A DNA stretch of 64,000 bases. It comes from Sphingobium nicotianae. Its GTDB lineage: Bacteria; Pseudomonadota; Alphaproteobacteria; Sphingomonadales; Sphingomonadaceae. Position 1 is the stretch's first letter. Each line of letters opens with the position of its first letter. Positions 1-64,000 of this stretch are shown piece after piece. Location of the stretch: NCBI RefSeq assembly GCF_018603885.1, contig NZ_JAHGAW010000012.1, forward strand, positions 62,001 to 126,000. Direction: 5' to 3'. Both the position numbers and the translations under genes were made by a program. The notes under the pieces were generated by a model. It searched no databases and was not told the DNA's origin. It worked only from the letters and a program-made list of their open reading frames with translations.

Positions 1-290
1 TCGATCCGGCCGTCCCAGAAGCTGGACATATCCTTCGTCCAGTCGACCAGTGGGGCGAGCGCGCGAATCTGCGCGCTGTAATGGGTCTGACGGCCCTCCT
101 GCCGGTCGTTCACCAGCCCGGCGCGCTTGAGCAGGCCAAGATGCTTGGAGACCGCCGGCTGCGAGACGCCCGCACCCGCCGTCAGCGCGCCGACGGTCTG
201 CTCGCCCTCGCGGCACAGGCGCTCGAACAGCGCGCGCCGGGTGGGGTCGGCAAGCGTTCGAAAGAGCATGTCCTGCGCATTTTCCATCAT
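1..290 (-). CDS. ArsR-family transcriptional regulator (3' end beyond window)
   Basis: A small winged-helix repressor. The reading frame starts at the ATG at 290 and runs off the left edge, so only about 96 residues are visible. After the start come a short helix (LFRTLADPTRRALFERL), an HTH core (QTVGALTAGAGVSQPAVSKHLGLL) and the wing (RQEGRQTHYS). No metal-binding CxC motif is visible. The tail (LVDWTKDMSSFWDGR) is typical of the ArsR regulators that pair with an SRPBCC/AHSA1 protein, so such a partner may lie just outside the window (inference). A palindrome just upstream is a likely autoregulatory operator. Confidence 0.9.
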   Translation of the reverse strand, partial: MMENAQDMLFRTLADPTRRALFERLCREGEQTVGALTAGAGVSQPAVSKHLGLLKRAGLVNDRQEGRQTHYSAQIRALAPLVDWTKDMSSFWDGRI

Positions 291-305
291 GATTCATAAC
301 TCATC

Positions 306-327
306 GGCTATGGATTGATCCATAACC
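306..327. promoter_or_regulatory. inverted repeat upstream of the ArsR gene, probable operator
   Basis: TATGGAT and ATCCATA flank a central TG (309-324). Allowing one mismatch, the arms extend to GG/CC at 306-327. The palindrome lies 16 bp upstream of the ArsR start codon, where a self-repressing ArsR dimer would be expected to bind. The assignment to this regulator is inferred from position only. Confidence 0.55.
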
Positions 328-358
328 AAATCGTGATGAATGAGTCAAGCGAGGGAGA

Positions 359-712
359 TCATGCCTTGCTCGCCTTCTTCTTCACGGGACCCCGCAGCCC
401 GGCTTCCAGCGCCAGCTTCGCCCATTCCCTTAGCGCCTCGCCGTCGTCATAGGTCTCGGCCGGCGCGCGGCGATAGTTCATCGAACCGGAGCGACCCTCG
501 CCCATCTGGTAGGTGAAGCGCGGGCAGCCGGCCTCGTCCCAGATCGCGTCGCTCATCGCATCGGCCTTGAGCCACAGCTCGCCGTCGTCGAGAATCGCGA
601 ACACGGTGCCGTCGAGATACAGTGTCCGGCCGCCCATCATCGCGCGATGCGAGAGCGTGCCAAGCGGCGCGAGCTCTTCGGCCAGCCAGTCGATCAGCCC
701 GTCATCCGCCAT
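359..712 (-). CDS. TfoX N-terminal domain protein
   Basis: 117 residues forming a stand-alone TfoX/Sxy N-terminal domain: the motif LSHRAMMGGRTLYLDGTVFAIL with a following LWLKAD strand and a YRRAPAE turn is characteristic. Family members are small alpha/beta proteins. The name comes from the competence regulator Sxy, but stand-alone copies in alphaproteobacteria have no proven function. The tail is lysine-rich (VKKKASKA). The start overlaps the end of the upstream GNAT gene by 11 bp, so it is the last gene of the EamA-GNAT-TfoX operon. Confidence 0.85.
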   Translation of the reverse strand: MADDGLIDWLAEELAPLGTLSHRAMMGGRTLYLDGTVFAILDDGELWLKADAMSDAIWDEAGCPRFTYQMGEGRSGSMNYRRAPAETYDDGEALREWAKLALEAGLRGPVKKKASKA

Positions 713-1199
713 TGGGTCCTCCGCTCGCCAATCTGGTCAACGCCTCGCCATCGACGCGGTTGACTGTCCAGTCTTCCATCGAGCGGGCGCCGAGCGCGTG
801 ATAGAAATCGATCGCAGGCTGGTTCCAGTCAAGTACCGCCCATTCGAGCCGGGCGCAGTCGCGTTCGATCGCGAGCTGTGCCAGCCGGACCAGCAGCGCC
901 TTGCCCGCGCCGGCGCCGCGCGCCTCGGGCGCCACGAACAGATCCTCCAGATAGATGCCGGGTCGCCCCTCGAAGGTCGAGAAATTGTGAAAGAACAGGG
1001 CGAAGCCCACAGGAGCGCCGGCAAGCTCGGCGACCAGCACCTCCGCCATCGGCCGCTCGCCGAACAGGTGGCGGGCGAGCACATCACGGTCGGCGCGCGC
1101 TTCATGGGACAGTTGCTCATAATCGGCGAGTGCGCGGATGAAGCCGAGGATGAGGTCGATGTCGTCCGGCACGGCGGCGCGGACCGAAAGGGTGGTCAT
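702..1199 (-). CDS. GNAT-family N-acetyltransferase
   Basis: 165 residues with a GNAT fold: N-terminal VRAAVPDDIDLILGFIRALADYE, the acetyl-CoA binding motif A (YLEDLFVAPEARGAGAGKALL, with the R-G-x-G-x-G/A loop), and motif B (WAVLDWNQPAIDFYHALGA). This is the diamine acetyltransferase-like subgroup. The substrate is unknown, possibly a small amine or polyamine (inference from family). The start at 1199 is chosen because its ATG overlaps the stop of the EamA gene as ATGA, which indicates translational coupling. Confidence 0.88.
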   Translation of the reverse strand: MTTLSVRAAVPDDIDLILGFIRALADYEQLSHEARADRDVLARHLFGERPMAEVLVAELAGAPVGFALFFHNFSTFEGRPGIYLEDLFVAPEARGAGAGKALLVRLAQLAIERDCARLEWAVLDWNQPAIDFYHALGARSMEDWTVNRVDGEALTRLASGGPNGG

Positions 1200-2101
1200 G
1201 CCGCCTCCGGTTCGATGTTGGGATGTGGGCGGCCCGGCTGCTGGCGCGCGGCCCAGAGGCAGCCGGCAACGATCATCGCTGCGCCCGCGACGGTGGCGGG
1301 CAGGACATGCTCGCCGAACAGCCACCAGCCGAGCAGCGAGGCCCAGATGAAAGCGGTATATTCGACCACGACCAGCCGCTGGGCCTCGGCCCGCGCATAG
1401 GACCAGGCGAGCAGCATGATCGCGCTGGTGCCGACGACCGAGGCGAGCAGAATGGTCGGCCAGTGCGCGACATCGGGCACGGTCGCGAGCCAGGGCGCCG
1501 CCGTGCCATAGAAACAGGCGGCGACCAGATTGAAGGCGAAGGCGACCTCGATGGGGCTCGCCGCCATCGACTGGCGCCGGCCGATCACCAGGCTGATGGC
1601 CCAGAATATCGAGGCGATCAGGATGGCGACAGCGCCGCCGATCGTGCCGCCCTTGCCCTGCGCGCCGGACTGGCCGGCGAGGATGACGAGCACGCCGGCA
1701 AAGGCGACCAGCGATCCCGCGACGGCGCGCCGGCCCACGCGCTCCTTGAGGAACAGGGCGGCGAGGCCGAGCGCGACCAGCGGTGCGACGAAAGAAAGCG
1801 CGATGCCCTGCGCGAGTGGCACGCGCACCAGGCCCCAGAAGAAGAGCAGCACCGACAGGCCGCCAGCCAGGCTGCGGCTGACATGCAGCGCCAGGATGCG
1901 CCGGTCAGGCACGCGCCCGACGGCGGCGAGAAAGGCGGGAGCCAGCATGACCGCGCCTGTGAGCGTGCGCCAGAGCAGTGCGTTATAAGGGCCGATCGCG
2001 ATCGACAGGCCCTTCATGATCGCATCCATGACCGAGAAGATCGCAACGCCGAGGCAGGCGACCGCAAAGGGGAGCAAGGTGGAGGCGCGCGGCGAGGTCA
2101 T
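1196..2101 (-). CDS. DMT-superfamily (EamA) transporter
   Basis: 301 residues with about ten hydrophobic helices arranged as two EamA repeats, each ending in a helix of the type PLVALGLAALFLKERVGRRAVAGSLVAFAGVLVIL. This marks an inner-membrane drug/metabolite exporter; the substrate cannot be read from sequence. The start at 2101 is preceded by a Shine-Dalgarno sequence (CTAGGAGA, about 6 bp away). It is the first gene of a three-gene operon with a GNAT protein and a TfoX-domain protein. Confidence 0.88.
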   Translation of the reverse strand: MTSPRASTLLPFAVACLGVAIFSVMDAIMKGLSIAIGPYNALLWRTLTGAVMLAPAFLAAVGRVPDRRILALHVSRSLAGGLSVLLFFWGLVRVPLAQGIALSFVAPLVALGLAALFLKERVGRRAVAGSLVAFAGVLVILAGQSGAQGKGGTIGGAVAILIASIFWAISLVIGRRQSMAASPIEVAFAFNLVAACFYGTAAPWLATVPDVAHWPTILLASVVGTSAIMLLAWSYARAEAQRLVVVEYTAFIWASLLGWWLFGEHVLPATVAGAAMIVAGCLWAARQQPGRPHPNIEPEAA

Positions 2102-2194
2102 CCCGGCTCTCCTAGGAGAGGGCGTGCGGCGATGCGAGACCATTGTTCGGCCACCCCGTCGCTGCCATAGTCGCGTCGACATACAGGAGAGGCC

Positions 2195-3376
2195 ATGACT
2201 GATCCCGATCTTTCGCCGCTGTTCAAGCCGCTGGCGCTGGGCAACGTCACCTTGCGCAATCGCTTCGTCATGCCGGCGATGCAGATCGGCTTCACGGAGA
2301 ATTGCGGGCCGTCGCTGCGCACGATCGGTTATCTGCGCGGCCGGGCGGAGGGTGGCTGCGGCCTCATCTTCTCGGAAAGCTGCGCGCCCGATCATCCGAG
2401 CGGCTACTGGCAGGGGGCCTTCTGCGTGATGAACGGCGAGACGCGCGGGCGCTGGGCGCAGCTCAGCGATGCCGTGAAAGGCGCCGGAGCGGCCTTCGCA
2501 GTGCAGCTCTGGCATCCGGGCGGGCAGCGCCGCCCGATCGAGGGCTTTCCGCACGCCGATGCGCCGACGCTGAGCCCCTCCGGCCTGATCCAGGCGGATC
2601 GCGAAGGGGGGCGGGCGATGACCCGCGACGAGATGGACGACCTTGCCGCGACCTTCGTGCGTGCCGCCGAGGATGCCAGGGCGATCGGCGCGGACGGGAT
2701 CGAGCTGCATTGCGCGCATGGCTACCTCATGGACCAGTTCCTGTGGGCCGAGACCAATGTCCGCGACGATGGCTATGGCGGCGAGGCGATCGCCGACCGG
2801 GCGCGCTATCCACTCGCCGTGGCCGCCGCGATCCGGCAGGCTGTGGGGCCGGACTTCCTTGTCTCGCTGCGCTTCTCGCAGTTCAAGGAAGTCGATTATG
2901 GCGCCCGGGTGTTCCGCACGCCCGAGGAACTGGCCGAGTTCGGCGCACTGGCACGGGCCGCCGGCGTATCGATGCTCAACGTTTCCTCGCGGCGCTTCGG
3001 CAAGCCCGAGTGGCCCGAGCGCGACCCGGATCTCGGCATTGCCGGCTGGGCCAAGAAGCTCACCGACCTGCCGGTGATGACGATCGGCAGCATCGGACTC
3101 TCGACCGACATCTTCGCCGATCTGTTCGACGGTGAGGACCCGGGCCTGCGCATCGCCGCCGATCTCGGCGACCTGATGCGGCGCTTCAACGGCGGCGAGT
3201 TCGACATGGTCGGCGTCGGGCGTATGCAGATCGCCAATGCCGACTTCGTCAACAAGCTGCGCGAGGGCCGGTATGATGCGCTGCGGCTGTACAACAAGGC
3301 CGTCGATTTGAAGCACCTCATGGCGCAGGTGGTGCCCGGCGCCGTCGAGGAGCATCGCAAGACGGCGGAGGCGTGA
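2195..3376 (+). CDS. NADH:flavin oxidoreductase, Old Yellow Enzyme family
   Basis: 393-residue FMN-dependent TIM-barrel enzyme. The N-terminus LFKPLALGNVTLRNRFVMPAM and the motif GADGIELHCAHGYLMDQFL (residues about 165-183, with His172 and His175) are diagnostic of the family; GVGRMQIAN near the C-terminus belongs to the phosphate-binding part of the barrel. These enzymes reduce activated alkenes or act as 2,4-dienoyl-CoA-type reductases; there is no C-terminal FeS/NAD domain, so it is the short form. It stands alone, divergent from the EamA operon. The substrate is unknown. Confidence 0.92.
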   Translation: MTDPDLSPLFKPLALGNVTLRNRFVMPAMQIGFTENCGPSLRTIGYLRGRAEGGCGLIFSESCAPDHPSGYWQGAFCVMNGETRGRWAQLSDAVKGAGAAFAVQLWHPGGQRRPIEGFPHADAPTLSPSGLIQADREGGRAMTRDEMDDLAATFVRAAEDARAIGADGIELHCAHGYLMDQFLWAETNVRDDGYGGEAIADRARYPLAVAAAIRQAVGPDFLVSLRFSQFKEVDYGARVFRTPEELAEFGALARAAGVSMLNVSSRRFGKPEWPERDPDLGIAGWAKKLTDLPVMTIGSIGLSTDIFADLFDGEDPGLRIAADLGDLMRRFNGGEFDMVGVGRMQIANADFVNKLREGRYDALRLYNKAVDLKHLMAQVVPGAVEEHRKTAEA

Positions 3377-3422
3377 GGGGAGGGCGCACCTGCGCCTCTT
3401 TCGCGACCCCGCGCTCGCCTCC

Positions 3423-3502
3423 CGTCACCCCAGCGGACGCTGGGGTCTCTGGCGGTAGGGAAGTGCAGGCTCGGATGAGATCCCAGCTTTCGCGGGATGA
3501 CG
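3423..3502. repeat. degenerate palindromic repeat, CGTCATCCC family (copy 1)
   Basis: CGTCACCCCAGCGGACGCTG on the left and the GATCCCAGCTTTCGCGGGATGACG arm on the right form a long imperfect palindrome between two convergent genes. Related copies lie at 8521, 49995 and 63229. No gene is encoded. It may also work as a bidirectional terminator. Confidence 0.7.
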
Positions 3503-3518
3503 AGGTGACAATCCGCCA

Positions 3519-4439
3519 TCAGGGCAGCGCGCTGATCCAGCCCGCTGCGATCCTGCCCGCCTGCGCCAACACGGCTTCGTCCTCCGGCCTTGTATCGCCG
3601 CCGCGTGCCCTGGTTTCGAGGAAGGCGGCGATCAGGAAGGGCTCGGCGCGGTCCGGGCGCCAGACAATGGCGAGATCGTTGACCTTCCCGGCATAGCTGC
3701 CGTCGCCGGGATTGGTGCCGGACTTGTCGCCCGCGCGCCAGCCGGCGGGGAATCCACCGCGCAGGCGCTTGAGGCCGGTCTGCGTGCCCACCATCCAGTC
3801 GATCAGGCGCCCGCGGGAGGCGGCCAGCAGCGCCGGGCGCGTCAGCATCGTGCGCATCGCATTGGCCATCGCGGCCGGCGTAGTCGTGTCGCGCGGGTCG
3901 CCGTCATGGCTGGTGTTGAGAGCGGGCTCGTTGCGGTCGAGGCGCGAGACATCGTCGCCGATCGCGCGCCAGAAATCGGTCAACGCCGCCGGTCCGCCGA
4001 TCTTGCGCAGGAGGATGTTGGCCGCGCCATTGTCGCTCTGGGTCTGTGCGGCCTCGACGAGCGCGAGGATTGGCAGGCTGGTCTTGCCGGCGTCGAGCGC
4101 GCCGCGCAGCACCGGCGAATGACCGACCGGGTCGCTCTTGGCGATCGGGAGCGTCGCGTCCGCGGCGATCTCTCCCGCATCGATCCGCGCGAGGATCGCG
4201 GCGGCGAGCGTCAGCTTGAAGGTTGAGCACATGGCGAAGCGCTCGTTCAGCCGGGCGCCGGTGATCATGCCGGTCCTGCTGTCCAGCACCGCAACGCCGA
4301 GCCGCCCGCCCGACGCTGTCTCCAGCGCGGCGAGATCGGCCTCGACATTGGGCATGGCCCTCGTGGTCGCCAGTCCCGCGATCGGGGTGCCGGCAAGGGC
4401 GAGTCCGGCGGCCAACAGGGTGCGGCGATCAGTCAGCAT
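3519..4439 (-). CDS. class A beta-lactamase
   Basis: 306-residue serine beta-lactamase. All active-site motifs are present: S72-T-F-K75 (Ambler SxxK), S135-D-N (SDN loop), E171 in RNEPALN (Glu166 of the omega loop) and K239-S-G (the KTG box, in the KSG form also found in TEM). The N-terminus TDRRTLLAAGLALAG looks like a twin-arginine signal, so the enzyme is probably exported folded to the periplasm. The start at 4439 follows a GAAAGG Shine-Dalgarno. No AmpR/BlaI-type regulator is adjacent. The spectrum cannot be read from sequence. It appears to be a chromosomal gene with normal base composition. Confidence 0.93.
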   Translation of the reverse strand: MLTDRRTLLAAGLALAGTPIAGLATTRAMPNVEADLAALETASGGRLGVAVLDSRTGMITGARLNERFAMCSTFKLTLAAAILARIDAGEIAADATLPIAKSDPVGHSPVLRGALDAGKTSLPILALVEAAQTQSDNGAANILLRKIGGPAALTDFWRAIGDDVSRLDRNEPALNTSHDGDPRDTTTPAAMANAMRTMLTRPALLAASRGRLIDWMVGTQTGLKRLRGGFPAGWRAGDKSGTNPGDGSYAGKVNDLAIVWRPDRAEPFLIAAFLETRARGGDTRPEDEAVLAQAGRIAAGWISALP

Positions 4440-4719
4440 GGGGCGCCTTTCGGTAATGGAGTGTGCATTGAAGCACACACGATGCGGTTTCCGGTGCGAG
4501 TCATGACGCGGATTTCGGGCCGGGCCGCGCGCGCAGGGGCGCCAAGTCCCGGAAAGATAGGGCAAATGCGTGCCCGCCGGTCGAAACTTCTTCAACCTCG
4601 CACATATGCGCAATAGTCATTGATAAAAGTCTCGCTATTTCATCGGCTTGCGTCGAAGCTTCTTAGCTCGGCGCGATGAAATAGGACATGGGATATTTGT
4701 CCCATGGCGCGGCTTGATC
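4440..4719. other. intergenic region with two nested inverted repeats
   Basis: About 280 bp without a gene between the divergent beta-lactamase leader and the end of the ispG operon. Besides the palindrome at 4461 it holds TATTTCATCG (4636-4645) paired with CGATGAAATA (4674-4683), and CATGGGA (4687-4693) paired with TCCCATG (4700-4706). The second hairpin begins 13 bp past the last stop codon of the ispG operon and may terminate it, although no strong U-tract follows. Confidence 0.5.
4461..4478. promoter_or_regulatory. inverted repeat upstream of the beta-lactamase gene
   Basis: GTGTGC-ATTGAA-GCACAC, a 6-bp perfect palindrome 22 bp upstream of the beta-lactamase start codon. Position suggests an operator or an mRNA hairpin in the leader; no cognate regulator is visible nearby. 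Confidence 0.4.
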
Positions 4720-5019
4720 TCAGGGCGCCTCGGACGATTCGGCCTCCTCGTCGAGACGAGCGATCTTCCCCACCTCCAGCCGATCGATCCGCAGCCGGCG
4801 GATCCGCGCGGAGCCGATCGAGAGCCGTCCGATGGCGAGCGCGCCCAAGGCGACGGCGCCCATGGCGAGCGCGCCCAGCGCCGCGGCGCCGAGCAGGGTC
4901 ATTCCGGTGGCCGATGCGCCCGTCGCCGCGGCCCCAGTCGCGACGGCGCCGTGAGCACGCTTCGTTACCGGTGATTTGGCATCCCGTCCCGCCACTACAA
5001 TATTCCCGCCGCCGCTCAT
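4720..5019 (-). CDS. pentad-repeat protein of unknown function
   Basis: 99 residues; I do not recognise a named family. The middle (about 25-90) is a string of five-residue units of the form (L/I/M)-G-x-x-(A/S), for example LGAAA LGALA MGAVA LGALA IGRLS IGSAR IRRLR IDRLE. This periodicity resembles the quadrilateral beta-helix of pentapeptide-repeat proteins, although the usual A(D/N)LXX consensus is not followed. It starts soluble and becomes basic, then acidic at the C-terminus. The start overlaps the upstream lipoprotein stop as ATGA, so the two are translationally coupled and probably cooperate. Confidence 0.72.
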   Translation of the reverse strand: MSGGGNIVVAGRDAKSPVTKRAHGAVATGAAATGASATGMTLLGAAALGALAMGAVALGALAIGRLSIGSARIRRLRIDRLEVGKIARLDEEAESSEAP

Positions 5020-5348
5020 CGCTCGTTTCCAGGGCGCAGTTCCGCGATGAAGCCGATCCTGCGATAGCCCATTCTCTGCAGCGTGAAAATCGTGCCGCCG
5101 ATGCATCGATAGGGAAGGTCCGATCGCGTGTCGGCCTGCACATGGAGCGGCGTATCGAGCGAGCCGAGTTTTGCGTTCAGCCGCTTGAGTGTGGCCGGGT
5201 CATCGAGCGGTTCATAGCGCTGTCCGTCAATCTGGACGCCCACATGACCCGCCGAGTCGCAATAGGGTAAGATGGTCTTGGGTTGATGCGCGCCATCGCT
5301 ACAACCTGTCAAACTCGCCATGGCAGCAACGACGAGTGTGCGCTTCAC
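5016..5348 (-). CDS. small lipoprotein with an ExbD/TolR-like domain
   Basis: 110 residues from a GTG start. [16 protein letters not shown] is a lipoprotein signal with the lipobox LTGC (Cys16). The mature part ends in [19 protein letters not shown].. [15 protein letters not shown], which follows the pattern of the periplasmic ExbD/TolR C-terminal domain (v.i.AD....y..v...l...G...igf) but lacks the transmembrane anchor. GTGA overlaps the ispG stop. The ExbD link is a pattern match by eye and needs a profile search. A role in the outer-membrane-facing periplasm is inferred. Confidence 0.72.
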
Positions 5349-6511
5349 TCCGCCGCGACCGCCGTCGCCTTGCCGGCGTCGGTGCCTTCGGCTTCCAGCT
5401 TGGCAGCCTCAATCTCGGCGGCCTTGGCTTCGACGAGGCTGACGATATGGTCGATCATCGTCTCGTCCTGGATGTGGTGATCGGTGACGCCGGACAGATA
5501 GACCATATGCTTGCCGTTGCCGCCGCCGGTGATGCCGATGTCGGTCTCGCGCGCCTCCCCCGGGCCATTGACGACACAGCCGAGCACGGAGAGCGAGATG
5601 GGCGTGTTGATATGCTGGAGGCGGGTTTCCAGCGCCTCGACGGTGCGGATGACGTCGAAGCCCTGACGCGCGCAACTCGGGCAGGAGACGACGCGCACGC
5701 CGCGGGTGCGGATGCCGAGCGACTTCAATATCTCGTAGCCGACGCGGACTTCCTCCTCCGGCTCGGCGGAGAGCGAAACGCGGATCGTGTCGCCGATGCC
5801 GGCCCAGAGCAGATTGCCGATGCCGATCGCGCTCTTGACCGTGCCGCCGATCAGGCCGCCCGCCTCGGTGATGCCGAGATGCAGGGGGCAATCGACCGCG
5901 TCGGCGAGTTGCATATAGGCGGCGACGGCGAGGAACACGTCGCTGGCCTTCACCGCGACTTTGTATTCGTGGAAATCCTGATCCTGCAGCAGCTTGATAT
6001 GGTCGAGCGCGGACTCGACCAAAGCCTCGGGGCAGGGCTCGCCATATTTCTCGAGCAGGTCCTTCTCGAGGGAGCCGCCATTGACGCCGATGCGGATCGC
6101 GCAGCCATTGGCCTTGGCGGCGTCGACCACTTCCTTCACGCGCGCCGCCGAGCCGATGTTGCCGGGATTGATGCGCAGGCAGGCGGCGCCGGCGTCGGCA
6201 GCCTCCAGGGCGCGCTTATAGTGGAAATGAATGTCCGCGATGATCGGCACCTTCGCGGCGCGGACAATCTGCTTGAGCGCGGCGGTCGACTCGACGTCCG
6301 GGCAGGAAACGCGGATGAGGTCGACGCCGGCCTCCTCGCAGCGGCGGATCTGGTCGATCGTCGCGCGCGCGTCCGAGGTCGGCGTGTTGGTCATGGTCTG
6401 CACGGTGATCGGCGCGCCGCCGCCGACGGGCACGTTGCCGACCATGATCTGGCGGCAGTCGCGCCGCGCAATGTCGCGCCAGGGGCGCAGGCCGGGATTA
6501 TGCTCGGACAT
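5345..6511 (-). CDS. ispG: 4-hydroxy-3-methylbut-2-en-1-yl diphosphate synthase
   Basis: 388 residues, full length. IspG (GcpE) converts 2-C-methyl-D-erythritol 2,4-cyclodiphosphate to HMBPP in the MEP isoprenoid pathway. The N-terminal TIM-barrel is marked by [11 protein letters not shown] and [11 protein letters not shown]. The C-terminal iron-sulfur domain has C277-x-x-C280, C312 and E319 ([10 protein letters not shown]), which ligate the 4Fe-4S cluster. The C-terminus carries a charged, alanine-rich extension ([20 protein letters not shown]). Two small genes follow with overlapping codons, making a three-gene operon. Confidence 0.97.
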
Positions 6512-6605
6512 TTGGGCTCCGCGGGAGAGGCGTCATGGCGGGCTTATAGCGACGCGAGGGAGCGGAGGCGAGGGTGGAGTTGGGGTCGGTACGGGAGCGC
6601 GATAG

Positions 6606-6941
6606 TCAGGACTCGGGGTCGGCCTTTGGCGACGCCTTGCGTTTCCTGGCGATGTTTGCGCTTTCCGCCTTGAGCGGGCGGGAGACCGGGCAGACCTCCT
6701 GGACATAGGCGTTGAGCGTGTTGGTCAGATTGTCCGGCATGAGCCGGTAGTAGATAAATTGTCCGCGTTTATCGCTCTCGATGAGCCCGGCATTTTCGAG
6801 AATCGCGAGATGCTGCGAGACAGCAGGCTTGGACATGGCGAATCGCGAGGCGATCTCGCCCGCATTCAGCTCGGTATGCGCCAGATAGGCGAGAATCTTC
6901 CGGCGCGGCGAGGAGGACAGGGCTTCGAAAATCTTCTGCAT
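6606..6941 (-). CDS. ArsR/SmtB-type repressor, divergent from a desaturase
   Basis: 111 residues: an HTH of the ArsR class (LNAGEIASRFAMSKPAVSQHLAILENAGLI) followed by a basic wing (KRGQFIYYRL). Only one cysteine (EVCP) lies in the C-terminal helix, so neither a metal CxC site nor the two-Cys persulfide switch of BigR/SqrR is evident. It starts at 6941 and faces the desaturase-like gene at 7029. Twin 19-bp repeats in the shared intergenic region are likely operators. The inducing signal is unknown. Confidence 0.88.
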   Translation of the reverse strand: MQKIFEALSSSPRRKILAYLAHTELNAGEIASRFAMSKPAVSQHLAILENAGLIESDKRGQFIYYRLMPDNLTNTLNAYVQEVCPVSRPLKAESANIARKRKASPKADPES

Positions 6942-6948
6942 GGGTTGG

Positions 6949-7008
6949 TATTTAAGGAATAAGCTAACCACTTGACAAGGGCAACGCATTATTTAAGAAA
7001 TTAGCTAA
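6949..7008. promoter_or_regulatory. two direct repeats, candidate ArsR operators
   Basis: TATTTAAGGAATAAGCTAA (6949-6967) and TATTTAAGAAATTAGCTAA (6990-7008) differ at only 2 of 19 positions and are 41 bp apart. The second is also part of an inverted repeat TATTTA..TAAATA (6990-7011). They fill the AT-rich gap between the divergent repressor and desaturase genes; the second ends just upstream of the desaturase Shine-Dalgarno. Repression of both genes is inferred. Confidence 0.65.
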
Positions 7009-7028
7009 ATAGCTTGAGGAGTCGAGTC

Positions 7029-7994
7029 ATGAGGGAAGCGCAGGATCGATGCCAGGTCAACAGCCTGGTCGAGACAGCGGGATGCAGTCCCGTCGAGGGC
7101 GTCGTGCGCTGGGAAGCGGTCCATTCGCTCTGGAATGGCAGCATGCTCGCCGTCTCGCTGCTTGTGGCTCCGCTGCTGTTCAGCCCGAGCGCGTTCCTCG
7201 TCTTTCTGCTGCTCACCGGGGCGTCGCTGCTGCTCGGGCATAGCGTGGGCTTCCATCGCCGGCTCATACATCGCAGTTTCGATTGCCCCCTGTGGCTCGA
7301 GCGGGTGCTGGTGTGGATCGGCACCTGCGTCAGGATAAGCGGGCCGTTCTGGATGATCCGCGCCCATGATCTGCGCGACTGGGCGCAGCGACAGGCCGGT
7401 TGTCACGACTATCTCGCGCATCGCCGCCCCATGCTGATCGATGCCTGGTGGCAGATGCATTGCCGGCTGGCGCTTGCCCATCCGCCGCACTTCGATCTCG
7501 GCCGCGCGGGCCGCGATCCTTTCTACCGCTTTCTCGAAGCGACCTGGATGGCGCAGCAGTTGCCCATCGCCGCGCTGCTGTTTCTCGGCGGGGGCTGGTC
7601 ATGGGTCGTGTGGGGCGTGTGCGTGCGGGTCAGCGCCAGCGTGACAGGGCACTGGTTCGTCGGGCATCTTGCCCACCGGCGTGGCCCGCAGAACTGGCTG
7701 GTCAAAGATGCCGGCGTACAGGCTCATGACGTGCCCTGGGCCGCGATTCCGACCATGGGCGAGGCCTGGCACAACAACCATCATGCCTTCCCGGGCTCGG
7801 CGCGCATCGGCCTCTATCCCGGTCAGAGCGATTGGGGCTACATCTTCATCCGGCTGCTCGCCTCGGTGGGCCTGGCATGGAAGATCATGCTGCCTGAGGA
7901 TTTACAGCGCGTCGACGCGCTTCGGCGTGCGCCGCGTGTGGAAACTCCACGGGCAACACGCGCTGCAACCGCAAGCAGGAGTCTGAGCCGGTGA
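7029..7994 (+). CDS. fatty-acid/acyl-CoA desaturase-like membrane protein
   Basis: 321 residues with four to six membrane helices and the histidine boxes of a di-iron desaturase: H71-x4-H76-x4-H81 (HSVGFHRRLIH) and H248-N-N-H-H (WHNNHHAFPGS). The middle box is altered: where stearoyl-CoA desaturases have HRxHH the protein reads RAHDLRDWAQRQ. It may therefore be a divergent hydroxylase or desaturase, or bind metal differently. The start at 7029 is preceded by TTGAGGAG. It is divergent from the ArsR gene and probably controlled by it. A small membrane-protein reading frame follows with a GTGA overlap. Confidence 0.82.
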   Translation: MREAQDRCQVNSLVETAGCSPVEGVVRWEAVHSLWNGSMLAVSLLVAPLLFSPSAFLVFLLLTGASLLLGHSVGFHRRLIHRSFDCPLWLERVLVWIGTCVRISGPFWMIRAHDLRDWAQRQAGCHDYLAHRRPMLIDAWWQMHCRLALAHPPHFDLGRAGRDPFYRFLEATWMAQQLPIAALLFLGGGWSWVVWGVCVRVSASVTGHWFVGHLAHRRGPQNWLVKDAGVQAHDVPWAAIPTMGEAWHNNHHAFPGSARIGLYPGQSDWGYIFIRLLASVGLAWKIMLPEDLQRVDALRRAPRVETPRATRAATASRSLSR

Positions 7995-8179
7995 GCCGCT
8001 TTTCGATGCGCAATCCAATCGGCCCGCTTGCCTATCTGCTTCTTGCCCCGCCGCTGTTGTTCGCGCAGCAGATCGCCACTTTGTTTGTCTTCAAGGCAGC
8101 CGGGCAAGGGTTCGATCCTGATCTTCTCTTCTGGCTGATACCGCTGCGCGCCGTATTGTCGCCCCGCTTGGGGGGATAG
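7991..8179 (+). CDS. short membrane-protein reading frame, possibly truncated
   Basis: 62 residues from a GTG that overlaps the desaturase stop (GTGA). It has one or two hydrophobic segments (PLAYLLLAPPLLFAQQIATLFVF) and ends abruptly in LIPLRAVLSPRLGG, as if the start of a larger integral membrane protein had been cut off by a deletion. A convergent gene begins to end 36 bp later, so no further part of such a protein remains. It could equally be a genuine small membrane protein; I cannot decide from sequence. Confidence 0.4.
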   Translation: MSRFSMRNPIGPLAYLLLAPPLLFAQQIATLFVFKAAGQGFDPDLLFWLIPLRAVLSPRLGG

Positions 8180-8214
8180 AAGCGCTGGGGTGAATCGATA
8201 TTCGGCGATCAGCC

Positions 8215-8493
8215 CTACTCCTTGCCACCCCAACGCCAGCGCCAGCCGCCGCGCGTCTTGCGCTGGCATATGCGCACGAAGAGTAGGGTGGCGGCGACGG
8301 CGAGCGCGAAGAACAGCATCGCCTGCGCCGGATGCAAGGGCGCGAGCGAGATGCCGAGCAGCATGATGCCGGGCAACAACAGGAGAAAGGACAGCATCAG
8401 CACCCAGCCCTGCCAGGCGATGGGCAGGCCGGCGCCGAGGCCATAGCGCTTTGGCGCGAACCAGGCGCCTTCCTCGAAGAGTTTGTGCAGCAT
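8215..8493 (-). CDS. small two-helix membrane protein, unknown function
   Basis: 92 residues. Two clear transmembrane helices (about 30-50 and 57-76) are followed by a short, strongly basic and tryptophan-rich tail (RICQRKTRGGWRWRWGGKE). The N-terminus is amphipathic (LFEEGAWFAPKRYGLG). I do not recognise a named family. The start at 8493 is supported by GGAAGGAAG a few bases upstream. It is a single gene, flanked upstream by a palindromic repeat. Confidence 0.7.
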   Translation of the reverse strand: MLHKLFEEGAWFAPKRYGLGAGLPIAWQGWVLMLSFLLLLPGIMLLGISLAPLHPAQAMLFFALAVAATLLFVRICQRKTRGGWRWRWGGKE

Positions 8494-8520
8494 GCGCTTT
8501 TCTTCCTTCCGTTTTCCTCC

Positions 8521-8588
8521 CCTCGTCATCCCAGCGAAAGCTGGGATCTGGTCCGCACGAGATCCCAGCTTCCGCTGGGATGACGAGG
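8521..8588. repeat. palindromic repeat, CGTCATCCC family (copy 2, best conserved)
   Basis: A near-perfect 68-bp palindrome starting CCTCGTCATCCCAGCGAAAG and ending with its complement, with GATC at the inner turn of each arm. It lies between two same-strand genes. This is the clearest copy of the four-member family in the window and could form a long hairpin in RNA. Confidence 0.85.
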
Positions 8589-8597
8589 AGTGAGTAT

Positions 8598-9473
8598 CTA
8601 GACCCTGGTCATCGTCCACTGGCCGTCGTTGCCCTTGCAGGCCTGATAGGTCTCGGCCTGCTCGGCTTCGCCCGGCACGCTGACGCTCTGGGTCACCATC
8701 TTGCAGCTGTTGGCGGCGACCAGCGTCGAGCGCTTGAGCAGGGCGGCCGAGACATAGCCCTGGCCCACGCCATTCTCGGAGACCAGCATCCAGGGCTGGC
8801 CCTTGACCTGTGCCGGCACCCAGACGCGCTGGCCGGCAGGCAGCGTCGCGCGCACGGCGGCGCTGGTGCTCGGGGCGCCGCGCAGATTGACGCTGCTGCT
8901 GGTCGTGTAGCTCTCGCCGATCTTCACATAATTGCCGGCCGGCTCGACGCCCGAGGCGAAGCGCAGATTGCCGAGGCCGGCGCCGTCGCTCGTGCCGTTG
9001 ACGACGTCGACGCGGCCGGATGCACCGGTCTCCTCGTTGCGCCAGCTCTGGCTCGTGCCGGTGTCGAGCGCGGCCTGCGCTGCGCGCTCGGCCTTGTCGC
9101 GGTCATTGCGCTGCAGCTTGCAGCCGACCGCCGAGCCCGCCGCCGCACCGAGCGCGCCGCCGATCAGCGTGCCGAGCGTGCGGCTGCCCGATCCGGCGAT
9201 GCGATTGCCGAGCAGGCCGCCCGCGACGCCGCCGATCGCCGCCGCGATGCCCTGCTTGTTGCCCTCCGCCGAGCAACCGAGAATGCCGCCGAGGAAGCCG
9301 CGATCGTTGGAGCGGGCCTGGCCATAGCCGCCATCCTGTGCGGCGAGGACTGGGGCATTGCCGCTGCTCGTCTGGGGCTGGGCCTGCTGCGTCGCCTGCG
9401 TGCCGATGGCGGCGGCGGGACCGGCGGCAGCGAGGGCGGCGAGCGAAGCGGCGGTGACGAAGGTGCGGATCAT
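8598..9473 (-). CDS. exported glycine-zipper / SH3-domain protein
   Basis: 291 residues. A signal peptide (MIRTFVTAASLAALAAAGPAAA) is followed by a low-complexity stretch, a double glycine-zipper segment (about 74-117, GIAAAIGGVAGGLLGNRIAG and GTLIGGALGAAAGSAVG), a strand motif seen in RT0821/17-kDa surface antigens (SQSWRNEETGASGRVDV), and a bacterial SH3 domain (about 188-247, SVNLRGAPSTSAAVRATLPAGQRV). This architecture fits a periplasmic or outer-membrane-associated envelope protein that touches peptidoglycan. GGAGAG precedes the ATG. It is transcribed alone, and its molecular role is unknown. Confidence 0.85.
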   Translation of the reverse strand: MIRTFVTAASLAALAAAGPAAAIGTQATQQAQPQTSSGNAPVLAAQDGGYGQARSNDRGFLGGILGCSAEGNKQGIAAAIGGVAGGLLGNRIAGSGSRTLGTLIGGALGAAAGSAVGCKLQRNDRDKAERAAQAALDTGTSQSWRNEETGASGRVDVVNGTSDGAGLGNLRFASGVEPAGNYVKIGESYTTSSSVNLRGAPSTSAAVRATLPAGQRVWVPAQVKGQPWMLVSENGVGQGYVSAALLKRSTLVAANSCKMVTQSVSVPGEAEQAETYQACKGNDGQWTMTRV

Positions 9474-9574
9474 AAAGATGCTCTCCTCATGGGGGTCATT
9501 GGGCCGGATTCGCGCATGTTTCGGGCTTCGGTTCAAGAGTCCGCGCGGCAGAACGCCCCAGACGTTACATGCCT

Positions 9575-9775
9575 TCATAGATCGTCCTTCGGCGGGCGTC
9601 CCCGCTTGCGCGCTTCGGGCGGGGCGAGCCTGACGCCGCGCTTCGCCAGCCCCTCGCGCAGCATCAGCTCGATCTGCGCGTTGACGCTGCGCAGCTCGCC
9701 GGCCGCGCAGCGCTGCAGCGCATCGAAGAGGGCCCGGTCGACCCGCAGCGCGAAGGGCTTTTTGGCCTCGCTCAC
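9575..9775 (-). CDS. Arc-like ribbon-helix-helix DNA-binding protein
   Basis: 66 residues: KPFALRVDRALFDALQRCAAGELRSVNAQIELMLREGL is a typical ribbon-helix-helix unit (Arc/MetJ fold), followed by a basic tail RKRGRPPKDDL that resembles an AT-hook. It starts at a GTG (9775) with GGAGG upstream and lies 20 bp after the SPFH gene, so the two are cotranscribed. The palindrome in front of the SPFH gene is a natural candidate operator. No toxin gene is next to it. Confidence 0.82.
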   Translation of the reverse strand: MSEAKKPFALRVDRALFDALQRCAAGELRSVNAQIELMLREGLAKRGVRLAPPEARKRGRPPKDDL

Positions 9776-9795
9776 CGTCCCGTGGTCCTCCGCTC

Positions 9796-10716
9796 CTATT
9801 GATAGAGCGAGCCGGCATTGACGACCGGCTGCGTGTCCCGCTCGGAGCAGAGCACGACCATGAGGTTGGAGACCATCGCCGCCTTGCGCTCGTCGTCCAG
9901 CTCCACGACTCCCTTCTCGGAAAGCATGGTCAGCGCCATCTCGACCATGCCGACGGCGCCCTGCACCAGCTTCGAGCGCGCGGAGATGACCGCTTCTGCC
10001 TGCTGACGGCGCAGCATCGCCTGGGCGATCTCGGGCGCATAAGCCAGATGGGTGAGGCGACACTCGTCGATGATCACGCCGGCGCGCGTCACCCGGTCCT
10101 GCAGCTGGTTCTCGAGCTGCTCGCTGACTTCGGCCGCGTCGCCGCGCAGGGTCACCTCATGATGCTCGATGTCGTCATAGGGATAGCGCGAGGCAATGAC
10201 GCGGATCGCGCTCTCGATCTGGATGTCGACGAACTCCTGATAATTCTCGACATCGAACAGCGCCCGCGCCGTGTCGGTCACGCGCCACACGACGTTGGTG
10301 GCCACCTCGATCGGGTTGCCGCGCAGATCGTTCACCTTGATCGTGTCCGAGGTCACATTGTGGATGCGCACCGAGATTTTCTTGCGGGTGAGCCAGGGCA
10401 GCAGCCAGCGCAGGCCGGCGCTGCGGTCCGTGCCCTTGTAGGTGCCGAAGAGCTGGATCGCCGCCGCCTGATTGGGCGAGAGCAGATAGAAGCCCGCGAC
10501 CGTGAAGGCCGCCAGCAGGGCGCCCCCGATGATCGGGATGATGCCGATCTCGGGCCGGTCCGGCACCAGCGTGAGGCCATAGATGATCGCGGCGATGGCG
10601 AGCAGCAGCACGATCAGCATCGGATAGCCGCTCATCGTTGCGGCTTCATATTCCTGCGACGCGGTGAGTGCGGGGCCGCGTGGCGCCGAGTCGCTGACGG
10701 AATTGGCGGTGTTCAT
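9796..10716 (-). CDS. SPFH/Band-7 domain membrane protein
   Basis: 306 residues: two N-terminal membrane helices (about 32-50 and 60-80), then a Band-7 domain with the strand pattern [28 protein letters not shown] start, [30 protein letters not shown], and a long coiled region [35 protein letters not shown] proteins oligomerise into membrane microdomain scaffolds, often with a protease partner; none is adjacent here. The start at 10716 follows GGGAGG. The downstream ribbon-helix-helix gene probably regulates the pair. Confidence 0.9.
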
Positions 10717-10737
10717 ATCAAGCCTCCCGAAAAATCA

Positions 10738-10756
10738 TGATATCATATTTATATCA
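10738..10756. promoter_or_regulatory. inverted repeat in front of the SPFH gene
   Basis: TGATAT-CATATTT-ATATCA, 22 bp upstream of the SPFH start codon; the left half is itself the 8-bp palindrome TGATATCA. It overlaps the only AT-rich segment of the promoter region, so a bound protein would block transcription. The co-encoded ribbon-helix-helix protein is the obvious candidate (inference). Confidence 0.5.
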
Positions 10757-10841
10757 TTCACCGGAGGGGTGCAATGCCGTGCGACGGGTGGGGGAACCTG
10801 CGGGAATCTCGCTCGTTGCGACGTGTGGAAGGGGAAGAGAC

Positions 10842-11069
10842 GTGACCCATCTACCCGACATGACATCGTTCGCCGCCGGCTATGTATTGCTCTATCATGA
10901 GGGCCATGTGAACCATTGCCCCGGCTGCGAGGGAACCCACTGGTTCGTCGGCCGCACCAGCGCGCAATGCGCCCGCTGCGAGACCGCGCTGCCGCTCGCG
11001 CAGATGACGGAGACGGCCAACCGCCCTTTGTTCGTCAGCCGGTTCAGCACCACAGCCTGCCACGCCTGA
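10842..11069 (+). CDS. small zinc-ribbon protein, unknown function
   Basis: 75 residues. Two CxxC pairs (NHCPGCEGTHWF and AQCARCETALP) form a probable zinc ribbon between an aromatic N-terminal part (SFAAGYVLLYHEGHV) and a short C-terminal tail. The start used is the GTG at 10842, which follows GGGGAAGAG; an ATG at 10860 is an alternative. No partner is evident: the neighbours are divergent (SPFH) and convergent (SMP-30). Confidence 0.68.
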   Translation: MTHLPDMTSFAAGYVLLYHEGHVNHCPGCEGTHWFVGRTSAQCARCETALPLAQMTETANRPLFVSRFSTTACHA

Positions 11070-11073
11070 GCGC

Positions 11074-11952
11074 TCAGCCGGCGAAGGGTGGCTCGGGCAG
11101 GCCCGGCACCGCGACCGGGAAGGAGAAGAGCGCGCCGGCATGCGGCTGCGCGGCAAGATCGGCATCGGACAGCCCGCTGCGTGCGGTCGTGACATAGGCG
11201 GTGCGCAGGTCGGCCCCGCCGAACGCGATCATCGTCGGCCGGCTGGCCGGCAGCGTAACGGTCTGGAGAATTTCGCCCTCAGGGGACAGGCGCACGACGC
11301 GGCCGCCATCGAACAAGGCGCTCCAGTAGCAGCCCTCGGCATCGAACGACCCGCCGTCGGGGCGGCCCTTGCCCTGCTCGAACTGGTGGACGATGCGGCG
11401 CCCGGAGAGCGTTCCGGCGACCGGATCGACGTCATAGCCGCGCAGCGCATGGCTCGGCGTGTCGGCGTGGCGGAAGACGGTGCCCTCGGCATTGAAGGCG
11501 GCGCCGTTGCAGGTCAGCATGTCGCCCTCGACCCAGCTGATCGTGCCATCCGGGTCGACGCGGTAGAGTGCGGCGTCGCGCGCGCTCTTGGTCATGTTGA
11601 CGCTGCCGACCCAGAAGCGGCCGGCCGGATCGGTGCGCCCGTCGTTGAAGCGGATGTCGCACTTGCCGGCGAAGATCTGGTTGCCGAAGGGCACAGGCGT
11701 GCCGTCCCAGTCTTCCAGCAGCGCCAGCCCGTCCTTCATCGCCAGAATGAGGCCGCCGGCCTTGCGGAAGGCGAAGCAGGCCACCGGCTGGTCGAACCGC
11801 CGCACCTCATCAGTGCCGGTCGCGGGATCGAAGCGGTGCAATTCGCGGGCATCGATGTCGACCCAGTAGAGGCGCTGCTCTCCGCCATGCCAGCGCGGCC
11901 CTTCGCCAAGGCTGGCGCGCGCGTCGAGGGCGATGGAGACGGGGCGAGTCAT
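11074..11952 (-). CDS. SMP-30/gluconolactonase family protein
   Basis: 292-residue six-bladed beta-propeller. Family metal ligands are visible: Glu17 in the first strand (LGEGPRW), Asn in DMLTCNGAAF, and Asp in GRPDGGSFDAEGCYW. Members hydrolyse sugar lactones such as gluconolactone or L-arabinonolactone in the cytoplasm with a divalent metal. The start at 11952 gives the normal family length. No sugar dehydrogenase or transporter is adjacent, so the sugar is unknown. The stop lies 4 bp from the convergent zinc-ribbon gene. Confidence 0.9.
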   Translation of the reverse strand: MTRPVSIALDARASLGEGPRWHGGEQRLYWVDIDARELHRFDPATGTDEVRRFDQPVACFAFRKAGGLILAMKDGLALLEDWDGTPVPFGNQIFAGKCDIRFNDGRTDPAGRFWVGSVNMTKSARDAALYRVDPDGTISWVEGDMLTCNGAAFNAEGTVFRHADTPSHALRGYDVDPVAGTLSGRRIVHQFEQGKGRPDGGSFDAEGCYWSALFDGGRVVRLSPEGEILQTVTLPASRPTMIAFGGADLRTAYVTTARSGLSDADLAAQPHAGALFSFPVAVPGLPEPPFAG

Positions 11953-12182
11953 GGCGCTCGTGAATGTCGCCTTTCCGACCCGGAAGCAAGGGTCCGCGCG
12001 GCGCAGGACAAGTGACAATATCGTGACGGCATCGTTCCGAAGCGGCACGAATATTAACCATGATATACGGTAAACGAAGGTTTAATCGACTATAACGTCC
12101 GTTAATATCGTTTGCGTGGAGTGCGTTGCGATCTTCTGGTGGAGGAGGTCGAACCGCTACCGCAGAGCAGTGGGAGTTTGCC

Positions 12183-12923
12183 ATGACTATTCGTCTTCAT
12201 ATGCTGGGCGCCGTCAGCGCTCTGACCTTCTTTGCTTCGCCGGCCCTGTCGGCCGTCGAGATGTTCGACAATGCCGTTACCCTGAGCCCGACTCAGGCCG
12301 CCGGCGCCTGGTACACCGACCGTTACGCGCCCAACGGGTTCGTTTCGCCGGTTGTCTTCGATGGTGACAATCGCCTCAAGCAGACGATCAGCTCGGCCGA
12401 TCTCCAGGCGAGCGAATTCTACAATACCCAAGGCCGCAAATATGACGTCAACACGACGTCGGCCAGCATCCAGCTCTATGTGCCCCAAGCCTGGTCGACG
12501 ACCAATGCACGCATGGCGAGCTTCTGGGCAACCGGCAACGGATCGGACCCGATCTATCCGATCATCGAGTTCAACCAGGGCGGTTTCCGCGTGTGGGACT
12601 CGGGGAATGGCTGGGTCAATCTGGCCGGTGCCGTCAACTATGACTCATGGTACTCGCTGAGCTTCGCGATCAACGGCAGCAATGTCGACTATAAGGTCGG
12701 CAATCTCAGCGCGTCGGTCGACGCCTATGGCGCCACCTCGCTCGTCAACGTCATGCTGCAGGGTCACAACACGCAGGGCGTCGCGAGCTACGACATCTAC
12801 TGGGACAACCTCTCGACGCCGGCTGCTGTTCCCGAGCCGGCAACCTGGGCGCTGATGATCGGCGGTCTCGCCCTCGTCGGTGCCAGCATGCGTCGTCGCA
12901 AGACGACCGTCGCCTTCGCCTGA
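12183..12923 (+). CDS. PEP-CTERM sorting-domain exported protein
   Basis: 246 residues. A signal peptide (MTIRLHMLGAVSALTFFASPALS) precedes an exported beta-rich domain (RYAPNGFVSPVVFDGDNRL.. WDSGNGWVNLAG), and the C-terminus has the sorting signal VPEPATWALMIGG, a hydrophobic helix and the basic cluster RRRK. Such proteins are processed by exosortase and delivered to the cell surface or the extracellular polysaccharide. GGGAG precedes the ATG. The AT-rich region at about 12020-12115 is likely its promoter. A strong terminator follows. No exosortase gene is present in the window. Confidence 0.92.
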   Translation: MTIRLHMLGAVSALTFFASPALSAVEMFDNAVTLSPTQAAGAWYTDRYAPNGFVSPVVFDGDNRLKQTISSADLQASEFYNTQGRKYDVNTTSASIQLYVPQAWSTTNARMASFWATGNGSDPIYPIIEFNQGGFRVWDSGNGWVNLAGAVNYDSWYSLSFAINGSNVDYKVGNLSASVDAYGATSLVNVMLQGHNTQGVASYDIYWDNLSTPAAVPEPATWALMIGGLALVGASMRRRKTTVAFA

Positions 12924-12943
12924 TCCAGGACGAAGCGATGTGA

Positions 12944-12987
12944 GGGGCGCGTTGCCGACTGGTCCCGGCAACGCGCCCCCTTGCTTT
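12944..12987. terminator. intrinsic terminator after the PEP-CTERM gene
   Basis: A perfect 14-bp stem GGGGCGCGTTGCCG / CGGCAACGCGCCCC (12944-12957 and 12966-12979) with an 8-base loop, followed by CTTGCTTT. It separates the PEP-CTERM gene from the convergent winged-helix regulator operon and may serve both. Confidence 0.85.
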
Positions 12988-12992
12988 GGGCC

Positions 12993-13604
12993 TCACGCCA
13001 GAGCGCCGGTCACCAGCGCATAACCCGCGCCGCGCACCGTGCGCAGCATCGGCCAGGCGAAGCCGCGATCGAGCCTGGCGCGCAGTCGCGAGACGTGAAC
13101 TTCCACGACATTGGTGCCGGGATCGAAGCCGAGCCGCCAGACCGCGCGCAGCAGCGCCTCGCGCGAATGAGGCTGGTCCGGGCAGGTGGCGAGATAGTTC
13201 AGCAGCTCGAACTCGCGCTGAAGCAGGCCGAGCGTGCGCCCCTGCCGCCGCGCCTCGCGCTCGATCAGGTCGATCTCCAGCTCACCCAGCTGCATCTGCG
13301 TCTCCGGACCCTGCCGCAGGCTGGTGACGATCGCGACGAAGCGCAGGCAGCGCGCCAGTGCCTCGTGCGTCGGCATCCAGGGGCCGATGCCATCGAGAGC
13401 GCCGAGGCTGAGGGCGCTGGCTCGATCGATGGAATCATCCTGCCATTGCCAGATCAGGGCGTGGCGCGGCAGGCCCGCCGGACCGCGCGGCAGGACGGCC
13501 AGCACCGGCTGGACATGGGCATTGCGCAGCGCCTGGACGAGGGCGCTCAGGCAAGCGTCCCGCCGGTCACCTTCCTCACAGAGCCAAAGATCGATGCGCT
13601 GCAC
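12993..13604 (-). CDS. winged-helix (OmpR-type) regulator with an atypical N-terminus
   Basis: 203 residues. The C-terminal half (about 105-200) is an OmpR/PhoB DNA-binding domain: LGLLQREFELLNYLATCPDQP.. LLRAVWRLGFDPGTNVVEVHVSRLRARLDRG.. VRGAGYALV. The N-terminal half has the length of a short receiver but lacks the acidic pocket, the phospho-acceptor Asp on a hydrophobic strand and the KP motif, so phosphorylation is unlikely. It begins at a GTG, 36 bp after the cupin-like gene, and is the last gene of the operon that starts with the 43-residue peptide. Confidence 0.85.
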   Translation of the reverse strand: MQRIDLWLCEEGDRRDACLSALVQALRNAHVQPVLAVLPRGPAGLPRHALIWQWQDDSIDRASALSLGALDGIGPWMPTHEALARCLRFVAIVTSLRQGPETQMQLGELEIDLIEREARRQGRTLGLLQREFELLNYLATCPDQPHSREALLRAVWRLGFDPGTNVVEVHVSRLRARLDRGFAWPMLRTVRGAGYALVTGALA

Positions 13605-13640
13605 TGTCCCCCCGAATGGCGCGCGCTGAGTCGAGCGAGA

Positions 13641-14588
13641 CTAGGCGATCCGCGCCCGCGCGGGAGATGGGATTGATCCGGATCGGAGCAGGTCGAGCGA
13701 CCGCGTGCCAGCCCGGCGCAGATGCGGACAGGTGCTGCGCAGCGCTGTCTCGGCATGCGCGAGGCGCGCCTCGTGGTCGTCGGTCGCCGCGTCGATCGCG
13801 CTCCACGCGGCGAGGCGGATGCGGGGGTCGTCGTGGCCGCGCATGAAGCTTTCGGCGAGGTCGCGGCCATTGCCACCAAGCTCATCGCTGTCGAACTGCA
13901 CGCACAGGCGCAGCAGCAGCTGGGCGCTGGTCGCCGTCATGTCGCGGATGATGCGGCCGCCTTCGACATCGAAATGATATTGCCTGCGCGCACACTGCGC
14001 CTCCGTCAGGGTCATGACGTTGATCGAGACTGACAGGCTTTCGGGCGGAAGCTGATCGTGAATATCGCGATTGGCCCGGTAGAGCAGCATCTTGTCCGGC
14101 GAGAGCTGGCTGCGCTCGACGAAGCGCAGGTCGACCGGCTCGCCCGGCAGGCCCAGGATGCTCTCCGGCTCGACCTCGTAATAGTCGGACCAGTAACCTG
14201 GGCCGAGATGGCCGATCGTCAGGAAGTCGAAGGCGTGATCGTGCGGGAAGTCATAGAAGAAACTCGCCGCGCCGCTGGTGCGCAGGCAGGGCTCGCCCGC
14301 GCTCGGCCAGATATTGGCGCGCAGGAAGAAATTGCCCTCGGGCGGATGCAACAGGATGACCTGCGCCGAATAGGTGTTGGTGGCGAGCTGAGTGCGGCAA
14401 TTCTCCTTGAGTGCATCCAGTGCGAGGGCCGGGAGGAACTCCCGATTGTTGCCGAGCGCGCGCAGGACGGGTGCGACCGCGAGCAGGCCATCTGTGCTGC
14501 CGCCATCGAAGGCCGGGGAGCGGCACGCATCGGCGAGGTCGGCCACATCGGCGACCTGATCGGTCTCGTGAGCGAGCAGGAGAGGCAT
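13641..14588 (-). CDS. cupin-like protein with C-terminal HEAT-like helices, unknown function
   Basis: 315 residues; not a family I can name. The centre has a cupin-like strand set with closely spaced histidines, FFYDFPHDHAFDFLTIGHLG (H116, H118, H127), and a second conserved-looking patch LLYRANRDIHDQLPPESL (H177), which together could hold a metal. The last 80 residues (DDPRIRLAAWSAIDAATDDHEARLAHAE) resemble a HEAT repeat. Its ATG shares one base with the stop of the upstream gene (TGATG), so the two are coupled. An enzymatic or sensor role is possible; function is inferred only from fold-like features. Confidence 0.7.
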   Translation of the reverse strand: MPLLLAHETDQVADVADLADACRSPAFDGGSTDGLLAVAPVLRALGNNREFLPALALDALKENCRTQLATNTYSAQVILLHPPEGNFFLRANIWPSAGEPCLRTSGAASFFYDFPHDHAFDFLTIGHLGPGYWSDYYEVEPESILGLPGEPVDLRFVERSQLSPDKMLLYRANRDIHDQLPPESLSVSINVMTLTEAQCARRQYHFDVEGGRIIRDMTATSAQLLLRLCVQFDSDELGGNGRDLAESFMRGHDDPRIRLAAWSAIDAATDDHEARLAHAETALRSTCPHLRRAGTRSLDLLRSGSIPSPARARIA

Positions 14589-15460
14589 CAGGCCGCCTCT
14601 CCGATGGAGCCATGCCGCGCCAGCACGGCCTGCGCGGCATGGCGGACGCCCTCGTCGGGGTCGTGCGCCGCCATGCGGGCGAGATAGGGCCAGGCCGCGA
14701 TGGCATCGAGCGCGAGCAACTCGCGCATCACCGTCCAGCGCTCACGGCCGGAGGGGCGATCGAGCATGCCGATCAGCACGGGTATGGCCTCGCGCGTGCC
14801 GGCGGCGCGCAGGACGGACATGAGCATGCCGGCCCGGGCGAAGCCGTCGTCGCCCTGCACGGTACCGAGCGGGCGGCCATCGTCGAGCGCGAGCCTGCGT
14901 ATGGGGGGCGCCGGGCGGCGGTCGATGCGGCCATGGAGCATCAGGACGGGGCGATCCTGCGGCTCGATGCGCAGGGTTTCGTGGCGCTCGTCGAGCGACA
15001 GCCACTGGCCGGGCAGGAGCGAGATCGCCCGCGTGTGCAGGCGGTCCCCGTCATGCTTGCCCAGCATCGCCTCGACCGGCGTCGGCGACAGGAGCCGGTA
15101 GAGACCGCGCGCGCCGGAGAAGCTGATATGCGGCTGGCCGACGATCCGTTCGCCATCGTCCCCGCGCTCGGCCGCCCCCTCGATCAATCCCAGCGCCAGG
15201 CGCACCGGTGGCTGGGCGGCAAGGGTCATGCTCAGGATCGAACCACTGCTCCGCACGGCCGATTGGGTCGGCAGTGCCGCAGGATCGCCCCGCATCGGCG
15301 CGATCCAGTGCGTGGCAAGCGCGAAGAGCCAGTCAATGTCCGCAAAAAGTGGCGCGAGGCATTCGGCCGCCTCGTCAACGTGCGACGCGGCCGCTGCTTC
15401 GGCAACGGCATCGAGCATCCGCTGGCGGGCATGTCGGGGTTTGCCCGGCGCCGTCGCCAC
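14588..15460 (-). CDS. HEAT-repeat protein with a beta-rich central domain, unknown function
   Basis: 290 residues from a GTG at 15460. A helical N-terminus (about 1-60, FADIDWLFALATHWIAP) leads to a beta-rich middle (HISFSGARGLYRLL.. ISLLPGQWLSLDERHETLRI) that resembles the downstream gene's cupin-like region. The C-terminus (210-285) has clear HEAT repeats (REAIPVLIGMLDRPSGRERWTVMRELL and AAWPYLARMAAHDPDEGVRHAAQAVL). It sits 5 bp after the short peptide gene and overlaps the next gene. The two proteins share overall architecture and may be distant paralogues acting as partners. Confidence 0.72.
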   Translation of the reverse strand: MATAPGKPRHARQRMLDAVAEAAAASHVDEAAECLAPLFADIDWLFALATHWIAPMRGDPAALPTQSAVRSSGSILSMTLAAQPPVRLALGLIEGAAERGDDGERIVGQPHISFSGARGLYRLLSPTPVEAMLGKHDGDRLHTRAISLLPGQWLSLDERHETLRIEPQDRPVLMLHGRIDRRPAPPIRRLALDDGRPLGTVQGDDGFARAGMLMSVLRAAGTREAIPVLIGMLDRPSGRERWTVMRELLALDAIAAWPYLARMAAHDPDEGVRHAAQAVLARHGSIGEAA

Positions 15461-15465
15461 GCCCG

Positions 15466-15597
15466 TCAGCCGGTGATTATGGCGATGATGACATAGGTCT
15501 CGCCGCCCTGCAGGCTGGCCATGTCGACCGCTGCGTTGAATAGGGCGGCTTCGTCGTCAAGCAAGGGCAGCTCGTCGATGGCAATGGTTTTGGGCAT
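15466..15597 (-). CDS. 43-residue peptide, candidate modified-peptide precursor
   Basis: The peptide has an acidic leader-like part (residues 1-32, with DELPLLDDEA) ending in LQGG, and a hydrophobic tail of 11 residues (33-43, ETYVIIAIITG). The GG at 31-32 with Leu at -4, Met at -7 and Asp at -8 loosely fits a double-glycine cleavage site. It is the first frame of a tight operon (stop only 5 bp before the HEAT gene). No modification enzyme or C39-peptidase transporter is recognisable nearby, so the precursor idea is an inference. It could also be a small regulatory peptide. Confidence 0.58.
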   Translation of the reverse strand: MPKTIAIDELPLLDDEAALFNAAVDMASLQGGETYVIIAIITG

Positions 15598-15663
15598 GGA
15601 TCGTCCGTTTCTTGGCGGGGCCTGGCTCTGAAAGGCTAGGCGAAGCGCTGCCGGCGATTCCAA

Positions 15664-16437
15664 TTACATCGGTGTAATTCGCAGGATGACGGTGAGGCCC
15701 GGCGCGCCGGGAACTGTCGCATCCACAGGCAGGACGATCCGCGCGGCGTCGGCGCGGGCGCGGGCGAGGATGGCGTCCGGCACGCGGCCGTCATGGACGA
15801 TGCGGTCGGCAAGGCCGAGCGACCGCGCCTCGCGCAGGGTGAGGTCATCCGGATCGGCCGAGCGCAGGTGAATGATCTGCGTTTCCGCGGCCAATCCGTC
15901 GCCGGGCTCATCGAGCCAGAAGCCGACATCTGGATCGGCGCCGAGCGGATCGAGCACACCTTCCGGCGCCAGCGCGCGAGCGAGCATGTGGCGCCGCTCG
16001 GCGGGATCTGGCCAGATCGCGCGCATTTCGCTCCGCGCGGCGTGGAGCGCCGTCGCGAGGTCGCCGAGCCGGGCAGGCAGCAGATTCTCGAGCCGCTGGC
16101 GCAGCGCGGCGGCGAGGCCCGCCGACATGCCGCCGGTGGCGATGGCGACAAGCACCGGATCGCGATCGACGATCGCCGGGGTCGTGAAGTCGCACAGGGC
16201 CGGGCGGTCGACGACGTTGATGAGCAGCCCGCGCGCCTTGAGCCGTGCGGCGACGGCTGCGGCCTCGGCCTCGTCATCCAGCGCGACGAAGGCAATGCGC
16301 GCTTCGCCATTGTCCTCGCCGACCGGCATGGCGCCCGCGCGCGCGATCAGGCGGCGCTTGGCGTCCGCTGCCTCGCCGGTGCCGATCAGGATCACTGGTC
16401 GACCGGCCAGGGTAAGGAAGAGGGGCAGGCTATGCAT
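15664..16437 (-). CDS. precorrin-2 dehydrogenase / sirohydrochlorin ferrochelatase-like protein
   Basis: 257 residues, similar to the N-terminal (CysG-B, Met8-like) half of siroheme synthase: a Rossmann start (RPVILIGTGEAADAKRRLIARAGA), VVDRPALCDFTTPAIVDRDPVLVAIATGGMSAGLAAALRQRLE, and the dimerisation helices. It would oxidise precorrin-2 and insert iron to make siroheme for sulfite or nitrite reductase. The last 70 residues (IIHLRSADPDDLTLREARSLGLADRIVHD) look like only the beginning of a SUMT methyltransferase domain, so the protein appears to be a shortened CysG. AGGAGG precedes the start. Confidence 0.88.
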   Translation of the reverse strand: MHSLPLFLTLAGRPVILIGTGEAADAKRRLIARAGAMPVGEDNGEARIAFVALDDEAEAAAVAARLKARGLLINVVDRPALCDFTTPAIVDRDPVLVAIATGGMSAGLAAALRQRLENLLPARLGDLATALHAARSEMRAIWPDPAERRHMLARALAPEGVLDPLGADPDVGFWLDEPGDGLAAETQIIHLRSADPDDLTLREARSLGLADRIVHDGRVPDAILARARADAARIVLPVDATVPGAPGLTVILRITPM

Positions 16438-16495
16438 GGTCTGCCTCCTAACAGTTTCCTGAAACGAGAACGAGCGCTGCCGGATGGCTCAAGCG

Positions 16496-17758
16496 CTAAT
16501 CCTGCAGGAAAGCCGGCACATGCTCCGCCGCGAGGATGGTCTCGGGGAGGATGCGGTCGGCGACCACGGCGAACTTGTCGCCGTCGACCATCACTTCGGG
16601 CACCAGCGCGCGGCTGTTGTAAGTGCTCGCCATCGTCGCGCCATAGGCGCCGGCGGTGCGGAAGACCGCGAGGTCGCCGCTCTTCACCACGTCGATGTCG
16701 CGCGCCATGGCGAAGGTGTCGCCGCTCTCGCAGACCGGGCCGGCGATATTGGCGATCATCCGCTCGCCGGTGGGGGCGACGGCCTCGAAGTCGTGCCAGG
16801 CATCATACATGGCGGGCCGGGCGAGATCGTTCATCGCCGCGTCGACGATGATGAAGGGGCGGACCGCGCCGGGCTTCACCCAGATGACACGGGTCAGCAG
16901 CACCCCGGCATTGCCGACGATGACACGGCCCGGCTCGAAATAGAGCGTGACGTCCCAGCCCTTCGTCGCACGCTCGACCATCGCGCCGTAATCGGCCGGC
17001 GTCGGCGGCACCTTGTCGCGCTCGTAGGGCACGCCGAGGCCGCCACCGAGATCGACGCGGTCGATGGCGTGACCTGCAGCGCGGAGCTGCGTGACCAGCT
17101 CGCCGACCTTGCGATAGCCCGCCTCGATCGGCGCGAGATCGAAGATCTGGCTGCCGATATGCAGCGCCAGCCCACGCAGGTTCAGCCCCGGCAGCGCAGA
17201 GAGGCGGGCGAAGATGCCGGGCGCCTCGTCGATCGGCACGCCGAACTTGTTCTCCTTCTTGCCAGTCGAGATCTTGGCATGGGTGCCGGCGTCCACGTCC
17301 GGATTGACGCGCAACACCGCATCGGCGCGCTTGCCCATTGACGCGGCGATCTGCCCAAGGACGGCGCCTTCCTCCTCCAGCTCGATGTTGAACTGGCCGA
17401 CACCGTCTTCCAGCGCCGCCTTGAGCTCGGCATGGGTCTTGCCGACGCCGGAGAAGACGATGTCGTGCGCCGGCATGCCGGCCGCCAGCGCGCGCTTGAC
17501 CTCGCCGCCCGACACGACATCCGCGCCATAGCCCTGCCGCGCCAGCACCTTCAGCACGGCGAGGTTGGGATTGGCCTTGATCGCGAAGGCGATGTGCTTG
17601 CGTTCGATGCCGCGGAGTGCGTCCCGGAACACCTGCGCATGGCGCTCCAGCGTCGCGCGCGAATAGATATAGACCGGCGTGCCGACCGCCTCGGCGATCA
17701 GGCTCAGCGGCACATCCTCGGCGTGGAGCACGCCGTTCCTGTAATTGAAATGATCCAT
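16496..17758 (-). CDS. lysA: diaminopimelate decarboxylase
   Basis: 420 residues, full length. The PLP enzyme converts meso-diaminopimelate to L-lysine. K61 in FAIKANPN binds PLP; GGGLGVPY and EPGR bind the phosphate; the C-terminal barrel has GPVCESGD (catalytic Cys) and AGAYGATMASTYNSR. It is the last gene of an argH-lipoprotein-lysA operon, an order common in alphaproteobacteria, starting 12 bp after the lipoprotein stop. Confidence 0.97.
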   Translation of the reverse strand: MDHFNYRNGVLHAEDVPLSLIAEAVGTPVYIYSRATLERHAQVFRDALRGIERKHIAFAIKANPNLAVLKVLARQGYGADVVSGGEVKRALAAGMPAHDIVFSGVGKTHAELKAALEDGVGQFNIELEEEGAVLGQIAASMGKRADAVLRVNPDVDAGTHAKISTGKKENKFGVPIDEAPGIFARLSALPGLNLRGLALHIGSQIFDLAPIEAGYRKVGELVTQLRAAGHAIDRVDLGGGLGVPYERDKVPPTPADYGAMVERATKGWDVTLYFEPGRVIVGNAGVLLTRVIWVKPGAVRPFIIVDAAMNDLARPAMYDAWHDFEAVAPTGERMIANIAGPVCESGDTFAMARDIDVVKSGDLAVFRTAGAYGATMASTYNSRALVPEVMVDGDKFAVVADRILPETILAAEHVPAFLQD

Positions 17759-17770
17759 GGTAGCCGCTTT

Positions 17771-18214
17771 CTATTGCGCGCTGTTGCCCGGCGGTGCCGG
17801 GGTGGGTGTCGCTGCATTCGGGGGCGGCGCGTTCGGGTCGTCCGGCCGGTCGTCATCGGGGTTGATCGATCGCGGCATGCCCTCGCGCGTGTCGTTCCTG
17901 TCCTGCGCCGTGTTGGTCGGTTTGGGGACGGACGAGGGGCCCTCGCCGCCGCCGCGCAGCGCCGCGCGCCCGCTGTTCGGCCCGGGCGGCAGCGCGAAGG
18001 GATCGTCCTGGCGTTCGACCGATCTGGTGAGCAGGTCGGCCTGCCGGTCCGGCTGGGCCTGGGTGGACGGGGTCATCAGCTCGGCGGCTGTCTCGATTCG
18101 GTCGGCCGCCGCCGCCTTGGGGACGGCGGACATGCCTTCGGTCGGCCGCAAACGGGTGGTCGATCCGCAGCCGGCGAGCGCGACCAGCAGGGCGAGCGTC
18201 AGGGCGCGCCTCAT
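17771..18214 (-). CDS. small lipoprotein between argH and lysA
   Basis: 147 residues: [17 protein letters not shown] is a lipoprotein signal with Cys16; the rest is a disordered, proline- and asparagine-rich chain ([24 protein letters not shown]). Start and argH stop overlap as ATGA. In other proteobacteria a small lipoprotein next to lysine genes (LptM/YifL) assists LptD maturation; only the location and the lipobox agree here, so I do not assign the name. Confidence 0.72.
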
Positions 18215-19626
18215 TGCCCGGCCTCCACATCGAGCGCGGCCCGCGCCTCGGCGATGCGGGCGCGCACCTGGTCGGGGGCCGTGCCGCCATAGCTGGTCCG
18301 GCTCGCCACCGAGGCATCGACGGTCAGCACGGCATGGACGCGCGCGTCGATGCGTGGGTCGATCGCCTGCAACGTGTCGAGCGGCAGGTCTGCGAGCGTG
18401 GCGCCCGCCTGCTCTGCCGCCTTCACCACGCGGCCGGTGATGTGATGCGCCTCGCGGAACGGGACATTGGCCTCACGCACCAGCCAGTCGGCCAGGTCCG
18501 TCGCGGTCGAGAAGCCGCTCTCGGCGAGCGCGCGCATGCGATCGGTGCGGAAGAGCGTTGTCTCGACCATGCCTGTCATCGCGGTGATCGACAGGCCGAG
18601 CAGGTCGTGCGCCTCGAAGAGCGGCGGCTTGTCGTCCTGCATGTCCTTCGAATAAGCGAGCGGCAAGCCCTTCATCGTCACGCAGAGCGAGGTCATGCAG
18701 CCCACGATGCGCCCGGCATGGCCGCGCACCAGCTCGGCCGCGTCCGGATTGCGCTTCTGCGGCATGATCGAGCTGCCGGTCGAATAAGCGTCGGGCAGCG
18801 AGATGAAGCCGAACGGCTGGCTCGCCCAGATCACGAACTCTTCGGCGAGGCGCGAGAGGTGCAGGCTGCACTGGGTGGCGGCCATCAGATAATCGAGCGC
18901 GAAGTCGCGGTCGGAGACGCTGTCGAGGCTGTTGCGGGTCGGACCGTCGAAGCCGAGCGCCGCCGCCGTCATGTGCCGGTCGGTCGGGAAGCCGGTGCCG
19001 GCGAGCGCCGCGGCGCCGAGCGGCGAGAGGTTGATCCGCGCACGCGCATCGGCGAAGCGCGAGCGGTCGCGCGCGATCATCTCGTGATAGGCCATGAGAT
19101 GATGACCGAGGGTCACCGGTTGAGCGCTCTGCAGATGGGTGAAGCCGGGCATGACGCTGTCGGCATGCTCGGCGGCGCGGTCGATGAGGGCGCGCTGGAG
19201 CAGGTAGAGGCTGGCATCCACCTCGTCCATGGCGTCGCGCACGAACAGGCGGAAGTCGGTCGCGACCTGGTCGTTGCGCGAACGGGCGGTGTGGAGGCGC
19301 CCGGCGACGGGGCCGATCTTGTCGGCGAGGCGGCTCTCGGTCGCCATGTGAATATCTTCGAGGTCGAGATCGTGCGGCAGGTCGCCGGCCTCATACTCGG
19401 CGTGGATCGCCTCCAGCCCGGCGATGATCGTCGCCGCCTCGTCGGCGCTGAGGATACCTTGCGCGCCCAGCATATTGGCATGCGCGATGGAACCGGCGAT
19501 GTCCTGCCGCCACAAGCGCTTGTCGAACGGCAGCGAGGCATTTATCTCACGCATGACCGCAGCCGGTCCGGCCGCGAAGCGTCCGCCCCACATGCTGTTC
19601 GCGCCCCTGTTGTCGGAGTCCGCCAT
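18211..19626 (-). CDS. argH: argininosuccinate lyase
   Basis: 471 residues from 19626. ArgH splits argininosuccinate to arginine and fumarate, the last step of arginine synthesis. Signatures: [10 protein letters not shown] at the N-terminus, HTARSRNDQ (112-120), the general-base His in GFTHLQ (H164), and the catalytic serine loop [11 protein letters not shown] (284-294). An in-frame ATG at 19593 (immediately before WGGRF) gives the usual family length of about 460 and is an alternative start. With the longer start, its ATG overlaps the ATG of the divergent TlpA gene (CATG). The gene opens the argH-lipoprotein-lysA operon. Confidence 0.95.
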
Positions 19627-20272
19627 GCGCTTTTCTGCTGCCTTTGCCGTTCTTGTCGGCCTCTCGCTGGCCGTGAGCGGCTGCGATAAGCAATCCGCCG
19701 AAGGTGCGCAAGGCGCGGGCAACGGCACGGCGGCCAACAATGCCGCGGCGCCGGACGAAGTGACGGCCGATGAAGTCACCAGCGACGAAGCGCCGTCCAC
19801 CGGCAAGGCTGGCGAGACCTTCAAGCATGTGGTCGATCGCAGCCACAAGGGCGAGTCGATGCCGGACAAGGGCTTCATGACGCTCGACGGCAAGCCGGTG
19901 ACGCTCAAGGCCATCGCGAACGGCAAGCCGATACTGGTCAATCTCTGGGCCACCTGGTGTGCGCCCTGCGTCGCCGAACTGCCCGCGCTCGACAAGGTCG
20001 CCGCCGCCGGGGCGGCCAAGGGAATCGCGGTGATCGCTGTCTCGCAGGATCAGGAGAAGAGCGTCGTCCAGCCCTTCTGGAGCGCGCACAAGCTCATGAC
20101 GCTCAAGACCTGGCTCGATCCGGATAACGCGCTCGGCTTCCATTATGGCACCGGCACTCTGCCGACCACGATCCTGTATGATGCGCAGGGCAAGGAAGTG
20201 GTGCGCATCGTGGGCGCGATGGAATGGGGCGGGGCCGAGGGGCAGGCGCTTCTGCGCGAAATTGGCGGCTAG
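19625..20272 (+). CDS. TlpA-family thioredoxin-like lipoprotein
   Basis: 215 residues. A lipoprotein signal ends in AVSGC (Cys20), followed by a disordered alanine/aspartate linker (to about 60), then a thioredoxin fold with the active site W111-C-A-P-C115 ([17 protein letters not shown]) and the cis-proline region [12 protein letters not shown]. It is a membrane-anchored periplasmic thiol-disulfide reductase of the TlpA/ResA type, used in cytochrome c maturation or repair of oxidised cysteines. Its Shine-Dalgarno (GGAG at 19613) lies inside argH. The two genes are divergent with overlapping ATGs. Confidence 0.9.
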
Positions 20273-20330
20273 GTAAGGGATGGGCAGGATATCCGCCCGT
20301 GCCTTCACGCCATCTTCACCAAGCTTATTC

Positions 20331-20359
20331 TTGATTTGGCAGCCGTTTGCGCCTATTTA
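20331..20359 (+). promoter_or_regulatory. putative housekeeping promoter of the Bax-inhibitor gene
   Basis: TTGATT (20331-20336), a 17-bp spacer and TATTTA (20354-20359) resemble -35 and -10 elements. This is a weak match, but it lies in the AT-richest part of the gap and would produce a leader of about 150 bases containing the hairpin at 20415. Confidence 0.35.
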
Positions 20360-20414
20360 AGGTCGCAATGCGGGCCGGGCCCCTCTGGCGATCGTTTCCA
20401 CGGTCGTGATGTCG

Positions 20415-20451
20415 GACCGCATCGAGTGCGCTCGATGCTGGTCGATTTTTT
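20415..20451 (+). terminator. intrinsic terminator in the leader of the Bax-inhibitor gene (possible attenuator)
   Basis: GACC-GCATCGAG-TGCG-CTCGATGC-t-GGTC forms a 12-bp stem with one bulged base and a tetraloop (20415-20443), followed by GATTTTTTC. This is a canonical rho-independent terminator, yet it lies 60 bp before the start codon of the next gene on the same strand. It may end the TlpA transcript or act as a conditional attenuator. GGTC at 20402 can pair with the GACC arm in an alternative fold. Confidence 0.75.
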
Positions 20452-20510
20452 CATGCTGTAAATGGACCGGCAAGAGCCACTCGTTTGACACTGAGCAAAT
20501 GAGGGTTTTC

Positions 20511-21224
20511 ATGTACGAACAAAATCGCACCTTCCAGCGCGGCGCCATCCAGAACACGGCCGCCTTCGATGCTGGTCTTCGCGCGCACATGCTGCGCATC
20601 TATAATTTCATGGCATCGGGCGTGCTGGTCACCGGCATCGTCGCGCTGATCGTGGCGTCCACGCCGGCGCTGCGCGAGGCCGTCTTCGGCACACCGCTCA
20701 AGTGGGTGTTCATGCTCGCCCCGCTGGCCTTCGTCTTCTTCTTTTCGTTCCGGATCGACCGGATGAGCGCGGCGAGCGCGCAGGCGGCCTATTGGGCCTT
20801 CGCGGCGACAATGGGCGTCTCGATGGCCTCGGTCTTCCTCGTCTTCACCGGCATGAGCATCGCGCAGACCTTCTTCGTGGCGGCCGGCATGTTTACGGCG
20901 ATGAGCCTTTATGGCTACACGACCAAGGCCGATCTCTCGCGCTTCGGCAGCTTCCTGGTCATGGGCGTGGTCGGCATCCTGATCGCGATGCTGGTCAACC
21001 TGTTCCTGGGCTCAAGCGTGCTGCAGATGGCCATCTCCATCCTCGGCGTGCTGATCTTCACCGGTCTGACCGCCTGGGACACGCAGAACATCAAGTCGCA
21101 ATATGCCCATAATCTCGGTCACGAGACGGAGACGAAGATGGCGGTATTCGGCGCGCTGTCGCTGTACCTGAACTTCGTCAACATCTTCCAGTTCCTGCTC
21201 AGCCTGATGGGCGAGCGCGAGTAA
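20511..21224 (+). CDS. Bax inhibitor-1 family membrane protein (YbhL/YccA type)
   Basis: 237 residues, seven membrane helices after a soluble N-terminus (MYEQNRTFQRGAIQNTAAFDAGLRAHMLRIYNFMASGVLVTG). The YccA/BI-1 signature is present in YGYTTKADLSRFGSFL, FTGLTAWDTQNIK and the terminal helix FGALSLYLNFVNIFQFLL. Family members are pH-sensitive calcium leak channels or modulators of membrane-protein quality control. GAGGG lies 6 bp before the ATG at 20511. A terC gene follows 27 bp later in the same operon. Confidence 0.93.
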   Translation: MYEQNRTFQRGAIQNTAAFDAGLRAHMLRIYNFMASGVLVTGIVALIVASTPALREAVFGTPLKWVFMLAPLAFVFFFSFRIDRMSAASAQAAYWAFAATMGVSMASVFLVFTGMSIAQTFFVAAGMFTAMSLYGYTTKADLSRFGSFLVMGVVGILIAMLVNLFLGSSVLQMAISILGVLIFTGLTAWDTQNIKSQYAHNLGHETETKMAVFGALSLYLNFVNIFQFLLSLMGERE

Positions 21225-21251
21225 TCCGGCGCCCATCCGGAGGACCGACCA

Positions 21252-22013
21252 ATGCTGGAAGGACTAGCGGCGCTGGCGAGCGAGCCCACTGCGTGGGTCG
21301 CGCTCGCCACGCTCGTCGCCATGGAAGTGGTGCTGGGCGTCGACAATCTCATCTTCATCTCGGTGCTGTCGAACAAGCTGCGCGAGGGAATCCGCGTGCG
21401 GGCGCGACGCATCGGCATCGGCCTGGCGCTGATCATGCGGCTCATCCTGCTCGCCTCGATCGCCTGGATCGTGCAGCTCACCGAGCCGATCTTCGCGGCG
21501 TTCGGCCGGGGCTTTTCGTGGCGCGACATCATCCTGATCGCAGGCGGTCTCTTCCTCGTCTGGAAGGCGACCAAGGAGATTCATCACACGCTCGATCCCA
21601 CGCCCGGTGACGACATGTTCGATGCGCCGGCCGCAAGCCTGGGCTTCGCCGCCGCGATCGGCCAGATCATCCTGCTCGACATCGTCTTCTCGATCGACAG
21701 CATCATCACGGCCGTGGGCATGACCGACAATATCGCCATCATGGTGATCGCGGTGGTCGTCGCGGTCACGGTCATGATGTTCGCCGCGACGCCGCTCGCC
21801 GATTTCATCGAGCGCAACCCGACCGTCGTCATGCTGGCGCTGAGCTTCCTGATGCTGATCGGCACGACGCTCATCGCCGAGGGATTCGGCGCGCATGTGC
21901 CCAAGGGCTATGTCTATGCCGCCATGGCCTTCTCGGCCTTGGTCGAGTCGCTCAACATCATTGCCCGGCGGCGGGCGCAGGCGCGGCTGCCCGAGGCGGC
22001 GCGCGAGCAGTGA
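21252..22013 (+). CDS. TerC-family integral membrane protein
   Basis: 253 residues with about seven membrane helices. The TerC/YoaE motifs are in [19 protein letters not shown] and the matching [19 protein letters not shown], with the paired acidic residues typical of metal handling. The family is linked to manganese efflux and tellurite resistance, and in some bacteria to loading metal onto exported enzymes. There is no CBS or CorC domain. Strong Shine-Dalgarno GGAGGA. It follows the Bax-inhibitor gene directly. Confidence 0.92.
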
Positions 22014-22016
22014 AAA

Positions 22017-22128
22017 GGCCGCCGACGCGCTGTCGCGTCGCGGCCCGATGCCCCTGTGGCAGGTGCCACGGGTCAAACCCGGCCCGGTAAGGCGTCGCCC
22101 CGCAAGGGATGGGGCGACGCCACCGGGC
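22017..22128. other. tandem GC-rich hairpins after terC
   Basis: Hairpin 1: GGCCG-c-CGACGCG / CGCGTCG-CGGCC (22017-22045). Hairpin 2: CCCGGTaaGGCGTCGCCCC paired with GGGGCGACGCCaCCGGG (22083-22128). Neither is followed by a T-run, so they are weak candidates for intrinsic termination but probably protect or end the convergent transcripts of terC and the exported small protein. Confidence 0.55.
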
Positions 22129-22143
22129 TAGGGTCCGATGATG

Positions 22144-22425
22144 TCAGTTCTGAGCGGCCGCCTGCTGCGGATTGGCGGCGAGCTTGCCGGCCTTGTCCGC
22201 CGCGGCGACGACGGTCACGCCGCTCTCGGCCCAGTCTTCCTTGGTCTTGCAGATGTCGCGCGACATGATCGAACCGGTCGTGACACCCTGCTTGATGCAG
22301 TAGAGCGTCTGGCCATTGCGTTGCACGGTCTTGACCTTGACGCTCCGGGTCTCGCTGGCCAGCGACGGCGTGGCGAGGGCCAGCGTGGCGGCAGCGGCGA
22401 TGATTGCGGTGGCAAACTTGGACAT
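22144..22425 (-). CDS. small exported protein, unknown function
   Basis: 93 residues. A signal peptide (MSKFATAIIAAAATLALATPSLA) leaves a mature protein of about 70 residues with two cysteines (TLYCIKQG and SRDICKTKEDWAESG) that could form a disulfide in the periplasm. The motif R-D-I-C-K-T-K-E-D-W is common in short exported proteins of sphingomonads; no function is known to me. The upstream gap 22426-22686 is AT-rich and has no other gene. Confidence 0.78.
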   Translation of the reverse strand: MSKFATAIIAAAATLALATPSLASETRSVKVKTVQRNGQTLYCIKQGVTTGSIMSRDICKTKEDWAESGVTVVAAADKAGKLAANPQQAAAQN

Positions 22426-22686
22426 GATTTAACTCCCTAAAAACCCGATAGTTAGTGGCAGGCTATGTGCCTGTACCTGCCTTAGTGCATTAAGTGTGCC
22501 AAACAGTTAGAATATTGAAAATCAGCCATTTTTTGCAAAACGGAGCGACTCGTTCAAGGGAGTTTCATCCCACCTGTTGGTACTTTTGACCAAAGATTTG
22601 GATATTTCCGGAGGCCTTGCACACTGAGATCCGGATAGACCGCGACACGGCTTCTCATCCGTTCGGTCGCGCCCTAAAGCGTCGAG

Positions 22687-24102
22687 GTGATCGCACGACC
22701 GGGCAGCAGCGGACGAGGTATCTGGCAGGTGCGCCTGGCGGCGATCATCGTCCTGTGTGCATGCGCTCTGTCGCTGGCCTATTGGCCCGGCCTCGTCACG
22801 TACGATTCCGTCCGGCAATATGATCAGGCGCTGAGCGGTGCGTTCGACGACTGGCATCCGCCGATGATGGAGGCGATCTGGCGGTTGGCCGTGCCGGTCT
22901 GGCCCAGCCCCGCTCCGATGCTGCTGCTCCAGCTCGGCCTCTATGGCGCGGGCTTCCTCGCGATGATCGGCTGGGCGGCGCGGCGCGGACGGCCCCGGCT
23001 GGCGCTGGGCTTCGCGCTCTGCGCGCTGCTGCCGCTTGGCGTCGCGCTGATGGGGGAAGTGCTCAAGGATTGCCTGATGGCTGGCGCGCTGCTGCTGGCG
23101 GCCGCCTTGGCCTTGCCGGGCATAGAGGGCGGACGGCTGCCCGGACGTCTCGTCGCGGTGGTCCTGGTCCTGTTCGCTGCCACGTTGCGATTCAATGCCT
23201 TCGCCGCCGGGCTTCCCATATTGCTGGCCGCGGCCGGCCCGGTCCTGCGCGCCACCTGGCCGCGCTTCGGCCTGACGGCGCTGGCCAGCCTGCTCGCGCT
23301 GCTGTCCGCAATGCCGATCGCCAATGCCGCGCTCGGCGCCGAGAAAAGCGATGTCGAGCTGTCGCTGGTGATCTTCGATCTTGCCGGCATCACCGAGCAT
23401 AGCGGGCAGAACGCCTTCGCCCCGCTCGGCCTTGCCGATGCGCCTGTGGCCGTTCATCGCTGCTACACGCCGGTCAAGTGGGACAGTTTTTCCTGGTGGG
23501 TGGACCCGATCTGCCCGCTCAATTTCGAGCGGGTGCGCCAGGCGCTCCATGCGCGGGGATTCGGCGCCTATGGCTTGCTGGCGCGCGCGATCGCGCAGCA
23601 TCCGTTCGCCTATGCGCAGCACCGGCTGGCGCATTTCAACATCAGCACGCGCTTTTGGGTGACCGACGAGGTCGAGCGGCCCGTCCAGCGTGTCTCGGCG
23701 CCCAACGACTGGGGCTTCATCGTGCCGCAGGGCAATCCCGCCGATGCGATCGACGCGACGGTGCTGGCGAGCAACGGCACGCCGCTGGGCTGGCCCTGCG
23801 TGTGGATCGCGCTTGCCGGGGGCATCCTGCTGGTCACGCATCGGCTGCGCAGCGCGGGCGCGTTGTGGATGCTGGCCGGCTCGGCCTTTCTCTACGGCAT
23901 GGGCTATGGCCTGTTCGGCGTCGCCGCGGAACTGCGCTATTATCTGTGGACGCTGATCGCGGTGGCGCTCGCCATCGCCATCGTCTTCGCCGATCTGCCC
24001 GCCCTGTCTGGCGCGCGCCGCTGGTCGACGCTCGCGATCATGCTGGCGCCGGCGTTGCTGATCGCCCTGGCGGCTCTTGCCGCGCGGACCGGCGCGCTGT
24101 AG
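22687..24102 (+). CDS. GT-C-like multi-pass membrane protein (putative glycosyltransferase)
   Basis: 471 residues with about ten to twelve membrane helices. The first periplasmic loop, YWPGLVTYDSVRQYDQALSGAFDDWHPPMMEAIW, matches the acidic, DWHPP-containing loop of bacterial GT-C proteins related to family 39. A large periplasmic segment (about 220-350, with the CYTPVKWDSFSWWVDPICP pair of cysteines) follows. Such enzymes use polyprenyl-phosphate sugars to modify lipid A, glycans or proteins. The start is a GTG with a weak ribosome site. It is monocistronic; the acceptor is unknown. Confidence 0.75.
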   Translation: MIARPGSSGRGIWQVRLAAIIVLCACALSLAYWPGLVTYDSVRQYDQALSGAFDDWHPPMMEAIWRLAVPVWPSPAPMLLLQLGLYGAGFLAMIGWAARRGRPRLALGFALCALLPLGVALMGEVLKDCLMAGALLLAAALALPGIEGGRLPGRLVAVVLVLFAATLRFNAFAAGLPILLAAAGPVLRATWPRFGLTALASLLALLSAMPIANAALGAEKSDVELSLVIFDLAGITEHSGQNAFAPLGLADAPVAVHRCYTPVKWDSFSWWVDPICPLNFERVRQALHARGFGAYGLLARAIAQHPFAYAQHRLAHFNISTRFWVTDEVERPVQRVSAPNDWGFIVPQGNPADAIDATVLASNGTPLGWPCVWIALAGGILLVTHRLRSAGALWMLAGSAFLYGMGYGLFGVAAELRYYLWTLIAVALAIAIVFADLPALSGARRWSTLAIMLAPALLIALAALAARTGAL

Positions 24103-24245
24103 CGTCGCGCCCGTGTCTAAAAAGGAGCTTGTCTGAACCGCTGAGCGTCCCCGCAAGGGAGCGACGCTGAGAGCTGCGGAGCCCGCCGCCGGCCCTGCGC
24201 CGCGCGGCGCTCCCGTCTATCGCGGTTTCAGTGACAGGTTATCCC

Positions 24246-24503
24246 ATGAACATTTCCAGAGGCGAACAGCGCGTGCTCCACGTGCTCGCCAAGGGCGGCT
24301 ATATCCGCCACTATTTCGCGCCGAATGGCCGCATCCACCTCGTCGAGTGCTACACCCATGACGGTCTCGTGCTCGCCGATTGCGACCTCGCCATCTTCGC
24401 CAGGCTGCGCCGCAAGCGCCTGATCGAATCCTTCGAATCCAGCCCCTATCGCATCTCGCGGCTGGGCCGGCAGGCGGTGCGGCCGCAGCTCGACAATCGG
24501 TGA
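24246..24503 (+). CDS. yjhX: YjhX-family protein
   Basis: 85 residues, exactly the length of E. coli YjhX. The pattern MNISRGEQRVLHVLAKGG.. VECYTHDGLVLADCDLAIFARLRRKRLIESF.. RPQLDNR matches that family end to end (UPF0386). In E. coli it has been described as a topoisomerase-inhibiting toxin paired with the GNAT antitoxin YjhQ. No GNAT gene is adjacent here, so it may be a non-toxic orphan. An upstream hairpin (AGCGTC..GACGCT, about 24143-24169) may end the previous transcript. Confidence 0.88.
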   Translation: MNISRGEQRVLHVLAKGGYIRHYFAPNGRIHLVECYTHDGLVLADCDLAIFARLRRKRLIESFESSPYRISRLGRQAVRPQLDNR

Positions 24504-24641
24504 GATTTTCGCACATCGTGCGCAAGGCTGTGAAGAGCCAACTGTCATTGGGCCGTTGTGCGCGGGCGATACGATTGGGGGCGCGAGTCGTCGCAACAAT
24601 GTGGCATTGTGCACGCACCGCCAATCTAGAGGAGACGTTTG

Positions 24642-25472
24642 ATGCCGACGATCACGACCGCCGACGGGACCGACATCTATTACAACGATCTGGGACCAAA
24701 GGACGCGCAGCCCATCATGTTCCATCATGGCTGGCCGCTCTCGGGCGATGACTGGGATGCCCAGATGATGTTCTTCTGTCTGCAGGGCTTTCGCGTCATC
24801 GCGCATGACCGCCGCGGCCATGGCCGCTCGGGACAAACCGATCATGGCAACGAGATGGACACCTATGCCGCCGACGTCGCGGCGCTGACCGATCATCTCG
24901 ATCTCAAGAATGCCGTCCATATCGGCCACTCGACCGGCGGCGGCGAGGTCGCCCATTATGTCGCGCGGGCCAGGCCGGGCCGCGTCGCCAAGGCGGTGCT
25001 GATCGGCGCGGTGCCGCCGATCATGGTCAAGAGCGAGGCCAATCCGGGCGGCCTGCCGATCGAGGTGTTCGACGGCTTCCGTGCCGCGCTCGCCGCCAAT
25101 CGCGCGCAATTCTACATCGATGTGCCGAGCGGGCCTTTCTATGGCTTCAACCGGCCCGGCGCGACGGTCATCCAGGGCGCCATCGACAATTGGTGGCGGC
25201 AAGGCATGATGGGCGGCATCAAGGCCCATTATGACTGCATCAAGGCCTTCTCGGAGACCGATTTCACCGAGGATCTGAAGACGATCGACGTGCCGGTGCT
25301 GCTGATGCACGGCGAGGACGACCAGATCGTGCCGATCGACGACAGCGCGCGGATCGGCATCACGCTCCTCAAGCACGGCACGCTCAAGACTTATCCCGGC
25401 CTGCCGCACGGCATGTGCACGACGCATGCGGATGTGATCAATCCGGACCTGCTGGCCTTCATTACGGGCTAG
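24642..25472 (+). CDS. alpha/beta hydrolase, non-heme chloroperoxidase-like
   Basis: 276 residues. The nucleophile elbow is GHSTGGGE (Ser97), the acid is in [11 protein letters not shown] (about 228) and the His is in GLPHGM (about 258). The N-terminal [19 protein letters not shown] and [16 protein letters not shown] are typical of the cofactor-free haloperoxidase/perhydrolase group, which in vivo are probably esterases or lactonases. GAGGAG precedes the ATG. Monocistronic. Confidence 0.93.
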
Positions 25473-25560
25473 GACTGGCGGCGAGGCGGGCACATCCTCG
25501 TCTCGCCGCGGCAAAGGGCAGGGCTTGCGACCCATGCCTTGACTCATCGCTCCAGTATGA

Positions 25561-25575
25561 GAACATAAAGGGAAC
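25561..25575. promoter_or_regulatory. LexA (SOS) box of the imuA operon
   Basis: GAAC-ATAAAGG-GAAC, i.e. GTTC-N7-GTTC on the other strand, the alphaproteobacterial LexA consensus, without mismatch. It ends directly at the imuA ATG and includes the AAAGGG ribosome-binding segment, so LexA would sit over the start region. DNA damage is expected to derepress the whole cassette. Confidence 0.9.
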
Positions 25576-26400
25576 ATGCATGAGTCGAGTCGTCTTCATC
25601 CCGCGCTGAGGCGGGCCCTTGCCGCGGCGGCGCCGCGGGCGCCGGCGGTGGGAGCCGCGCGTCCGCTCGGGGTGGAGAGCATCGACCGGATGCTGGGTGG
25701 CGGCCTCGGCGCGGGCAAGCTGCACGAGCTGCTGGGCGGAACGGCCCGAGACGAGGCGAGTGCCCTGGGCCTGGCCGCGATGTTCGCGCTTGCCCTGACT
25801 CGCGCGGACGCGGGCGATGGCGCCGCGCCGATTCTCTGGCTGCGCGAGGAGGCGGTGCAGCGCCGGGCGGCGCTGCATGGGCCCGGCCTTGCCGATCTCG
25901 GGCTCGATCCGGCGCGGTTGATCCTGGGCGTGCTGCCCGATCCGAAATCCCTGCTGCGCAGCGGGGTAGACGCGCTGCGCTGCGCGGCGCTGGGCGCGGT
26001 GATCCTTGAGCTGTCCGGCAATCCGCCGGTGCTGGATCTCACCGCCACGCGCCGGCTGGCGCTCGCCGCCGAAGATTCGGGCGTGACGCCCTTGCTGTTG
26101 CGTCTGCGCGGCGCCCGGCCGATGCCGAGCGCGGCGCAGACCCGCTGGCAAGTGAGCGCCACGCTTTCCGCCGCGCTGGAAGCCGATGCCCCCGGCCATC
26201 CGGCGCTCATATTGTCTCTGCTGCGCCAGCGTGGCGGCGCGGCGGGACTCGACTGGACAGTGGAATGGGATCGTGACGCAGGCAGTTTCCGGCCAGCGGC
26301 GCTTCCTGGCGCTCGTCTTCCCCTTTCTGGCGGCGGATCTCTTCCGGCTGCAGGAACGGGGAGCGAGGCCGGAGACGACGCCTGGCCCATCGCCATCTGA
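25576..26400 (+). CDS. imuA: ImuA, RecA-like SOS mutagenesis protein
   Basis: 274 residues. A shortened RecA-like fold: LGVESIDRMLGGGLGAGKLHELLGG at the start, then ILWLREEAVQRRAALHGPGLADLGLDPARLILG. The Walker A loop is altered (GGLGAGKLHE). ImuA is the first gene of the ImuA-ImuB-DnaE2 cassette that carries out damage-induced mutagenesis where Pol V is absent; it helps assemble the mutasome. The LexA box lies directly upstream. It overlaps imuB by 128 bp. Confidence 0.93.
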   Translation: MHESSRLHPALRRALAAAAPRAPAVGAARPLGVESIDRMLGGGLGAGKLHELLGGTARDEASALGLAAMFALALTRADAGDGAAPILWLREEAVQRRAALHGPGLADLGLDPARLILGVLPDPKSLLRSGVDALRCAALGAVILELSGNPPVLDLTATRRLALAAEDSGVTPLLLRLRGARPMPSAAQTRWQVSATLSAALEADAPGHPALILSLLRQRGGAAGLDWTVEWDRDAGSFRPAALPGARLPLSGGGSLPAAGTGSEAGDDAWPIAI

Positions 26401-27871
26401 GGACGCGCCGCTCGCCTTCATCGTCAAGCAGCAGGGCGCCTATCGCCTGCATGCGCTGGACGAGAATGCGCTGGCGCTCGGCCTGACCCCCGGCATGGGC
26501 CTCGCCGATGCGCGGGCGCGCGTCCCCGGGCTCGATGCGCGGCCGCATGATCCCGAAGGGGAGGCGCAGCTGATGGCGCGGCTGGCGGACCAATGCGATC
26601 GCTTCACGCCCATGGTCGCGATCGACCTGCCCGAGGGGCTGGTGCTCGACGTCACCGGCTGCACCCATCTGTTCGGGGACGAGCGCGGCCTCACCCGCGA
26701 CGCGGTGCGGCTGATGCGCGCACAGGGCCTGCGCGTGCGCCATGCGCGGGCCACGACGCCGGAAGCGGCGCTGGCGCTGGCACGTTTCAGCGAGGCGCGC
26801 AGGCCGGATGAGCGTCGCCAACCGGGACACCGACCGGTCCACGCCCTGCCGCTCCTCGCCTTGCGCCAAACGCCGGACGTCCGCCTCGCCCTGCGCCGGG
26901 CCGGCTTCACCACCATCGGCGATCTGGCGTCGTTGCCGTCCGCGCCGCTCGCCGCGCGGTTCGGAGCCGGACTGGTCGATGCGCTCGACCGGCTGCTTTG
27001 CCGCACCGACAGCCGCATCACGCCGCGCCGTCATCCCGCCCCGATCCGCGCCGAGCGCCGCTTCGCCGAGCCGGTCGCGCATCTCGATACGGTGATGGCC
27101 GTGCTCGGCGATCTGCTGCAGTCTGTCTGCACCGATCTGGCCGAGCGGCATCAGGGTGGCCGCCGCTTCGCCGTGCGGCTCTATCGCAGTGACGGGGCGA
27201 TGCGCGATCTCGCCGTCGAGACCGGCCAGCCGGTGCGCGAGCCTCCCATCGTCTTGCGCCTGTTCGAGGAGCGGATCGAGGCGCTGGCCGATCCGCTCGA
27301 TCCCGGCTTCGGCTTCGACATCGTCCGGCTCGCCGTGCCATTGCTGGAAGCGCTGGGCCATGCGCAGGACGCGCTGGATGGCGGGAAGGCGCGCGGTGCC
27401 GATCTCGCCGGCCTGCTCGATCGGCTCGCCACCCGCGACGGCGCCAAGCGCTATCGCCGCTTCGCCCTGCGCGACACGCATATGCCCGAGCGCGCGACCC
27501 AGCTCGTCGATCCCGCGGCCCGCGACCTGCCGCCCTGGGATGCGGCCTGCCCGGGCGAGCCGCCGCTCCGCCCCGTGAGTCTCCTCGATCCGCCCGAGCG
27601 CATCGAGGTGATGGCGCAGATTCCCGATGGTCCCCCGCGCCAGTTCCGCTGGCGCGGCGATATCCACCGCATCCTGCGGCAGGAAGGGCCCGAGCGGATC
27701 GCGCCCGAATGGTGGCGACGGCCGGAGGGGCATGGCGCCAATCCCGGCCTCACGCGCGATTATTATCGCGTCGAGGATGACGCCGGGCGCCGCTACTGGG
27801 TCTTCCGCAACGGCCTCTACGAACGCGAGACGGCGGCGCCCGACTGGTATCTCCACGGGCTGTTCGCATGA
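26273..27871 (+). CDS. imuB: ImuB, Y-family polymerase-like mutasome protein
   Basis: 532 residues from the GTG at 26273 (GTGACGCAGGCAGTTTCC), which places RRFLALVFPFLAADLFRL at the N-terminus as in the family. ImuB has a Y-family polymerase fold but has lost the catalytic acidic residues; it recruits DnaE2 and the beta clamp. LVLDVTGCTHLFGDERGL and the helix-hairpin segment AGFTTIGDLASLPSAPLAARFG are recognisable. The long C-terminus (PPRQFRWRGDIHRILRQEGPERIAPEWW.. RDYYRVEDDAGRRYWVFR) is the conserved ImuB tail. It overlaps dnaE2 by ATGA. Confidence 0.93.
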   Translation: MTQAVSGQRRFLALVFPFLAADLFRLQERGARPETTPGPSPSEDAPLAFIVKQQGAYRLHALDENALALGLTPGMGLADARARVPGLDARPHDPEGEAQLMARLADQCDRFTPMVAIDLPEGLVLDVTGCTHLFGDERGLTRDAVRLMRAQGLRVRHARATTPEAALALARFSEARRPDERRQPGHRPVHALPLLALRQTPDVRLALRRAGFTTIGDLASLPSAPLAARFGAGLVDALDRLLCRTDSRITPRRHPAPIRAERRFAEPVAHLDTVMAVLGDLLQSVCTDLAERHQGGRRFAVRLYRSDGAMRDLAVETGQPVREPPIVLRLFEERIEALADPLDPGFGFDIVRLAVPLLEALGHAQDALDGGKARGADLAGLLDRLATRDGAKRYRRFALRDTHMPERATQLVDPAARDLPPWDAACPGEPPLRPVSLLDPPERIEVMAQIPDGPPRQFRWRGDIHRILRQEGPERIAPEWWRRPEGHGANPGLTRDYYRVEDDAGRRYWVFRNGLYERETAAPDWYLHGLFA

Positions 27872-30800
27872 GCGGGATGCCCGATCCCTCCGCCTATATC
27901 GAGCTGGCCTGCACCACGGCCTACAGCTTCCTGCACGGCGCCTCGCATCCCGCGCAACTGGTGAATGCCGCCATCGCGCTCGGCCACACCGGCATCGGCA
28001 TTGCCGATCGCAACACCGTGTCGGGCGTGGTGCGCGCGAAGATCGAGATCGATCGCAGACGGGAGGAAGGCGAGTATGTGCCGGACGATTTCCAGCTCGT
28101 CACCGGCGCCCGTCTGGTTTTCGCTGACGGCACCAGCGACATCATCGTCTATCCCGAGACGCGCCATGGCTGGGGCCGCCTCACCCGCCTGCTCACGACC
28201 GGCAATCGCCGCGCGCAGAAGGGGGAGTGCGAGCTTCACCTGCGCGATCTGCTGGAGCATATCGACGATCTGCTGTTGATCGCCTTGCCGGGCGCAACAT
28301 TGGATTTGCTGCAGACCCTGCGCAAGGCCGCCAAGGGCCGGGTCTGGCTCGGCGCCGTCATGAACCGCGCCGGGCGGGATATGCGCCAACTCGTCCAGGC
28401 CCAGTCCCTCGCCGACACGGCGCGCGTGCCGCTGATCGCGCTCAATGATGCGCTTTATGCTGCGCCCGAGGACCGCCCGCTGCAGGACGTCATGACGGCG
28501 ATCCGCCTGCACACGACCGTGCAGAAGGCCGGCCGTGCCCTCCTCGCCCATGCCGAGCGGCACCTCAAGGAACCGGCCGAAATGCTGCGTCTGTTCGCGG
28601 CCTGCCCGGACGCGATCGTGCAGACCCGGCGCTTCCTGTCGCGGATCGGCTTTCGGTTGGAGGATCTCGCCTATGAATATCCGCACGAGCCCGTCCCGCC
28701 GGGATGGGAGGCGCAGGACTGGCTGGAGCATCTCGTCATGGAAGCGGCGCACGAGCGCTATGGCCCGGTGCTGCCGAAGAAGGTGGTCGACCTCATCGCC
28801 AAGGAATTCGCACTCGTCCGTCAGGAGAAATATGCCCATTATTTCCTGACGGTGCATGACATCGTCCGCTACGCCCGCACACGCGAGCCGCCGATCCTCT
28901 GCCAGGGGCGGGGCAGCGCGGCCAATTCGATCATCTGCTTCCTGCTCGGCGTGACGTCCATCGATCCGATGCAGCATGACCTGCTCTTCTCCCGCTTCCT
29001 CTCGGCCGAGCGCAAGGAGCCGCCGGACATCGACGTCGACTTCGAGCATGAGCGGCGCGAGGAAGTCATCCAATATATGTACAAGCGCTATGGCCGGGAG
29101 CGGGCCGGCATCGCCGCGACCGTCATCCATTATCGCGCGCGCAGCGCCGTGCGCGAGGTCGGCAAGGCGCTCGGCATCAGCGAGGATGTGACGGCGCGGC
29201 TGGGCAGCACGATCTGGGGCAGCTACGCCTCGACCTATGAGCGCAAGCGGGTCGAGGAAAGCGGCTTCGATCCGGAATCGCCGCAGATCGCCCGGCTCAA
29301 CGATTTCGTGCAACGCATCCTCAATCTGCCGCGCCATCTCTCGCAGCATGTCGGCGGGTTCGTGCTGACCCAGGGCCGGCTCGACGAAATGGTGCCGATC
29401 CACAATGCCGCGATGGACGATCGCACCTTCATCGAGTGGGACAAGGACGATATCGACGCGCTGCGCCTGATGAAGGTGGACGTGCTGGCGCTCGGCATGC
29501 TGACCTGCATCTCCAAGGCGTTCGACCTGATGCGCCGGCACGATCTGGGCGATCATTCGCTGGAGCTGGACATCGATGCCAGCGACGAGGCGGTCTATGA
29601 GATGCTGCAGAAGGGCGACAGCATCGGCGTCTTCCAGGTCGAGAGCCGCGCGCAGATGAACATGCTGCCGCGCCTCAAGCCGAAGGTCTTCTACGATCTC
29701 GTCGTGCAGGTCGCGATTGTCCGACCGGGCCCGATCGAGGGCGATATGGTGCACCCCTATCTGCGCCGGCGCTGTGGGGAGGAAGCGGTCGATTTCCCCG
29801 CTCCCTCACCCCAATATCCGCAGGAGGAACTGCATGGTGTGCTCGGCAAGACCTTCGGCGTGCCGCTCTTCCAGGAGCAGGCGATGCAGCTCGCCATCAC
29901 CGCGGCCGCTTTCACCGATGAGGAGGCGAACGGCCTGCGCCGCGCGATGGCGACCTTCCGCAACCTGGGGACGATCGACCGGTTCCGCGACAAGATGATC
30001 GGCGGGATGGTCGGCCGCGGCTACCGGCAGGATTTCGCCGAGCGCTGCTTCAAGCAGATCGAGGGCTTCGGCTCCTACGGCTTCCCGGAGAGCCACGCGC
30101 AGAGCTTCGCGCGGCTGGTCTATGTCTCGGCCTGGATCAAGTGCCACCAGCCCGCCGTCTTCACCTGCGCGCTGCTCAATTCGCAACCGATGGGCTTCTA
30201 TGCCCCCGCGCAGCTGGTGCGCGACGCGATCGAGCATGGCGTCGAGGTGCGCCCCGTCGACGTGAATGCGAGCGACTGGGACAATGGGCTGGAGTCTCCA
30301 ATTAGCCCCTCCCCTTCAGGGGAGGGGGAAGGGGTGGGGACGATGCGCCAGCATCGCTCGCGAAGCGAAGAGACGCATTGTGGCAGCACCACCCCAACCC
30401 CTCCTCTGAAGAGGAGGGGCTTGCCGAGTGCGCCTGCCGTTTCCCTCGCCCTGCGTCTCGGCTTTCGCCAGATCAGCGGCTTCAAGGAGGATTGGGGCCA
30501 CGCCATCATGGCTGCCCGCGCCAGGGGCGGTCCCTTCACCAGCATCGAGCAGCTTGCCCGCCGCGCCGGCCTGCCGTCCCGCGCGCTCAATCTGCTCGCC
30601 GATGCCGATGCAATGCGCTCGCTGGGGCAGGACCGGCGCGAGGCCTTGTGGGAAGTGCGCCGCACACCGACCGATGAGCTGCCGCTCTTCGCCGCCGCCC
30701 GCGCCCGCGAGCTGGGCGAGGAGGCGGCGGTCGCGCTCAAGCCGATGACGCTCGGCGAGCATGTCGCGGCGGACTATCAGACCCATCGCCTCTCACTCAA

Positions 30801-31284
30801 AGCCCATCCCATGCAAATTCTGCGGCATCATTTCGCGGCCGAGGGCGTGCTGCCCTGCGCGGCGCTGCGCGATGCCAGGGCAGGGGCACAGGTGCGCGTC
30901 GGCGGCGTCGTGCTGGTCCGTCAGCGGCCGGGCAAGGGAAATGCCATCTTCGTGACGCTGGAGGATGAGGACGCCATCTGCAACATCGTGCTGTGGGCGC
31001 GCCGCTTCGAGGCCTATCGGCGCGAGGTCATGGCAGCGCGACTGATGATTGTCGACGGCGAGCTGCAGCGCAGCCGCGAGGGCGTCATGCACGTCATGGC
31101 GAGCCGTGTCCTGGATCGCACCGAACTGCTCGGCCGCCTCTCGGAGACGCACGAGCCCAATCCGGTGCTCAGCCGGGCGGATGAGTTTCTGCACCCGCAG
31201 CATCCCCGCCACATCGCCCGCGCGCGCAGTTCCGGCCACCCGCGCAATGCGCGCCTGCTGCCCAACTCGCGGGATTTTCACTAG
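27868..31284 (+). CDS. dnaE2: error-prone DNA polymerase III alpha subunit, with an in-frame repeat insertion
   Basis: 1138 residues. DnaE2 (ImuC) performs lesion bypass in the mutasome. The PHP domain (YIELACTTAYSFLHGASHPAQLV) starts the protein; the polymerase core has GRGSAANSIICFLLGVTSIDP and PPDIDVDFEHERREEVIQYMYKRYG with the catalytic Asp pair; finger and helix-hairpin domains follow (GFGSYGFPESHAQSFARLVY). Residues 812-851 are encoded exactly by a palindromic repeat that breaks the normal junction between VDVNASDWDNGLE and the conserved ALRLGFRQISGF. The polymerase frame stays open. The C-terminus has the OB-fold domain (VGGVVLVRQRPGKG). Confidence 0.95.
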   Translation: MSGMPDPSAYIELACTTAYSFLHGASHPAQLVNAAIALGHTGIGIADRNTVSGVVRAKIEIDRRREEGEYVPDDFQLVTGARLVFADGTSDIIVYPETRHGWGRLTRLLTTGNRRAQKGECELHLRDLLEHIDDLLLIALPGATLDLLQTLRKAAKGRVWLGAVMNRAGRDMRQLVQAQSLADTARVPLIALNDALYAAPEDRPLQDVMTAIRLHTTVQKAGRALLAHAERHLKEPAEMLRLFAACPDAIVQTRRFLSRIGFRLEDLAYEYPHEPVPPGWEAQDWLEHLVMEAAHERYGPVLPKKVVDLIAKEFALVRQEKYAHYFLTVHDIVRYARTREPPILCQGRGSAANSIICFLLGVTSIDPMQHDLLFSRFLSAERKEPPDIDVDFEHERREEVIQYMYKRYGRERAGIAATVIHYRARSAVREVGKALGISEDVTARLGSTIWGSYASTYERKRVEESGFDPESPQIARLNDFVQRILNLPRHLSQHVGGFVLTQGRLDEMVPIHNAAMDDRTFIEWDKDDIDALRLMKVDVLALGMLTCISKAFDLMRRHDLGDHSLELDIDASDEAVYEMLQKGDSIGVFQVESRAQMNMLPRLKPKVFYDLVVQVAIVRPGPIEGDMVHPYLRRRCGEEAVDFPAPSPQYPQEELHGVLGKTFGVPLFQEQAMQLAITAAAFTDEEANGLRRAMATFRNLGTIDRFRDKMIGGMVGRGYRQDFAERCFKQIEGFGSYGFPESHAQSFARLVYVSAWIKCHQPAVFTCALLNSQPMGFYAPAQLVRDAIEHGVEVRPVDVNASDWDNGLESPISPSPSGEGEGVGTMRQHRSRSEETHCGSTTPTPPLKRRGLPSAPAVSLALRLGFRQISGFKEDWGHAIMAARARGGPFTSIEQLARRAGLPSRALNLLADADAMRSLGQDRREALWEVRRTPTDELPLFAAARARELGEEAAVALKPMTLGEHVAADYQTHRLSLKAHPMQILRHHFAAEGVLPCAALRDARAGAQVRVGGVVLVRQRPGKGNAIFVTLEDEDAICNIVLWARRFEAYRREVMAARLMIVDGELQRSREGVMHVMASRVLDRTELLGRLSETHEPNPVLSRADEFLHPQHPRHIARARSSGHPRNARLLPNSRDFH
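30301..30420. repeat. 120-bp palindromic repeat inserted in frame in dnaE2
   Basis: Two terminal mini-hairpins, CCCCTCCCC-TTCA-GGGGAGGGG (30306-30327) and CCCCTCCTC-TGAA-GAGGAGGGG (30398-30419), enclose an inner inverted pair (AAGGGGTGGGG.. CCACCCCAACCCC). The unit is 120 bp, exactly 40 codons, has no stop in this frame and encodes a low-complexity basic/proline segment. A second copy lies at 31320-31432. Confidence 0.88.
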
Positions 31285-31744
31285 GAATTTGAAGGCACTT
31301 TCAGAGATGCAATACCGTTCCCCTCCCTTTCAAGGGAGGGGTTAGGGGTGGGTACGAGCGCAGCGAGGTTTGGCGCAAACCAGCCGTTGGCGCAGCTCAC
31401 CCACCCCCAGCCCCTCCCTTTCAAGGGAGGGGAGAGTGGAGGTCGCTCTTGCATCCGGACCATCGCCTTGAATGTGGAGCGCCAAGCCACCCAGCCACGG
31501 TCCGTCCCATCCCTGCCCCGTTTTGGTGCAGCATTGCAAAAATGCTGCGGGACGCCACTGGACAAGCCCGAGCCGTGCGCGCCAAAGGATAGGAAGCTAG
31601 CTGTCTGATGATCGCGGCGGTATGACAGGCACCCGCCCGTGATCGACCCCGGCAAGAAGCAGGGACGGGCGAACGAGAGGAAGCTCATGAACGGCAAGTG
31701 CGCATCGCCCGCTCGCGGTCGGCGGAACGGGATGAACGGCTGAC
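31285..31744. other. intergenic region between dnaE2 and the lactate-dehydrogenase-like gene
   Basis: About 460 bp without a credible gene. The first third holds the second CCCCTCCC-type palindromic repeat (31320-31432). The rest shows no long frame with coding character, no clear terminator with a T-run, and no recognisable RNA gene; the last 100 bp must contain the promoter of the gene at 31745. Confidence 0.6.
31320..31432. repeat. palindromic repeat, second copy of the dnaE2-inserted family
   Basis: Mini-hairpins CCCCTCCCTT-TC-AAGGGAGGGG at both ends (31320-31341 and 31411-31432), with TTAGGGGTGGGT inside the left end answered by ACCCACCCCC inside the right end. Same architecture and size as the copy inside dnaE2, from which it is separated by about 900 bp. 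Confidence 0.88.
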
Positions 31745-32911
31745 ATGGTCTGGCCGCATGGTTTCGACGATCTGCGCGGCGCCGCGCGCCGCCGCCTGCC
31801 GCGCTTCATGTTCGATTATGTCGATGGCGGCAGCTTTGCCGAGACGGCCCTTGCCCGCAACGTCGCCGCCGTGCGCGCGGTCACCCTGCGCCAGCGCGTG
31901 CTGAACGACGTCTCCGCCTCCGACCTCTCGACCACGCTGTTCGGCGAGACGCTCGCCATGCCGCTGATGCTGGCGCCGGTCGGCATGGGCGGCATGCTGC
32001 GCAAGCGCGGCGAGATCCAGGCCATTCGTGGCGCGCACGCGAACGGCGTGCCGATGGTGCTCTCGACCGTCACGCTCTGTTCGGTCGACGAGATCGCCGC
32101 CGCCACGCAGATCCCCTTCTGGTTCCAGCTCTATGTCGCCAAGGATCGTGGCTTCGTCATGGACCTGCTGGCCAGGATCAAGGCGCTCGGCTGCAGGACC
32201 CTGTTCATGACGGTCGACCTGCCCGTGCCGGGGCCGCGCTGGCGAGACCAGCGCTCAGGCCTCTCCGGGCCGCCCGGCCTCACCGGCCAGTGGCGCCGCT
32301 GGCGCGAAATCGTGACGCATCCGCGCTGGGCGCTGGACGTCGGCCTGCTCGGCAGGCCCCACACGCTCGGCAATCTCGTGCCGATCATGAACGGCCGGCT
32401 CAAGCTCGCCGATTTCCTGCGCTGGAGCGGGCAGAATTTCGATCCGGCGGTGACCTGGCGCGATCTGGAGTTCATCCGCAATCACTGGGACGGCAAGCTG
32501 GTGCTCAAGGGCGTCACCGATCCGGACGACGCCCGGCGTGTCGCGGATATCGGCGCGGACGGCCTCGTCGTCTCCAATCATGGCGGGCGCCAGCTCGATG
32601 GCTCGATCGGCACCGCCGAGGCGTTGCCCGCGGTGGCGCAAGCGGTCGGCGAGCGATTGACCGTGCTTGCCGATGGCGGTGTGCGCAACGGGCTCGACAT
32701 ATTGCGCATGCTGGCGCTCGGCGCCAGGGGCGTGATGATCGGCCGCGCCTGGGCCTTTGCGCTGGCCGCCGGCGGCGAAGAGGGCGTCTCGCGCATGCTC
32801 GCGCAGATGGCGCTCGAGCTGCGCGCCGGCCTCGCGCTTACCGGATGCGCGCGGGCGCAGGATGCCGGGCCGCATCTCCTGGGTCAGCTGCCGAGCTGGT
32901 GGGGACGCTGA
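31745..32911 (+). CDS. FMN-dependent alpha-hydroxy-acid dehydrogenase (L-lactate dehydrogenase-like)
   Basis: 388-residue TIM-barrel flavoprotein. PHGFDDLRGAARRRLPRFMFDYVDGGS at the N-terminus, FWFQLYVAKDRG, and the active-site motif SNHGGRQLDGS with the catalytic His and Arg are diagnostic; LADGGVRNGLDILRMLALGARGVMIGR forms the phosphate site. Members oxidise L-lactate or a related 2-hydroxy acid and pass electrons to the respiratory chain or oxygen. No lactate permease or LldR-type regulator is adjacent, so the physiological substrate is open. Confidence 0.93.
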   Translation: MVWPHGFDDLRGAARRRLPRFMFDYVDGGSFAETALARNVAAVRAVTLRQRVLNDVSASDLSTTLFGETLAMPLMLAPVGMGGMLRKRGEIQAIRGAHANGVPMVLSTVTLCSVDEIAAATQIPFWFQLYVAKDRGFVMDLLARIKALGCRTLFMTVDLPVPGPRWRDQRSGLSGPPGLTGQWRRWREIVTHPRWALDVGLLGRPHTLGNLVPIMNGRLKLADFLRWSGQNFDPAVTWRDLEFIRNHWDGKLVLKGVTDPDDARRVADIGADGLVVSNHGGRQLDGSIGTAEALPAVAQAVGERLTVLADGGVRNGLDILRMLALGARGVMIGRAWAFALAAGGEEGVSRMLAQMALELRAGLALTGCARAQDAGPHLLGQLPSWWGR

Positions 32912-32956
32912 CGGAGCGACCCTGCGGCTGCTGAGCGGCCAGCGCCGCGGATCGAT

Positions 32957-33331
32957 TTACCAGAAAGCGCGGCGATTGAGCTCGTGGCCGAAGGCGAGCA
33001 GGGCGACGCCGAGCACGGTATAAGCCGTCTCGCCCGACCAGCCATGCGGCAGGCTGAGCGCGCCCGCCATGACGCCGAGGCCGAGGCCGCCAATGGCGAT
33101 CGGCAGCATCAAGCCATGCTGACGCGCACCCTGGCCGAGCGCGATCGCGCCCAGCGCCATCGCGATGACGAGCCCGCCTTCATGGATGATCGGTGCTTCC
33201 AGCAGGCCGGCGACCGAGGACAGCAGGCCGATCATGACCGCCGTCGCGATGCAGTGAAGCGCACACAGGCCGGAGAGGCCGATGGCGAGTCGGTCGAGGC
33301 TGGGAAAACGGGTGGCGGCAAGAGTCGGCAT
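32957..33331 (-). CDS. MerC-domain membrane protein
   Basis: 124 residues with four membrane helices. The first helix carries LCALHC (C23 and C27), the metal-binding pair of the MerC family. MerC imports mercuric ions in mer operons, but here there are no other mer genes, and chromosomal MerC-domain proteins are often linked to general metal homeostasis. A Zur-box-like sequence lies 30 bp upstream, which would fit a role in zinc or other metal handling (inference). Confidence 0.88.
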   Translation of the reverse strand: MPTLAATRFPSLDRLAIGLSGLCALHCIATAVMIGLLSSVAGLLEAPIIHEGGLVIAMALGAIALGQGARQHGLMLPIAIGGLGLGVMAGALSLPHGWSGETAYTVLGVALLAFGHELNRRAFW

Positions 33332-33360
33332 GAGAGTGAGCGTCCTACGCCTGTAAAGAT

Positions 33361-33379
33361 GAAGTTACAACATATCATT
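33361..33379 (-). promoter_or_regulatory. Zur-box-like palindrome upstream of the MerC gene
   Basis: On the minus strand AATGATATGTTGTAACTTC. It agrees at about 14 of 19 positions with the alphaproteobacterial Zur pattern (AATGTTATATTATAACATT as I recall it). It lies 30 bp upstream of the MerC start codon. The match is by eye, so this is only a candidate. Confidence 0.35.
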
Positions 33380-33528
33380 TGGGGTGAGTGCCGCGACGAT
33401 CAAGGGGAACTGCCGGTGAGGCCGATGCCGCCGCCGTTCCTCTTTCCGCGCGGTCGGGGAGCGGAAGGGGGATCGGAATGGCGCATCCCACTTGCCTCTC
33501 TGGCCGCCCCGTCGCATTGGGAGCCGAC

Positions 33529-34581
33529 ATGCCACAGGTCGCGCACCCCACCTCCACATTCCCGGCCAGGCGCACTGCCGGCCGGCCGGTGCTGCTGGCG
33601 CGCTGGCTTTATGCCATCACGGCGCTGATCATCCTCATGGTCGTCATCGGCGGGATCACCCGGCTCACCGAATCGGGCCTGTCGATCACACAGTGGAAGC
33701 CGGTCACCGGCACCTTGCCGCCGTTGACCCAGGCCGATTGGGAGGCCGAGTTCGCGGCCTACAAGCAGAGCTCGCAATATGTGCTGATGAACCAGGGCAT
33801 GACGCTCGCGGCCTTCAAGCACATCTTCTTCTGGGAATATGTCCACCGCCTGCTCGGCCGGCTGATCGGCGTTGCCTATGCCCTGCCTTTGGTCTGGTTC
33901 GCCTGGCGCCGGGCGATCCCCGTCGGCTTCGGTATGCGCCTCATCGTCCTGTTGCTACTCGGTGGCGCGCAGGGCGGCGTCGGCTGGCTCATGGTCAGGA
34001 GCGGCCTCACCGACCGGACCAATGTCGAGCCCGCCATGCTGGCGGCGCATCTCGGCATGGCGCTCGTCCTGCTCGCGGCCGTGCTCTGGACTGCCCGCGA
34101 TTTCGCGCTGCTCGCCCGTGATCCGGCGGCGGGCAAAGCCCGGCTGACACTCGCCGGTGCGCTCCCCGTGCTGCTGCTGTTCGTGCAGCTCATGCTGGGG
34201 GCGCTCACCGCGGGGCTGCGCGCAGGCTATGTCGCCAACACCTGGCCGCTGATGAACGACCATTTCGTGCCGGAGGGCATCGCCTGGGCCGGATCGCTCT
34301 GGATGACGCTGACCAGTGATCCGTTCCTCGTCCATTTCCTGCATCGCTGGTGGGCCTGGGCGGCGGCGGCGGCGATCGTCTGGATGGCGGCGCGGCTGCA
34401 CGGGGCGGGTGCGCAGCAGCAGGCGATCGCGCTGGTCGGGCTGACGCTCGGCCAGATCATGCTCGGCATCGCGACGGTGATCACCGGCGTCGCGCTGGTC
34501 ATCGCCGTCGGGCATCAACTCGTCGGCGCGCTGCTGTTCGGCGCGGCGATCATGGGTGCGCACAGGCTCGGCACGCGATGA
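33529..34581 (+). CDS. ctaA: heme A synthase
   Basis: 350 residues with eight membrane helices, the long alphaproteobacterial CtaA/Cox15 type. Conserved segments are ITRLTESGLSITQWKPVTGTLPPL, FFWEYVHRLLGRLIG (heme-ligand His), GAQGGVGWLMVRSGL, MLAAHLGMAL (His), and FLHRWWAWAA and VGHQLVGALL (His) in the second half. It converts heme O to heme A for aa3-type cytochrome oxidase. The start at 33529 has GGGAG upstream. It overlaps cutA as ATGA. Confidence 0.95.
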   Translation: MPQVAHPTSTFPARRTAGRPVLLARWLYAITALIILMVVIGGITRLTESGLSITQWKPVTGTLPPLTQADWEAEFAAYKQSSQYVLMNQGMTLAAFKHIFFWEYVHRLLGRLIGVAYALPLVWFAWRRAIPVGFGMRLIVLLLLGGAQGGVGWLMVRSGLTDRTNVEPAMLAAHLGMALVLLAAVLWTARDFALLARDPAAGKARLTLAGALPVLLLFVQLMLGALTAGLRAGYVANTWPLMNDHFVPEGIAWAGSLWMTLTSDPFLVHFLHRWWAWAAAAAIVWMAARLHGAGAQQQAIALVGLTLGQIMLGIATVITGVALVIAVGHQLVGALLFGAAIMGAHRLGTR

Positions 34582-34895
34582 GCGAGATCGCCTTGGTCTA
34601 TGTGCTGTTCGGCGATCGCGCCTCGGCCGAGACCATCGCGCGGGACATGGTCGAGGAGCGTCTCGCGGCCTGCGCCAATCTGCTCGGTGAGGGCCAGTCC
34701 ATCTATCCCTGGGAAGGTCGGGTCGAGACGGCGAGCGAAGTGCCGGTGCTGTTCAAGACGGCGCCTGCTCGCCGCGACGCGCTGATGGCCGCACTGGCGC
34801 AGCGCCACGGCTATGATCTGCCTGCGATCCTGAGCTGGCCGGTGAGCACGACACCGGATTATGCAACCTGGGTGATGAAGGAGGCCGCAGGTTGA
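34578..34895 (+). CDS. cutA: CutA divalent-cation tolerance protein
   Basis: 105 residues, full length. The ferredoxin-like CutA1 fold is marked by ALVYVLFGDRASAETIARDMVEERLAACANLL, IYPWEGRVETASEVPVLFKT and YDLPAILSWPVSTTPDYATWV. CutA forms very stable trimers; its link to copper tolerance is old and the role is still uncertain. It overlaps ctaA (ATGA) and the next gene (TTGA), forming a tight three-gene operon. Confidence 0.95.
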   Translation: MSEIALVYVLFGDRASAETIARDMVEERLAACANLLGEGQSIYPWEGRVETASEVPVLFKTAPARRDALMAALAQRHGYDLPAILSWPVSTTPDYATWVMKEAAG

Positions 34896-35620
34896 CGCGA
34901 TCCGTTCTGTTCGGTTTGGCGATGCTGATATGGCCCGCCGCCCTATGGGCCGCGCCGGTGCAGCTGCCTTGCAAGATCCCCGGCAACGCCGATTTCAGCA
35001 TGACCAACGAGCAGCATGGCTGGGCGCGCGATGGCAAGCCCTTTACCGTGACCGTGACGCAGCGCTTCCATTTCCAGCGCGAGGCGGCCGGCAATCGCCT
35101 GACCCTCGGCATAATCAGCGCGACCAGCGATCTTGCTGATGCGGCCGCGAGGAAGCGGCTCGATACCGCCTTTGGCCCCAACAGGCAGGAACCGATCGAG
35201 GTGTGGCTCGACGAGACCGGGCAGATCGTGCGCGTCGATGATCTTGCGCGGCACTGGCAGGCCTATCTCGGCCAGATCGAGCAGGTCGCGCGCGACATGG
35301 AGGCGGCAGGCCAGTCCAGCGCGCGAGGCCGGGCGACGCTTGCGATCCTGCGTGATGCCGATGAGGCCACGCGCATCGGGCTCGTCGCCGGCAGTGTCGG
35401 GCCTCTGCTGCGTTACTGCGGCCAGAGCGCCGACGGTGTGGCGGCTGACGGGCAATTGCGCGTCACGGCCGAAAAGGACACGGCACAGCTGCGCGAGACC
35501 GCCTCCTATGAGATCGATCTGGCGACCGGCCTGGCGCACCGCATCGAGCGCCGCGTGACGATCAAGGCGCAGCCGGACAAGCCGGAACTGCTGCGCTGGC
35601 GCTTCGATCGTCTCCCCTGA
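34892..35620 (+). CDS. exported protein of unknown function
   Basis: 242 residues from a TTG that overlaps the cutA stop; GGAGG lies just upstream. The signal peptide (MTRSVLFGLAMLIWPAALWAA) leaves a mature periplasmic protein with two cysteines (LPCKIP and RYCGQS) and a C-terminal beta-rich part (RVTAEKDTAQLRETASYEIDLATGLAHRIERRV) with a pattern of a lipid- or sterol-binding fold. I do not recognise the family. Confidence 0.78.
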   Translation: MTRSVLFGLAMLIWPAALWAAPVQLPCKIPGNADFSMTNEQHGWARDGKPFTVTVTQRFHFQREAAGNRLTLGIISATSDLADAAARKRLDTAFGPNRQEPIEVWLDETGQIVRVDDLARHWQAYLGQIEQVARDMEAAGQSSARGRATLAILRDADEATRIGLVAGSVGPLLRYCGQSADGVAADGQLRVTAEKDTAQLRETASYEIDLATGLAHRIERRVTIKAQPDKPELLRWRFDRLP

Positions 35621-35776
35621 CGGGGCATGGTATCCCAATACCCGTCAGCAAAGTGGCCCTTTTGCTTGACTTTAAGGGATCGAATCGTCATTAGCGCCGC
35701 TCCGGCGGTGCCCCAGCTCCTGTAGCGCGGTGCCGCCCAATTGTTTTTGTAAGTCATATTTCTGGAGGCAGCGGCC

Positions 35777-36256
35777 ATGAAGGCGCTCATGAAGACCACC
35801 AAGCCGGCGACCCCGGCGACGGTCGAGAAGAAGTGGCTGATCGTCGATGCGGAGGGCCTCGTCGTCGGCCGCGCCGCCACGATCATCGCCAACATCCTGC
35901 GCGGCAAGCACAAGCCGAGCTTCACCCCGCATGTGGATTGCGGCGATAATGTCATCGTTATTAACGCCGAGAAGGTGAAGTTCACCGGCAACAAACTGAC
36001 CGACAAGGTCTATTACAAGCACACCGGCTATGCCGGCGGCATCAAGGAAACGACGCCGCAGAAGGTGCTTGAGGGCCGCTTTCCCGAGCGCGTGCTGGAG
36101 AAGGCGATCGAGCGCATGATCCCGCGCGGCCCGCTCGGCCGTCAGCAGATGCGCAACCTGCGCGTCTTCAAGGGCACGGAGCATCCGCACACGGCCCAGA
36201 ACCCCGAAGTGCTCGATATCGCGGCGATGAACCGCAAGAACAAGGTTGGTGCCTGA
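35777..36256 (+). CDS. rplM: 50S ribosomal protein L13
   Basis: 159 residues. [43 protein letters not shown] is the typical alphaproteobacterial start, followed by [15 protein letters not shown] [12 protein letters not shown], and [25 protein letters not shown]. The start at 35777 is used because TCTGGAGG precedes it; an internal ATG at 35789 would drop four residues. The 3' end shares one base with rpsI (TGATG). Confidence 0.97.
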
Positions 36257-36774
36257 TGTCCGATACCGTCAACTCGCTGTCCGATCTGCAGGACCTCGCC
36301 CAGGGTACCGGTGGTGACATCGCCGTCGCGACGCCCGCCGCGCCCGTCGTGTCGAACGCGCCGCTGCGCCAGCAGGAGCTGGACAAGCAGGGCCGCAGCT
36401 ATGCGACCGGCCGCCGCAAGGATGCCGTCGCCCGCGTCTGGGTGAAGCCCGGCACCGGCAAGATCACGGTCAATGGCCGCGATCAGGAGACCTATTTCGC
36501 GCGCCCGACGCTTCGCCTGGTCATCAACCAGCCGTTCACCGTCACCGAGCGGACCGGCCAGTATGACGTCGTCTGCACCGTCAAGGGCGGCGGCCTTTCG
36601 GGCCAGGCCGGCGCGGTCAAGCATGGCATCGCCCAGGCGCTGACCAAATATGAGCCGGCGCTGCGCAGTGCGGTCAAGGCCGAGGGCTTCCTGACCCGCG
36701 ACAGCCGCACCGTGGAGCGCAAGAAGTACGGCCGGGCCAAGGCTCGCCGCAGCTTCCAGTTCTCGAAGCGCTGA
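36256..36774 (+). CDS. rpsI: 30S ribosomal protein S9
   Basis: 172 residues. An N-terminal extension of about 50 residues ([25 protein letters not shown]) is common in sphingomonads and precedes the S9 core: [28 protein letters not shown].. [27 protein letters not shown] and the RNA-contacting tail [19 protein letters not shown]. rplM-rpsI form an operon with a strong terminator. Confidence 0.97.
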
Positions 36775-36807
36775 TCTTTCTCGGCGTTCTTCGCCAAGCA
36801 GAATTTG

Positions 36808-36834
36808 GGGTCGCCCTTCGGGGCGGCCCTTTTT
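36808..36834 (+). terminator. intrinsic terminator of the rplM-rpsI operon
   Basis: GGGTCGCCC-TTCG-GGGCGGCCC, a 9-bp stem with one G-T pair and a UUCG tetraloop, followed by TTTTTC. It is 34 bp after the rpsI stop. Confidence 0.92.
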
Positions 36835-37076
36835 CTTTCCAGAACAACAAGATGTGCGGTTTGGTGTCAAACTTCGCGAAGCTCGCGCGTGTCGCGCGTA
36901 GTGAAATTGGACGAACCGTCCCGGCGCGAACGGCGCTGGAGACTTTTAGAGGAATGGACGGTGGAAAGAGCGGCCGGTTCGCGGGCTTGCTGCCACCATG
37001 CCGATGGCGGCCTTCGTAGGACAGCCCTTCCCGCGCTGAGCTGCGGACATGCGGGCGGTTCGAATCGCCAAAATGA
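36835..37076. other. intergenic region without a recognisable feature
   Basis: About 240 bp between the rpsI terminator and the stop of the convergent ABC-F gene (302 bp from stop to stop). I see no coding frame with a ribosome site, no tRNA-like cloverleaf and no strong hairpin. Confidence 0.6.
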
Positions 37077-38660
37077 TCATCCCAGCTCAATCCGCGCCTC
37101 AATGCCGATCCGTGCCAGGAATGCCGCGTCGTGGCTCACCGCCAGCAGCGCGCCGTCATAGCCGGCAAGCGCCTCTTCCAACGTCTCGATCGCATCGAGA
37201 TCGAGATGATTGGTCGGCTCGTCGAGGATGAGCAGTTGCGGTGGCTGCGGTCCCGCCGTGACGATGGCGAGACCGGCGCGCAGGCGCTCGCCGCCACTCA
37301 GCACGCCGGCGGTTTTCAGTGCGTCGCGATTGCGGAAGGCGGCGCGCGCCAGCGCGGCATGCACCTCGCCGGCGGTCATGCCAGGATGATGCGCGCGCAT
37401 ATTGTCGATCAGATTGCGTGCCGGATCGAGCAGAGCGACATGCTGATCGAGCATCGCGATCAGCCCTTCCGCACGGGTGACGCGGCCGGTGGTCGGGGTG
37501 AGGGCACCCGCCGCCAGCGCGAGCAGGCTGGTCTTGCCGCTGCCGTTGGGACCTTCGATCGCGATGCGACGCGGGCCAGTGATGTCGAAGGAGAGCGGGC
37601 CGAACAGGCGCCGGCCACCGAGCTCCAGCACGACTTCCTCGAAGCGCAGCAGGGTTCGGTTGGCCGAGAGGCCAGACGGCGGCAGGTCGATGCTGAGCGG
37701 CGTCACGATCTCGACCCGCTGGCGGGCGGTGTCGAGCGCCTCGCGCGCCGCCCCGATCTGACGCTGGGCGAGCTGGCGGTCGCGCGCGCCGCTCTCCTGC
37801 GCCTGCTCCGCCATCCTGCCGAGGGCGATCCTGGGAATGCCGCCTCTGGCGCGCAGGGCACGACCAGCCTTGTCGCGCCGGGCCTTTCTTTCGGCCTGTT
37901 TCTGGACGGCACGTTGCTGGCGATCGAGGCCGCGTCGGCTGCGGTCCAGCGCCATCTCGGCGCGCTCGCGCGCGGCGTCGCGCTGCGCGGCGAAGTCGCT
38001 CCAGCCGCCGGAGACGCTGAGGATGCCGACGCCGGAAAGCTGGACGATGCGATCCATGCTTTCCAGCAGATCGCGGTCATGGCTGGCAATCAGCGCACCG
38101 CCGGGCCATCGGCCGAGCAGATCGGCAATGGCGCGTCGTCCGTCCGCATCGAGATTGTTGGTCGGCTCATCGAGCAGCAGCAGGTCGGGCTCGGTCAAAA
38201 GCATGGCGGCAATGCCCAGGCGGGTGCGCTCGCCGCCGCTCAGCGTGGCACACTCCCGCTCGAGCCCGATTGAAGCGAGGCCGACATCGGCCAGCGCGGC
38301 CGCCAGCCGTTCGGGCAGTGTCCAGTCGGCCCGCGCCGCATCGTCGAGCGTGCCGGTTCCGGCGTTCATCCGGTCGAGACAGGCCAGCGCATCCGCCAGG
38401 CCGAGCGCCCGCGCGACGTCGCCCTGATCGGGCAGGATCTGTCGCAGCGTGGCGATGCGGCCAGCAACATGGACATGGCCCGTTTGCGCGGCCGCTTCGC
38501 CCGCGATGATCGCAAGCAGGGTTGACTTGCCGGAGCCATTGCGTCCGACCAGGCCGATGCGCTCGCGGCCGATGGCGAGCGTCAGATCGGTGAAAAGCGC
38601 TGAGCCGTCAGGCCGGGCGGCCGTGACGGAATCGAGCGTGAGAAGGGCGGGAGCGGACAT
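37077..38660 (-). CDS. ABC-F family ATPase
   Basis: 527 residues with two ABC cassettes and no membrane helix. Cassette 1: Walker A GRNGSGKST, signature LSGGERTRLG, Walker B LLLLDEPTNNLD. A basic, coiled linker (about 220-300, DRSRRGLDRQQRAVQKQAERKARRDK) is the P-site tRNA interaction motif region. Cassette 2: GPNGSGKTS, LSGGERLRAG, LLILDEPTNHLD. ABC-F proteins act on the ribosome in translation control or antibiotic protection. The start at 38660 is chosen because it gives the normal N-terminus (LLTLDSVTAARPDG). Confidence 0.93.
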   Translation of the reverse strand: MSAPALLTLDSVTAARPDGSALFTDLTLAIGRERIGLVGRNGSGKSTLLAIIAGEAAAQTGHVHVAGRIATLRQILPDQGDVARALGLADALACLDRMNAGTGTLDDAARADWTLPERLAAALADVGLASIGLERECATLSGGERTRLGIAAMLLTEPDLLLLDEPTNNLDADGRRAIADLLGRWPGGALIASHDRDLLESMDRIVQLSGVGILSVSGGWSDFAAQRDAARERAEMALDRSRRGLDRQQRAVQKQAERKARRDKAGRALRARGGIPRIALGRMAEQAQESGARDRQLAQRQIGAAREALDTARQRVEIVTPLSIDLPPSGLSANRTLLRFEEVVLELGGRRLFGPLSFDITGPRRIAIEGPNGSGKTSLLALAAGALTPTTGRVTRAEGLIAMLDQHVALLDPARNLIDNMRAHHPGMTAGEVHAALARAAFRNRDALKTAGVLSGGERLRAGLAIVTAGPQPPQLLILDEPTNHLDLDAIETLEEALAGYDGALLAVSHDAAFLARIGIEARIELG

Positions 38661-38766
38661 GGAGCACCTGTAAGCAGTTCGACAACGCGTTGCAGTCGAG
38701 TGCCAGGTCCATGATGAAAGCTCCGATGAGGGTGACGCCGCTACCTTAGTCGAAAAGGGCGAAAAA

Positions 38767-39433
38767 TCAATTCTCTCCGACGCCGCTTCTCGCCCTGTGC
38801 AGGGCATATGCCAAGGCCAGCATCGCCACGGGGAAGGTGACGGCCCACAGCGCTCCGCCCGCGATCAGCCACGGGAGCAGCATCTGGAAGGCGAGAAACG
38901 GCAGGAGCAGGCCGTTCGCGATCATCGCGGCGCGAGCCGTGCGCCAGGCGGATGACGGCAGCGCGAAGGCGCCGGCCAGCGTCGCCAGGCTCATGAAGCT
39001 GTAGCCGAGCAGATCGACGGCGAAGAGGAAGGAGCGATAGGGAATGAACAGGAATGGCTCGAGGCCGGCCGTGTCGCCCGCCACGAGACGTGGCGCGACG
39101 AGCATCAATTGCACGAAATAGACGAGGCTGATCAGCGTCGCATAAACCGTGGCGAAGGCCAGGGCGATCTGGCTGAACACCCGGCGTTGCGGCGGCGCGA
39201 GCCGATGCAGCGCCGCCGTGAGGACGAGGAAGGCGGAGCCCAGGAGCAGCGAGGGCGTCAGCAAGAACAGGATGCCGCGCGGCGTGCTGCTGCTCATCGG
39301 GCCGCCGGCCGAACCCAGCGCGCCGGCCCATTCGAAGCTGCGCGATGATATAGGCGATGCTGAGCAAGGCGCAGGCGACAGCGGCCCAGAAGGCGACGGA
39401 ACGGGCGGCCTTGTTGCCGAATGAGCGAGCCAT
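38767..39433 (-). pseudogene. frameshifted multi-pass membrane protein
   Basis: The N-terminal part (MARSFGNKAARSVAFWAAVACALLSIAYIIAQL) starts at the ATG at 39433 with GGGAGACC upstream. The rest (FEWAGALGSAGG.. through GVGEN, with about six membrane helices) lies in another frame. The two join at about 39331-39342, where an indel of one or two bases near CAGCTTCGAATGG breaks the gene. Codon use stays normal after the break, so the change is recent or a sequencing error. The family is unknown to me. Confidence 0.75.
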
Positions 39434-39544
39434 TGGGGTCTCCCAAGAGTGCCGTCATGATCTGCCCGTCTCGCCGGCGTCGTGCATTGCGGCAGATCAA
39501 TGGCCATATTGCCGACCCTTCGCGCTGGTGCTAACCGCTCATCC

Positions 39545-39775
39545 ATGCAGGCACCGCCCGAGATTCTTCGCGTTCATGGCCGCCGAGTCGCTTGTGACGG
39601 CTCGGGTCATGGCATTTCCGCTGCGCTTGGCCATCCCAAGGTCTATCTGGAGATAGACGAGCATGGCTATGTCGACTGCGGCTATTGCGACCGGCGCTTC
39701 GTGCTGGAAGGCGGCCCGGCGGACGATGCCGGGATTGCGGGCAAGCCGGACATCGCCTCGGGCGCCAGTCTTTAG
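39545..39775 (+). CDS. CHCC zinc-finger protein
   Basis: 76 residues. The pattern VACDGSG.. LGHPKVYLEIDEHGYVDCGYCDRRFVL is the zf-CHCC domain of the NDUFS6-like family (ligands C-H-C-C). In alphaproteobacteria such proteins are associated with complex I or iron-sulfur proteins. The start at 39545 has no strong ribosome site. The TauD-like gene follows 15 bp after its stop, so the two may be cotranscribed. Confidence 0.9.
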   Translation: MQAPPEILRVHGRRVACDGSGHGISAALGHPKVYLEIDEHGYVDCGYCDRRFVLEGGPADDAGIAGKPDIASGASL

Positions 39776-39790
39776 GAGGCGCGCGGGCTC

Positions 39791-40768
39791 GTGAACGCCC
39801 CGTTCCCCGCGCCTGTCGATGATCCCGCCGCCTGGACCGGGCCGCAGATCGGCGGACGGGAAGGCTTCACCCATCGCCTGTCGCAGCCCCAGCTCGATGC
39901 GATCGATGGACTGGTCGAGCGGACGCGAGGGCGCGCGCCGCACGAGATTCGCAGGGCGGACTTTTCTTCGCCCGAGATCGATGCATTGATGGCGGCGGCG
40001 CGCTGGCAGCTGCTCCACGGCACCGGCGCGATCATCCTCTCGGGCATCGACGCGGCGCGCTACGATCTCGATGCGCATGAGCGGCTCTACTGGGGCCTCG
40101 GCACCCATGTCGGCACCGGGGTCGAGCAAAGTCCGCGGCGCGACTTCATCGCGCATGTGCAGAGGGAGGAAGGCGGCCCGCTGCGCGGTTACACCACCGA
40201 CATGGAGCTGCGCTCGCACACCGATTTCCATGAGGTGCTCTCGCTCTATTCGCTGCGCACCGCGCCGAGCGGTGGGGAGAGCGGGGCGGTGAGTGCGCTT
40301 GCGATCCACAATATCATGGCGCGCGAGCGGCCGGATCTGCTGGCGGCGCTCTACGAGGGCGCGCATATCGACTGGCCGCAGCGGGCCGTGCCGCTGGAGG
40401 AGAAGCTGCCTTTCTTCTGGACGATCGACGGCAAGACCAGCGGCTTCAACAATCGCGTGTTCATGCGCTACGGCCGCGAGCCGGAGAAGCTGCCGGAAAG
40501 ACTGCGGGAGGCGCTCGCTTTCTATGACGAGATCGCGCTGCGGAGCGATGTCCGGGCCGACTTCCTGCTCCAGCCGGGCGAGATGTTCTTCTGGCACAAT
40601 TTCCTGGTGCTGCACTCGCGCCAGTCGTTCAGCGACACGCCCGACCGCAAGCGTCTGTTGCTGCGGCTGTGGCTCAATGTACCGGGCGGACGGCCGATCC
40701 ATCCCGCGATGGCGCGGCTGACGGCGGAAATCGACGCATTTCACGGGCGGGAACCCGCAGTGGCCTGA
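39791..40768 (+). CDS. TauD/TfdA-like 2-oxoglutarate-dependent dioxygenase
   Basis: 325 residues from a GTG with AGGAGG upstream. The iron site is H143-x-D145 (LRSHTDFHEVL) and H275 (FLVLHSRQSF), and the 2-oxoglutarate Arg is in DRKRLLLRLW. A TfdA-like structure with a jelly-roll core (GTGAIILSGIDAARYD; FFWTIDGKTSGFNNRVF) fits hydroxylation of an unknown small acid. The downstream aldo/keto reductase begins 20 bp later, suggesting a shared small-molecule pathway. Confidence 0.9.
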   Translation: MNAPFPAPVDDPAAWTGPQIGGREGFTHRLSQPQLDAIDGLVERTRGRAPHEIRRADFSSPEIDALMAAARWQLLHGTGAIILSGIDAARYDLDAHERLYWGLGTHVGTGVEQSPRRDFIAHVQREEGGPLRGYTTDMELRSHTDFHEVLSLYSLRTAPSGGESGAVSALAIHNIMARERPDLLAALYEGAHIDWPQRAVPLEEKLPFFWTIDGKTSGFNNRVFMRYGREPEKLPERLREALAFYDEIALRSDVRADFLLQPGEMFFWHNFLVLHSRQSFSDTPDRKRLLLRLWLNVPGGRPIHPAMARLTAEIDAFHGREPAVA

Positions 40769-40788
40769 AAGCGAAACGGGAGAGAGCG

Positions 40789-41670
40789 ATGACCGATATC
40801 AGCAAGGCCGGCACCTACAGGATCGGCAGTCTCACCGTGAAGCGCATGGGCTACGGCGCGATGCAACTCGCCGGGCCGGGCGTGTTCGGCCCGCCGAAAG
40901 ATCGGGCGGCGGCGATCCGCGTGCTGCGCGACGCGGTCGCGGCGGGCGTCGATCATATCGATACCTGCGACTATTATGGACCGCATGTGACCAACCAGAT
41001 CATTCGCGAGGCGCTGCATCCCTATCCGGACAATCTGGTGCTGGTCAGCAAGGTCGGCGCGCGGCGCGGATCGGACGGCTCCTGGATCCCGGCGCAGAGC
41101 CCGGATGAGCTGATCTCGGCGGTGCACGACAATCTGCGCAACCTCGGCATCGAGCAGATTCATGCCGTCAATCTGCGCCTGATGGGCGGGGCGGACCATG
41201 GCCCGTCCGAGGAATCGCTCGAGGAGCGCTACACGGTCATGGCCAAGCTGCAGGAACAAGGGTTGATCAGGGAGCTCGGCATCAGCACGGTGACGCCCGC
41301 GCAGATCGCCGAGGCACAGAGCATCGCCCCGCTCGCCTGCGTGCAGAACCACTATAATCTCGTGCATCGCGCCGACGATGCAATGATCGACGATCTGGCG
41401 CGGCAGGGCATCGCCTATGTGCCCTATTTCCCGCTCGGCGGCTTTCAGACCATCCAGACCGAGGCGCTGTCCGCGATCGCGGCGAAGATCGGTCTGTCGC
41501 CGCTGCAGGTGGCGCAAGCCTGGCTGCTGGCGCGCTCGCCCAATATCCTGCTGATCCCGGGCACGTCATCGCCCGTGCATCTTCAGGAGAATCTGGCAGC
41601 GGCGGAGGTGGTGCTGAGCGCGCAGACGCTGGCCGAGCTGGAGACGATCGCGGCGAGCGGGGTGCATTGA
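40789..41670 (+). CDS. aldo/keto reductase
   Basis: 293 residues. KRMGYGAMQLAGPGVFGPP and DHIDTCDYYGPHVTNQIIREAL contain the catalytic Asp and Tyr; LVSKVGARR has the Lys; the fourth catalytic residue His falls in EQIHAVNLRLMG. It resembles YdbC-type pyridoxal or general NADPH-dependent reductases. GGGAGAGAG precedes the ATG. Located in the same short operon as the TauD-like dioxygenase. Confidence 0.92.
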   Translation: MTDISKAGTYRIGSLTVKRMGYGAMQLAGPGVFGPPKDRAAAIRVLRDAVAAGVDHIDTCDYYGPHVTNQIIREALHPYPDNLVLVSKVGARRGSDGSWIPAQSPDELISAVHDNLRNLGIEQIHAVNLRLMGGADHGPSEESLEERYTVMAKLQEQGLIRELGISTVTPAQIAEAQSIAPLACVQNHYNLVHRADDAMIDDLARQGIAYVPYFPLGGFQTIQTEALSAIAAKIGLSPLQVAQAWLLARSPNILLIPGTSSPVHLQENLAAAEVVLSAQTLAELETIAASGVH

Positions 41671-41758
41671 GGGCGCGTATCTCGCGCTTCCTTCGTCATT
41701 TCTGCGCGAGCGGGAACGGAGTGCCGAAGTATTCAGCCACCGTAGCGTCCGAGAACGA

Positions 41759-42484
41759 CTATTTGCCTGCCACCGTCTCGGGATAGACCCCGGCAAGCAC
41801 CTCGTCGAAATGGGCCCGGACGAGGTCGTTGCAGCCGCAGGCGCGGCGGCGCAGACCCTCATAGTCCTTGACCAGGATGCCGCCGCGGCGCGTGCGGATC
41901 AGGCCCTCGCCCTTGAGACGCTGGATCTGGCGGCTGGCATAGCTGCGGCCCACGCCCAGGATCGAGGCGAACTGCTCCTGCGTCATGACGATGTCGTTGA
42001 GGCCGGTGCGCTCGACCGAGGCGGCGAGCCATTTGGCCGCCCGCGCCTCGACCTTGTGCGTGGCATTGCAGGCCACCGACTGAAAGATCTGCGCGACGAG
42101 ACAATCGGCATAGCGCGTGAAGAAGTGTTTCAGCGAGGAAGACCGGTTCTTGGCCTCCTCGAGGTCCGTGCAGGCGATGCGGGCGAACGATCCGGCATTC
42201 ATCACGCTGGAGCGCGCATAGGCGGCGATCCGGCCCTGGCTCACGATCCCGCCGATCGCCCCCTCGCGCCCGACCATTGCGGTCTCGATGACGCTGCCTT
42301 CGTCCATGACGACGAGAAATGAGGCGACGGACGAACCCAACGGAAAAAAAGCATGTTTCACCACATCGCCAGGATCGTAGATGGTTTTGCCCGTCTTGAA
42401 CTCGACGATTTCGGCTATGTCGCTGAGAAGCTTGCGGTCTGAGCGGTTCATGGCCGCGATCAGATTATTGTCTTCCAGAACCAT
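41759..42484 (-). CDS. Crp/Fnr-family transcriptional regulator
   Basis: 241 residues. A cyclic-nucleotide-binding-like beta roll (about 20-125, GKTIYDPGDVVKHAFFPLGSSVASFLVVMDEGSVIETAMVGREGAIGG) and a C-terminal HTH (about 165-220, VMTQEQFASILGVGRSYASRQIQRLKGEGLI). It has no N-terminal cysteine cluster of FNR, and the cAMP-binding residues are not conserved, so the ligand is unknown. This type (FixK-like/NnrR-distant) is abundant in sphingomonads. It is divergent from the receiver gene. Confidence 0.9.
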   Translation of the reverse strand: MVLEDNNLIAAMNRSDRKLLSDIAEIVEFKTGKTIYDPGDVVKHAFFPLGSSVASFLVVMDEGSVIETAMVGREGAIGGIVSQGRIAAYARSSVMNAGSFARIACTDLEEAKNRSSSLKHFFTRYADCLVAQIFQSVACNATHKVEARAAKWLAASVERTGLNDIVMTQEQFASILGVGRSYASRQIQRLKGEGLIRTRRGGILVKDYEGLRRRACGCNDLVRAHFDEVLAGVYPETVAGK

Positions 42485-42637
42485 GGCCGTCCCTCTGTTC
42501 TTTCGCGCCGGCAGGACAACGAGTCAGAAGCAACGAAGTTGCCTGATTGTGCACTAGTGAACAGACATGCGGATGCGCTGAGTGCAAAGGTGCACAGGCG
42601 GGCCACTGGGGGCTGACCGCGGTTCACTCAAAGTTGA

Positions 42638-43042
42638 TTGGTCACCGCAGTGCCATCCAGTTCATCGTCGTCCGGGCATGGCCCCGCTCCTCTCGGTATC
42701 GCGCTGATCGTCGAGGACAACGTCATGATCGCGCTGGATGTCGAGGCGCAGCTCGAGGATCTCGGTGCGGAAGGCTGCGTCATTGCCGGGACGGTCGAGA
42801 ATGCCCTGCTCGCGCTTGATGCGCGGGACATTGCCTTCGCCATCGTCGATGTCGACCTTGGCGCGGAGACGAGCGAGGAAGTCGCGGCCACCTTGATCGC
42901 GCGCGGGCTGCCCTTCGTCTTTGTCACCGGCTATGGCGATCCAGTCCCCATGATGGCGAGTTTCCCGGATGTGCCGGTGCTGATCAAGCCGTTCAAGGAG
43001 GAAGCGCTGCGCGCCACGCTGGTGCAGATCGGCGTCGGCTAG
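42638..43042 (+). CDS. single-domain response-regulator receiver
   Basis: 134 residues: the acidic pair in IVEDN, the phospho-acceptor Asp in IVDVDLG and the Lys in LIKPF identify a CheY-like receiver. There is no output domain. The start is uncertain: a TTG at 42638 or a GTG at 42650, both followed by a serine-rich linker. Such receivers work with PhyR-type or hybrid histidine kinases in alphaproteobacteria; no kinase is adjacent. Confidence 0.82.
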   Translation: MVTAVPSSSSSSGHGPAPLGIALIVEDNVMIALDVEAQLEDLGAEGCVIAGTVENALLALDARDIAFAIVDVDLGAETSEEVAATLIARGLPFVFVTGYGDPVPMMASFPDVPVLIKPFKEEALRATLVQIGVG

Positions 43043-43099
43043 GCCGGCAAGCTCGCCTTCGCCCTTTGCCATGGGGTTTCGTGCGCCTATATCGGCAGC

Positions 43100-44542
43100 A
43101 TGACCGACACAGCTCCCCAGATCCACGACCTGCGCTCCTTCCTCTATCGCGATGGCGCCCTCGACCCGGACGGTGCGCGACGCGTGACCGCCGAAGCGCT
43201 CGGCAAATGCGAGGATGGGGAACTCTATCTCCAATATATGGCGAGCGAGAGCTTCGGCTTCGATGACGGGCGGCTCAAGACGGCAGATTATTCCACCGAT
43301 GCCGGCTTCGGTCTGAGGGGCGTCTCGGGCGAGATGACCGGTTTTGCCCATGCCAATGACATCAGCGAGAGCGCGATCCGCCGCGCCGCACAGACGCTGC
43401 AGCTGCTCGATCCCGCCAAACAGGGCATGACGCCGCCGCCCAAGCGCACCAACCGGCATCTCTATACGGACGCCAATCCGCTCGATCTCGTCCCCTTCGC
43501 CAAGAAGGTTGACCTCATGGCGAAGATCGACGCTGCCGCCCGCGCGCGCGATCCGCGTGTGGTGCAGGTCTCGGCGAACCTGGCGGGAAGCTGGTCGGTG
43601 ATCGAGATCGTCCGTGCGGACGGCTTCGTCGCGACCGACGTGCGGCCGCTGGTGCGCCTCAACGTCTCGATCATCATGGAGGAGAATGGCCGCCGCGAGA
43701 CCGGCTATTTCGGGCTGGGTGGGCGCTATCTCTATGATGATCTGTTCGAGGAGCCGACCTGGCAGCGCGCGATCGACGAGGCGCTCAGTCAGGCGGAGGT
43801 CAATCTGCGCTCGGTCAATGCCCCTGCGGGCGAGATGACGGTGCTGCTCGGTCCGGGCTGGCCGGGCGTGATGCTGCACGAGGCGGTTGGCCATGGGCTG
43901 GAAGGCGATTTCAACCGCAAGGGCACCTCGGCCTTCTCGGGCAAGATCGGCCAGCGCGTCGCGGCGCCGGGCGTGACGGTGGTCGACGACGGCTCGATCC
44001 ATTCGCGCCGCGGCTCGCTCTCGATCGACGACGAGGGCACGCCGACGCAGGAGAATGTGCTGATCGAGGATGGCATCCTCAAAGGCTATATGCAGGATCG
44101 GCTGAATGCGCGCCTGATGGGTGTGCCCGCGACTGGCAATGGCCGGCGAGAGAGCTATGCGCATGCGCCGATGCCGCGCATGACCAACACCTTCGCGCGC
44201 GCCGGCAACGACGATCCGGCGGAACTGCTCAGCCGCATCAAGACCGGCATCTTCGCCAAGAGCTTCGGCGGCGGGCAGGTCGACATCGTCTCGGGCAAGT
44301 TCGTCTTCTCCTGCACCGAGGCCTACAAGGTCGAGAACGGCAAGCTCGGCGACCCGATCAAGGGCGCCACGCTGATCGGCGACGGGCCGACTGCGCTCAC
44401 CAGGATCGTCGGCATCGGCAACGACCTGGCGCTGGACGAAGGCATCGGCATGTGCGGCAAGAATGGTCAGGGCATCCCGGCGGGCGTCGGCCAGCCCACC
44501 CTGCTGATCGAAGGATTGACGGTGGGCGGCACGGCGGCGTGA
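43100..44542 (+). CDS. tldD: metalloprotease TldD
   Basis: 480 residues, full length. The zinc motif is H260-E-A-V-G-H264 (VMLHEAVGHGLEGDF), with GTPTQENVLIEDGILKGYMQDRLNARL and SKSFGGGQVDIVSGKFVFSCTEAY-like stretches conserved in the family. TldD pairs with TldE (PmbA), matures microcin B17 and helps degrade CcdA in E. coli. The partner gene is not in this window. A DUF2007 protein follows 7 bp later. Confidence 0.95.
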   Translation: MTDTAPQIHDLRSFLYRDGALDPDGARRVTAEALGKCEDGELYLQYMASESFGFDDGRLKTADYSTDAGFGLRGVSGEMTGFAHANDISESAIRRAAQTLQLLDPAKQGMTPPPKRTNRHLYTDANPLDLVPFAKKVDLMAKIDAAARARDPRVVQVSANLAGSWSVIEIVRADGFVATDVRPLVRLNVSIIMEENGRRETGYFGLGGRYLYDDLFEEPTWQRAIDEALSQAEVNLRSVNAPAGEMTVLLGPGWPGVMLHEAVGHGLEGDFNRKGTSAFSGKIGQRVAAPGVTVVDDGSIHSRRGSLSIDDEGTPTQENVLIEDGILKGYMQDRLNARLMGVPATGNGRRESYAHAPMPRMTNTFARAGNDDPAELLSRIKTGIFAKSFGGGQVDIVSGKFVFSCTEAYKVENGKLGDPIKGATLIGDGPTALTRIVGIGNDLALDEGIGMCGKNGQGIPAGVGQPTLLIEGLTVGGTAA

Positions 44543-44549
44543 GCCACGC

Positions 44550-44924
44550 GTGAGCGATCTGGTCGAGCTTGGCCGCTATCCGGACGCGGCACTTGCCCAT
44601 ATCGTGAAGGGCCGGTTGGAAGCAGCTGGAATTCCGGCGTTTTGCTTCGATACGGGGATGAATGCGGCCGAAAGCGTCCCGCTGCTGTTTCAGGTGAGAT
44701 TGATGGTCCTCAACGAGGATCGCGACGATGCGCTGGCCATGTTGCGCGAAACAGCTGAGGATTTTACCGGCGACCTTCCCGCAATGGAGGAGATTTCTGG
44801 TTTACCAGAGCCACGACACTATCAGACAGGGGGCCGAAGGCGTCGCTGGGCTCTCTATTGCGCCCTTGCTTACTTGGGCATTCCGATCTTGGCCTATCTC
44901 ATTGTGCGGGCGACTTCGAATTGA
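44550..44924 (+). CDS. DUF2007-type protein with C-terminal membrane helix
   Basis: 124 residues. The first 70 (VELGRYPDAALAHIVKGRLEAAGIPAFCFDTGMNAAESVPLLFQVRLMVLNEDRDDALAML) form the ferredoxin-like DUF2007 domain, thought to bind a small ligand or signal peptide. A basic stretch (GGRRRRW) and one membrane helix follow. The start is a GTG, 7 bp after tldD. Confidence 0.85.
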   Translation: MSDLVELGRYPDAALAHIVKGRLEAAGIPAFCFDTGMNAAESVPLLFQVRLMVLNEDRDDALAMLRETAEDFTGDLPAMEEISGLPEPRHYQTGGRRRRWALYCALAYLGIPILAYLIVRATSN

Positions 44925-44955
44925 AGCAGTGAGGAGCGGCTGATAGGTTGCCCTC

Positions 44956-46071
44956 ATGTCCGACTTTTTCACCGCCATCTCCGACAAGCAGCGCGCGTTC
45001 ATCGAGAAGCAGCCCGTCTTCTTCGTGGCGACGGCGGCGCAGGGCGCGCGGATCAATCTCTCGCCCAAGGGCATGGACAGCTTCCGCGTACTCGGCCCCA
45101 ATCTGGTCGGCTATCTCGATGTCGGCGGCTCCGGCAACGAGACGCAGGCGCATCTTGCGGCGGACGGGCGGATCACCGTCATGTTCTGCGCGTTCGACCA
45201 GCCGCCGCTCATCCTGCGCCTCTACGGCCGGGGCCGTGCGGTGCTGCCCCAGGACGACGAGTGGGATTTCCTCGAGCGCAATTTCGAGATTCTGCCGGGC
45301 ACGCGGCAGATCTTCCTGATCACGGTCGAGAGCTTGCAGGAAAGCTGCGGGTGGGCCGTGCCGGTCATGACGCTCGACAAGGAGCGTACGACGCTCTCAC
45401 GCTATCACGAGCAGAACGAGACGCCCGAACGACTGGAGAAGATTTCGACACGCACGCAAAGCATCGACGGCCTGCCGCTGCGCGTGCAGGATCGCTTCCC
45501 CCAGCGCACGGCGCCCAAGGTCGAGGTGAACGCCGAATGGGTGCCCGCCGTGCTCAACTACTGGCTGAACGAGGTCGGGCCGCAGGGCTGGTTCGATTCG
45601 AGCGAGGAGGAGGATGCCCGCTGCCTGCACCTGTTTCGTGCGCTTCTCGACGTGCAGCGAGACAAGCCGGCCACCGATTTCCTGGCAGATGCGGACACGG
45701 CGCTGGCGGCCATCATCCTGTTCGATCAATTCCCGCGCAACATGTTCCGTGATCAGGCCCGCGCCTTCGCGACCGATGGGCTGGCGCGCGCGATTGCCGA
45801 TGGGGCGCTGGCGCGGGGCTATGACGAAGCGTTCGTCGAGGCGGCTCGGCCCTTCTTCTACATGCCGTTCATGCACAGCGAGGATCTGGCGGATCAGGAG
45901 CGCAGCCTCGCCCTGTTCAGCCGGCCGGGTTACGAGTTCAACCTGGATTTTGCCCAGGCGCATTACGACATTATCTGCCGCTTTGGCCGCTTCCCGCATC
46001 GCAACGTGGCACTGGGTCGCGAGACGCGGCCGGAAGAGGAAGAGGCGATCGAGCAGGGCGCCCACTGGTAG
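44956..46071 (+). CDS. fusion of a pyridoxamine-oxidase-like domain and DUF924
   Basis: 371 residues in one frame. Residues 1-185 form an FMN-binding split-barrel domain: MSDFFTAISDKQRAFIEKQPVFFVATAA.. NLSPKGMDSFRVLGPN.. VMFCAFDQPPLILRLYGRGR, ending in the family closing signature SIDGLP. Residues about 195-371 are a DUF924 domain: VLNYWLNEVGPQGWF.. AAIILFDQFPRNMFRDQARAFATD.. FFYMPFMHSEDLADQE. The two are usually separate proteins. No in-frame break or ribosome site is visible at the join. Confidence 0.88.
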   Translation: MSDFFTAISDKQRAFIEKQPVFFVATAAQGARINLSPKGMDSFRVLGPNLVGYLDVGGSGNETQAHLAADGRITVMFCAFDQPPLILRLYGRGRAVLPQDDEWDFLERNFEILPGTRQIFLITVESLQESCGWAVPVMTLDKERTTLSRYHEQNETPERLEKISTRTQSIDGLPLRVQDRFPQRTAPKVEVNAEWVPAVLNYWLNEVGPQGWFDSSEEEDARCLHLFRALLDVQRDKPATDFLADADTALAAIILFDQFPRNMFRDQARAFATDGLARAIADGALARGYDEAFVEAARPFFYMPFMHSEDLADQERSLALFSRPGYEFNLDFAQAHYDIICRFGRFPHRNVALGRETRPEEEEAIEQGAHW

Positions 46072-46090
46072 GCCGAGCGGGAAGAAGGGA

Positions 46091-47230
46091 TCAGCCGAGC
46101 GGCGTGATTTCCTTGCCGTCCAGCATCGCCTCGCAGCCGAGCGCCCCGGCGTCGTCGGCGCGGGAGAGCGCCGCGATCGTCACCCAGCCCTCGGCGCGCA
46201 GCTCGGCGGCGCGCCCCGCATCATGGCCGAGCGGCAGGAACAGGCGCTTGCCGCTTTCCGATCCGAAGCCGGCATCGATCAGCGGATCGGGATAGAGCGA
46301 GAAGCCCATGGCCGCTTCGCTCGTGCCGTCGGCACGCGCGACCTGATAGGCACCCCCGCGGCCGATCTCGCCGATGAACCCTTCCGCGAAGATCGAGAAG
46401 CCGAACCAGCTCTGATATTCGAAGCCGTGCCGCTCGGTCGGGTCGAGCGTCAGCGTGATATCCCAGCCGATCGGCTTGGCGATGGCACGCAGCGCCGCGA
46501 TACGGCTGGCGAGGGCACCGTTCGCGCAGCCGGCGTCGATCGCTTCGAGCCGGGTCATGGCGGGATGGAACGGACCGGTCGCCTCGATGAGCGCCTGATA
46601 GGGCGCGGCGCTCACGCCCATCTCCGCGAGCGATCCGGCGTCCTTGGCGTCGAGGCGCGCGCGCAGCCGCTCGATCTCGTGCGGTGGCACCGGCATGGGC
46701 CCTTCGGCCAGCGTCGTCACCAGATCGGGCAGGGTGAAATCGATGGTGATGCCCTGGACGCCGGCCCGCTGCAGTGCCTCGATTGCGACGTTGACGATCT
46801 CGACCGCGGCGGGGACGCTGTCCGATCCGATGATCTCGGCGCCGACCTGCATACGCTCGCGCTCGGGGCGGAGCTGATCGGCGCGCAGTTTCATGACGGG
46901 GCCGCCATAGCAGAGGCGCAGCGGGCGCGGCGCAGCGGCCATGCGCGTCGCGGCGATGCGGCCGATCTGCGCGGTCATGTCCGGACGGATGGCAAGCGTG
47001 CGCTGCGAGACCGGATCGACCGCGCGGAGCAGATCCTCCGCCTTGGCCGACTGGAGGCGTGTCACCAGCGTCTCCTCGAACTCGGCGAGGGCGGGCATGA
47101 CGCGGCGATAGCCGTGCCGCGCGACGCTATCGAGCACCTCGCGTACCAGCCGCGCGGACGCCTCCGCCTGCGGCGGCAGCCGGTCGGCCAGACCTTCGGG
47201 CAGGAGTCCGGGAGCGATAGCATCGATCAT
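46091..47230 (-). CDS. hisZ: ATP phosphoribosyltransferase regulatory subunit
   Basis: 379 residues. HisZ is a catalytically inactive histidyl-tRNA synthetase paralogue that activates the short form of HisG. The class II aminoacyl-tRNA synthetase fold is clear: LLRAVDPVSQRTLAIRPDMTAQIGRIAATRM (motif 2-like) and GFSIFAEGFIGEIGRGGAYQV (motif 3-like). The start at 47230 gives the normal N-terminus. HisG is not in this window. Confidence 0.92.
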   Translation of the reverse strand: MIDAIAPGLLPEGLADRLPPQAEASARLVREVLDSVARHGYRRVMPALAEFEETLVTRLQSAKAEDLLRAVDPVSQRTLAIRPDMTAQIGRIAATRMAAAPRPLRLCYGGPVMKLRADQLRPERERMQVGAEIIGSDSVPAAVEIVNVAIEALQRAGVQGITIDFTLPDLVTTLAEGPMPVPPHEIERLRARLDAKDAGSLAEMGVSAAPYQALIEATGPFHPAMTRLEAIDAGCANGALASRIAALRAIAKPIGWDITLTLDPTERHGFEYQSWFGFSIFAEGFIGEIGRGGAYQVARADGTSEAAMGFSLYPDPLIDAGFGSESGKRLFLPLGHDAGRAAELRAEGWVTIAALSRADDAGALGCEAMLDGKEITPLG

Positions 47231-47348
47231 GTGCCGCGCTTTAGCGGATTCGCCGGAGCAGGCGAGGGGAAATTCTTCCGTGCACAAGTGATCGCTTGCG
47301 TCGGGCGTCCACGCTTGGCTTCATGCGGCGAGCTGAAGGGGGATTGGC

Positions 47349-48263
47349 ATGACCTTGGTGTTCGACGCGGCGAATGCGCGGTTCGATCAATATGTGCTGC
47401 TGCTCATCCCGGCGGCGGCCTTGCTCGTGACCCTGTTCAACGCGATGCGCGGGCGGCGCAAATGGGCGCTGATCATGGGCGGTGTCACGACCCTGTTGTT
47501 CCTGATCGCCTTCGTGCTGCCGGTCGCCGACTATCGGCATGTGCGCGCCGCGCTGACGGACGGTTCGGCGAAGACGATCGAGGGTGTGATCAGCCAGCAC
47601 AAGCGCGAAACCACGAAGAGCTGGACCGGCAGCTCGCGTGCGGCTGGCGGCGTATCGAGCTTCAGCAGCTATACGACGCATACCAGCGAGCAATTCTTCG
47701 TCGGCCGGACCTGGTTCTGGCTGTGCGTCGGCGGCTTTCCCTCGGGCGCCTCGTTTACCAATGCCAAGGATCCGCCTCTGCCGCTGCGCGATGGCATGCG
47801 GGTGCGCGTGACTTACTTCAACGATCCCTGGAACGGCGAGGAGACGCGTATCCTGAAATTCGAGATCGATGAAAGCCCGGCTGGTGCGAAGGCGCCACCC
47901 GTGGCCGCCGCCGTGGCGCCCACGGGTGCGTCAGCGTCGCTCCCTGCCGGTTCAACGCTGCCAGCGGATTTCGATGCCTTCTGGACGCGCTTCTCCAGAG
48001 CTGCGGCGGGCGGAGACCGGGCCGGCGTCAAGGCGCTGATCCGCTTTCCTTTCCTGTTCGCCGGGACGCCGCTCGATGCGGGCCGGTTCGACAGCATCTG
48101 GATGGGCATCTTCCCGGAGCCCATTCGGCCCTGCTTCCGGACGGCGGTGCCGGTCAGGGATGGCGACGCCTGGTCGGTGAGCTGCGGCGCCTATGTCTAT
48201 GTCTTCGCGAAGGGTGCGACTGGCTGGCAGTTCACCGATTTCGCGGCTGATCCCGAGGGCTAG
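47349..48263 (+). CDS. membrane-anchored protein of unknown function
   Basis: 304 residues with two N-terminal membrane helices (about 15-33 and 39-60), then an extracytoplasmic region with a beta-rich part (GVISQHKRETTKSWTG.. VRVTYFNDPWNGEETRILKFEI), a flexible alanine/proline linker (about 180-200) and a C-terminal globular domain with two cysteines (RPCFRTAVPVRDGDAWSVSCGAYVYVF). The last domain resembles the NTF2-like fold by pattern. I do not recognise a family. Confidence 0.78.
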   Translation: MTLVFDAANARFDQYVLLLIPAAALLVTLFNAMRGRRKWALIMGGVTTLLFLIAFVLPVADYRHVRAALTDGSAKTIEGVISQHKRETTKSWTGSSRAAGGVSSFSSYTTHTSEQFFVGRTWFWLCVGGFPSGASFTNAKDPPLPLRDGMRVRVTYFNDPWNGEETRILKFEIDESPAGAKAPPVAAAVAPTGASASLPAGSTLPADFDAFWTRFSRAAAGGDRAGVKALIRFPFLFAGTPLDAGRFDSIWMGIFPEPIRPCFRTAVPVRDGDAWSVSCGAYVYVFAKGATGWQFTDFAADPEG

Positions 48264-48274
48264 CGCCCTTCCTT

Positions 48275-48379
48275 CCCCGTTCGGTTCGAGCGGCCTCGAG
48301 CGAAGTCCAGAAAGTTGTCGAGAACGCTTTCTCGACTCCGGGTCTCGACTAGCTCGAACCTCAGCTCGAAACGAACGGG
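48275..48379. repeat. imperfect palindromic repeat, TCGAG-rich family
   Basis: CCCCGTTCGGTTCGAGC at the left end and GCTCGAAACGAACGGG at the right end flank an interior with repeated TCGAG units. It lies between convergent genes and resembles a sphingomonad repeat built on GTCGAGCGAAGTCGAG. Only one copy is in the window. Confidence 0.65.
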
Positions 48380-48394
48380 TCTCTAGCCAAATGC

Positions 48395-49972
48395 TCAGAA
48401 CTTCAGCGACCGCACCAGCCGTACGTTCGGCAGCGCCTCGATCTTGCGCATCAGTTCCTGCGGCACTTCCTCATCGACCGAGAGCAGGAGGATCGCTTCG
48501 CCGCCGGCCTCGCGGCGACCGAGATGGAAGGTGCCGATGTTGATGCCGGCCGAGCCGAGGATCGAGCCGACCGAGCCAATGAAGCCGGGTGAGTCGTTGT
48601 TGTTGATGTACAGCATCCGTCCGTCGAGATCGGCCTCGACCTTGATACCGAACAGCTCGACCAGGCGCGGGCTGGCATTGCCGAACAAGGTGCCGGCGAC
48701 CGAGCGCGCGCCGCGGCTGGTCTCGACCGTGACGCGCAGCAGCGAGTGATAGTCACCTTCGCGGTCATGTCGCACCTCCCGCACGTCGATGCCGCGCTCC
48801 TTGGCCAGGAACGGCGCATTCACCATGTTCACGGTGTCGCTGTAGCGGCGCATGATGCCCGCGAGCACCGCGCCGGTCAGCGGCTTGATGTTGAGCTCGG
48901 CCGCGCTGCCCTCGACCTCGACCGAAATGTTGGTGAGATTGTCGTGGGCGAGCTGGCCGACCAGACTGCCCAGCTTCTCGGCGAGCGCCAGATAGGGCTT
49001 CACCTTGGGCGCTTCCTCGGCTGAGAGGCTCGGCATGTTGAGCGCGTTGGTGACGCCGCCGGTCATCAGATAATCGCTGAGCTGCTCGGCGACCTGCAGG
49101 GCCACATTGACCTGCGCTTCACTGGTGGAGGCGCCCAGATGCGGGGTCGAGATGAAGTTCGGGGTGCCGAACAGCGGGCTCTCGGTGGCGGGCTCGACTG
49201 CGAACACGTCGAGCGCGGCGCCGGCGATATGGCCGTTGTCGAGGCCCGCCTTCAGTGCTGCCTCGTCGATCAGGCCGCCGCGCGCGCAATTGACGATGCG
49301 CACGCCCTTCTTGGTCTTGGCCAGATTCTCGGCCGAGAGAATGTTGCGGGTCTGATCGGTCAGCGGCGTGTGCAGGGTGATGAAGTCCGCCTTGGCGAGC
49401 AGCTCGTCCAGCGTCACCTTCTCGACCCCCATCTCGATAGCCCGCTCGGGCGTCAGGAAGGGATCATAGGCCGCGACTTTCATCTTGAGGCCGAGCGCGC
49501 GGCTCGCGACGATCGAGCCGATATTGCCCGCGCCGATCAGACCTAGAGTCTTGTTGGTGACCTCGACGCCCATGAAGCGGTTCTTCTCCCACTTGCCGGC
49601 CTGAGTGGAGGCATCGGCCTCCGGCAGCTGGCGCGCGAGCGCGAAGATGAGCGCGATGGCATGCTCGGCCGTGGTGATCGAGTTGCCGAACGGCGTGTTC
49701 ATGACGACGATGCCCTTGGCGCTGGCATAGGGAATGTCGACATTGTCGACGCCGATGCCGGCGCGGCCGATCGCCTTCAGATTGGTCGCCGCGTCGATGA
49801 TTTCCTTCGTCACCTTGGTCGCGGAGCGGATGGCGAGGCCATCATATTGGCCGATGATCTTGATGAGTTCATCGGGCTTGAGGCCGGTAATCTCGTCGAC
49901 CTCGACGCCGCGATCGCGGAAGATCTGCGCGGCTTGGGGGTCCATCTTGTCGGAAATGAGTACCTTGGGCAT
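48395..49972 (-). CDS. serA: D-3-phosphoglycerate dehydrogenase
   Basis: 525 residues, the long type. NAD-binding domain LGLIGAGNIGSIVASRALG, catalytic Arg in NCARGGLIDE, Glu, and His in STPHLGAS. It is followed by the allosteric substrate-binding domain and a C-terminal ACT domain (RMLYINNNDSPGFIGSVGSILGSAGINIGTFHLGRR), so serine feedback is likely. It opens serine synthesis from 3-phosphoglycerate. Same strand as serC, separated by a palindromic repeat. Confidence 0.97.
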   Translation of the reverse strand: MPKVLISDKMDPQAAQIFRDRGVEVDEITGLKPDELIKIIGQYDGLAIRSATKVTKEIIDAATNLKAIGRAGIGVDNVDIPYASAKGIVVMNTPFGNSITTAEHAIALIFALARQLPEADASTQAGKWEKNRFMGVEVTNKTLGLIGAGNIGSIVASRALGLKMKVAAYDPFLTPERAIEMGVEKVTLDELLAKADFITLHTPLTDQTRNILSAENLAKTKKGVRIVNCARGGLIDEAALKAGLDNGHIAGAALDVFAVEPATESPLFGTPNFISTPHLGASTSEAQVNVALQVAEQLSDYLMTGGVTNALNMPSLSAEEAPKVKPYLALAEKLGSLVGQLAHDNLTNISVEVEGSAAELNIKPLTGAVLAGIMRRYSDTVNMVNAPFLAKERGIDVREVRHDREGDYHSLLRVTVETSRGARSVAGTLFGNASPRLVELFGIKVEADLDGRMLYINNNDSPGFIGSVGSILGSAGINIGTFHLGRREAGGEAILLLSVDEEVPQELMRKIEALPNVRLVRSLKF

Positions 49973-49994
49973 GACGAATTGCCTTTCTGCAATT

Positions 49995-50076
49995 CGTCAT
50001 CCTGGCGAAAGTCAGGATCTCGTGCGGTTGGGGTGAGCCTATCGCGCAGGAGATCCCAGCTTTCGCTGGGATGACG
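49995..50076. repeat. palindromic repeat, CGTCATCCC family (copy 3)
   Basis: CGTCATCCTGGCGAAAGTCA on the left pairs with GATCCCAGCTTTCGCTGGGA-TGACG on the right. It sits in the gap between serC and serA, which are cotranscribed in many alphaproteobacteria, and may reduce read-through or stabilise the serC mRNA. Confidence 0.78.
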
Positions 50077-50089
50077 TTGAAAACGGGAG

Positions 50090-51232
50090 TTAAGCAGCCG
50101 CCAGCGCGGCCTTGGCCTCGGCATAAGCCCAGTCGAGCCACGGGCCGAGCGCGACCACGTCGGCCGTGTCGACCGTCGCGCCGCACCAGATGCGCAGGCC
50201 CGGCGGGGCATCGCGATAGCCGGCGATGTCGTAGGCCGCGCCTTCCTTCTCGAGCAAAGAGGCGATCTTCTTGATCATCGCCTCGTCGGCGCCCTCGACC
50301 GTCAGGCAGACGCTGGTGATCGACCGGCTGGCCGGATCCTGCGCGAGATGGCCGAGCCAGCTCCGGTCGCGCACGATGGCATCGAGCGCGTCGGCATTGG
50401 CCTGCGCGCGGGCGATGAGCCCCCGGGCGCCACCAATCGACTTGGCCCATTCGAGCGCAAAGATCGCATCCTCGACCGCGAGCATGGACGGTGTGTTGAT
50501 CGTCTCGCCCTTGAACACGCCCTCGGCGAGCTTGCCCTTGGAGGCGAGGCGGAAGACCTTGGGCAGCGGCCAGGCGGGCGTATAGCTTTCCAGCCGTTCG
50601 ACCGCGCGCGGGCCGAGGATCAGCACGCCATGCCCGCCCTCGCCGCCCAGCACCTTCTGCCAGGAGAAGGTGGCGACGTCGATCTTGTCCCAAGGCAGGT
50701 CATAGGCGAACACAGCGCTGGTCGCGTCGGCGAAGCAGAGGCCCTCGCGATCAGCCGCGATCCAGTCGCCGTTCGGCACGCGGACACCGGAGGTCGTGCC
50801 GTTCCAGGTGAAGAGCACGTCGCTCGACCAGTCGATCTGGCTGAGGTCCGGAAGCTGGCCATAGTCGGCGCGGATCACGGTGGTGTCGAGCTTCAATTGC
50901 TTGACGGCATCCGTCACCCAGCCCTCGCCGAAGCTTTCCCAGGCGAGCGTCGTCACCGGGCGGGCGCCCAACATCGTCCACATCGCCATCTCGAAGGCGC
51001 CGGTGTCGGAGCCGGGGACGATGCCGATGCGGTGCGTGTCGGGCAGGTTCAGCAGCTCGCGCATCAGGTCGATGCAGAGCGCGAGCCGATCCTTGCCGAG
51101 CTTGGAGCGGTGGGAGCGGCCGAGCACCTCGGTGGCCAGCTTCGCCGGGTCATAACCGGGCGGCTTGGCGCAGGGGCCGGACGAGAAATGGGGGCGGGCC
51201 GGCGCGCTCGCCGGCTTCGGAACGTCAGTCAT
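50090..51232 (-). CDS. serC: phosphoserine aminotransferase
   Basis: 380 residues. Alphaproteobacterial SerC: HFSSGPCAKPPGYD at the N-terminus, VPGSDTGAFEMAMWTMLG, DWSSDVLFTWNGTTSGVRVPNGDWI, and the PLP lysine in ATFSWQKVLGGEGGHGVL. It converts 3-phosphohydroxypyruvate to phosphoserine, and also works in pyridoxal synthesis. The start at 51232 is preceded by GGAG. A structured leader is likely (51233-51320). Confidence 0.96.
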   Translation of the reverse strand: MTDVPKPASAPARPHFSSGPCAKPPGYDPAKLATEVLGRSHRSKLGKDRLALCIDLMRELLNLPDTHRIGIVPGSDTGAFEMAMWTMLGARPVTTLAWESFGEGWVTDAVKQLKLDTTVIRADYGQLPDLSQIDWSSDVLFTWNGTTSGVRVPNGDWIAADREGLCFADATSAVFAYDLPWDKIDVATFSWQKVLGGEGGHGVLILGPRAVERLESYTPAWPLPKVFRLASKGKLAEGVFKGETINTPSMLAVEDAIFALEWAKSIGGARGLIARAQANADALDAIVRDRSWLGHLAQDPASRSITSVCLTVEGADEAMIKKIASLLEKEGAAYDIAGYRDAPPGLRIWCGATVDTADVVALGPWLDWAYAEAKAALAAA

Positions 51233-51320
51233 GATATGCGTCTCCTTGCAGAGAGCACGCGCGGCGTTGGGACCGCGTGGCCCGCCGGCGGCCTTAGAGA
51301 TTTCTCGCCTCAAGTCAATC
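51233..51320 (-). ncRNA. candidate structured leader of serC
   Basis: A possible TTGACT -35 element lies at 51317-51312 on the minus strand. The leader that follows holds a GC-rich segment GGCCGCCGGCGGGCC (about 51293-51279) and a hairpin CACGCGG..CCGCGCGTG (51279-51256) before the ribosome site. A conserved serC leader RNA has been described in alphaproteobacteria; a covariance-model search would tell whether this is one. Confidence 0.4.
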
Positions 51321-51413
51321 AAGGACAGCATGTTGCGTGATGAAGCGTGATGGCGATGCGAATATGTCACGCCGACGCGGATCGGACTCGATTCGCCGCG
51401 CGGATGCGCAGAT

Positions 51414-51428
51414 TTAACCTTTTGTTAA
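51414..51428. promoter_or_regulatory. CtrA-type box upstream of the extensin-like gene
   Basis: TTAA-CCTTTTG-TTAA followed by C fits the CtrA consensus TTAA-N7-TTAAC exactly; a third TTAA lies at 51435. It is 26 bp upstream of the start codon, so it would control that gene, perhaps by cell-cycle-dependent CtrA activity. Confidence 0.65.
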
Positions 51429-51453
51429 CCATTATTAATCAGATTCCTGGCCA

Positions 51454-52155
51454 ATGGTCGGGATGGGGTCATTCTCCCTGCTGGGCAGGCTGGCGGCGCT
51501 TCTGGCGCTGGTGACGCTTGCGGCCTGCGCCGATCACAGCGTGGTCCATCGGGGCCGGGTCGCGCGCCCGGCGCTTATGGCGCCGCCCAAGCCGCGCGTG
51601 ATGCCGAGCAGCGAGAGTTTCAGGATGTGTGCGGCGCGCCTCGATGCGGCCCAGGTGCGCTACATGCCGCTGCCCAATGAGGACAAGGGCGGCGGCTGCC
51701 GGATCGTCGATGCGATCAAGCTCATGGATTTCGGCACGCCGACGGCCAATCTCGGCGCGATGACCTGTCCGCTCGCGGCGACCTTCGCAGCCTGGGCACG
51801 CAATGCCGTGGTTCCTGCGGCGCGGGTCTATCTCGGCACCGAAGTCGTGAGGATCGAGACGTTCGGCACCTATGCCTGTCGCGATGTGCGCGGGGCTGGG
51901 GGCACGATCGCCGGCAAGCTCAGCGAGCATGCCCATGCCAATGCGGTCGACGTCTCGGCCTTCGTGCTGGCCGATGGTCGGCGGGTAAGCGTACAGGGCG
52001 ACTGGCGCGTCGACGGGCCGACGTCCGAGTTTCTGCACCGCATTCACGACAGCGCCTGCAAGCGCTTTCCGACCGTCCTCAGCCCCGACTATAACGCGGC
52101 GCATCACGATCACTTCCACCTGGATATGGGCGGCAAGGGCGGATTCTGCCGATAG
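51454..52155 (+). CDS. extensin-like C-terminal domain lipoprotein
   Basis: 233 residues. The N-terminus MVGMGSFSLLGRLAALLALVTLAACAD is a lipoprotein signal. The domain carries the extensin-like_C pattern: CRIVDAIKL, MTCPLAATFAAWARNAV, GTYACRDVRG, the metal-binding SEHAHANAVDVSAF and HHDHFHLDMGG. The fold is that of a D-Ala-D-Ala metallopeptidase (M15-like), so a role in cell-wall maturation is likely. A CtrA-type box just upstream ties its expression to the cell cycle (inference). Confidence 0.88.
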   Translation: MVGMGSFSLLGRLAALLALVTLAACADHSVVHRGRVARPALMAPPKPRVMPSSESFRMCAARLDAAQVRYMPLPNEDKGGGCRIVDAIKLMDFGTPTANLGAMTCPLAATFAAWARNAVVPAARVYLGTEVVRIETFGTYACRDVRGAGGTIAGKLSEHAHANAVDVSAFVLADGRRVSVQGDWRVDGPTSEFLHRIHDSACKRFPTVLSPDYNAAHHDHFHLDMGGKGGFCR

Positions 52156-52223
52156 ATGGCGGCGACATGAGGTAGATATGGTCGCGGTTTCCTTCCGCCG
52201 CGAAATGGGCTAGCGGCGCGGAG

Positions 52224-53102
52224 ATGGCAGACACACCTTCCGTCAGCGAGAGCAAGTTCCGTCCGGCGCGCGTCGAGGCGCGCGATGCGGAGCGGACCGT
52301 CCCTTCGCCCCAGACCCAGAGCAAGTCCTACAAGCTCGCCTTTCAGGACAATGAATTCCTGCTGCGGGACGATTTGCGCCCCGTTCGCTTCCAGCTCGAG
52401 TTGATGAAGCCCGAGCTGATGCTGGACGAGGCGAAAATCTCCTCGACCTTCGTCTTCTACGGCTCGGCGCGCATTCCCGAACCCGACGCGGCGCAGGCGC
52501 GGATCGATGCCGCACGCACCGATTATGAGCGCAAGGTCGCGGAGCGACTCCAGGTCAGCTCGAAATATTATGAGGAGGCGCGCCGCCTCGCGCGGATTTC
52601 CGCCCAGTTCCCCGTCAATGAGGAGGGATGCCGGAATTTCGTGGTCTGCTCGGGCGGAGGCCCGTCGATCATGGAGGCGGCCAATCGCGGCGCGGCGGAT
52701 GTCGGCGCGACGACGATCGGCCTCAACATCGTGCTGCCGCATGAGCAGGCGCCCAATGCCTATGTGACGCCGGAGCTCTCCTTCCAGTTCCACTATTTCG
52801 CGCTACGCAAGATGCACTTCACGTTGCGGGCGCGCGCGCTCGCCGTGTTCCCAGGCGGCTTCGGCACGTTCGACGAGTTTTTCGAGCTGCTGACGTTGGT
52901 GCAGACCGGCAAGATGAAGCCGATCCCGATCCTCGTCTTCGGCAAGGATTTCTGGGCGCGCGTCATCAATTTCGAGGCGCTGGCCGAGGAAGGGGTGATC
53001 AGCCCACGCGATCTCGATCTGATCAGCTGGGTCGAGACGGCGGAAGAGGCCTGGGCCGTGGTCGAGGCCTTCTACGCGGACACCGACGCACCGGGCTGCT
53101 GA
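52224..53102 (+). CDS. LOG/TIGR00730-family lysine-decarboxylase-like protein
   Basis: 292 residues. STFVFYGSARIPEPD, the phosphate-loop FVVCSGGGPSIMEAANRGA and the catalytic motif PGGFGTFDEFFELLT are those of the LOG family (cytokinin-activating or AMP-nucleosidase-like phosphoribohydrolases). The long N-terminal extension (about 45 residues) is typical of the longer bacterial group. It is followed by a terminator shared with the convergent cytochrome gene. Confidence 0.92.
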   Translation: MADTPSVSESKFRPARVEARDAERTVPSPQTQSKSYKLAFQDNEFLLRDDLRPVRFQLELMKPELMLDEAKISSTFVFYGSARIPEPDAAQARIDAARTDYERKVAERLQVSSKYYEEARRLARISAQFPVNEEGCRNFVVCSGGGPSIMEAANRGAADVGATTIGLNIVLPHEQAPNAYVTPELSFQFHYFALRKMHFTLRARALAVFPGGFGTFDEFFELLTLVQTGKMKPIPILVFGKDFWARVINFEALAEEGVISPRDLDLISWVETAEEAWAVVEAFYADTDAPGC

Positions 53103-53110
53103 GCGCAACG

Positions 53111-53140
53111 AAAAAGGCGGGCCTTCGCGCCCGCCTTCTC
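53111..53140. terminator. bidirectional intrinsic terminator
   Basis: AAGGCGGGC (53114-53122) pairs with GCCCGCCTT (53129-53137) around a CTTCGC loop; AAAAA on the left side gives the U-tract for the minus-strand cytochrome gene, and TTCTC follows on the right. Confidence 0.88.
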
Positions 53141-53174
53141 GATCTCTTTGCCTGCCCCGGTAGAGTCGGCGTTT

Positions 53175-53807
53175 TCAGGGGTTGGCTGTCGCCGCCTGAT
53201 TCGTCGGTGCCGCTGCCGCAGCATTGCCGCCCTCCGCCGGTGCAGCGGCATTGGCCGCGCCCTCGGGTGCCGGTGCCGCGTCGGCGGCGGGCAGCGGCAG
53301 GTTCGAGCCCTGCTTGTTCAGATAGGCGATGACGTTGGCACGATCCTCGGGCTTGCTGAGACCGGCGAAGCTCATCTTGGTGCCGTTTGCGAATTCACGC
53401 GGGCTGGTCAGCCAATGGTCGAGATTCTCGAAGGTCCAGGTGCCGCCCTTGCTCTTGAGCGCGTCGGAGAAGGCGAAGCCGGCCTTGCCGGTAGCGATCG
53501 CCTCGCCCACGGTCGCATAAAGATTGGGGCCGATGCCGTTGGCTCCGCCCTGATTGATCGTGTGGCAGGCCATGCACTTGGCGAAGACCTTCTCGCCGGC
53601 CGCGATATCCGCCTTGGCGAGCAGGGTATTGAGCCCCGGCCCAGCCGCCGCGCCGCCTTCACCCTCTTCCACCACGCCGGCAATGGCATAGCCCATCGGC
53701 TCGGGACGCTCGCTGTGGAACAGCTTGCTCGCGACAATGCCGCCGCCCAGCGCGATGATGCCGGCGAACAGGCTCCAGCCCGCAATGGTGTTGAAACGAT
53801 CGCTCAT
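53175..53807 (-). CDS. membrane-anchored c-type cytochrome
   Basis: 210 residues. An uncleaved N-terminal helix (WSLFAGIIALGGGIVASKLF) anchors a class I cytochrome c with C78-M-A-C-H82 and the axial Met in NGTKMSFAGL (M145). The C-terminus is an alanine-rich disordered tail. This is the CycM/cytochrome c552 type, which passes electrons from the bc1 complex to aa3-type oxidase; ctaA elsewhere in the window fits with such an oxidase. Confidence 0.93.
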   Translation of the reverse strand: MSDRFNTIAGWSLFAGIIALGGGIVASKLFHSERPEPMGYAIAGVVEEGEGGAAAGPGLNTLLAKADIAAGEKVFAKCMACHTINQGGANGIGPNLYATVGEAIATGKAGFAFSDALKSKGGTWTFENLDHWLTSPREFANGTKMSFAGLSKPEDRANVIAYLNKQGSNLPLPAADAAPAPEGAANAAAPAEGGNAAAAAPTNQAATANP

Positions 53808-53991
53808 TCGCCTCTTGTCTCCAGACTTGCCCGGGGCGCGACAGACTGCGTCGCGAGAGCCACCGGTGCCCCTTGTGGCGCTCCCTTAATGACTGCGCCG
53901 GGCGGGTGCAAGCCTGTGCGCGAGCGGGACGGCGAGGCGGGCGCGCGAGCCTTGCGGTATCGCGGTTCACGCCCTAAGCGCTGCGGCCACG

Positions 53992-54885
53992 ATGGACAAT
54001 TATCCGCTCCCAGCCCGGCGCCTCGTCGCCGAGATGACGGACGCCGCGGCTGGCGCTCCCGATCGCGCGATCGCTTTCCAGGGGGCCCCAGGCGCCAATT
54101 CCCATATCGCCTGCGTCGATTATGCGCCGGACGGCCTGCCGCTGCCCTGCTTCAGCTTCGAGGATGCGCTGGACGCGGTGAACGAGGGGCGCGCCGACCG
54201 GGCGATGATCCCGATCGAGAACAGCCTGCACGGCCGTGTCGCCGACATGCATTTCCTGCTTCCCGAATCCGGCCTGCACATCATCGACGAATATTTCCTG
54301 CCGATCCGCTATGCGCTGATGAGCGTGGACGACGCGCCCGTGGTAAGCGCGCTCAGCCATCCGCAGGCGCTCGGCCAGTGTCGCAAATATCTGCGCGCGA
54401 AGGGCATCCGCCCGATCGTCTATGCCGATACCGCGGGCGCGGCCGCCTTGGTCGCCGAAGTGCGCGAAAGCGGCGCGGCGGCGATCGCCCCGGCGCTGGC
54501 GGCGCAGCTCTACGGTCTCAAGATCCACGATAGTCATATCGAGGATAGCGAGGATAATATGACGCGCTTCGTCGTCCTTGCGCGCGAGCCGCGGCTGCCC
54601 GAGCCGGGGAGCGGGCCGGTCATGACGACTTTCCTGTTCGAGGTGAAGAACGTGCCCGCCGCGCTCTATAAGGCGATGGGCGGCTTCGCGACCAACGGCG
54701 TCAACATGACCAAGCTGGAGAGCTATCAGCGCGGCGCCAGCTTCTCCGCGACGGAATTCTATGCCGACATCGAGGGCATGCCCGGCGATCCGGCGGTCGA
54801 CCGTGCGCTGGACGAGCTGGCCTTCCATACCAAGTGGGTGCGGCTCCTCGGCAGCTACCGGCAGGCCCGGCCCCGCTCGGTCTGA
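53992..54885 (+). CDS. pheA: prephenate dehydratase
   Basis: 297 residues, stand-alone PDT plus ACT (no chorismate mutase). IAFQGAPGANSHIACVDY and FEDALDAVNEGRADRAMIPIENSLHGRV begin the catalytic domain; the essential TRF motif is in DNMTRFVVLA. The ACT domain (about 205-285) has TFLFEVKNVPAALYKAMGGFATNGVNMTKLESY (the phenylalanine-binding ESRP region is ESYQ here). It converts prephenate to phenylpyruvate in phenylalanine synthesis. Confidence 0.95.
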   Translation: MDNYPLPARRLVAEMTDAAAGAPDRAIAFQGAPGANSHIACVDYAPDGLPLPCFSFEDALDAVNEGRADRAMIPIENSLHGRVADMHFLLPESGLHIIDEYFLPIRYALMSVDDAPVVSALSHPQALGQCRKYLRAKGIRPIVYADTAGAAALVAEVRESGAAAIAPALAAQLYGLKIHDSHIEDSEDNMTRFVVLAREPRLPEPGSGPVMTTFLFEVKNVPAALYKAMGGFATNGVNMTKLESYQRGASFSATEFYADIEGMPGDPAVDRALDELAFHTKWVRLLGSYRQARPRSV

Positions 54886-54981
54886 GGAGTCGGGCACGGT
54901 CATCACAATCATTTCCAAAAGCCTGAATCATTCCATTGATTTGACTCGGGCTGCCTAAAAAACGGGCAACCCTGCCGCTCT

Positions 54982-54996
54982 GCACAAAATTTGTGC
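54982..54996. promoter_or_regulatory. NtrC-type upstream activator site of glnK
   Basis: GCACAAA-A-TTTGTGC, a perfect 7-bp palindrome of the pattern GCAC-N7-GTGC that NtrC recognises. Its centre is about 63 bp upstream of the -24 element, a usual distance for sigma-54 activation. Confidence 0.7.
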
Positions 54997-55030
54997 GGCG
55001 CAGCGATGTGACAAGCATGTGTCACGCGCT

Positions 55031-55045
55031 TTAACGCGTCGTTAA
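55031..55045. promoter_or_regulatory. CtrA-type box next to the glnK promoter
   Basis: TTAA-CGCGTCG-TTAA, also a perfect inverted repeat TTAACG-CGT-CGTTAA. It ends 5 bp upstream of the sigma-54 -24 element. It fits the CtrA consensus TTAA-N7-TTAA, and a bound protein would be close enough to hinder RNA polymerase. Confidence 0.55.
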
Positions 55046-55438
<393 letters not shown>

Positions 55439-55455
55439 GAAAGGGGCAGACTCTC

Positions 55456-56877
55456 ATGAGCTTCGCAAAGAAATTATGCGGTGCTGCGTTGGCCGGTGGC
55501 CTGTCGCTGCTGGCCGCGCATCCGGCCTTCGCGGCCGATCTTATCAAGGCACCCGATGCCGCTGCAATGGCCGGCATGGTCAATAAAGGCGACGTCGCCT
55601 GGATGCTCGTCAGCGCCGCTTTGGTGCTGATGATGTCCATTCCCGGCCTTGCGCTGTTCTACGGCGGCCTCGTCCGCAGCAAGAACATGCTCTCGGTCCT
55701 CATGCAGGTGTTCATGATCGTCTCGGTCACCGGGTTGATCTGGTGCTGCTGGGGTTATTCGATCGCCTTCACCTCGGGTGGCGACAACCACTTCTTCGGT
55801 GGACTTTCCAAGGCCTTCCTGAGGGGGGTGGACGGCACGACCTTCGGCGCGACGTTCAGCAACAACGTCTATCTGCCCGAGCTCGTGTTCGTCGTCTTCC
55901 AGATGACCTTCGCCATGATCACGCCGGCCCTCATCGTCGGCGCCTTCGCCGAGCGCGTGAAGTTCTCGGCGCTGATCGTGTTCGTCGTCCTCTGGTCGAC
56001 CATCGTCTATTACCCGATCGCACACATGGTCTGGTACTGGGCCGGCCCCGACTTCCTGGCTGACACGCCGACCGACTATGGCATGCTCTGGGGCTGGGGC
56101 GCGCTCGACTTCGCGGGCGGCACCGTTGTCCACATCAACGCCGGTATCGCGGGTCTCGTGGGCTGCCTCATGATCGGCAAGCGCATGGGCTATCCCAAGG
56201 AGCCGATGGCGCCGCACTCGCTGGTCATGACCATGATCGGCGCCTCCCTGCTGTGGGTCGGCTGGTTCGGCTTCAATGCCGGTTCCAACCTCGAAGCCAA
56301 TGGCGTCACCGCCGTCGCCTTCGTCAACACGATGGTCGCGACTTGCGCGGCTGCCGTGAGCTGGGCGCTGATCGAGCAGTTCCATCACAAGAAGGCCTCG
56401 CTGCTGGGTGCCGTCACGGGTGCCGTTGCCGGCCTCGTCGCGATCACCCCGGCTTCGGGTTATGCGGCGCCGATGACGGCCATCGTCCTCGGCTTCGTGG
56501 TCAGCCCGATCTGCTACATCTTCGTGGCCTTCGTGAAGGGCAAGCTCGGCTATGACGACAGCCTCGACGTGTTCGGCGTCCACTGCGTCGGCGGAATCGT
56601 CGGCGCGATCGGCACCGCCATCGTCGCCGATCCCGCTCTTGGCGGTCAGGGCTTCTTCGACTACACCGTCTTCCCGGCGGTCGTCGGCAAGTATGACATG
56701 GGCGCCCAGCTGATCACGCAGATCAAGGCCGTGGTGGTTACCCTGCTCTGGTCGGGTATCGGCAGCGCGGTCCTCTACTTCGTCATCGACAAGACCATCG
56801 GTCTGCGTCCGAGCCCGGAAGCCGAGCAGGAAGGTCTCGACCTCTCCAGCCACGGCGAGCGCGCCTACAACAGCTGA
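55456..56877 (+). CDS. amtB: ammonium transporter
   Basis: 473 residues: a cleavable signal (MSFAKKLCGAALAGGLSLLAAHPAFAA) and eleven membrane helices. The conduction twin-histidine residues are in GGTVVHINAGIAG and DVFGVHCVGGIVG; the signature DFAGGTVVHINAG is intact. It follows glnK by 17 bp, forming the standard glnK-amtB operon for ammonium uptake. The C-terminus (GLDLSSHGERAYNS) is the GlnK-contacting tail. Confidence 0.97.
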   Translation: MSFAKKLCGAALAGGLSLLAAHPAFAADLIKAPDAAAMAGMVNKGDVAWMLVSAALVLMMSIPGLALFYGGLVRSKNMLSVLMQVFMIVSVTGLIWCCWGYSIAFTSGGDNHFFGGLSKAFLRGVDGTTFGATFSNNVYLPELVFVVFQMTFAMITPALIVGAFAERVKFSALIVFVVLWSTIVYYPIAHMVWYWAGPDFLADTPTDYGMLWGWGALDFAGGTVVHINAGIAGLVGCLMIGKRMGYPKEPMAPHSLVMTMIGASLLWVGWFGFNAGSNLEANGVTAVAFVNTMVATCAAAVSWALIEQFHHKKASLLGAVTGAVAGLVAITPASGYAAPMTAIVLGFVVSPICYIFVAFVKGKLGYDDSLDVFGVHCVGGIVGAIGTAIVADPALGGQGFFDYTVFPAVVGKYDMGAQLITQIKAVVVTLLWSGIGSAVLYFVIDKTIGLRPSPEAEQEGLDLSSHGERAYNS

Positions 56878-56943
56878 TCAAATTCGGACGGGGCGGTCCA
56901 CTGGATCGCCCCGCCACACGATGTTCCTCCTGCGAACACGCCT

Positions 56944-56976
56944 GGGGCCGGTGCCAAGCGCATCGGCCCCTCTTTT
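56944..56976 (+). terminator. intrinsic terminator of glnK-amtB
   Basis: GGGGCCGGTGC-CAAG-CGCATCGGCCCC, an 11-12 bp stem with one mismatch, followed by TCTTTTC. A weaker hairpin (GGGGCGGTCC..GGATCGCCCC, about 56889-56911) precedes it. Confidence 0.88.
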
Positions 56977-57038
56977 CATTTGGTGCGGGCGGAGGCGGGG
57001 GGCATAGTCGGGCGCTCGACAACAGGGGGCGCGTGATC

Positions 57039-57443
57039 ATGCCGATCGAACTCAAGATTCTCGCCTGGGGCTGCGTGCTCGCCCTGGTCCATATCTTTGC
57101 AGCGGTCCGCGTGAAGACGCAGCAATATGGCACCAAGTGGAACATGGGCGCGCGCGATGAGGACCTGCCGCCGCTGAATCCGCTCGCCGGCCGGCTGGCC
57201 CGGGCGCAGGCCAATTATTTCGAGACCTTTCCGATCGTGATCGCGGCGGTGCTGATCGATCAGGCGGCCGGCTTGCTCGGTCCGTCGACGGCGATCGGCG
57301 CGCTGCTCTGGCTGGGTGCGCGGATCGTGTATCTGCCGCTCTACGCCATGGGTGTCCCGGTGGTGCGGACACTTGCGTTCCTGGTGAGCTGCATCGGGAT
57401 CGTAATGCTGCTCTGGCCGGCATTGATGACGGCCTTTCACTGA
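57039..57443 (+). CDS. MAPEG-family membrane protein
   Basis: 134 residues and four membrane helices. MPIELKILAWGCVLALVHIFAAVRVKTQQYGTKWNMGARDEDLPPLNPLAGRLARAQANYFETFPIVIAA matches the bacterial MAPEG group, which relates to microsomal glutathione transferases and prostaglandin synthases; the PL-x-GRL-R-x-N-x-E/Y-F-E motif is intact. Its substrate is unknown. Start at 57039 with AGGGGG upstream. Confidence 0.9.
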   Translation: MPIELKILAWGCVLALVHIFAAVRVKTQQYGTKWNMGARDEDLPPLNPLAGRLARAQANYFETFPIVIAAVLIDQAAGLLGPSTAIGALLWLGARIVYLPLYAMGVPVVRTLAFLVSCIGIVMLLWPALMTAFH

Positions 57444-57453
57444 CCGATAGGGG

Positions 57454-57888
57454 TCAGCTCTTTGCCGCGCCCGCCAGCGCGTGCATCATCTCGCGGATTG
57501 GCGTGACGTCATAGCCGGCGAGCGCAGCCGTTTCGGCAATCTCGTCCGGCGAGTCGCCGGCGCGGGCGCGGGTGAGCGACCAGAGCAGGGTGCTGCGCGT
57601 GCCGGAGCGGCAATAGCAGAGCGTGTTGCCCTCATTGTCCGCCAGCGCCTTATCCAGCGCATCGAGCTGCCAGGGCGCAAAGCCGCCGGGCGACACCGGG
57701 ATGGCGATATAGGCGATGCCTGCCGCGCGCGCAGCCGCCGCGATCGCCCCGCCCGGGGTCTGGTCGGGCGATTCGTCTTCCGGACGGTTGTTGACGATCA
57801 GGGTCACGCCCAGCGCCTTGGCTTCCTCAACCGTCTCAATGCCGATCTGCGGCGCGACGAGGATCGATGACGTCAGTTGCTTGAGCAT
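57454..57888 (-). CDS. TIGR01244-type phosphatase/sulfurtransferase-like protein (DUF442)
   Basis: 144 residues. The protein-tyrosine-phosphatase-like loop is CYCRSGTRST (Cys-x5-Arg), with LIVNNRPEDESPDQ near the start and the typical AGIAYIAIPVSPGGF. This is the Blh N-terminal type, otherwise fused to a persulfide dioxygenase; here it is alone. A role in sulfide or persulfide metabolism is possible. Confidence 0.9.
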   Translation of the reverse strand: MLKQLTSSILVAPQIGIETVEEAKALGVTLIVNNRPEDESPDQTPGGAIAAAARAAGIAYIAIPVSPGGFAPWQLDALDKALADNEGNTLCYCRSGTRSTLLWSLTRARAGDSPDEIAETAALAGYDVTPIREMMHALAGAAKS

Positions 57889-57955
57889 GCGTGCGTCTCC
57901 GCGGGGGTCGGTTGAGACCGAGTCCCTACGCCCTCAACGCGTTGCAGCGCAAGGC

Positions 57956-60343
57956 TCAGGCGGCGGCGCGCGCCTCGGCCTCGGCCGTCCGCTTGAGCAC
58001 CACCGGGCGGAATACGACACTGAGCAGCAGCGGTTCGCCGGCCGGTGTGCCCGACGGTGGCGGCACCAGCAGGAACGCCGCGTCGCCGCCGGTGCAGTGC
58101 ATCAGGCCGTCGCCGACATCCTCGAGACCCTCGGATATGCTGGGTGCAGGCAGGCTGTCCTCGGTTTGCTTGGGGTCGAGAAACTCGTCGACCAGATGGA
58201 AACTGGTTTCCTCGATCTGGACCCAGTCGGCGATGCGGCCGAACTGGATGCCTGCAGTGAACTGAGCCGCGCCGATCGGGACGAGCGCCTGATAATAGCC
58301 CTCGATCGTCGGGACAGCATCGACATCCACAATGGCGTGACCGCCGCTCGCATTCATCAGCATGACCGGCAGCTTGATCGCGCCGACATCGAAATCGGGC
58401 TTGCGCAGATCGAGACCGAAGCGGCGCGAGGCGAAGATCGACAGGTTGATCGGCAGGCCGTGTTGGCGCAGCTCGCCGGGAAGATACATGCGCATCGCAT
58501 TCTTGATGTAGAACAGCCCGCGCCGACGCAGGCCCTGCGCGGCCGCCTCGACATCGACGAACTTGAAGGTGTCGTCGGTGCCCATGTTGACGTCGTGATT
58601 GAAATCGCCAAGCACCGCGACCTCGCTCTCGACCGGCAGGAACAGCAGGCGCGCGAGCGAGGCGGTCGCCATGCGGCGTCGCGCGTCGGGCGTGTCGCTG
58701 AGCGCCGGGCGGATCACGCCCTGGTCGGCGGCGCGGACGAAATCGAGGCAGGCGGCCTGGACGGCATTGCGCGCGACGCTCTGCGCGGCCTTCAGGCCGG
58801 CGTCCTCGCGGATCGGCGTGCCGTCCTTCTCATAGTCGATCGCCGATCCCTGCGGCAGGGTGCAGAGCTGCTCGAGGATGGCGATGGATTCCGAAAGGGC
58901 GTGGAGGATCTTGCGGTCGTGATGACCGGGGTCGATGAAGCCGGCCTTGTCCAGGCCCGGATCGAACGTCTCGCGCAGCAGCAGGTAGCGGCCGGTGACG
59001 GTGAGGTCCATGCGGTCGCGCAGCATCGGTTCGATCAGATTCTGCACCGAGCCGTTATAGCCCAGGTCCACCAGCATGACGCTGTCGCCTTCCGCCACGC
59101 CATGGCTGCGCAGATGTGCGATCAGCTTGTCGGCGGAGTGGCGTGACTTGGCCGCGATCTGCCGGACGACATCGGGCTTGACGATATGCCGTGCGAACTG
59201 GGCCTTGGGCAGAGCGGCAAGGCGCTTGGCTTCGGCGGGATCGAAATGCAGATGCCTGGCGAAGACCTCCGCCGAGCCGACCGGCAGTTCGGGCAGGATA
59301 TAGCTTTCGATCGCGGCGCGGTCGGTCATGCTGGCGCGCGCGGCGGTCAGGCGGCTGATTTCGACCATGGCGGCGGTCGCGGCGCCTTCGGGATAGCGCG
59401 CCAGATAGGCCTGCGCCGGCAGATAGCCGTCACGCAGCAGGAAGAGCAATTTGGTGGGCTTGCCGGTACGCGCTTCCTGCGCGACGGCTTCCGCATGGAG
59501 CCAGCCGGCGAAAGCGTGGAAGATCGGGCCGAGCACGTCATGGCCGAGCATGGTCGTCGGCGTGTCGTCGCGGCGCAGCGCGATGGCGGCGCGATGTGGC
59601 TGATAGGCCGGGACCGAGACCCGCGTTGCCGGATCGACAATGCTCGCGGCGCTCGCCTCGAGGCGCAGCCGCTGCTCGCTCTCGCCGTCGAACTGCTCGA
59701 GATGGCAGCAATGAATGCCGAGGCGGCTGGGCGCGGTGACGTCCGCGCCGAGATTGTCGCCGCAGTGGAGGATGGTTGCGGGCGACACGCCGAGCTTGGC
59801 GAGCACCGGCACGAACAGACCGGCGGCCTTGGGCCGGCCATATTCGCTGGAACAGAAGATCCGGTCGATCATCGCGACGACCTCCTCGCCGGCGGCCCGC
59901 GTGATGAGCGTACGCAGCTGCGGCTCGGAGAGATAGGTGTCCGAAACGATGATGATCTTGAGGCCACGCGCCTTCGCCGCCTTCATCAGCGCGACGGTCG
60001 GCTCGAAGGCATAGCAATGCCGTGCTTCGGCTTCGAGTTCAGCGTCGACGAACATCGCGCGCTGCGCTTCCGTGGCGGCGGGCAGGCCGTGCGCATAAAT
60101 CTCTTCGATGCTGACCTCGATGCGATCCTGCAGCAGCGGAATGGCGCGGCGCGCGCGCGTCTCGGCCCAGGCGCGCGCTTCCATGCCGGAACCGGGAAAA
60201 GGCAGGTCGGCAAAGACGTCGATGGGCAGATTGCAGTTGCGCCAGAGTAGGGTGTCGAAGCAGTCGAGCGACAGGATCTTGATGCCCTGCGGCGCGGAAT
60301 CGAGAATCTGCGCGAAATCATAGGCGCGAACGGCGAGAGTCAT
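57956..60343 (-). CDS. large HAD-superfamily protein (COG5610-like)
   Basis: 795 residues. The N-terminal HAD domain has LSLDCFDTLLWR (DxD variant: nucleophile Asp then a Phe-Asp), IIIVSDTYLS and HCGDNLGADVTAP, so it may have phosphatase activity. The middle carries FLLRDGYLPAQAYLARYP.. RLTAARASMTDR and LVDLGYNGSVQN, typical of COG5610 proteins found with capsule or glycan genes. The C-terminal 180 residues are beta-rich (GGHAIVDVDAVPTIEGYYQALVPIG) and may bind carbohydrate. No glycan genes are adjacent. A CtrA-like site lies upstream at 60398. Confidence 0.85.
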   Translation of the reverse strand: MTLAVRAYDFAQILDSAPQGIKILSLDCFDTLLWRNCNLPIDVFADLPFPGSGMEARAWAETRARRAIPLLQDRIEVSIEEIYAHGLPAATEAQRAMFVDAELEAEARHCYAFEPTVALMKAAKARGLKIIIVSDTYLSEPQLRTLITRAAGEEVVAMIDRIFCSSEYGRPKAAGLFVPVLAKLGVSPATILHCGDNLGADVTAPSRLGIHCCHLEQFDGESEQRLRLEASAASIVDPATRVSVPAYQPHRAAIALRRDDTPTTMLGHDVLGPIFHAFAGWLHAEAVAQEARTGKPTKLLFLLRDGYLPAQAYLARYPEGAATAAMVEISRLTAARASMTDRAAIESYILPELPVGSAEVFARHLHFDPAEAKRLAALPKAQFARHIVKPDVVRQIAAKSRHSADKLIAHLRSHGVAEGDSVMLVDLGYNGSVQNLIEPMLRDRMDLTVTGRYLLLRETFDPGLDKAGFIDPGHHDRKILHALSESIAILEQLCTLPQGSAIDYEKDGTPIREDAGLKAAQSVARNAVQAACLDFVRAADQGVIRPALSDTPDARRRMATASLARLLFLPVESEVAVLGDFNHDVNMGTDDTFKFVDVEAAAQGLRRRGLFYIKNAMRMYLPGELRQHGLPINLSIFASRRFGLDLRKPDFDVGAIKLPVMLMNASGGHAIVDVDAVPTIEGYYQALVPIGAAQFTAGIQFGRIADWVQIEETSFHLVDEFLDPKQTEDSLPAPSISEGLEDVGDGLMHCTGGDAAFLLVPPPSGTPAGEPLLLSVVFRPVVLKRTAEAEARAAA

Positions 60344-60397
60344 GTGATGCGTCCCCTGCGGGCGGTCTGGTCCGCCTGCGTTTATTGACGATCAGGG

Positions 60398-60412
60398 TTA
60401 GCAAAGGATTAA
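60398..60412. promoter_or_regulatory. CtrA-like box upstream of the HAD gene
   Basis: TTAG-CAAAGGA-TTAA; on the minus strand TTAATCCTTTGCTAACC, which fits TTAA-N7-TTAAC with one mismatch. It is 55 bp upstream of the HAD start codon. The rest of the gap 60344-60606 shows no gene. Confidence 0.4.
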
Positions 60413-60606
60413 GTGGGGCGTGGGCGACGCTCCCATTCGTGGATGCAATTCACGCAATCGCCACGTCTATTTCAGCAATGGACTCCATTTACATAGGAAG
60501 CTAACCGTTTGTCCGGACACTCGGTTGTCCATTCACCCGGAGAGGATCGAACAAGATTCGCGAGCCACGCTTCATGCCGCGCTCGCCAACAGTCCGGAGG
60601 ATCATC

Positions 60607-60798
60607 ATGGATTTCCTGCGCTTCCCCAATTGGGGCATCGGCACGGGCACGGCCCTGGCCAATCGCATGGACATTGCACCGTCGAGCAGCGGCTACGAGG
60701 ATCTGGATACGGTCCTCCAGGACGCGCGTCTGCGCCGCGACATTGCGCGCCGGCCCGATCTGACGCCGTTCGTTCGCGATGAACCGAAAGCGGCCTGA
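60607..60798 (+). CDS. small protein, unknown function
   Basis: 63 residues starting at the ATG at 60607 with a strong CCGGAGG 6 bp upstream. MDFLRFPNWGIGTGTALANRM is aromatic and then comes YEDLDTVLQDARLRRDIARRPDLTPFVRDEP, a charged helix. No motif or homologue that I recognise. The strong ribosome site and the end just before the convergent gene suggest it is real. Confidence 0.6.
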   Translation: MDFLRFPNWGIGTGTALANRMDIAPSSSGYEDLDTVLQDARLRRDIARRPDLTPFVRDEPKAA

Positions 60799-60818
60799 GC
60801 GATCCGCCGGTGGGTCGC

Positions 60819-61976
60819 TCAGAGCGACTTTTCGTAGACGATGTAGCTCTTGTTGACATGGCTGTCGATCGCCTGCGCGATGGCATTCATCCCCTGATTG
60901 TCGTCGAGGATCCAGCCGATTTCCCCGCGCGTCGAGCCGTAATCGGCGATGGCGGAGCGGCGGATATATTCGATCATCATGAAAGCGAGCTGGCTCGCCA
61001 TGCGCGAGCTCTGCAGCCGTTGCACGACGCCCATCAGCGGCACGCGCATCGTGCGGCATTTCGGCGCGCGCAGCCACCAGAGCAGCTTGGCCCAGTTGAA
61101 CGGGAAGAGCGAGCCGTTCATGCCCTTCAGCGGCTCGTTGAGGTCCGGCAGGGTCATCATGAAGGCGACCGGCTCGCCATCCAGTTCGGCGATGCGAATC
61201 AGATCCTCGAAGACGATCGGCTTCAATTTCTTGCCGGTGAAGGCGACTTCGCTGTCGGTGATCGGCACGAAGCCCCAGTTCCTGCCCCAGGCATCGTTGA
61301 GGATGGCGAGGATGATCGCGGCCTCCTCGTCGAACCTGGACTTGTCGACCTTGCGGATGCGGATGCGCTCATTCTTCTCGCCGGACTGGACGATGCGCTG
61401 GATCAGCGGCGGGAAATCCTGCGTAATGTCGAGCTCATAGGTGTTGAGCGTCTTGGCCGGCGTATAGCCCGCGCCTTCGATCCAGGGCTGATAGGCGGGG
61501 CTGTTATGCCCCATCATGACGGTCGGCGACTGGTCGAAGCCTTTGACCAGCAGGCCCGGTTCTTCCCAGATGGAAAGAGAGATCGGCCCGAGCACACGCG
61601 TCATGCCGCGATTGCGCAGCCAGTCCTCGGCGGCGTTGATGAGCGCGCGCGCGGCATTGGCGTCCTTGGCCTCGAACAGGCCGAAATTGCCGGTGCCCGG
61701 CCCCATGCCCTGCTCGGGCGGTACGGTGAGCGCGAGATGATCGATATGGGCGCTGATCCGCCCCACGACCTCGCTGCCGCGCCGGGCGAGGAAATATTGA
61801 TGCTCGGCATGCTCGTGGAACGGGTTCTTGCCCGGCGTCAGCAGACCATAGACCTCGTCCTTGAGCGGTGGCACCCAGGCCGGATCGTCGGCATAGATGG
61901 CCCAGGGCAGATCGACGAAAGCCTTGAGGTCGGCCTTGCCGGAGACGGGCGTGATCACTAATTCGGCTGTCGACAC
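60819..61976 (-). CDS. GNAT-fold protein of unknown substrate
   Basis: 385 residues from a GTG at 61976. FVDLPWAIYADDPAWVPPLKDEVYGLLTPGKNPFHEHAEHQYFLARRGSEVVGRISAHID starts a family of long GNAT-fold proteins; YQPWIEGAGYTPAKTLNTYEL and ILNDAWGRNWGFVPITDSEVAF are conserved in it. Members are common in sphingomonads and often lie near lipid genes; the fatty-acid desaturase here starts 160 bp away and is divergent. Activity is unknown. Confidence 0.82.
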   Translation of the reverse strand: MSTAELVITPVSGKADLKAFVDLPWAIYADDPAWVPPLKDEVYGLLTPGKNPFHEHAEHQYFLARRGSEVVGRISAHIDHLALTVPPEQGMGPGTGNFGLFEAKDANAARALINAAEDWLRNRGMTRVLGPISLSIWEEPGLLVKGFDQSPTVMMGHNSPAYQPWIEGAGYTPAKTLNTYELDITQDFPPLIQRIVQSGEKNERIRIRKVDKSRFDEEAAIILAILNDAWGRNWGFVPITDSEVAFTGKKLKPIVFEDLIRIAELDGEPVAFMMTLPDLNEPLKGMNGSLFPFNWAKLLWWLRAPKCRTMRVPLMGVVQRLQSSRMASQLAFMMIEYIRRSAIADYGSTRGEIGWILDDNQGMNAIAQAIDSHVNKSYIVYEKSL

Positions 61977-62136
61977 GGCTCTTGCCCCCGCCTGGTGCCC
62001 CTGTGGGCGTTCATCCAGGCGCCAGCACAGACTGGCTGGAGGGCGGCTTGTCAACCCGCGTGCCGCAGCAACGTGACGAAATCATATTGCTGCCATGATA
62101 TGCGCACATTCGCGCGCCAGAAGAGCGACTAGGACC

Positions 62137-63228
62137 ATGGGTATGAACGCGATCGACTCCGGCATGGATGCCCGCGCGGCCACACGCGAGAAGGCGGCGC
62201 GCGCGCTCGCGACGATGCCCGACGATACCGTCATGCTGCGCGCCGCGGTCGATCTCACGCGCGATCTGGTGACGGCGCGGGCGGCGATCTACTGGCCGGA
62301 TTTCCTGCTGTCGGCGGCGCTCGGCTATGGCGCGCTGGCGGTGACCATCCTCGCCGGCCAGGTCTGGCTGATGCTCGTGGCGGGGCTGGTCGCGTCGCTC
62401 GCGCTCTATCGGGCCTCGCTGTTCATTCATGAGCTGACGCATATCCGTCAAGGCGCGCTTCCCGGTTTCCGCTTCACCTGGAATCTGCTGGTCGGCATTC
62501 CCTTGCTGATGCCCTCCTTCCTCTACGAGGGCGTGCACACCCAGCATCATGCCAAGACGCGCTACGGAACGGTCGACGATCCGGAATATCTGCCGCTGGC
62601 GCTGATGAAGCCCTGGTCGCTGCCGCTGTTCATCGTCGTGGCGCTGTTCCTGCCGGTCGGCTTGCTGCTGCGCTTCGGCATCCTGACGCCGCTCGGCTTG
62701 ATCTTTCCGCCACTGCGCCGCTTCGTGGCCGAGCGTTATTCGGCGCTGGCGACCAATCCGGCCTATCGCCGCCGCGCGCCCGACAAGGACCTGGGCCGGA
62801 TGTGGCGCTGGCAGGAGGCCGGGGCGAGCCTCTGGGCGATCGCGCTGCTGGCGAGCCCGCTCGCCTGGGGCTGGCGTCCGCTGGTCACCTGGGTGGCGGT
62901 GCTGTCCATCGCCGCCGTGATCAACCAGTTGCGCACGCTCGTCGCCCATCTCTGGGAGAATGAGGGCGATCCGATGACCGTCACCGGCCAGTTTCTCGAT
63001 TCGGTCAATGTGCCGCCCCCCGGTCTGTTTCCTGCGCTCTGGGCGCCGGTGGGGCTGCGCTATCATGCGCTGCATCATTTGCTGCCCAGCATGCCCTATC
63101 ATTCGTTGGGCGAGGCGCACCGGCGCCTGGTCGCGCATCTTGATCGCGGCTCGACCTATGACGGCGCCAACCATCCCGGCATGCTTGTCCTGGTCGTGCG
63201 GATTGCGCGGAGCACGATGCGGGTGTGA
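62137..63228 (+). CDS. fatty-acid desaturase
   Basis: 363 residues with several membrane helices and three complete histidine boxes: H98-E-L-T-H102, H134-T-Q-H-H138 and YHALHHLLP near 322. This is a membrane di-iron desaturase/hydroxylase, of the type acting on fatty acyl lipids or carotenoid-like substrates. The ATG at 62137 has AGGA just upstream; an ATG two codons later is an alternative. It is divergent from the GNAT-fold gene and ends next to a palindromic repeat. Confidence 0.9.
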   Translation: MGMNAIDSGMDARAATREKAARALATMPDDTVMLRAAVDLTRDLVTARAAIYWPDFLLSAALGYGALAVTILAGQVWLMLVAGLVASLALYRASLFIHELTHIRQGALPGFRFTWNLLVGIPLLMPSFLYEGVHTQHHAKTRYGTVDDPEYLPLALMKPWSLPLFIVVALFLPVGLLLRFGILTPLGLIFPPLRRFVAERYSALATNPAYRRRAPDKDLGRMWRWQEAGASLWAIALLASPLAWGWRPLVTWVAVLSIAAVINQLRTLVAHLWENEGDPMTVTGQFLDSVNVPPPGLFPALWAPVGLRYHALHHLLPSMPYHSLGEAHRRLVAHLDRGSTYDGANHPGMLVLVVRIARSTMRV

Positions 63229-63297
63229 CGTCATCCCCGCGAGCGCTGGGACCTGTGCGGAACTGCGCAGAGGCGGGAGACCCCAGCTTATGCCTGG
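63229..63297. repeat. degenerate palindromic repeat, CGTCATCCC family (copy 4)
   Basis: CGTCATCCCCGCGAGCGCTG on the left and GAGACCCCAGC..CTGG on the right are the remains of the same palindrome as at 8521. It fills the gap between the desaturase and the convergent lptG. Confidence 0.6.
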
Positions 63298-64000
63298 TTA
63301 TTCTTCCGTTGTGATCAGCACCGCCTCGCCGACCAGCAGGAACAGCAGGAACGGGGCCCAGGCGGCGAGCATGGGCGGATAGACGCCGAGATTGCCCATC
63401 GACAGCGCGAAATTGTCCGCCACGAAGAAGGCGAAGCCGAGCGCCATGCCGATGACGGCGCGCACGAACAGCTTGCCCGAGCGGGCGATGCCGAAGGCAG
63501 CGACCGAGCCGAGCAGCGGCATCAGCAGGGCCGAGAGTGGCCCGGTGATCTTGTGCCACAGCGCTCCCTCGAGCGAGGCGACCGGCCGGCCCGACTCGTT
63601 CAGGGTTCGGATCGCATCCTTCAGCTCCGTGAAGGAGAGGCTGTCGGGGTCGACCGACGACAGGGTGAATTGATCCGGCCGGATGCCCTTGCCCACGGTG
63701 ATCGCCGCGACATCGCGGCTGGTGCCGAGCGTCACGTCGAAGATGCGGACCTTTTCCAGGCGCCAGTCCCTGCCGGTATAGTAACCGTTCTTGGCGGCGA
63801 TCACGGAAATGAGGCGGTCGCCGTGGCGATCGTAAATGTCGACATTCTGCAGACGCACCTGTCTGCCGGAGCCGGTGATGGTGCCGGCACGGATCAGATC
63901 CTCCCCGTCACGCACCCATACGTTGGATTTGACGCCTCGATCGTTCGGGATCGGCCCGAAACGGGCTTCCTCCCAGGCGGTCAGGGTCGCGGTCGCGCGG
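63298..64000 (-). CDS. lptG: LPS export permease LptG (5' end beyond window)
   Basis: The C-terminal 233 residues are visible; the frame is open to the right edge. A beta-jellyroll region (PIPNDRGVKSNVWVRDGEDLIRAGTI.. VDIYDRHGDRLISVIAAKNGYYTGRDWRLEKVRIF) is followed by three membrane helices (GPLSALLMPLLGSVAAFGIA.. FFVADNFALSMGNLGVYPPMLAAWAPFLLFLLVGEAVL). This is the end of a YjgP/YjgQ-family permease. LptG with LptF and LptB forms the ABC complex that extracts LPS from the inner membrane. LptF should lie to the right. Confidence 0.9.
   Translation of the reverse strand, partial: RATATLTAWEEARFGPIPNDRGVKSNVWVRDGEDLIRAGTITGSGRQVRLQNVDIYDRHGDRLISVIAAKNGYYTGRDWRLEKVRIFDVTLGTSRDVAAITVGKGIRPDQFTLSSVDPDSLSFTELKDAIRTLNESGRPVASLEGALWHKITGPLSALLMPLLGSVAAFGIARSGKLFVRAVIGMALGFAFFVADNFALSMGNLGVYPPMLAAWAPFLLFLLVGEAVLITTEE

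What the first reader, a model, noticed from the sequence alone, without database searches (positions are those of the whole stretch)
12993..15597. Four-gene operon of unknown function: short peptide, two cupin-like/HEAT proteins, winged-helix regulator
All four genes are on the minus strand and tightly packed: the peptide stop is 5 bp before the HEAT gene, the next pair share a base (TGATG), and the regulator starts 36 bp later. Both large proteins combine a central beta-rich (cupin-like) part with C-terminal HEAT-like helices and look like partners or distant paralogues. I cannot assign any to a known pathway. Possible roles: a peptide-modifying or peptide-sensing unit, or a sensory module in which the peptide is read by the HEAT proteins and the regulator responds.
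Basis: partly seen in the sequence, partly recalled or inferred. Interest (0 to 1): 0.72.

Follow-up and report, generated by a model that had tools for sequence, protein, structure and literature searches.

The report
Peptide-maturation operon with paired dioxygenase-like proteins
A tiny protein gene sits in a recurring gene set beside two related iron-dioxygenase-like proteins, one apparently active and one apparently dead, which looks like an undescribed way for bacteria to make a chemically modified small peptide.

Summary
The four-gene operon is real and laid out as described. B and C look like distant paralogues, both predicted to be a thiol-dioxygenase-type cupin fused to HEAT helices. 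C keeps a putative three-histidine iron site (78 of 79 loci); B lacks it (third-histidine motif in 0 of 79 B proteins). B lies directly 5' of C in 72 of 72 same-family genomes with a B match. A short acidic peptide gene precedes B in 75 of 79 loci, with pN below pS in 126 of 126 close pairs. The strongest clue is in relatives: an Alteromonas plasmid and Sphingomonas trueperi carry peptide-B-C sets beside HlyD/MacB-type and other ABC transporters, the latter with four precursor-like peptides and two B-C pairs. Best reading: a RiPP-type maturation system in which B presents the precursor and C oxidises its tail. Regulator D is a clade-specific addition (43 of 79 loci). A near-palindromic box before the peptide occurs once in the genome. 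Substrate, reaction and product are unproven. NCBI's name for C, 'transposase', is unsupported.

The parts
15662..15679 (-). Near-palindromic putative operator AATTACACCGATGTAATT upstream of the peptide, overlapping the stop codon of the upstream siroheme-synthase-like gene
   Evidence: Seen; one site in the 4.43-Mb genome with up to 1 mismatch to TTACANNGATGTAATTNG. A related pattern TTAM-N6-KTAAY lies upstream in 49 of 75 (74 loci plus the window) versus 0.07 expected from mononucleotide shuffles; the pattern was written after looking at the sequences.
15633..15640 (-). CCTAGCCT, -10-like element
   Evidence: Sequence inspection. A CATAGCCT/TTAGCCT-like octamer starts 21-22 nt after the box in 21 of the 49 loci with a box; that script's pattern did not match the window's own copy. 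Promoter role inferred; the sigma-70 consensus scan found none.
15466..15597 (-). Gene A: 43-aa precursor-like peptide MPKTIAIDELPLLDDEAALFNAAVDMASLQGGETYVIIAIITG
   Evidence: same position and similar shape in 75 of 79 loci; pN<pS; no Pfam or NCBIfam match (ten relatives)
14588..15460 (-). Gene B: 290 aa, thiol-dioxygenase-type cupin without the metal histidines plus C-terminal HEAT helices; putative pseudoenzyme/partner
13641..14588 (-). Gene C: 315 aa, thiol-dioxygenase-type cupin with putative 3-His site H116, H118, H177 plus C-terminal HEAT helices; putative oxygenase; NCBI name 'transposase'
12993..13604 (-). Gene D: 203 aa, OmpR-type winged helix with an apparently degenerate (pseudo-)receiver N-terminus
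   Evidence: Trans_reg_C PF00486 residues 123-197 E 4e-19; NCBIfam response-regulator models align only from about residue 50 on; 44-sequence alignment, 20 rows printed, no conserved phospho-Asp or Lys seen by eye; adjacent in 43 of 79 loci
12944..12979 (.). Inverted repeat (14-bp stem) between D and the convergent PEP-CTERM gene; possible boundary of the operon
   Evidence: scores it as terminator-like on the + strand only, that is for the PEP-CTERM gene; a role in ending the operon is inferred

Best explanation
The operon is a minimal RiPP-type (ribosomally made, then modified peptide) maturation system. A is the precursor: an acidic leader with a loose [IL]-P-x-L-type motif, then a short I/V-rich C-terminal core (in the window perhaps E33-G43 after a Gly-Gly). 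B, a metal-less paralogue of C, binds the leader and holds the precursor as partner of C. C uses iron in a three-histidine cupin site plus O2 to oxidise residues of the hydrophobic core. The HEAT helices probably form the B-C and peptide contacts. In this clade D, whose receiver seems to lack the residues for phosphorylation, regulates the operon through the near-palindromic box and may respond to the product. Shown here: gene order, selection on the peptide, B-C similarity, predicted folds, conserved histidines, exporter-bearing relatives, single-copy box. Inferred: metal, oxygenation, leader/core split, B-C complex, regulation by D and feedback.
Against: No residue type in the tail is conserved. 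Cys occurs in only 21 of 87 peptides and not in the window's, so a thiol cannot be the general substrate. By one hydrophobicity measure the richest 10-mer lies in the C-terminal half in 68 of 87, not in 19. The Gly-Gly of the window's peptide is absent from its nearest relative L004. The extra S. trueperi peptides were found with a filter for hydrophobic ends. No protease was recognised among the proteins scanned. Within about 5 kb of C the S. trueperi ABC exporter matches 5 of 79 loci (L054 its source, L023 and L049 close, L016 and L063 only about 29%); the HlyD, FtsX and ABC-2 queries match none of the 79; the 64-kb window has only a weak generic ABC-ATPase match at 38.0-38.6 kb. The profile link between B and C covers mainly the HEAT part and the last cupin strands. 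The outer-sphere positions read S-x-S/T-x-N, not the Ser-His-Tyr of cysteine dioxygenase (recalled), so the chemistry may differ. No expression or product data.
Confidence: 0.52

Rival explanations
1. A sensing module: the unmodified peptide is a ligand or small subunit of a B-C sensor (B and C bind a small molecule, metal or O2 through the cupins), and D carries the signal to the promoter.
For: D has an apparently degenerate receiver and there is a single-copy box before the operon. Short hydrophobic tails after an acidic residue resemble streptococcal SHP pheromones (Rgg/SHP seen only in the search listing; the sequence resemblance is recalled).
Against: D was not detected beside 36 of 79 loci (some of these, such as L032, end just after C), while the C histidine motifs stay in 78 of 79. 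Peptide arrays with two B-C pairs and exporters suit production better than sensing.
Confidence: 0.2
2. C is a small-molecule thiol dioxygenase (like mercaptosuccinate or 3-mercaptopropionate dioxygenase), B its inactive partner, and A a regulatory subunit.
For: Best fold matches of C are these enzymes; B matches them too.
Against: No sequence-family match to them; an extra HEAT domain and a constant paralogue; S-x-S/T-x-N instead of the recalled Ser-His-Tyr; I noticed no sulfur genes recurring nearby (rough gene calling); does not explain peptide arrays.
Confidence: 0.12
3. A is an unmodified hydrophobic bacteriocin- or toxin-like peptide, and B-C is its chaperone or immunity factor.
For: Hydrophobic tails; ABC-2 permease and MacB-type transporters beside relatives.
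Against: The window's tail is only about 11 residues, short for a transmembrane helix; C conserves an enzyme-like metal site; no PADLOC match.
Confidence: 0.1

Closest known systems
Thiol dioxygenases (cysteine, 3-mercaptopropionate and mercaptosuccinate dioxygenase; e.g. PDB 8vni, 4tlf, 6xb9)
   Different: No sequence-family match; fused to HEAT helices; paired with a metal-less relative; recalled Ser-His-Tyr triad not seen; linked to a peptide gene
RiPP clusters with iron enzyme of the MNIO/DUF692 family (e.g. MbnB, TglH; starts of abstracts seen in the listings)
   Same: Short precursor gene with an iron-type enzyme; a partner protein in such operons is recalled
   Different: MNIOs are a separate family (DUF692; no such Pfam hit here); here both proteins are thiol-dioxygenase-type cupins with HEAT domains
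HEXXH and 2-oxoglutarate oxygenases of RiPP pathways (PflC/PosC, start of abstract in the listing)
   Same: Oxidative tailoring of peptides
   Different: C has HxH...H; the HEXXH or HxD/E...H signatures (the latter recalled) are not what is conserved; no such family hit
Atypical response regulators / pseudo-receivers (review PMC12632262, abstract and outline seen)
   Same: OmpR-type winged helix behind a receiver that appears to lack phosphorylation residues
   Different: D is present in only some clades and tied to a peptide operon

Membership tests
Thiol dioxygenase (CDO/MDO) family | Cupin fold of this type | tested here: met
Thiol dioxygenase (CDO/MDO) family | Three-histidine metal site | tested here: inconclusive
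   HxH and third His conserved in C; no superposition of side chains and no metal assay; absent in B
Thiol dioxygenase (CDO/MDO) family | Sequence-family match | tested here: not met
   No Pfam or NCBIfam match for C at E up to 10; no thiol dioxygenase among the five PDB sequence hits at E up to 10
Thiol dioxygenase (CDO/MDO) family | Ser-His-Tyr outer-sphere triad (recalled) | tested here: inconclusive
   C reads S-x-S/T-x-N, together with both histidine motifs, in 77 of 79 loci; correspondence to CDO judged by eye against a recalled motif
RiPP biosynthetic system | Short precursor gene co-encoded with the modifying proteins | tested here: met
   75 of 79 loci; pN<pS
RiPP biosynthetic system | Precursor is post-translationally modified | not testable with these tools
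   Needs mass spectrometry
RiPP biosynthetic system | Exporter or protease in the cluster (common, not obligatory; recalled) | tested here: inconclusive
   Exporters in L130 and L054/L132, relatives in L023 and L049; none of those tested beside the window operon; no protease recognised
MNIO / DUF692 RiPP enzymes | DUF692 family match | tested here: not met
   No Pfam match for C; B only HEAT
OmpR-type response regulator (D) | Trans_reg_C winged helix | tested here: met
   E 4e-19
OmpR-type response regulator (D) | Phosphorylatable receiver (conserved Asp, Lys) | tested here: inconclusive
   Not seen in the window's D nor conserved in the 20 rows printed of a 44-sequence alignment, judged by eye against recalled receiver motifs; response-regulator models align only from about residue 50
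Transposase (NCBI name of C) | Transposase domain | tested here: not met
   No such Pfam or NCBIfam match; thiol-dioxygenase-type fold

The most novel reading that the evidence does not exclude
A new RiPP class, common in sphingomonads and found also in Xanthomonas, Stenotrophomonas, a Rubrivivax MAG and marine gammaproteobacterial plasmids, whose defining maturase is a pair of HEAT-fused thiol-dioxygenase-type cupins, one active and one a pseudoenzyme, oxidising an aliphatic I/V-rich core with a three-histidine iron site and O2 and no co-substrate; in one lineage the product feeds back on a pseudo-receiver regulator.
Probability: 0.4. Interest if true: 0.88.

Novelty: new variant of a known kind. 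Interest (0 to 1): 0.74.

Why it matters
At least 1076 related proteins, which in the 120 rows listed bear either no name, JGI's 'hypothetical protein' or NCBI's 'transposase', would become the maturases of an undescribed modified-peptide family. Thiol-dioxygenase folds acting on sulfur-free, aliphatic peptide tails would extend what I know this fold to do. The system is small enough (three genes) to test directly, and it offers a tractable pseudo-receiver whose possible ligand is encoded next door; how bacterial pseudo-receivers are switched on and off is called a mystery in a 2025 review (abstract of PMC12632262).

Tried and rejected
Sequence families: Pfam, NCBIfam and PADLOC gave nothing for C; for B only HEAT; for D only the winged helix and general response-regulator models below their cut-offs. 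Rfam gave nothing at gathering threshold in 12500-16500. PDB by sequence gave five chance-level hits for C. The rows shown by VIA for C and B are, as far as I recognise them, all cupin-superfamily proteins; this excludes nothing.

Rejected: peptide as a single-pass membrane protein (tails often 8-14 residues and in some clades interrupted by Asp); N-degron oxygen sensing as in plant PCO/ADO (no N-terminal Cys in the peptides); Cys oxidation as the general reaction (Cys in 21 of 87); transposase; known defence system.

In-frame stops reported for C in several genomes: of three such loci looked at, in two (L101, L103) the stop lies at the natural C-terminus; the third (L104) was read in a wrong frame and not settled.

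D as an obligate part was rejected: 43 of 79 loci.

The neighbourhood clustering used a rough gene caller that also kept antisense ORFs; families there were named by eye.

Literature: (open-licence PMC texts only; listings with starts of abstracts seen, plus the abstract and outline of PMC12632262) showed me no paper describing this system; no paper was read in full, and subscription papers are not covered.

Full report
Observation. The operon lies between a siroheme-synthase-like gene (15664-16437) and a convergent gene (12126-12923) with a PEP-CTERM-like end, recognised by eye; a 14-bp inverted repeat lies between (12944-12979), scored as terminator-like only for that convergent gene. The genome is a sphingomonad by inference: the nearest named locus is Sphingobium xanthum (L004), with C 72-73% identical, and its place matches that of G458, listed as same genus as the window's genome. 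'Same-family' below is therefore taken to mean Sphingomonadaceae.

Inseparable pair. In 199 same-family genomes C is found in 74 and B in 72, the 72 being a subset. In all 72 a B match lies directly 5' of a C match on the same strand (ends -60 to +250 bp apart). Not paired in that count were three B matches (in G542, G452 and G510, which also have a paired B) and four C matches: G560 (one of two pieces), G535 (a divergent B is present), G556 (one of two pieces, at a contig edge) and G571 (fragment, no B). Elsewhere C is rare: 5 of 385 genomes in the class sample, four of them same-family, and 15 of 398 in the phylum sample, 13 of them same-family. Named distant carriers are Stenotrophomonas, Xanthomonas campestris and a Rubrivivax MAG and plasmids of Alteromonas stellipolaris and a Vibrio, the only two of 72,556 plasmid records with a match.

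The peptide. A short ORF was picked before B in 75 of 79 loci, using a score I wrote, so the count leans towards the expected shape; the alignment of the picks shows a shared front motif. Loci are not independent, some nearly identical. pN is below pS in 126 of 126 close pairs. Over 87 peptides (75 loci, the window and 11 from further relatives) length is 36-60 aa, mean net charge about -4.7 by counting D, E, K and R, and I/V/T make up 37% of the last 18 residues against 24% of the first 18; the most hydrophobic 10-mer is centred in the C-terminal half in 68 of 87. Six further loci have a candidate peptide upstream of B-C, for example with GIVITIAVVIL and GVVIIVIAITINVL endings; L126 is different, with an LSAIGG leader end and a non-hydrophobic remainder. 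Cys is in 21 of 87, all 21 with one in the C-terminal half, notably in a Sphingosinicella-type clade (EVGGPVC). The window's peptide has none.

Cluster context. Clustering of neighbours found no third partner present throughout (rough gene calling). Two sets of relatives do have a context. The Alteromonas plasmid runs Yip1, HlyD, ABC ATPase, MacB/FtsX permease, two short unannotated peptide ORFs, B, C, ABC ATPase, ABC-2 permease. Sphingomonas trueperi (L054, L132) runs sigma factor, a small protein without a family above cut-off, peptide, B, C, MarR-like protein (below Pfam's cut-off), three short peptides with LPSLELEAG / LPTLDLEVG / LPALDLDVA near the start and different hydrophobic ends, B, C, ABC exporter, HlyD, ABC ATPase and two MacB/FtsX permeases. 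The three extra peptides were found with a filter for hydrophobic ends. L023 and L049 have an ABC exporter 68-69% identical to that one. Several peptides with a shared front and varied ends beside modifying proteins and exporters is the layout of peptide natural-product clusters. This is the main reason for preferring a RiPP-type reading over a sensor. Against it, of 79 loci (about 5 kb each side of C, less at contig ends) only L054 itself, L023 and L049 have that exporter closely; L016 and L063 have matches of about 29%; the HlyD, FtsX and ABC-2 queries match none; the window has only a weak generic ABC-ATPase match at 38.0-38.6 kb.

Regulation. D has an OmpR-type winged helix and an N-terminus in which I see no conserved phosphorylation residues (by eye). 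It was detected next to C in 43 of 79 loci; the gap from C stop to D start in these is -14 to 66 bp. The box TTACACCGATGTAATTGG occurs at one site in the genome, allowing one mismatch. A related pattern lies upstream of the peptide in 49 of 75 (74 loci plus the window; L059 was dropped for a short upstream stretch): 35 of 43 with D and 14 of 32 without, against 0.07 expected; the pattern was written after inspection and the control is a mononucleotide shuffle. Members of the Cys-peptide clade such as L016, L023-L025 and L027 lack both the box and D. That D binds the box is inferred; its occurrence in loci without D leaves room for another regulator.

Mechanism. I commit to: A is the precursor; B recognises and presents it; C oxidises the tail; D tunes expression, possibly by sensing the product (confidence 0.52 for the maturation core, lower for D). 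The exact reaction is open. Since sulfur is absent in most tails, hydroxylation or desaturation of aliphatic residues is the natural guess. The C residues where cysteine dioxygenase has its recalled Ser-His-Tyr read S-x-S/T-x-N, so ordinary thiol dioxygenation is not expected.

Known or new. C works like a thiol-dioxygenase-fold enzyme but is not filed in that family, as the sequence test fails and the triad looks different. The operon works like a RiPP maturation system, and membership hangs on showing a modification. Ten literature searches (listings and starts of abstracts) showed me no description in the open-licence library held.

Noticed in passing
window 13641-14588 and relatives: NCBI's product name 'transposase' for C and its relatives is unsupported by any family match found here and probably propagated in error.
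   Followed up: yes
L127 6707-10582; L128 7095-10977: Second copies of peptide-B-C with low GC3 contrast in two genomes sit directly beside a YidC-like gene (named by eye), suggesting an insertion spot there.
   Followed up: partly
L132 5610-18432: Sphingomonas trueperi cluster: four precursor-like peptides, two B-C pairs, ABC exporter, HlyD, MacB-type transporter, sigma factor.
   Followed up: yes
L035 2607-4022, L027, L050, L054: In Cys-peptide loci a sigma-70-family gene (Pfam-checked only in L054) and often a small protein precede the peptide, in place of D and the box.
   Followed up: partly
Sphingobium loci such as L007, L009 and L013, about 1.5-5 kb 3' of C: TetR-like, outer-membrane-efflux-like, HlyD/EmrA-like and further transport-like genes (named by eye) recur downstream in about 7-12 loci; not tested for a link to the operon.
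   Followed up: no
window 15664-16437: Siroheme-synthase-like protein: CysG N-terminal part with only a weak partial match to the methylase domain; its stop codon overlaps the putative operator of the peptide operon.
   Followed up: no
L131 5210-6766: Vibrio plasmid beside restriction-modification genes: short B and C without HEAT hits, followed by a 59-aa Cys-containing ORF downstream; no clear upstream peptide was seen.
   Followed up: partly
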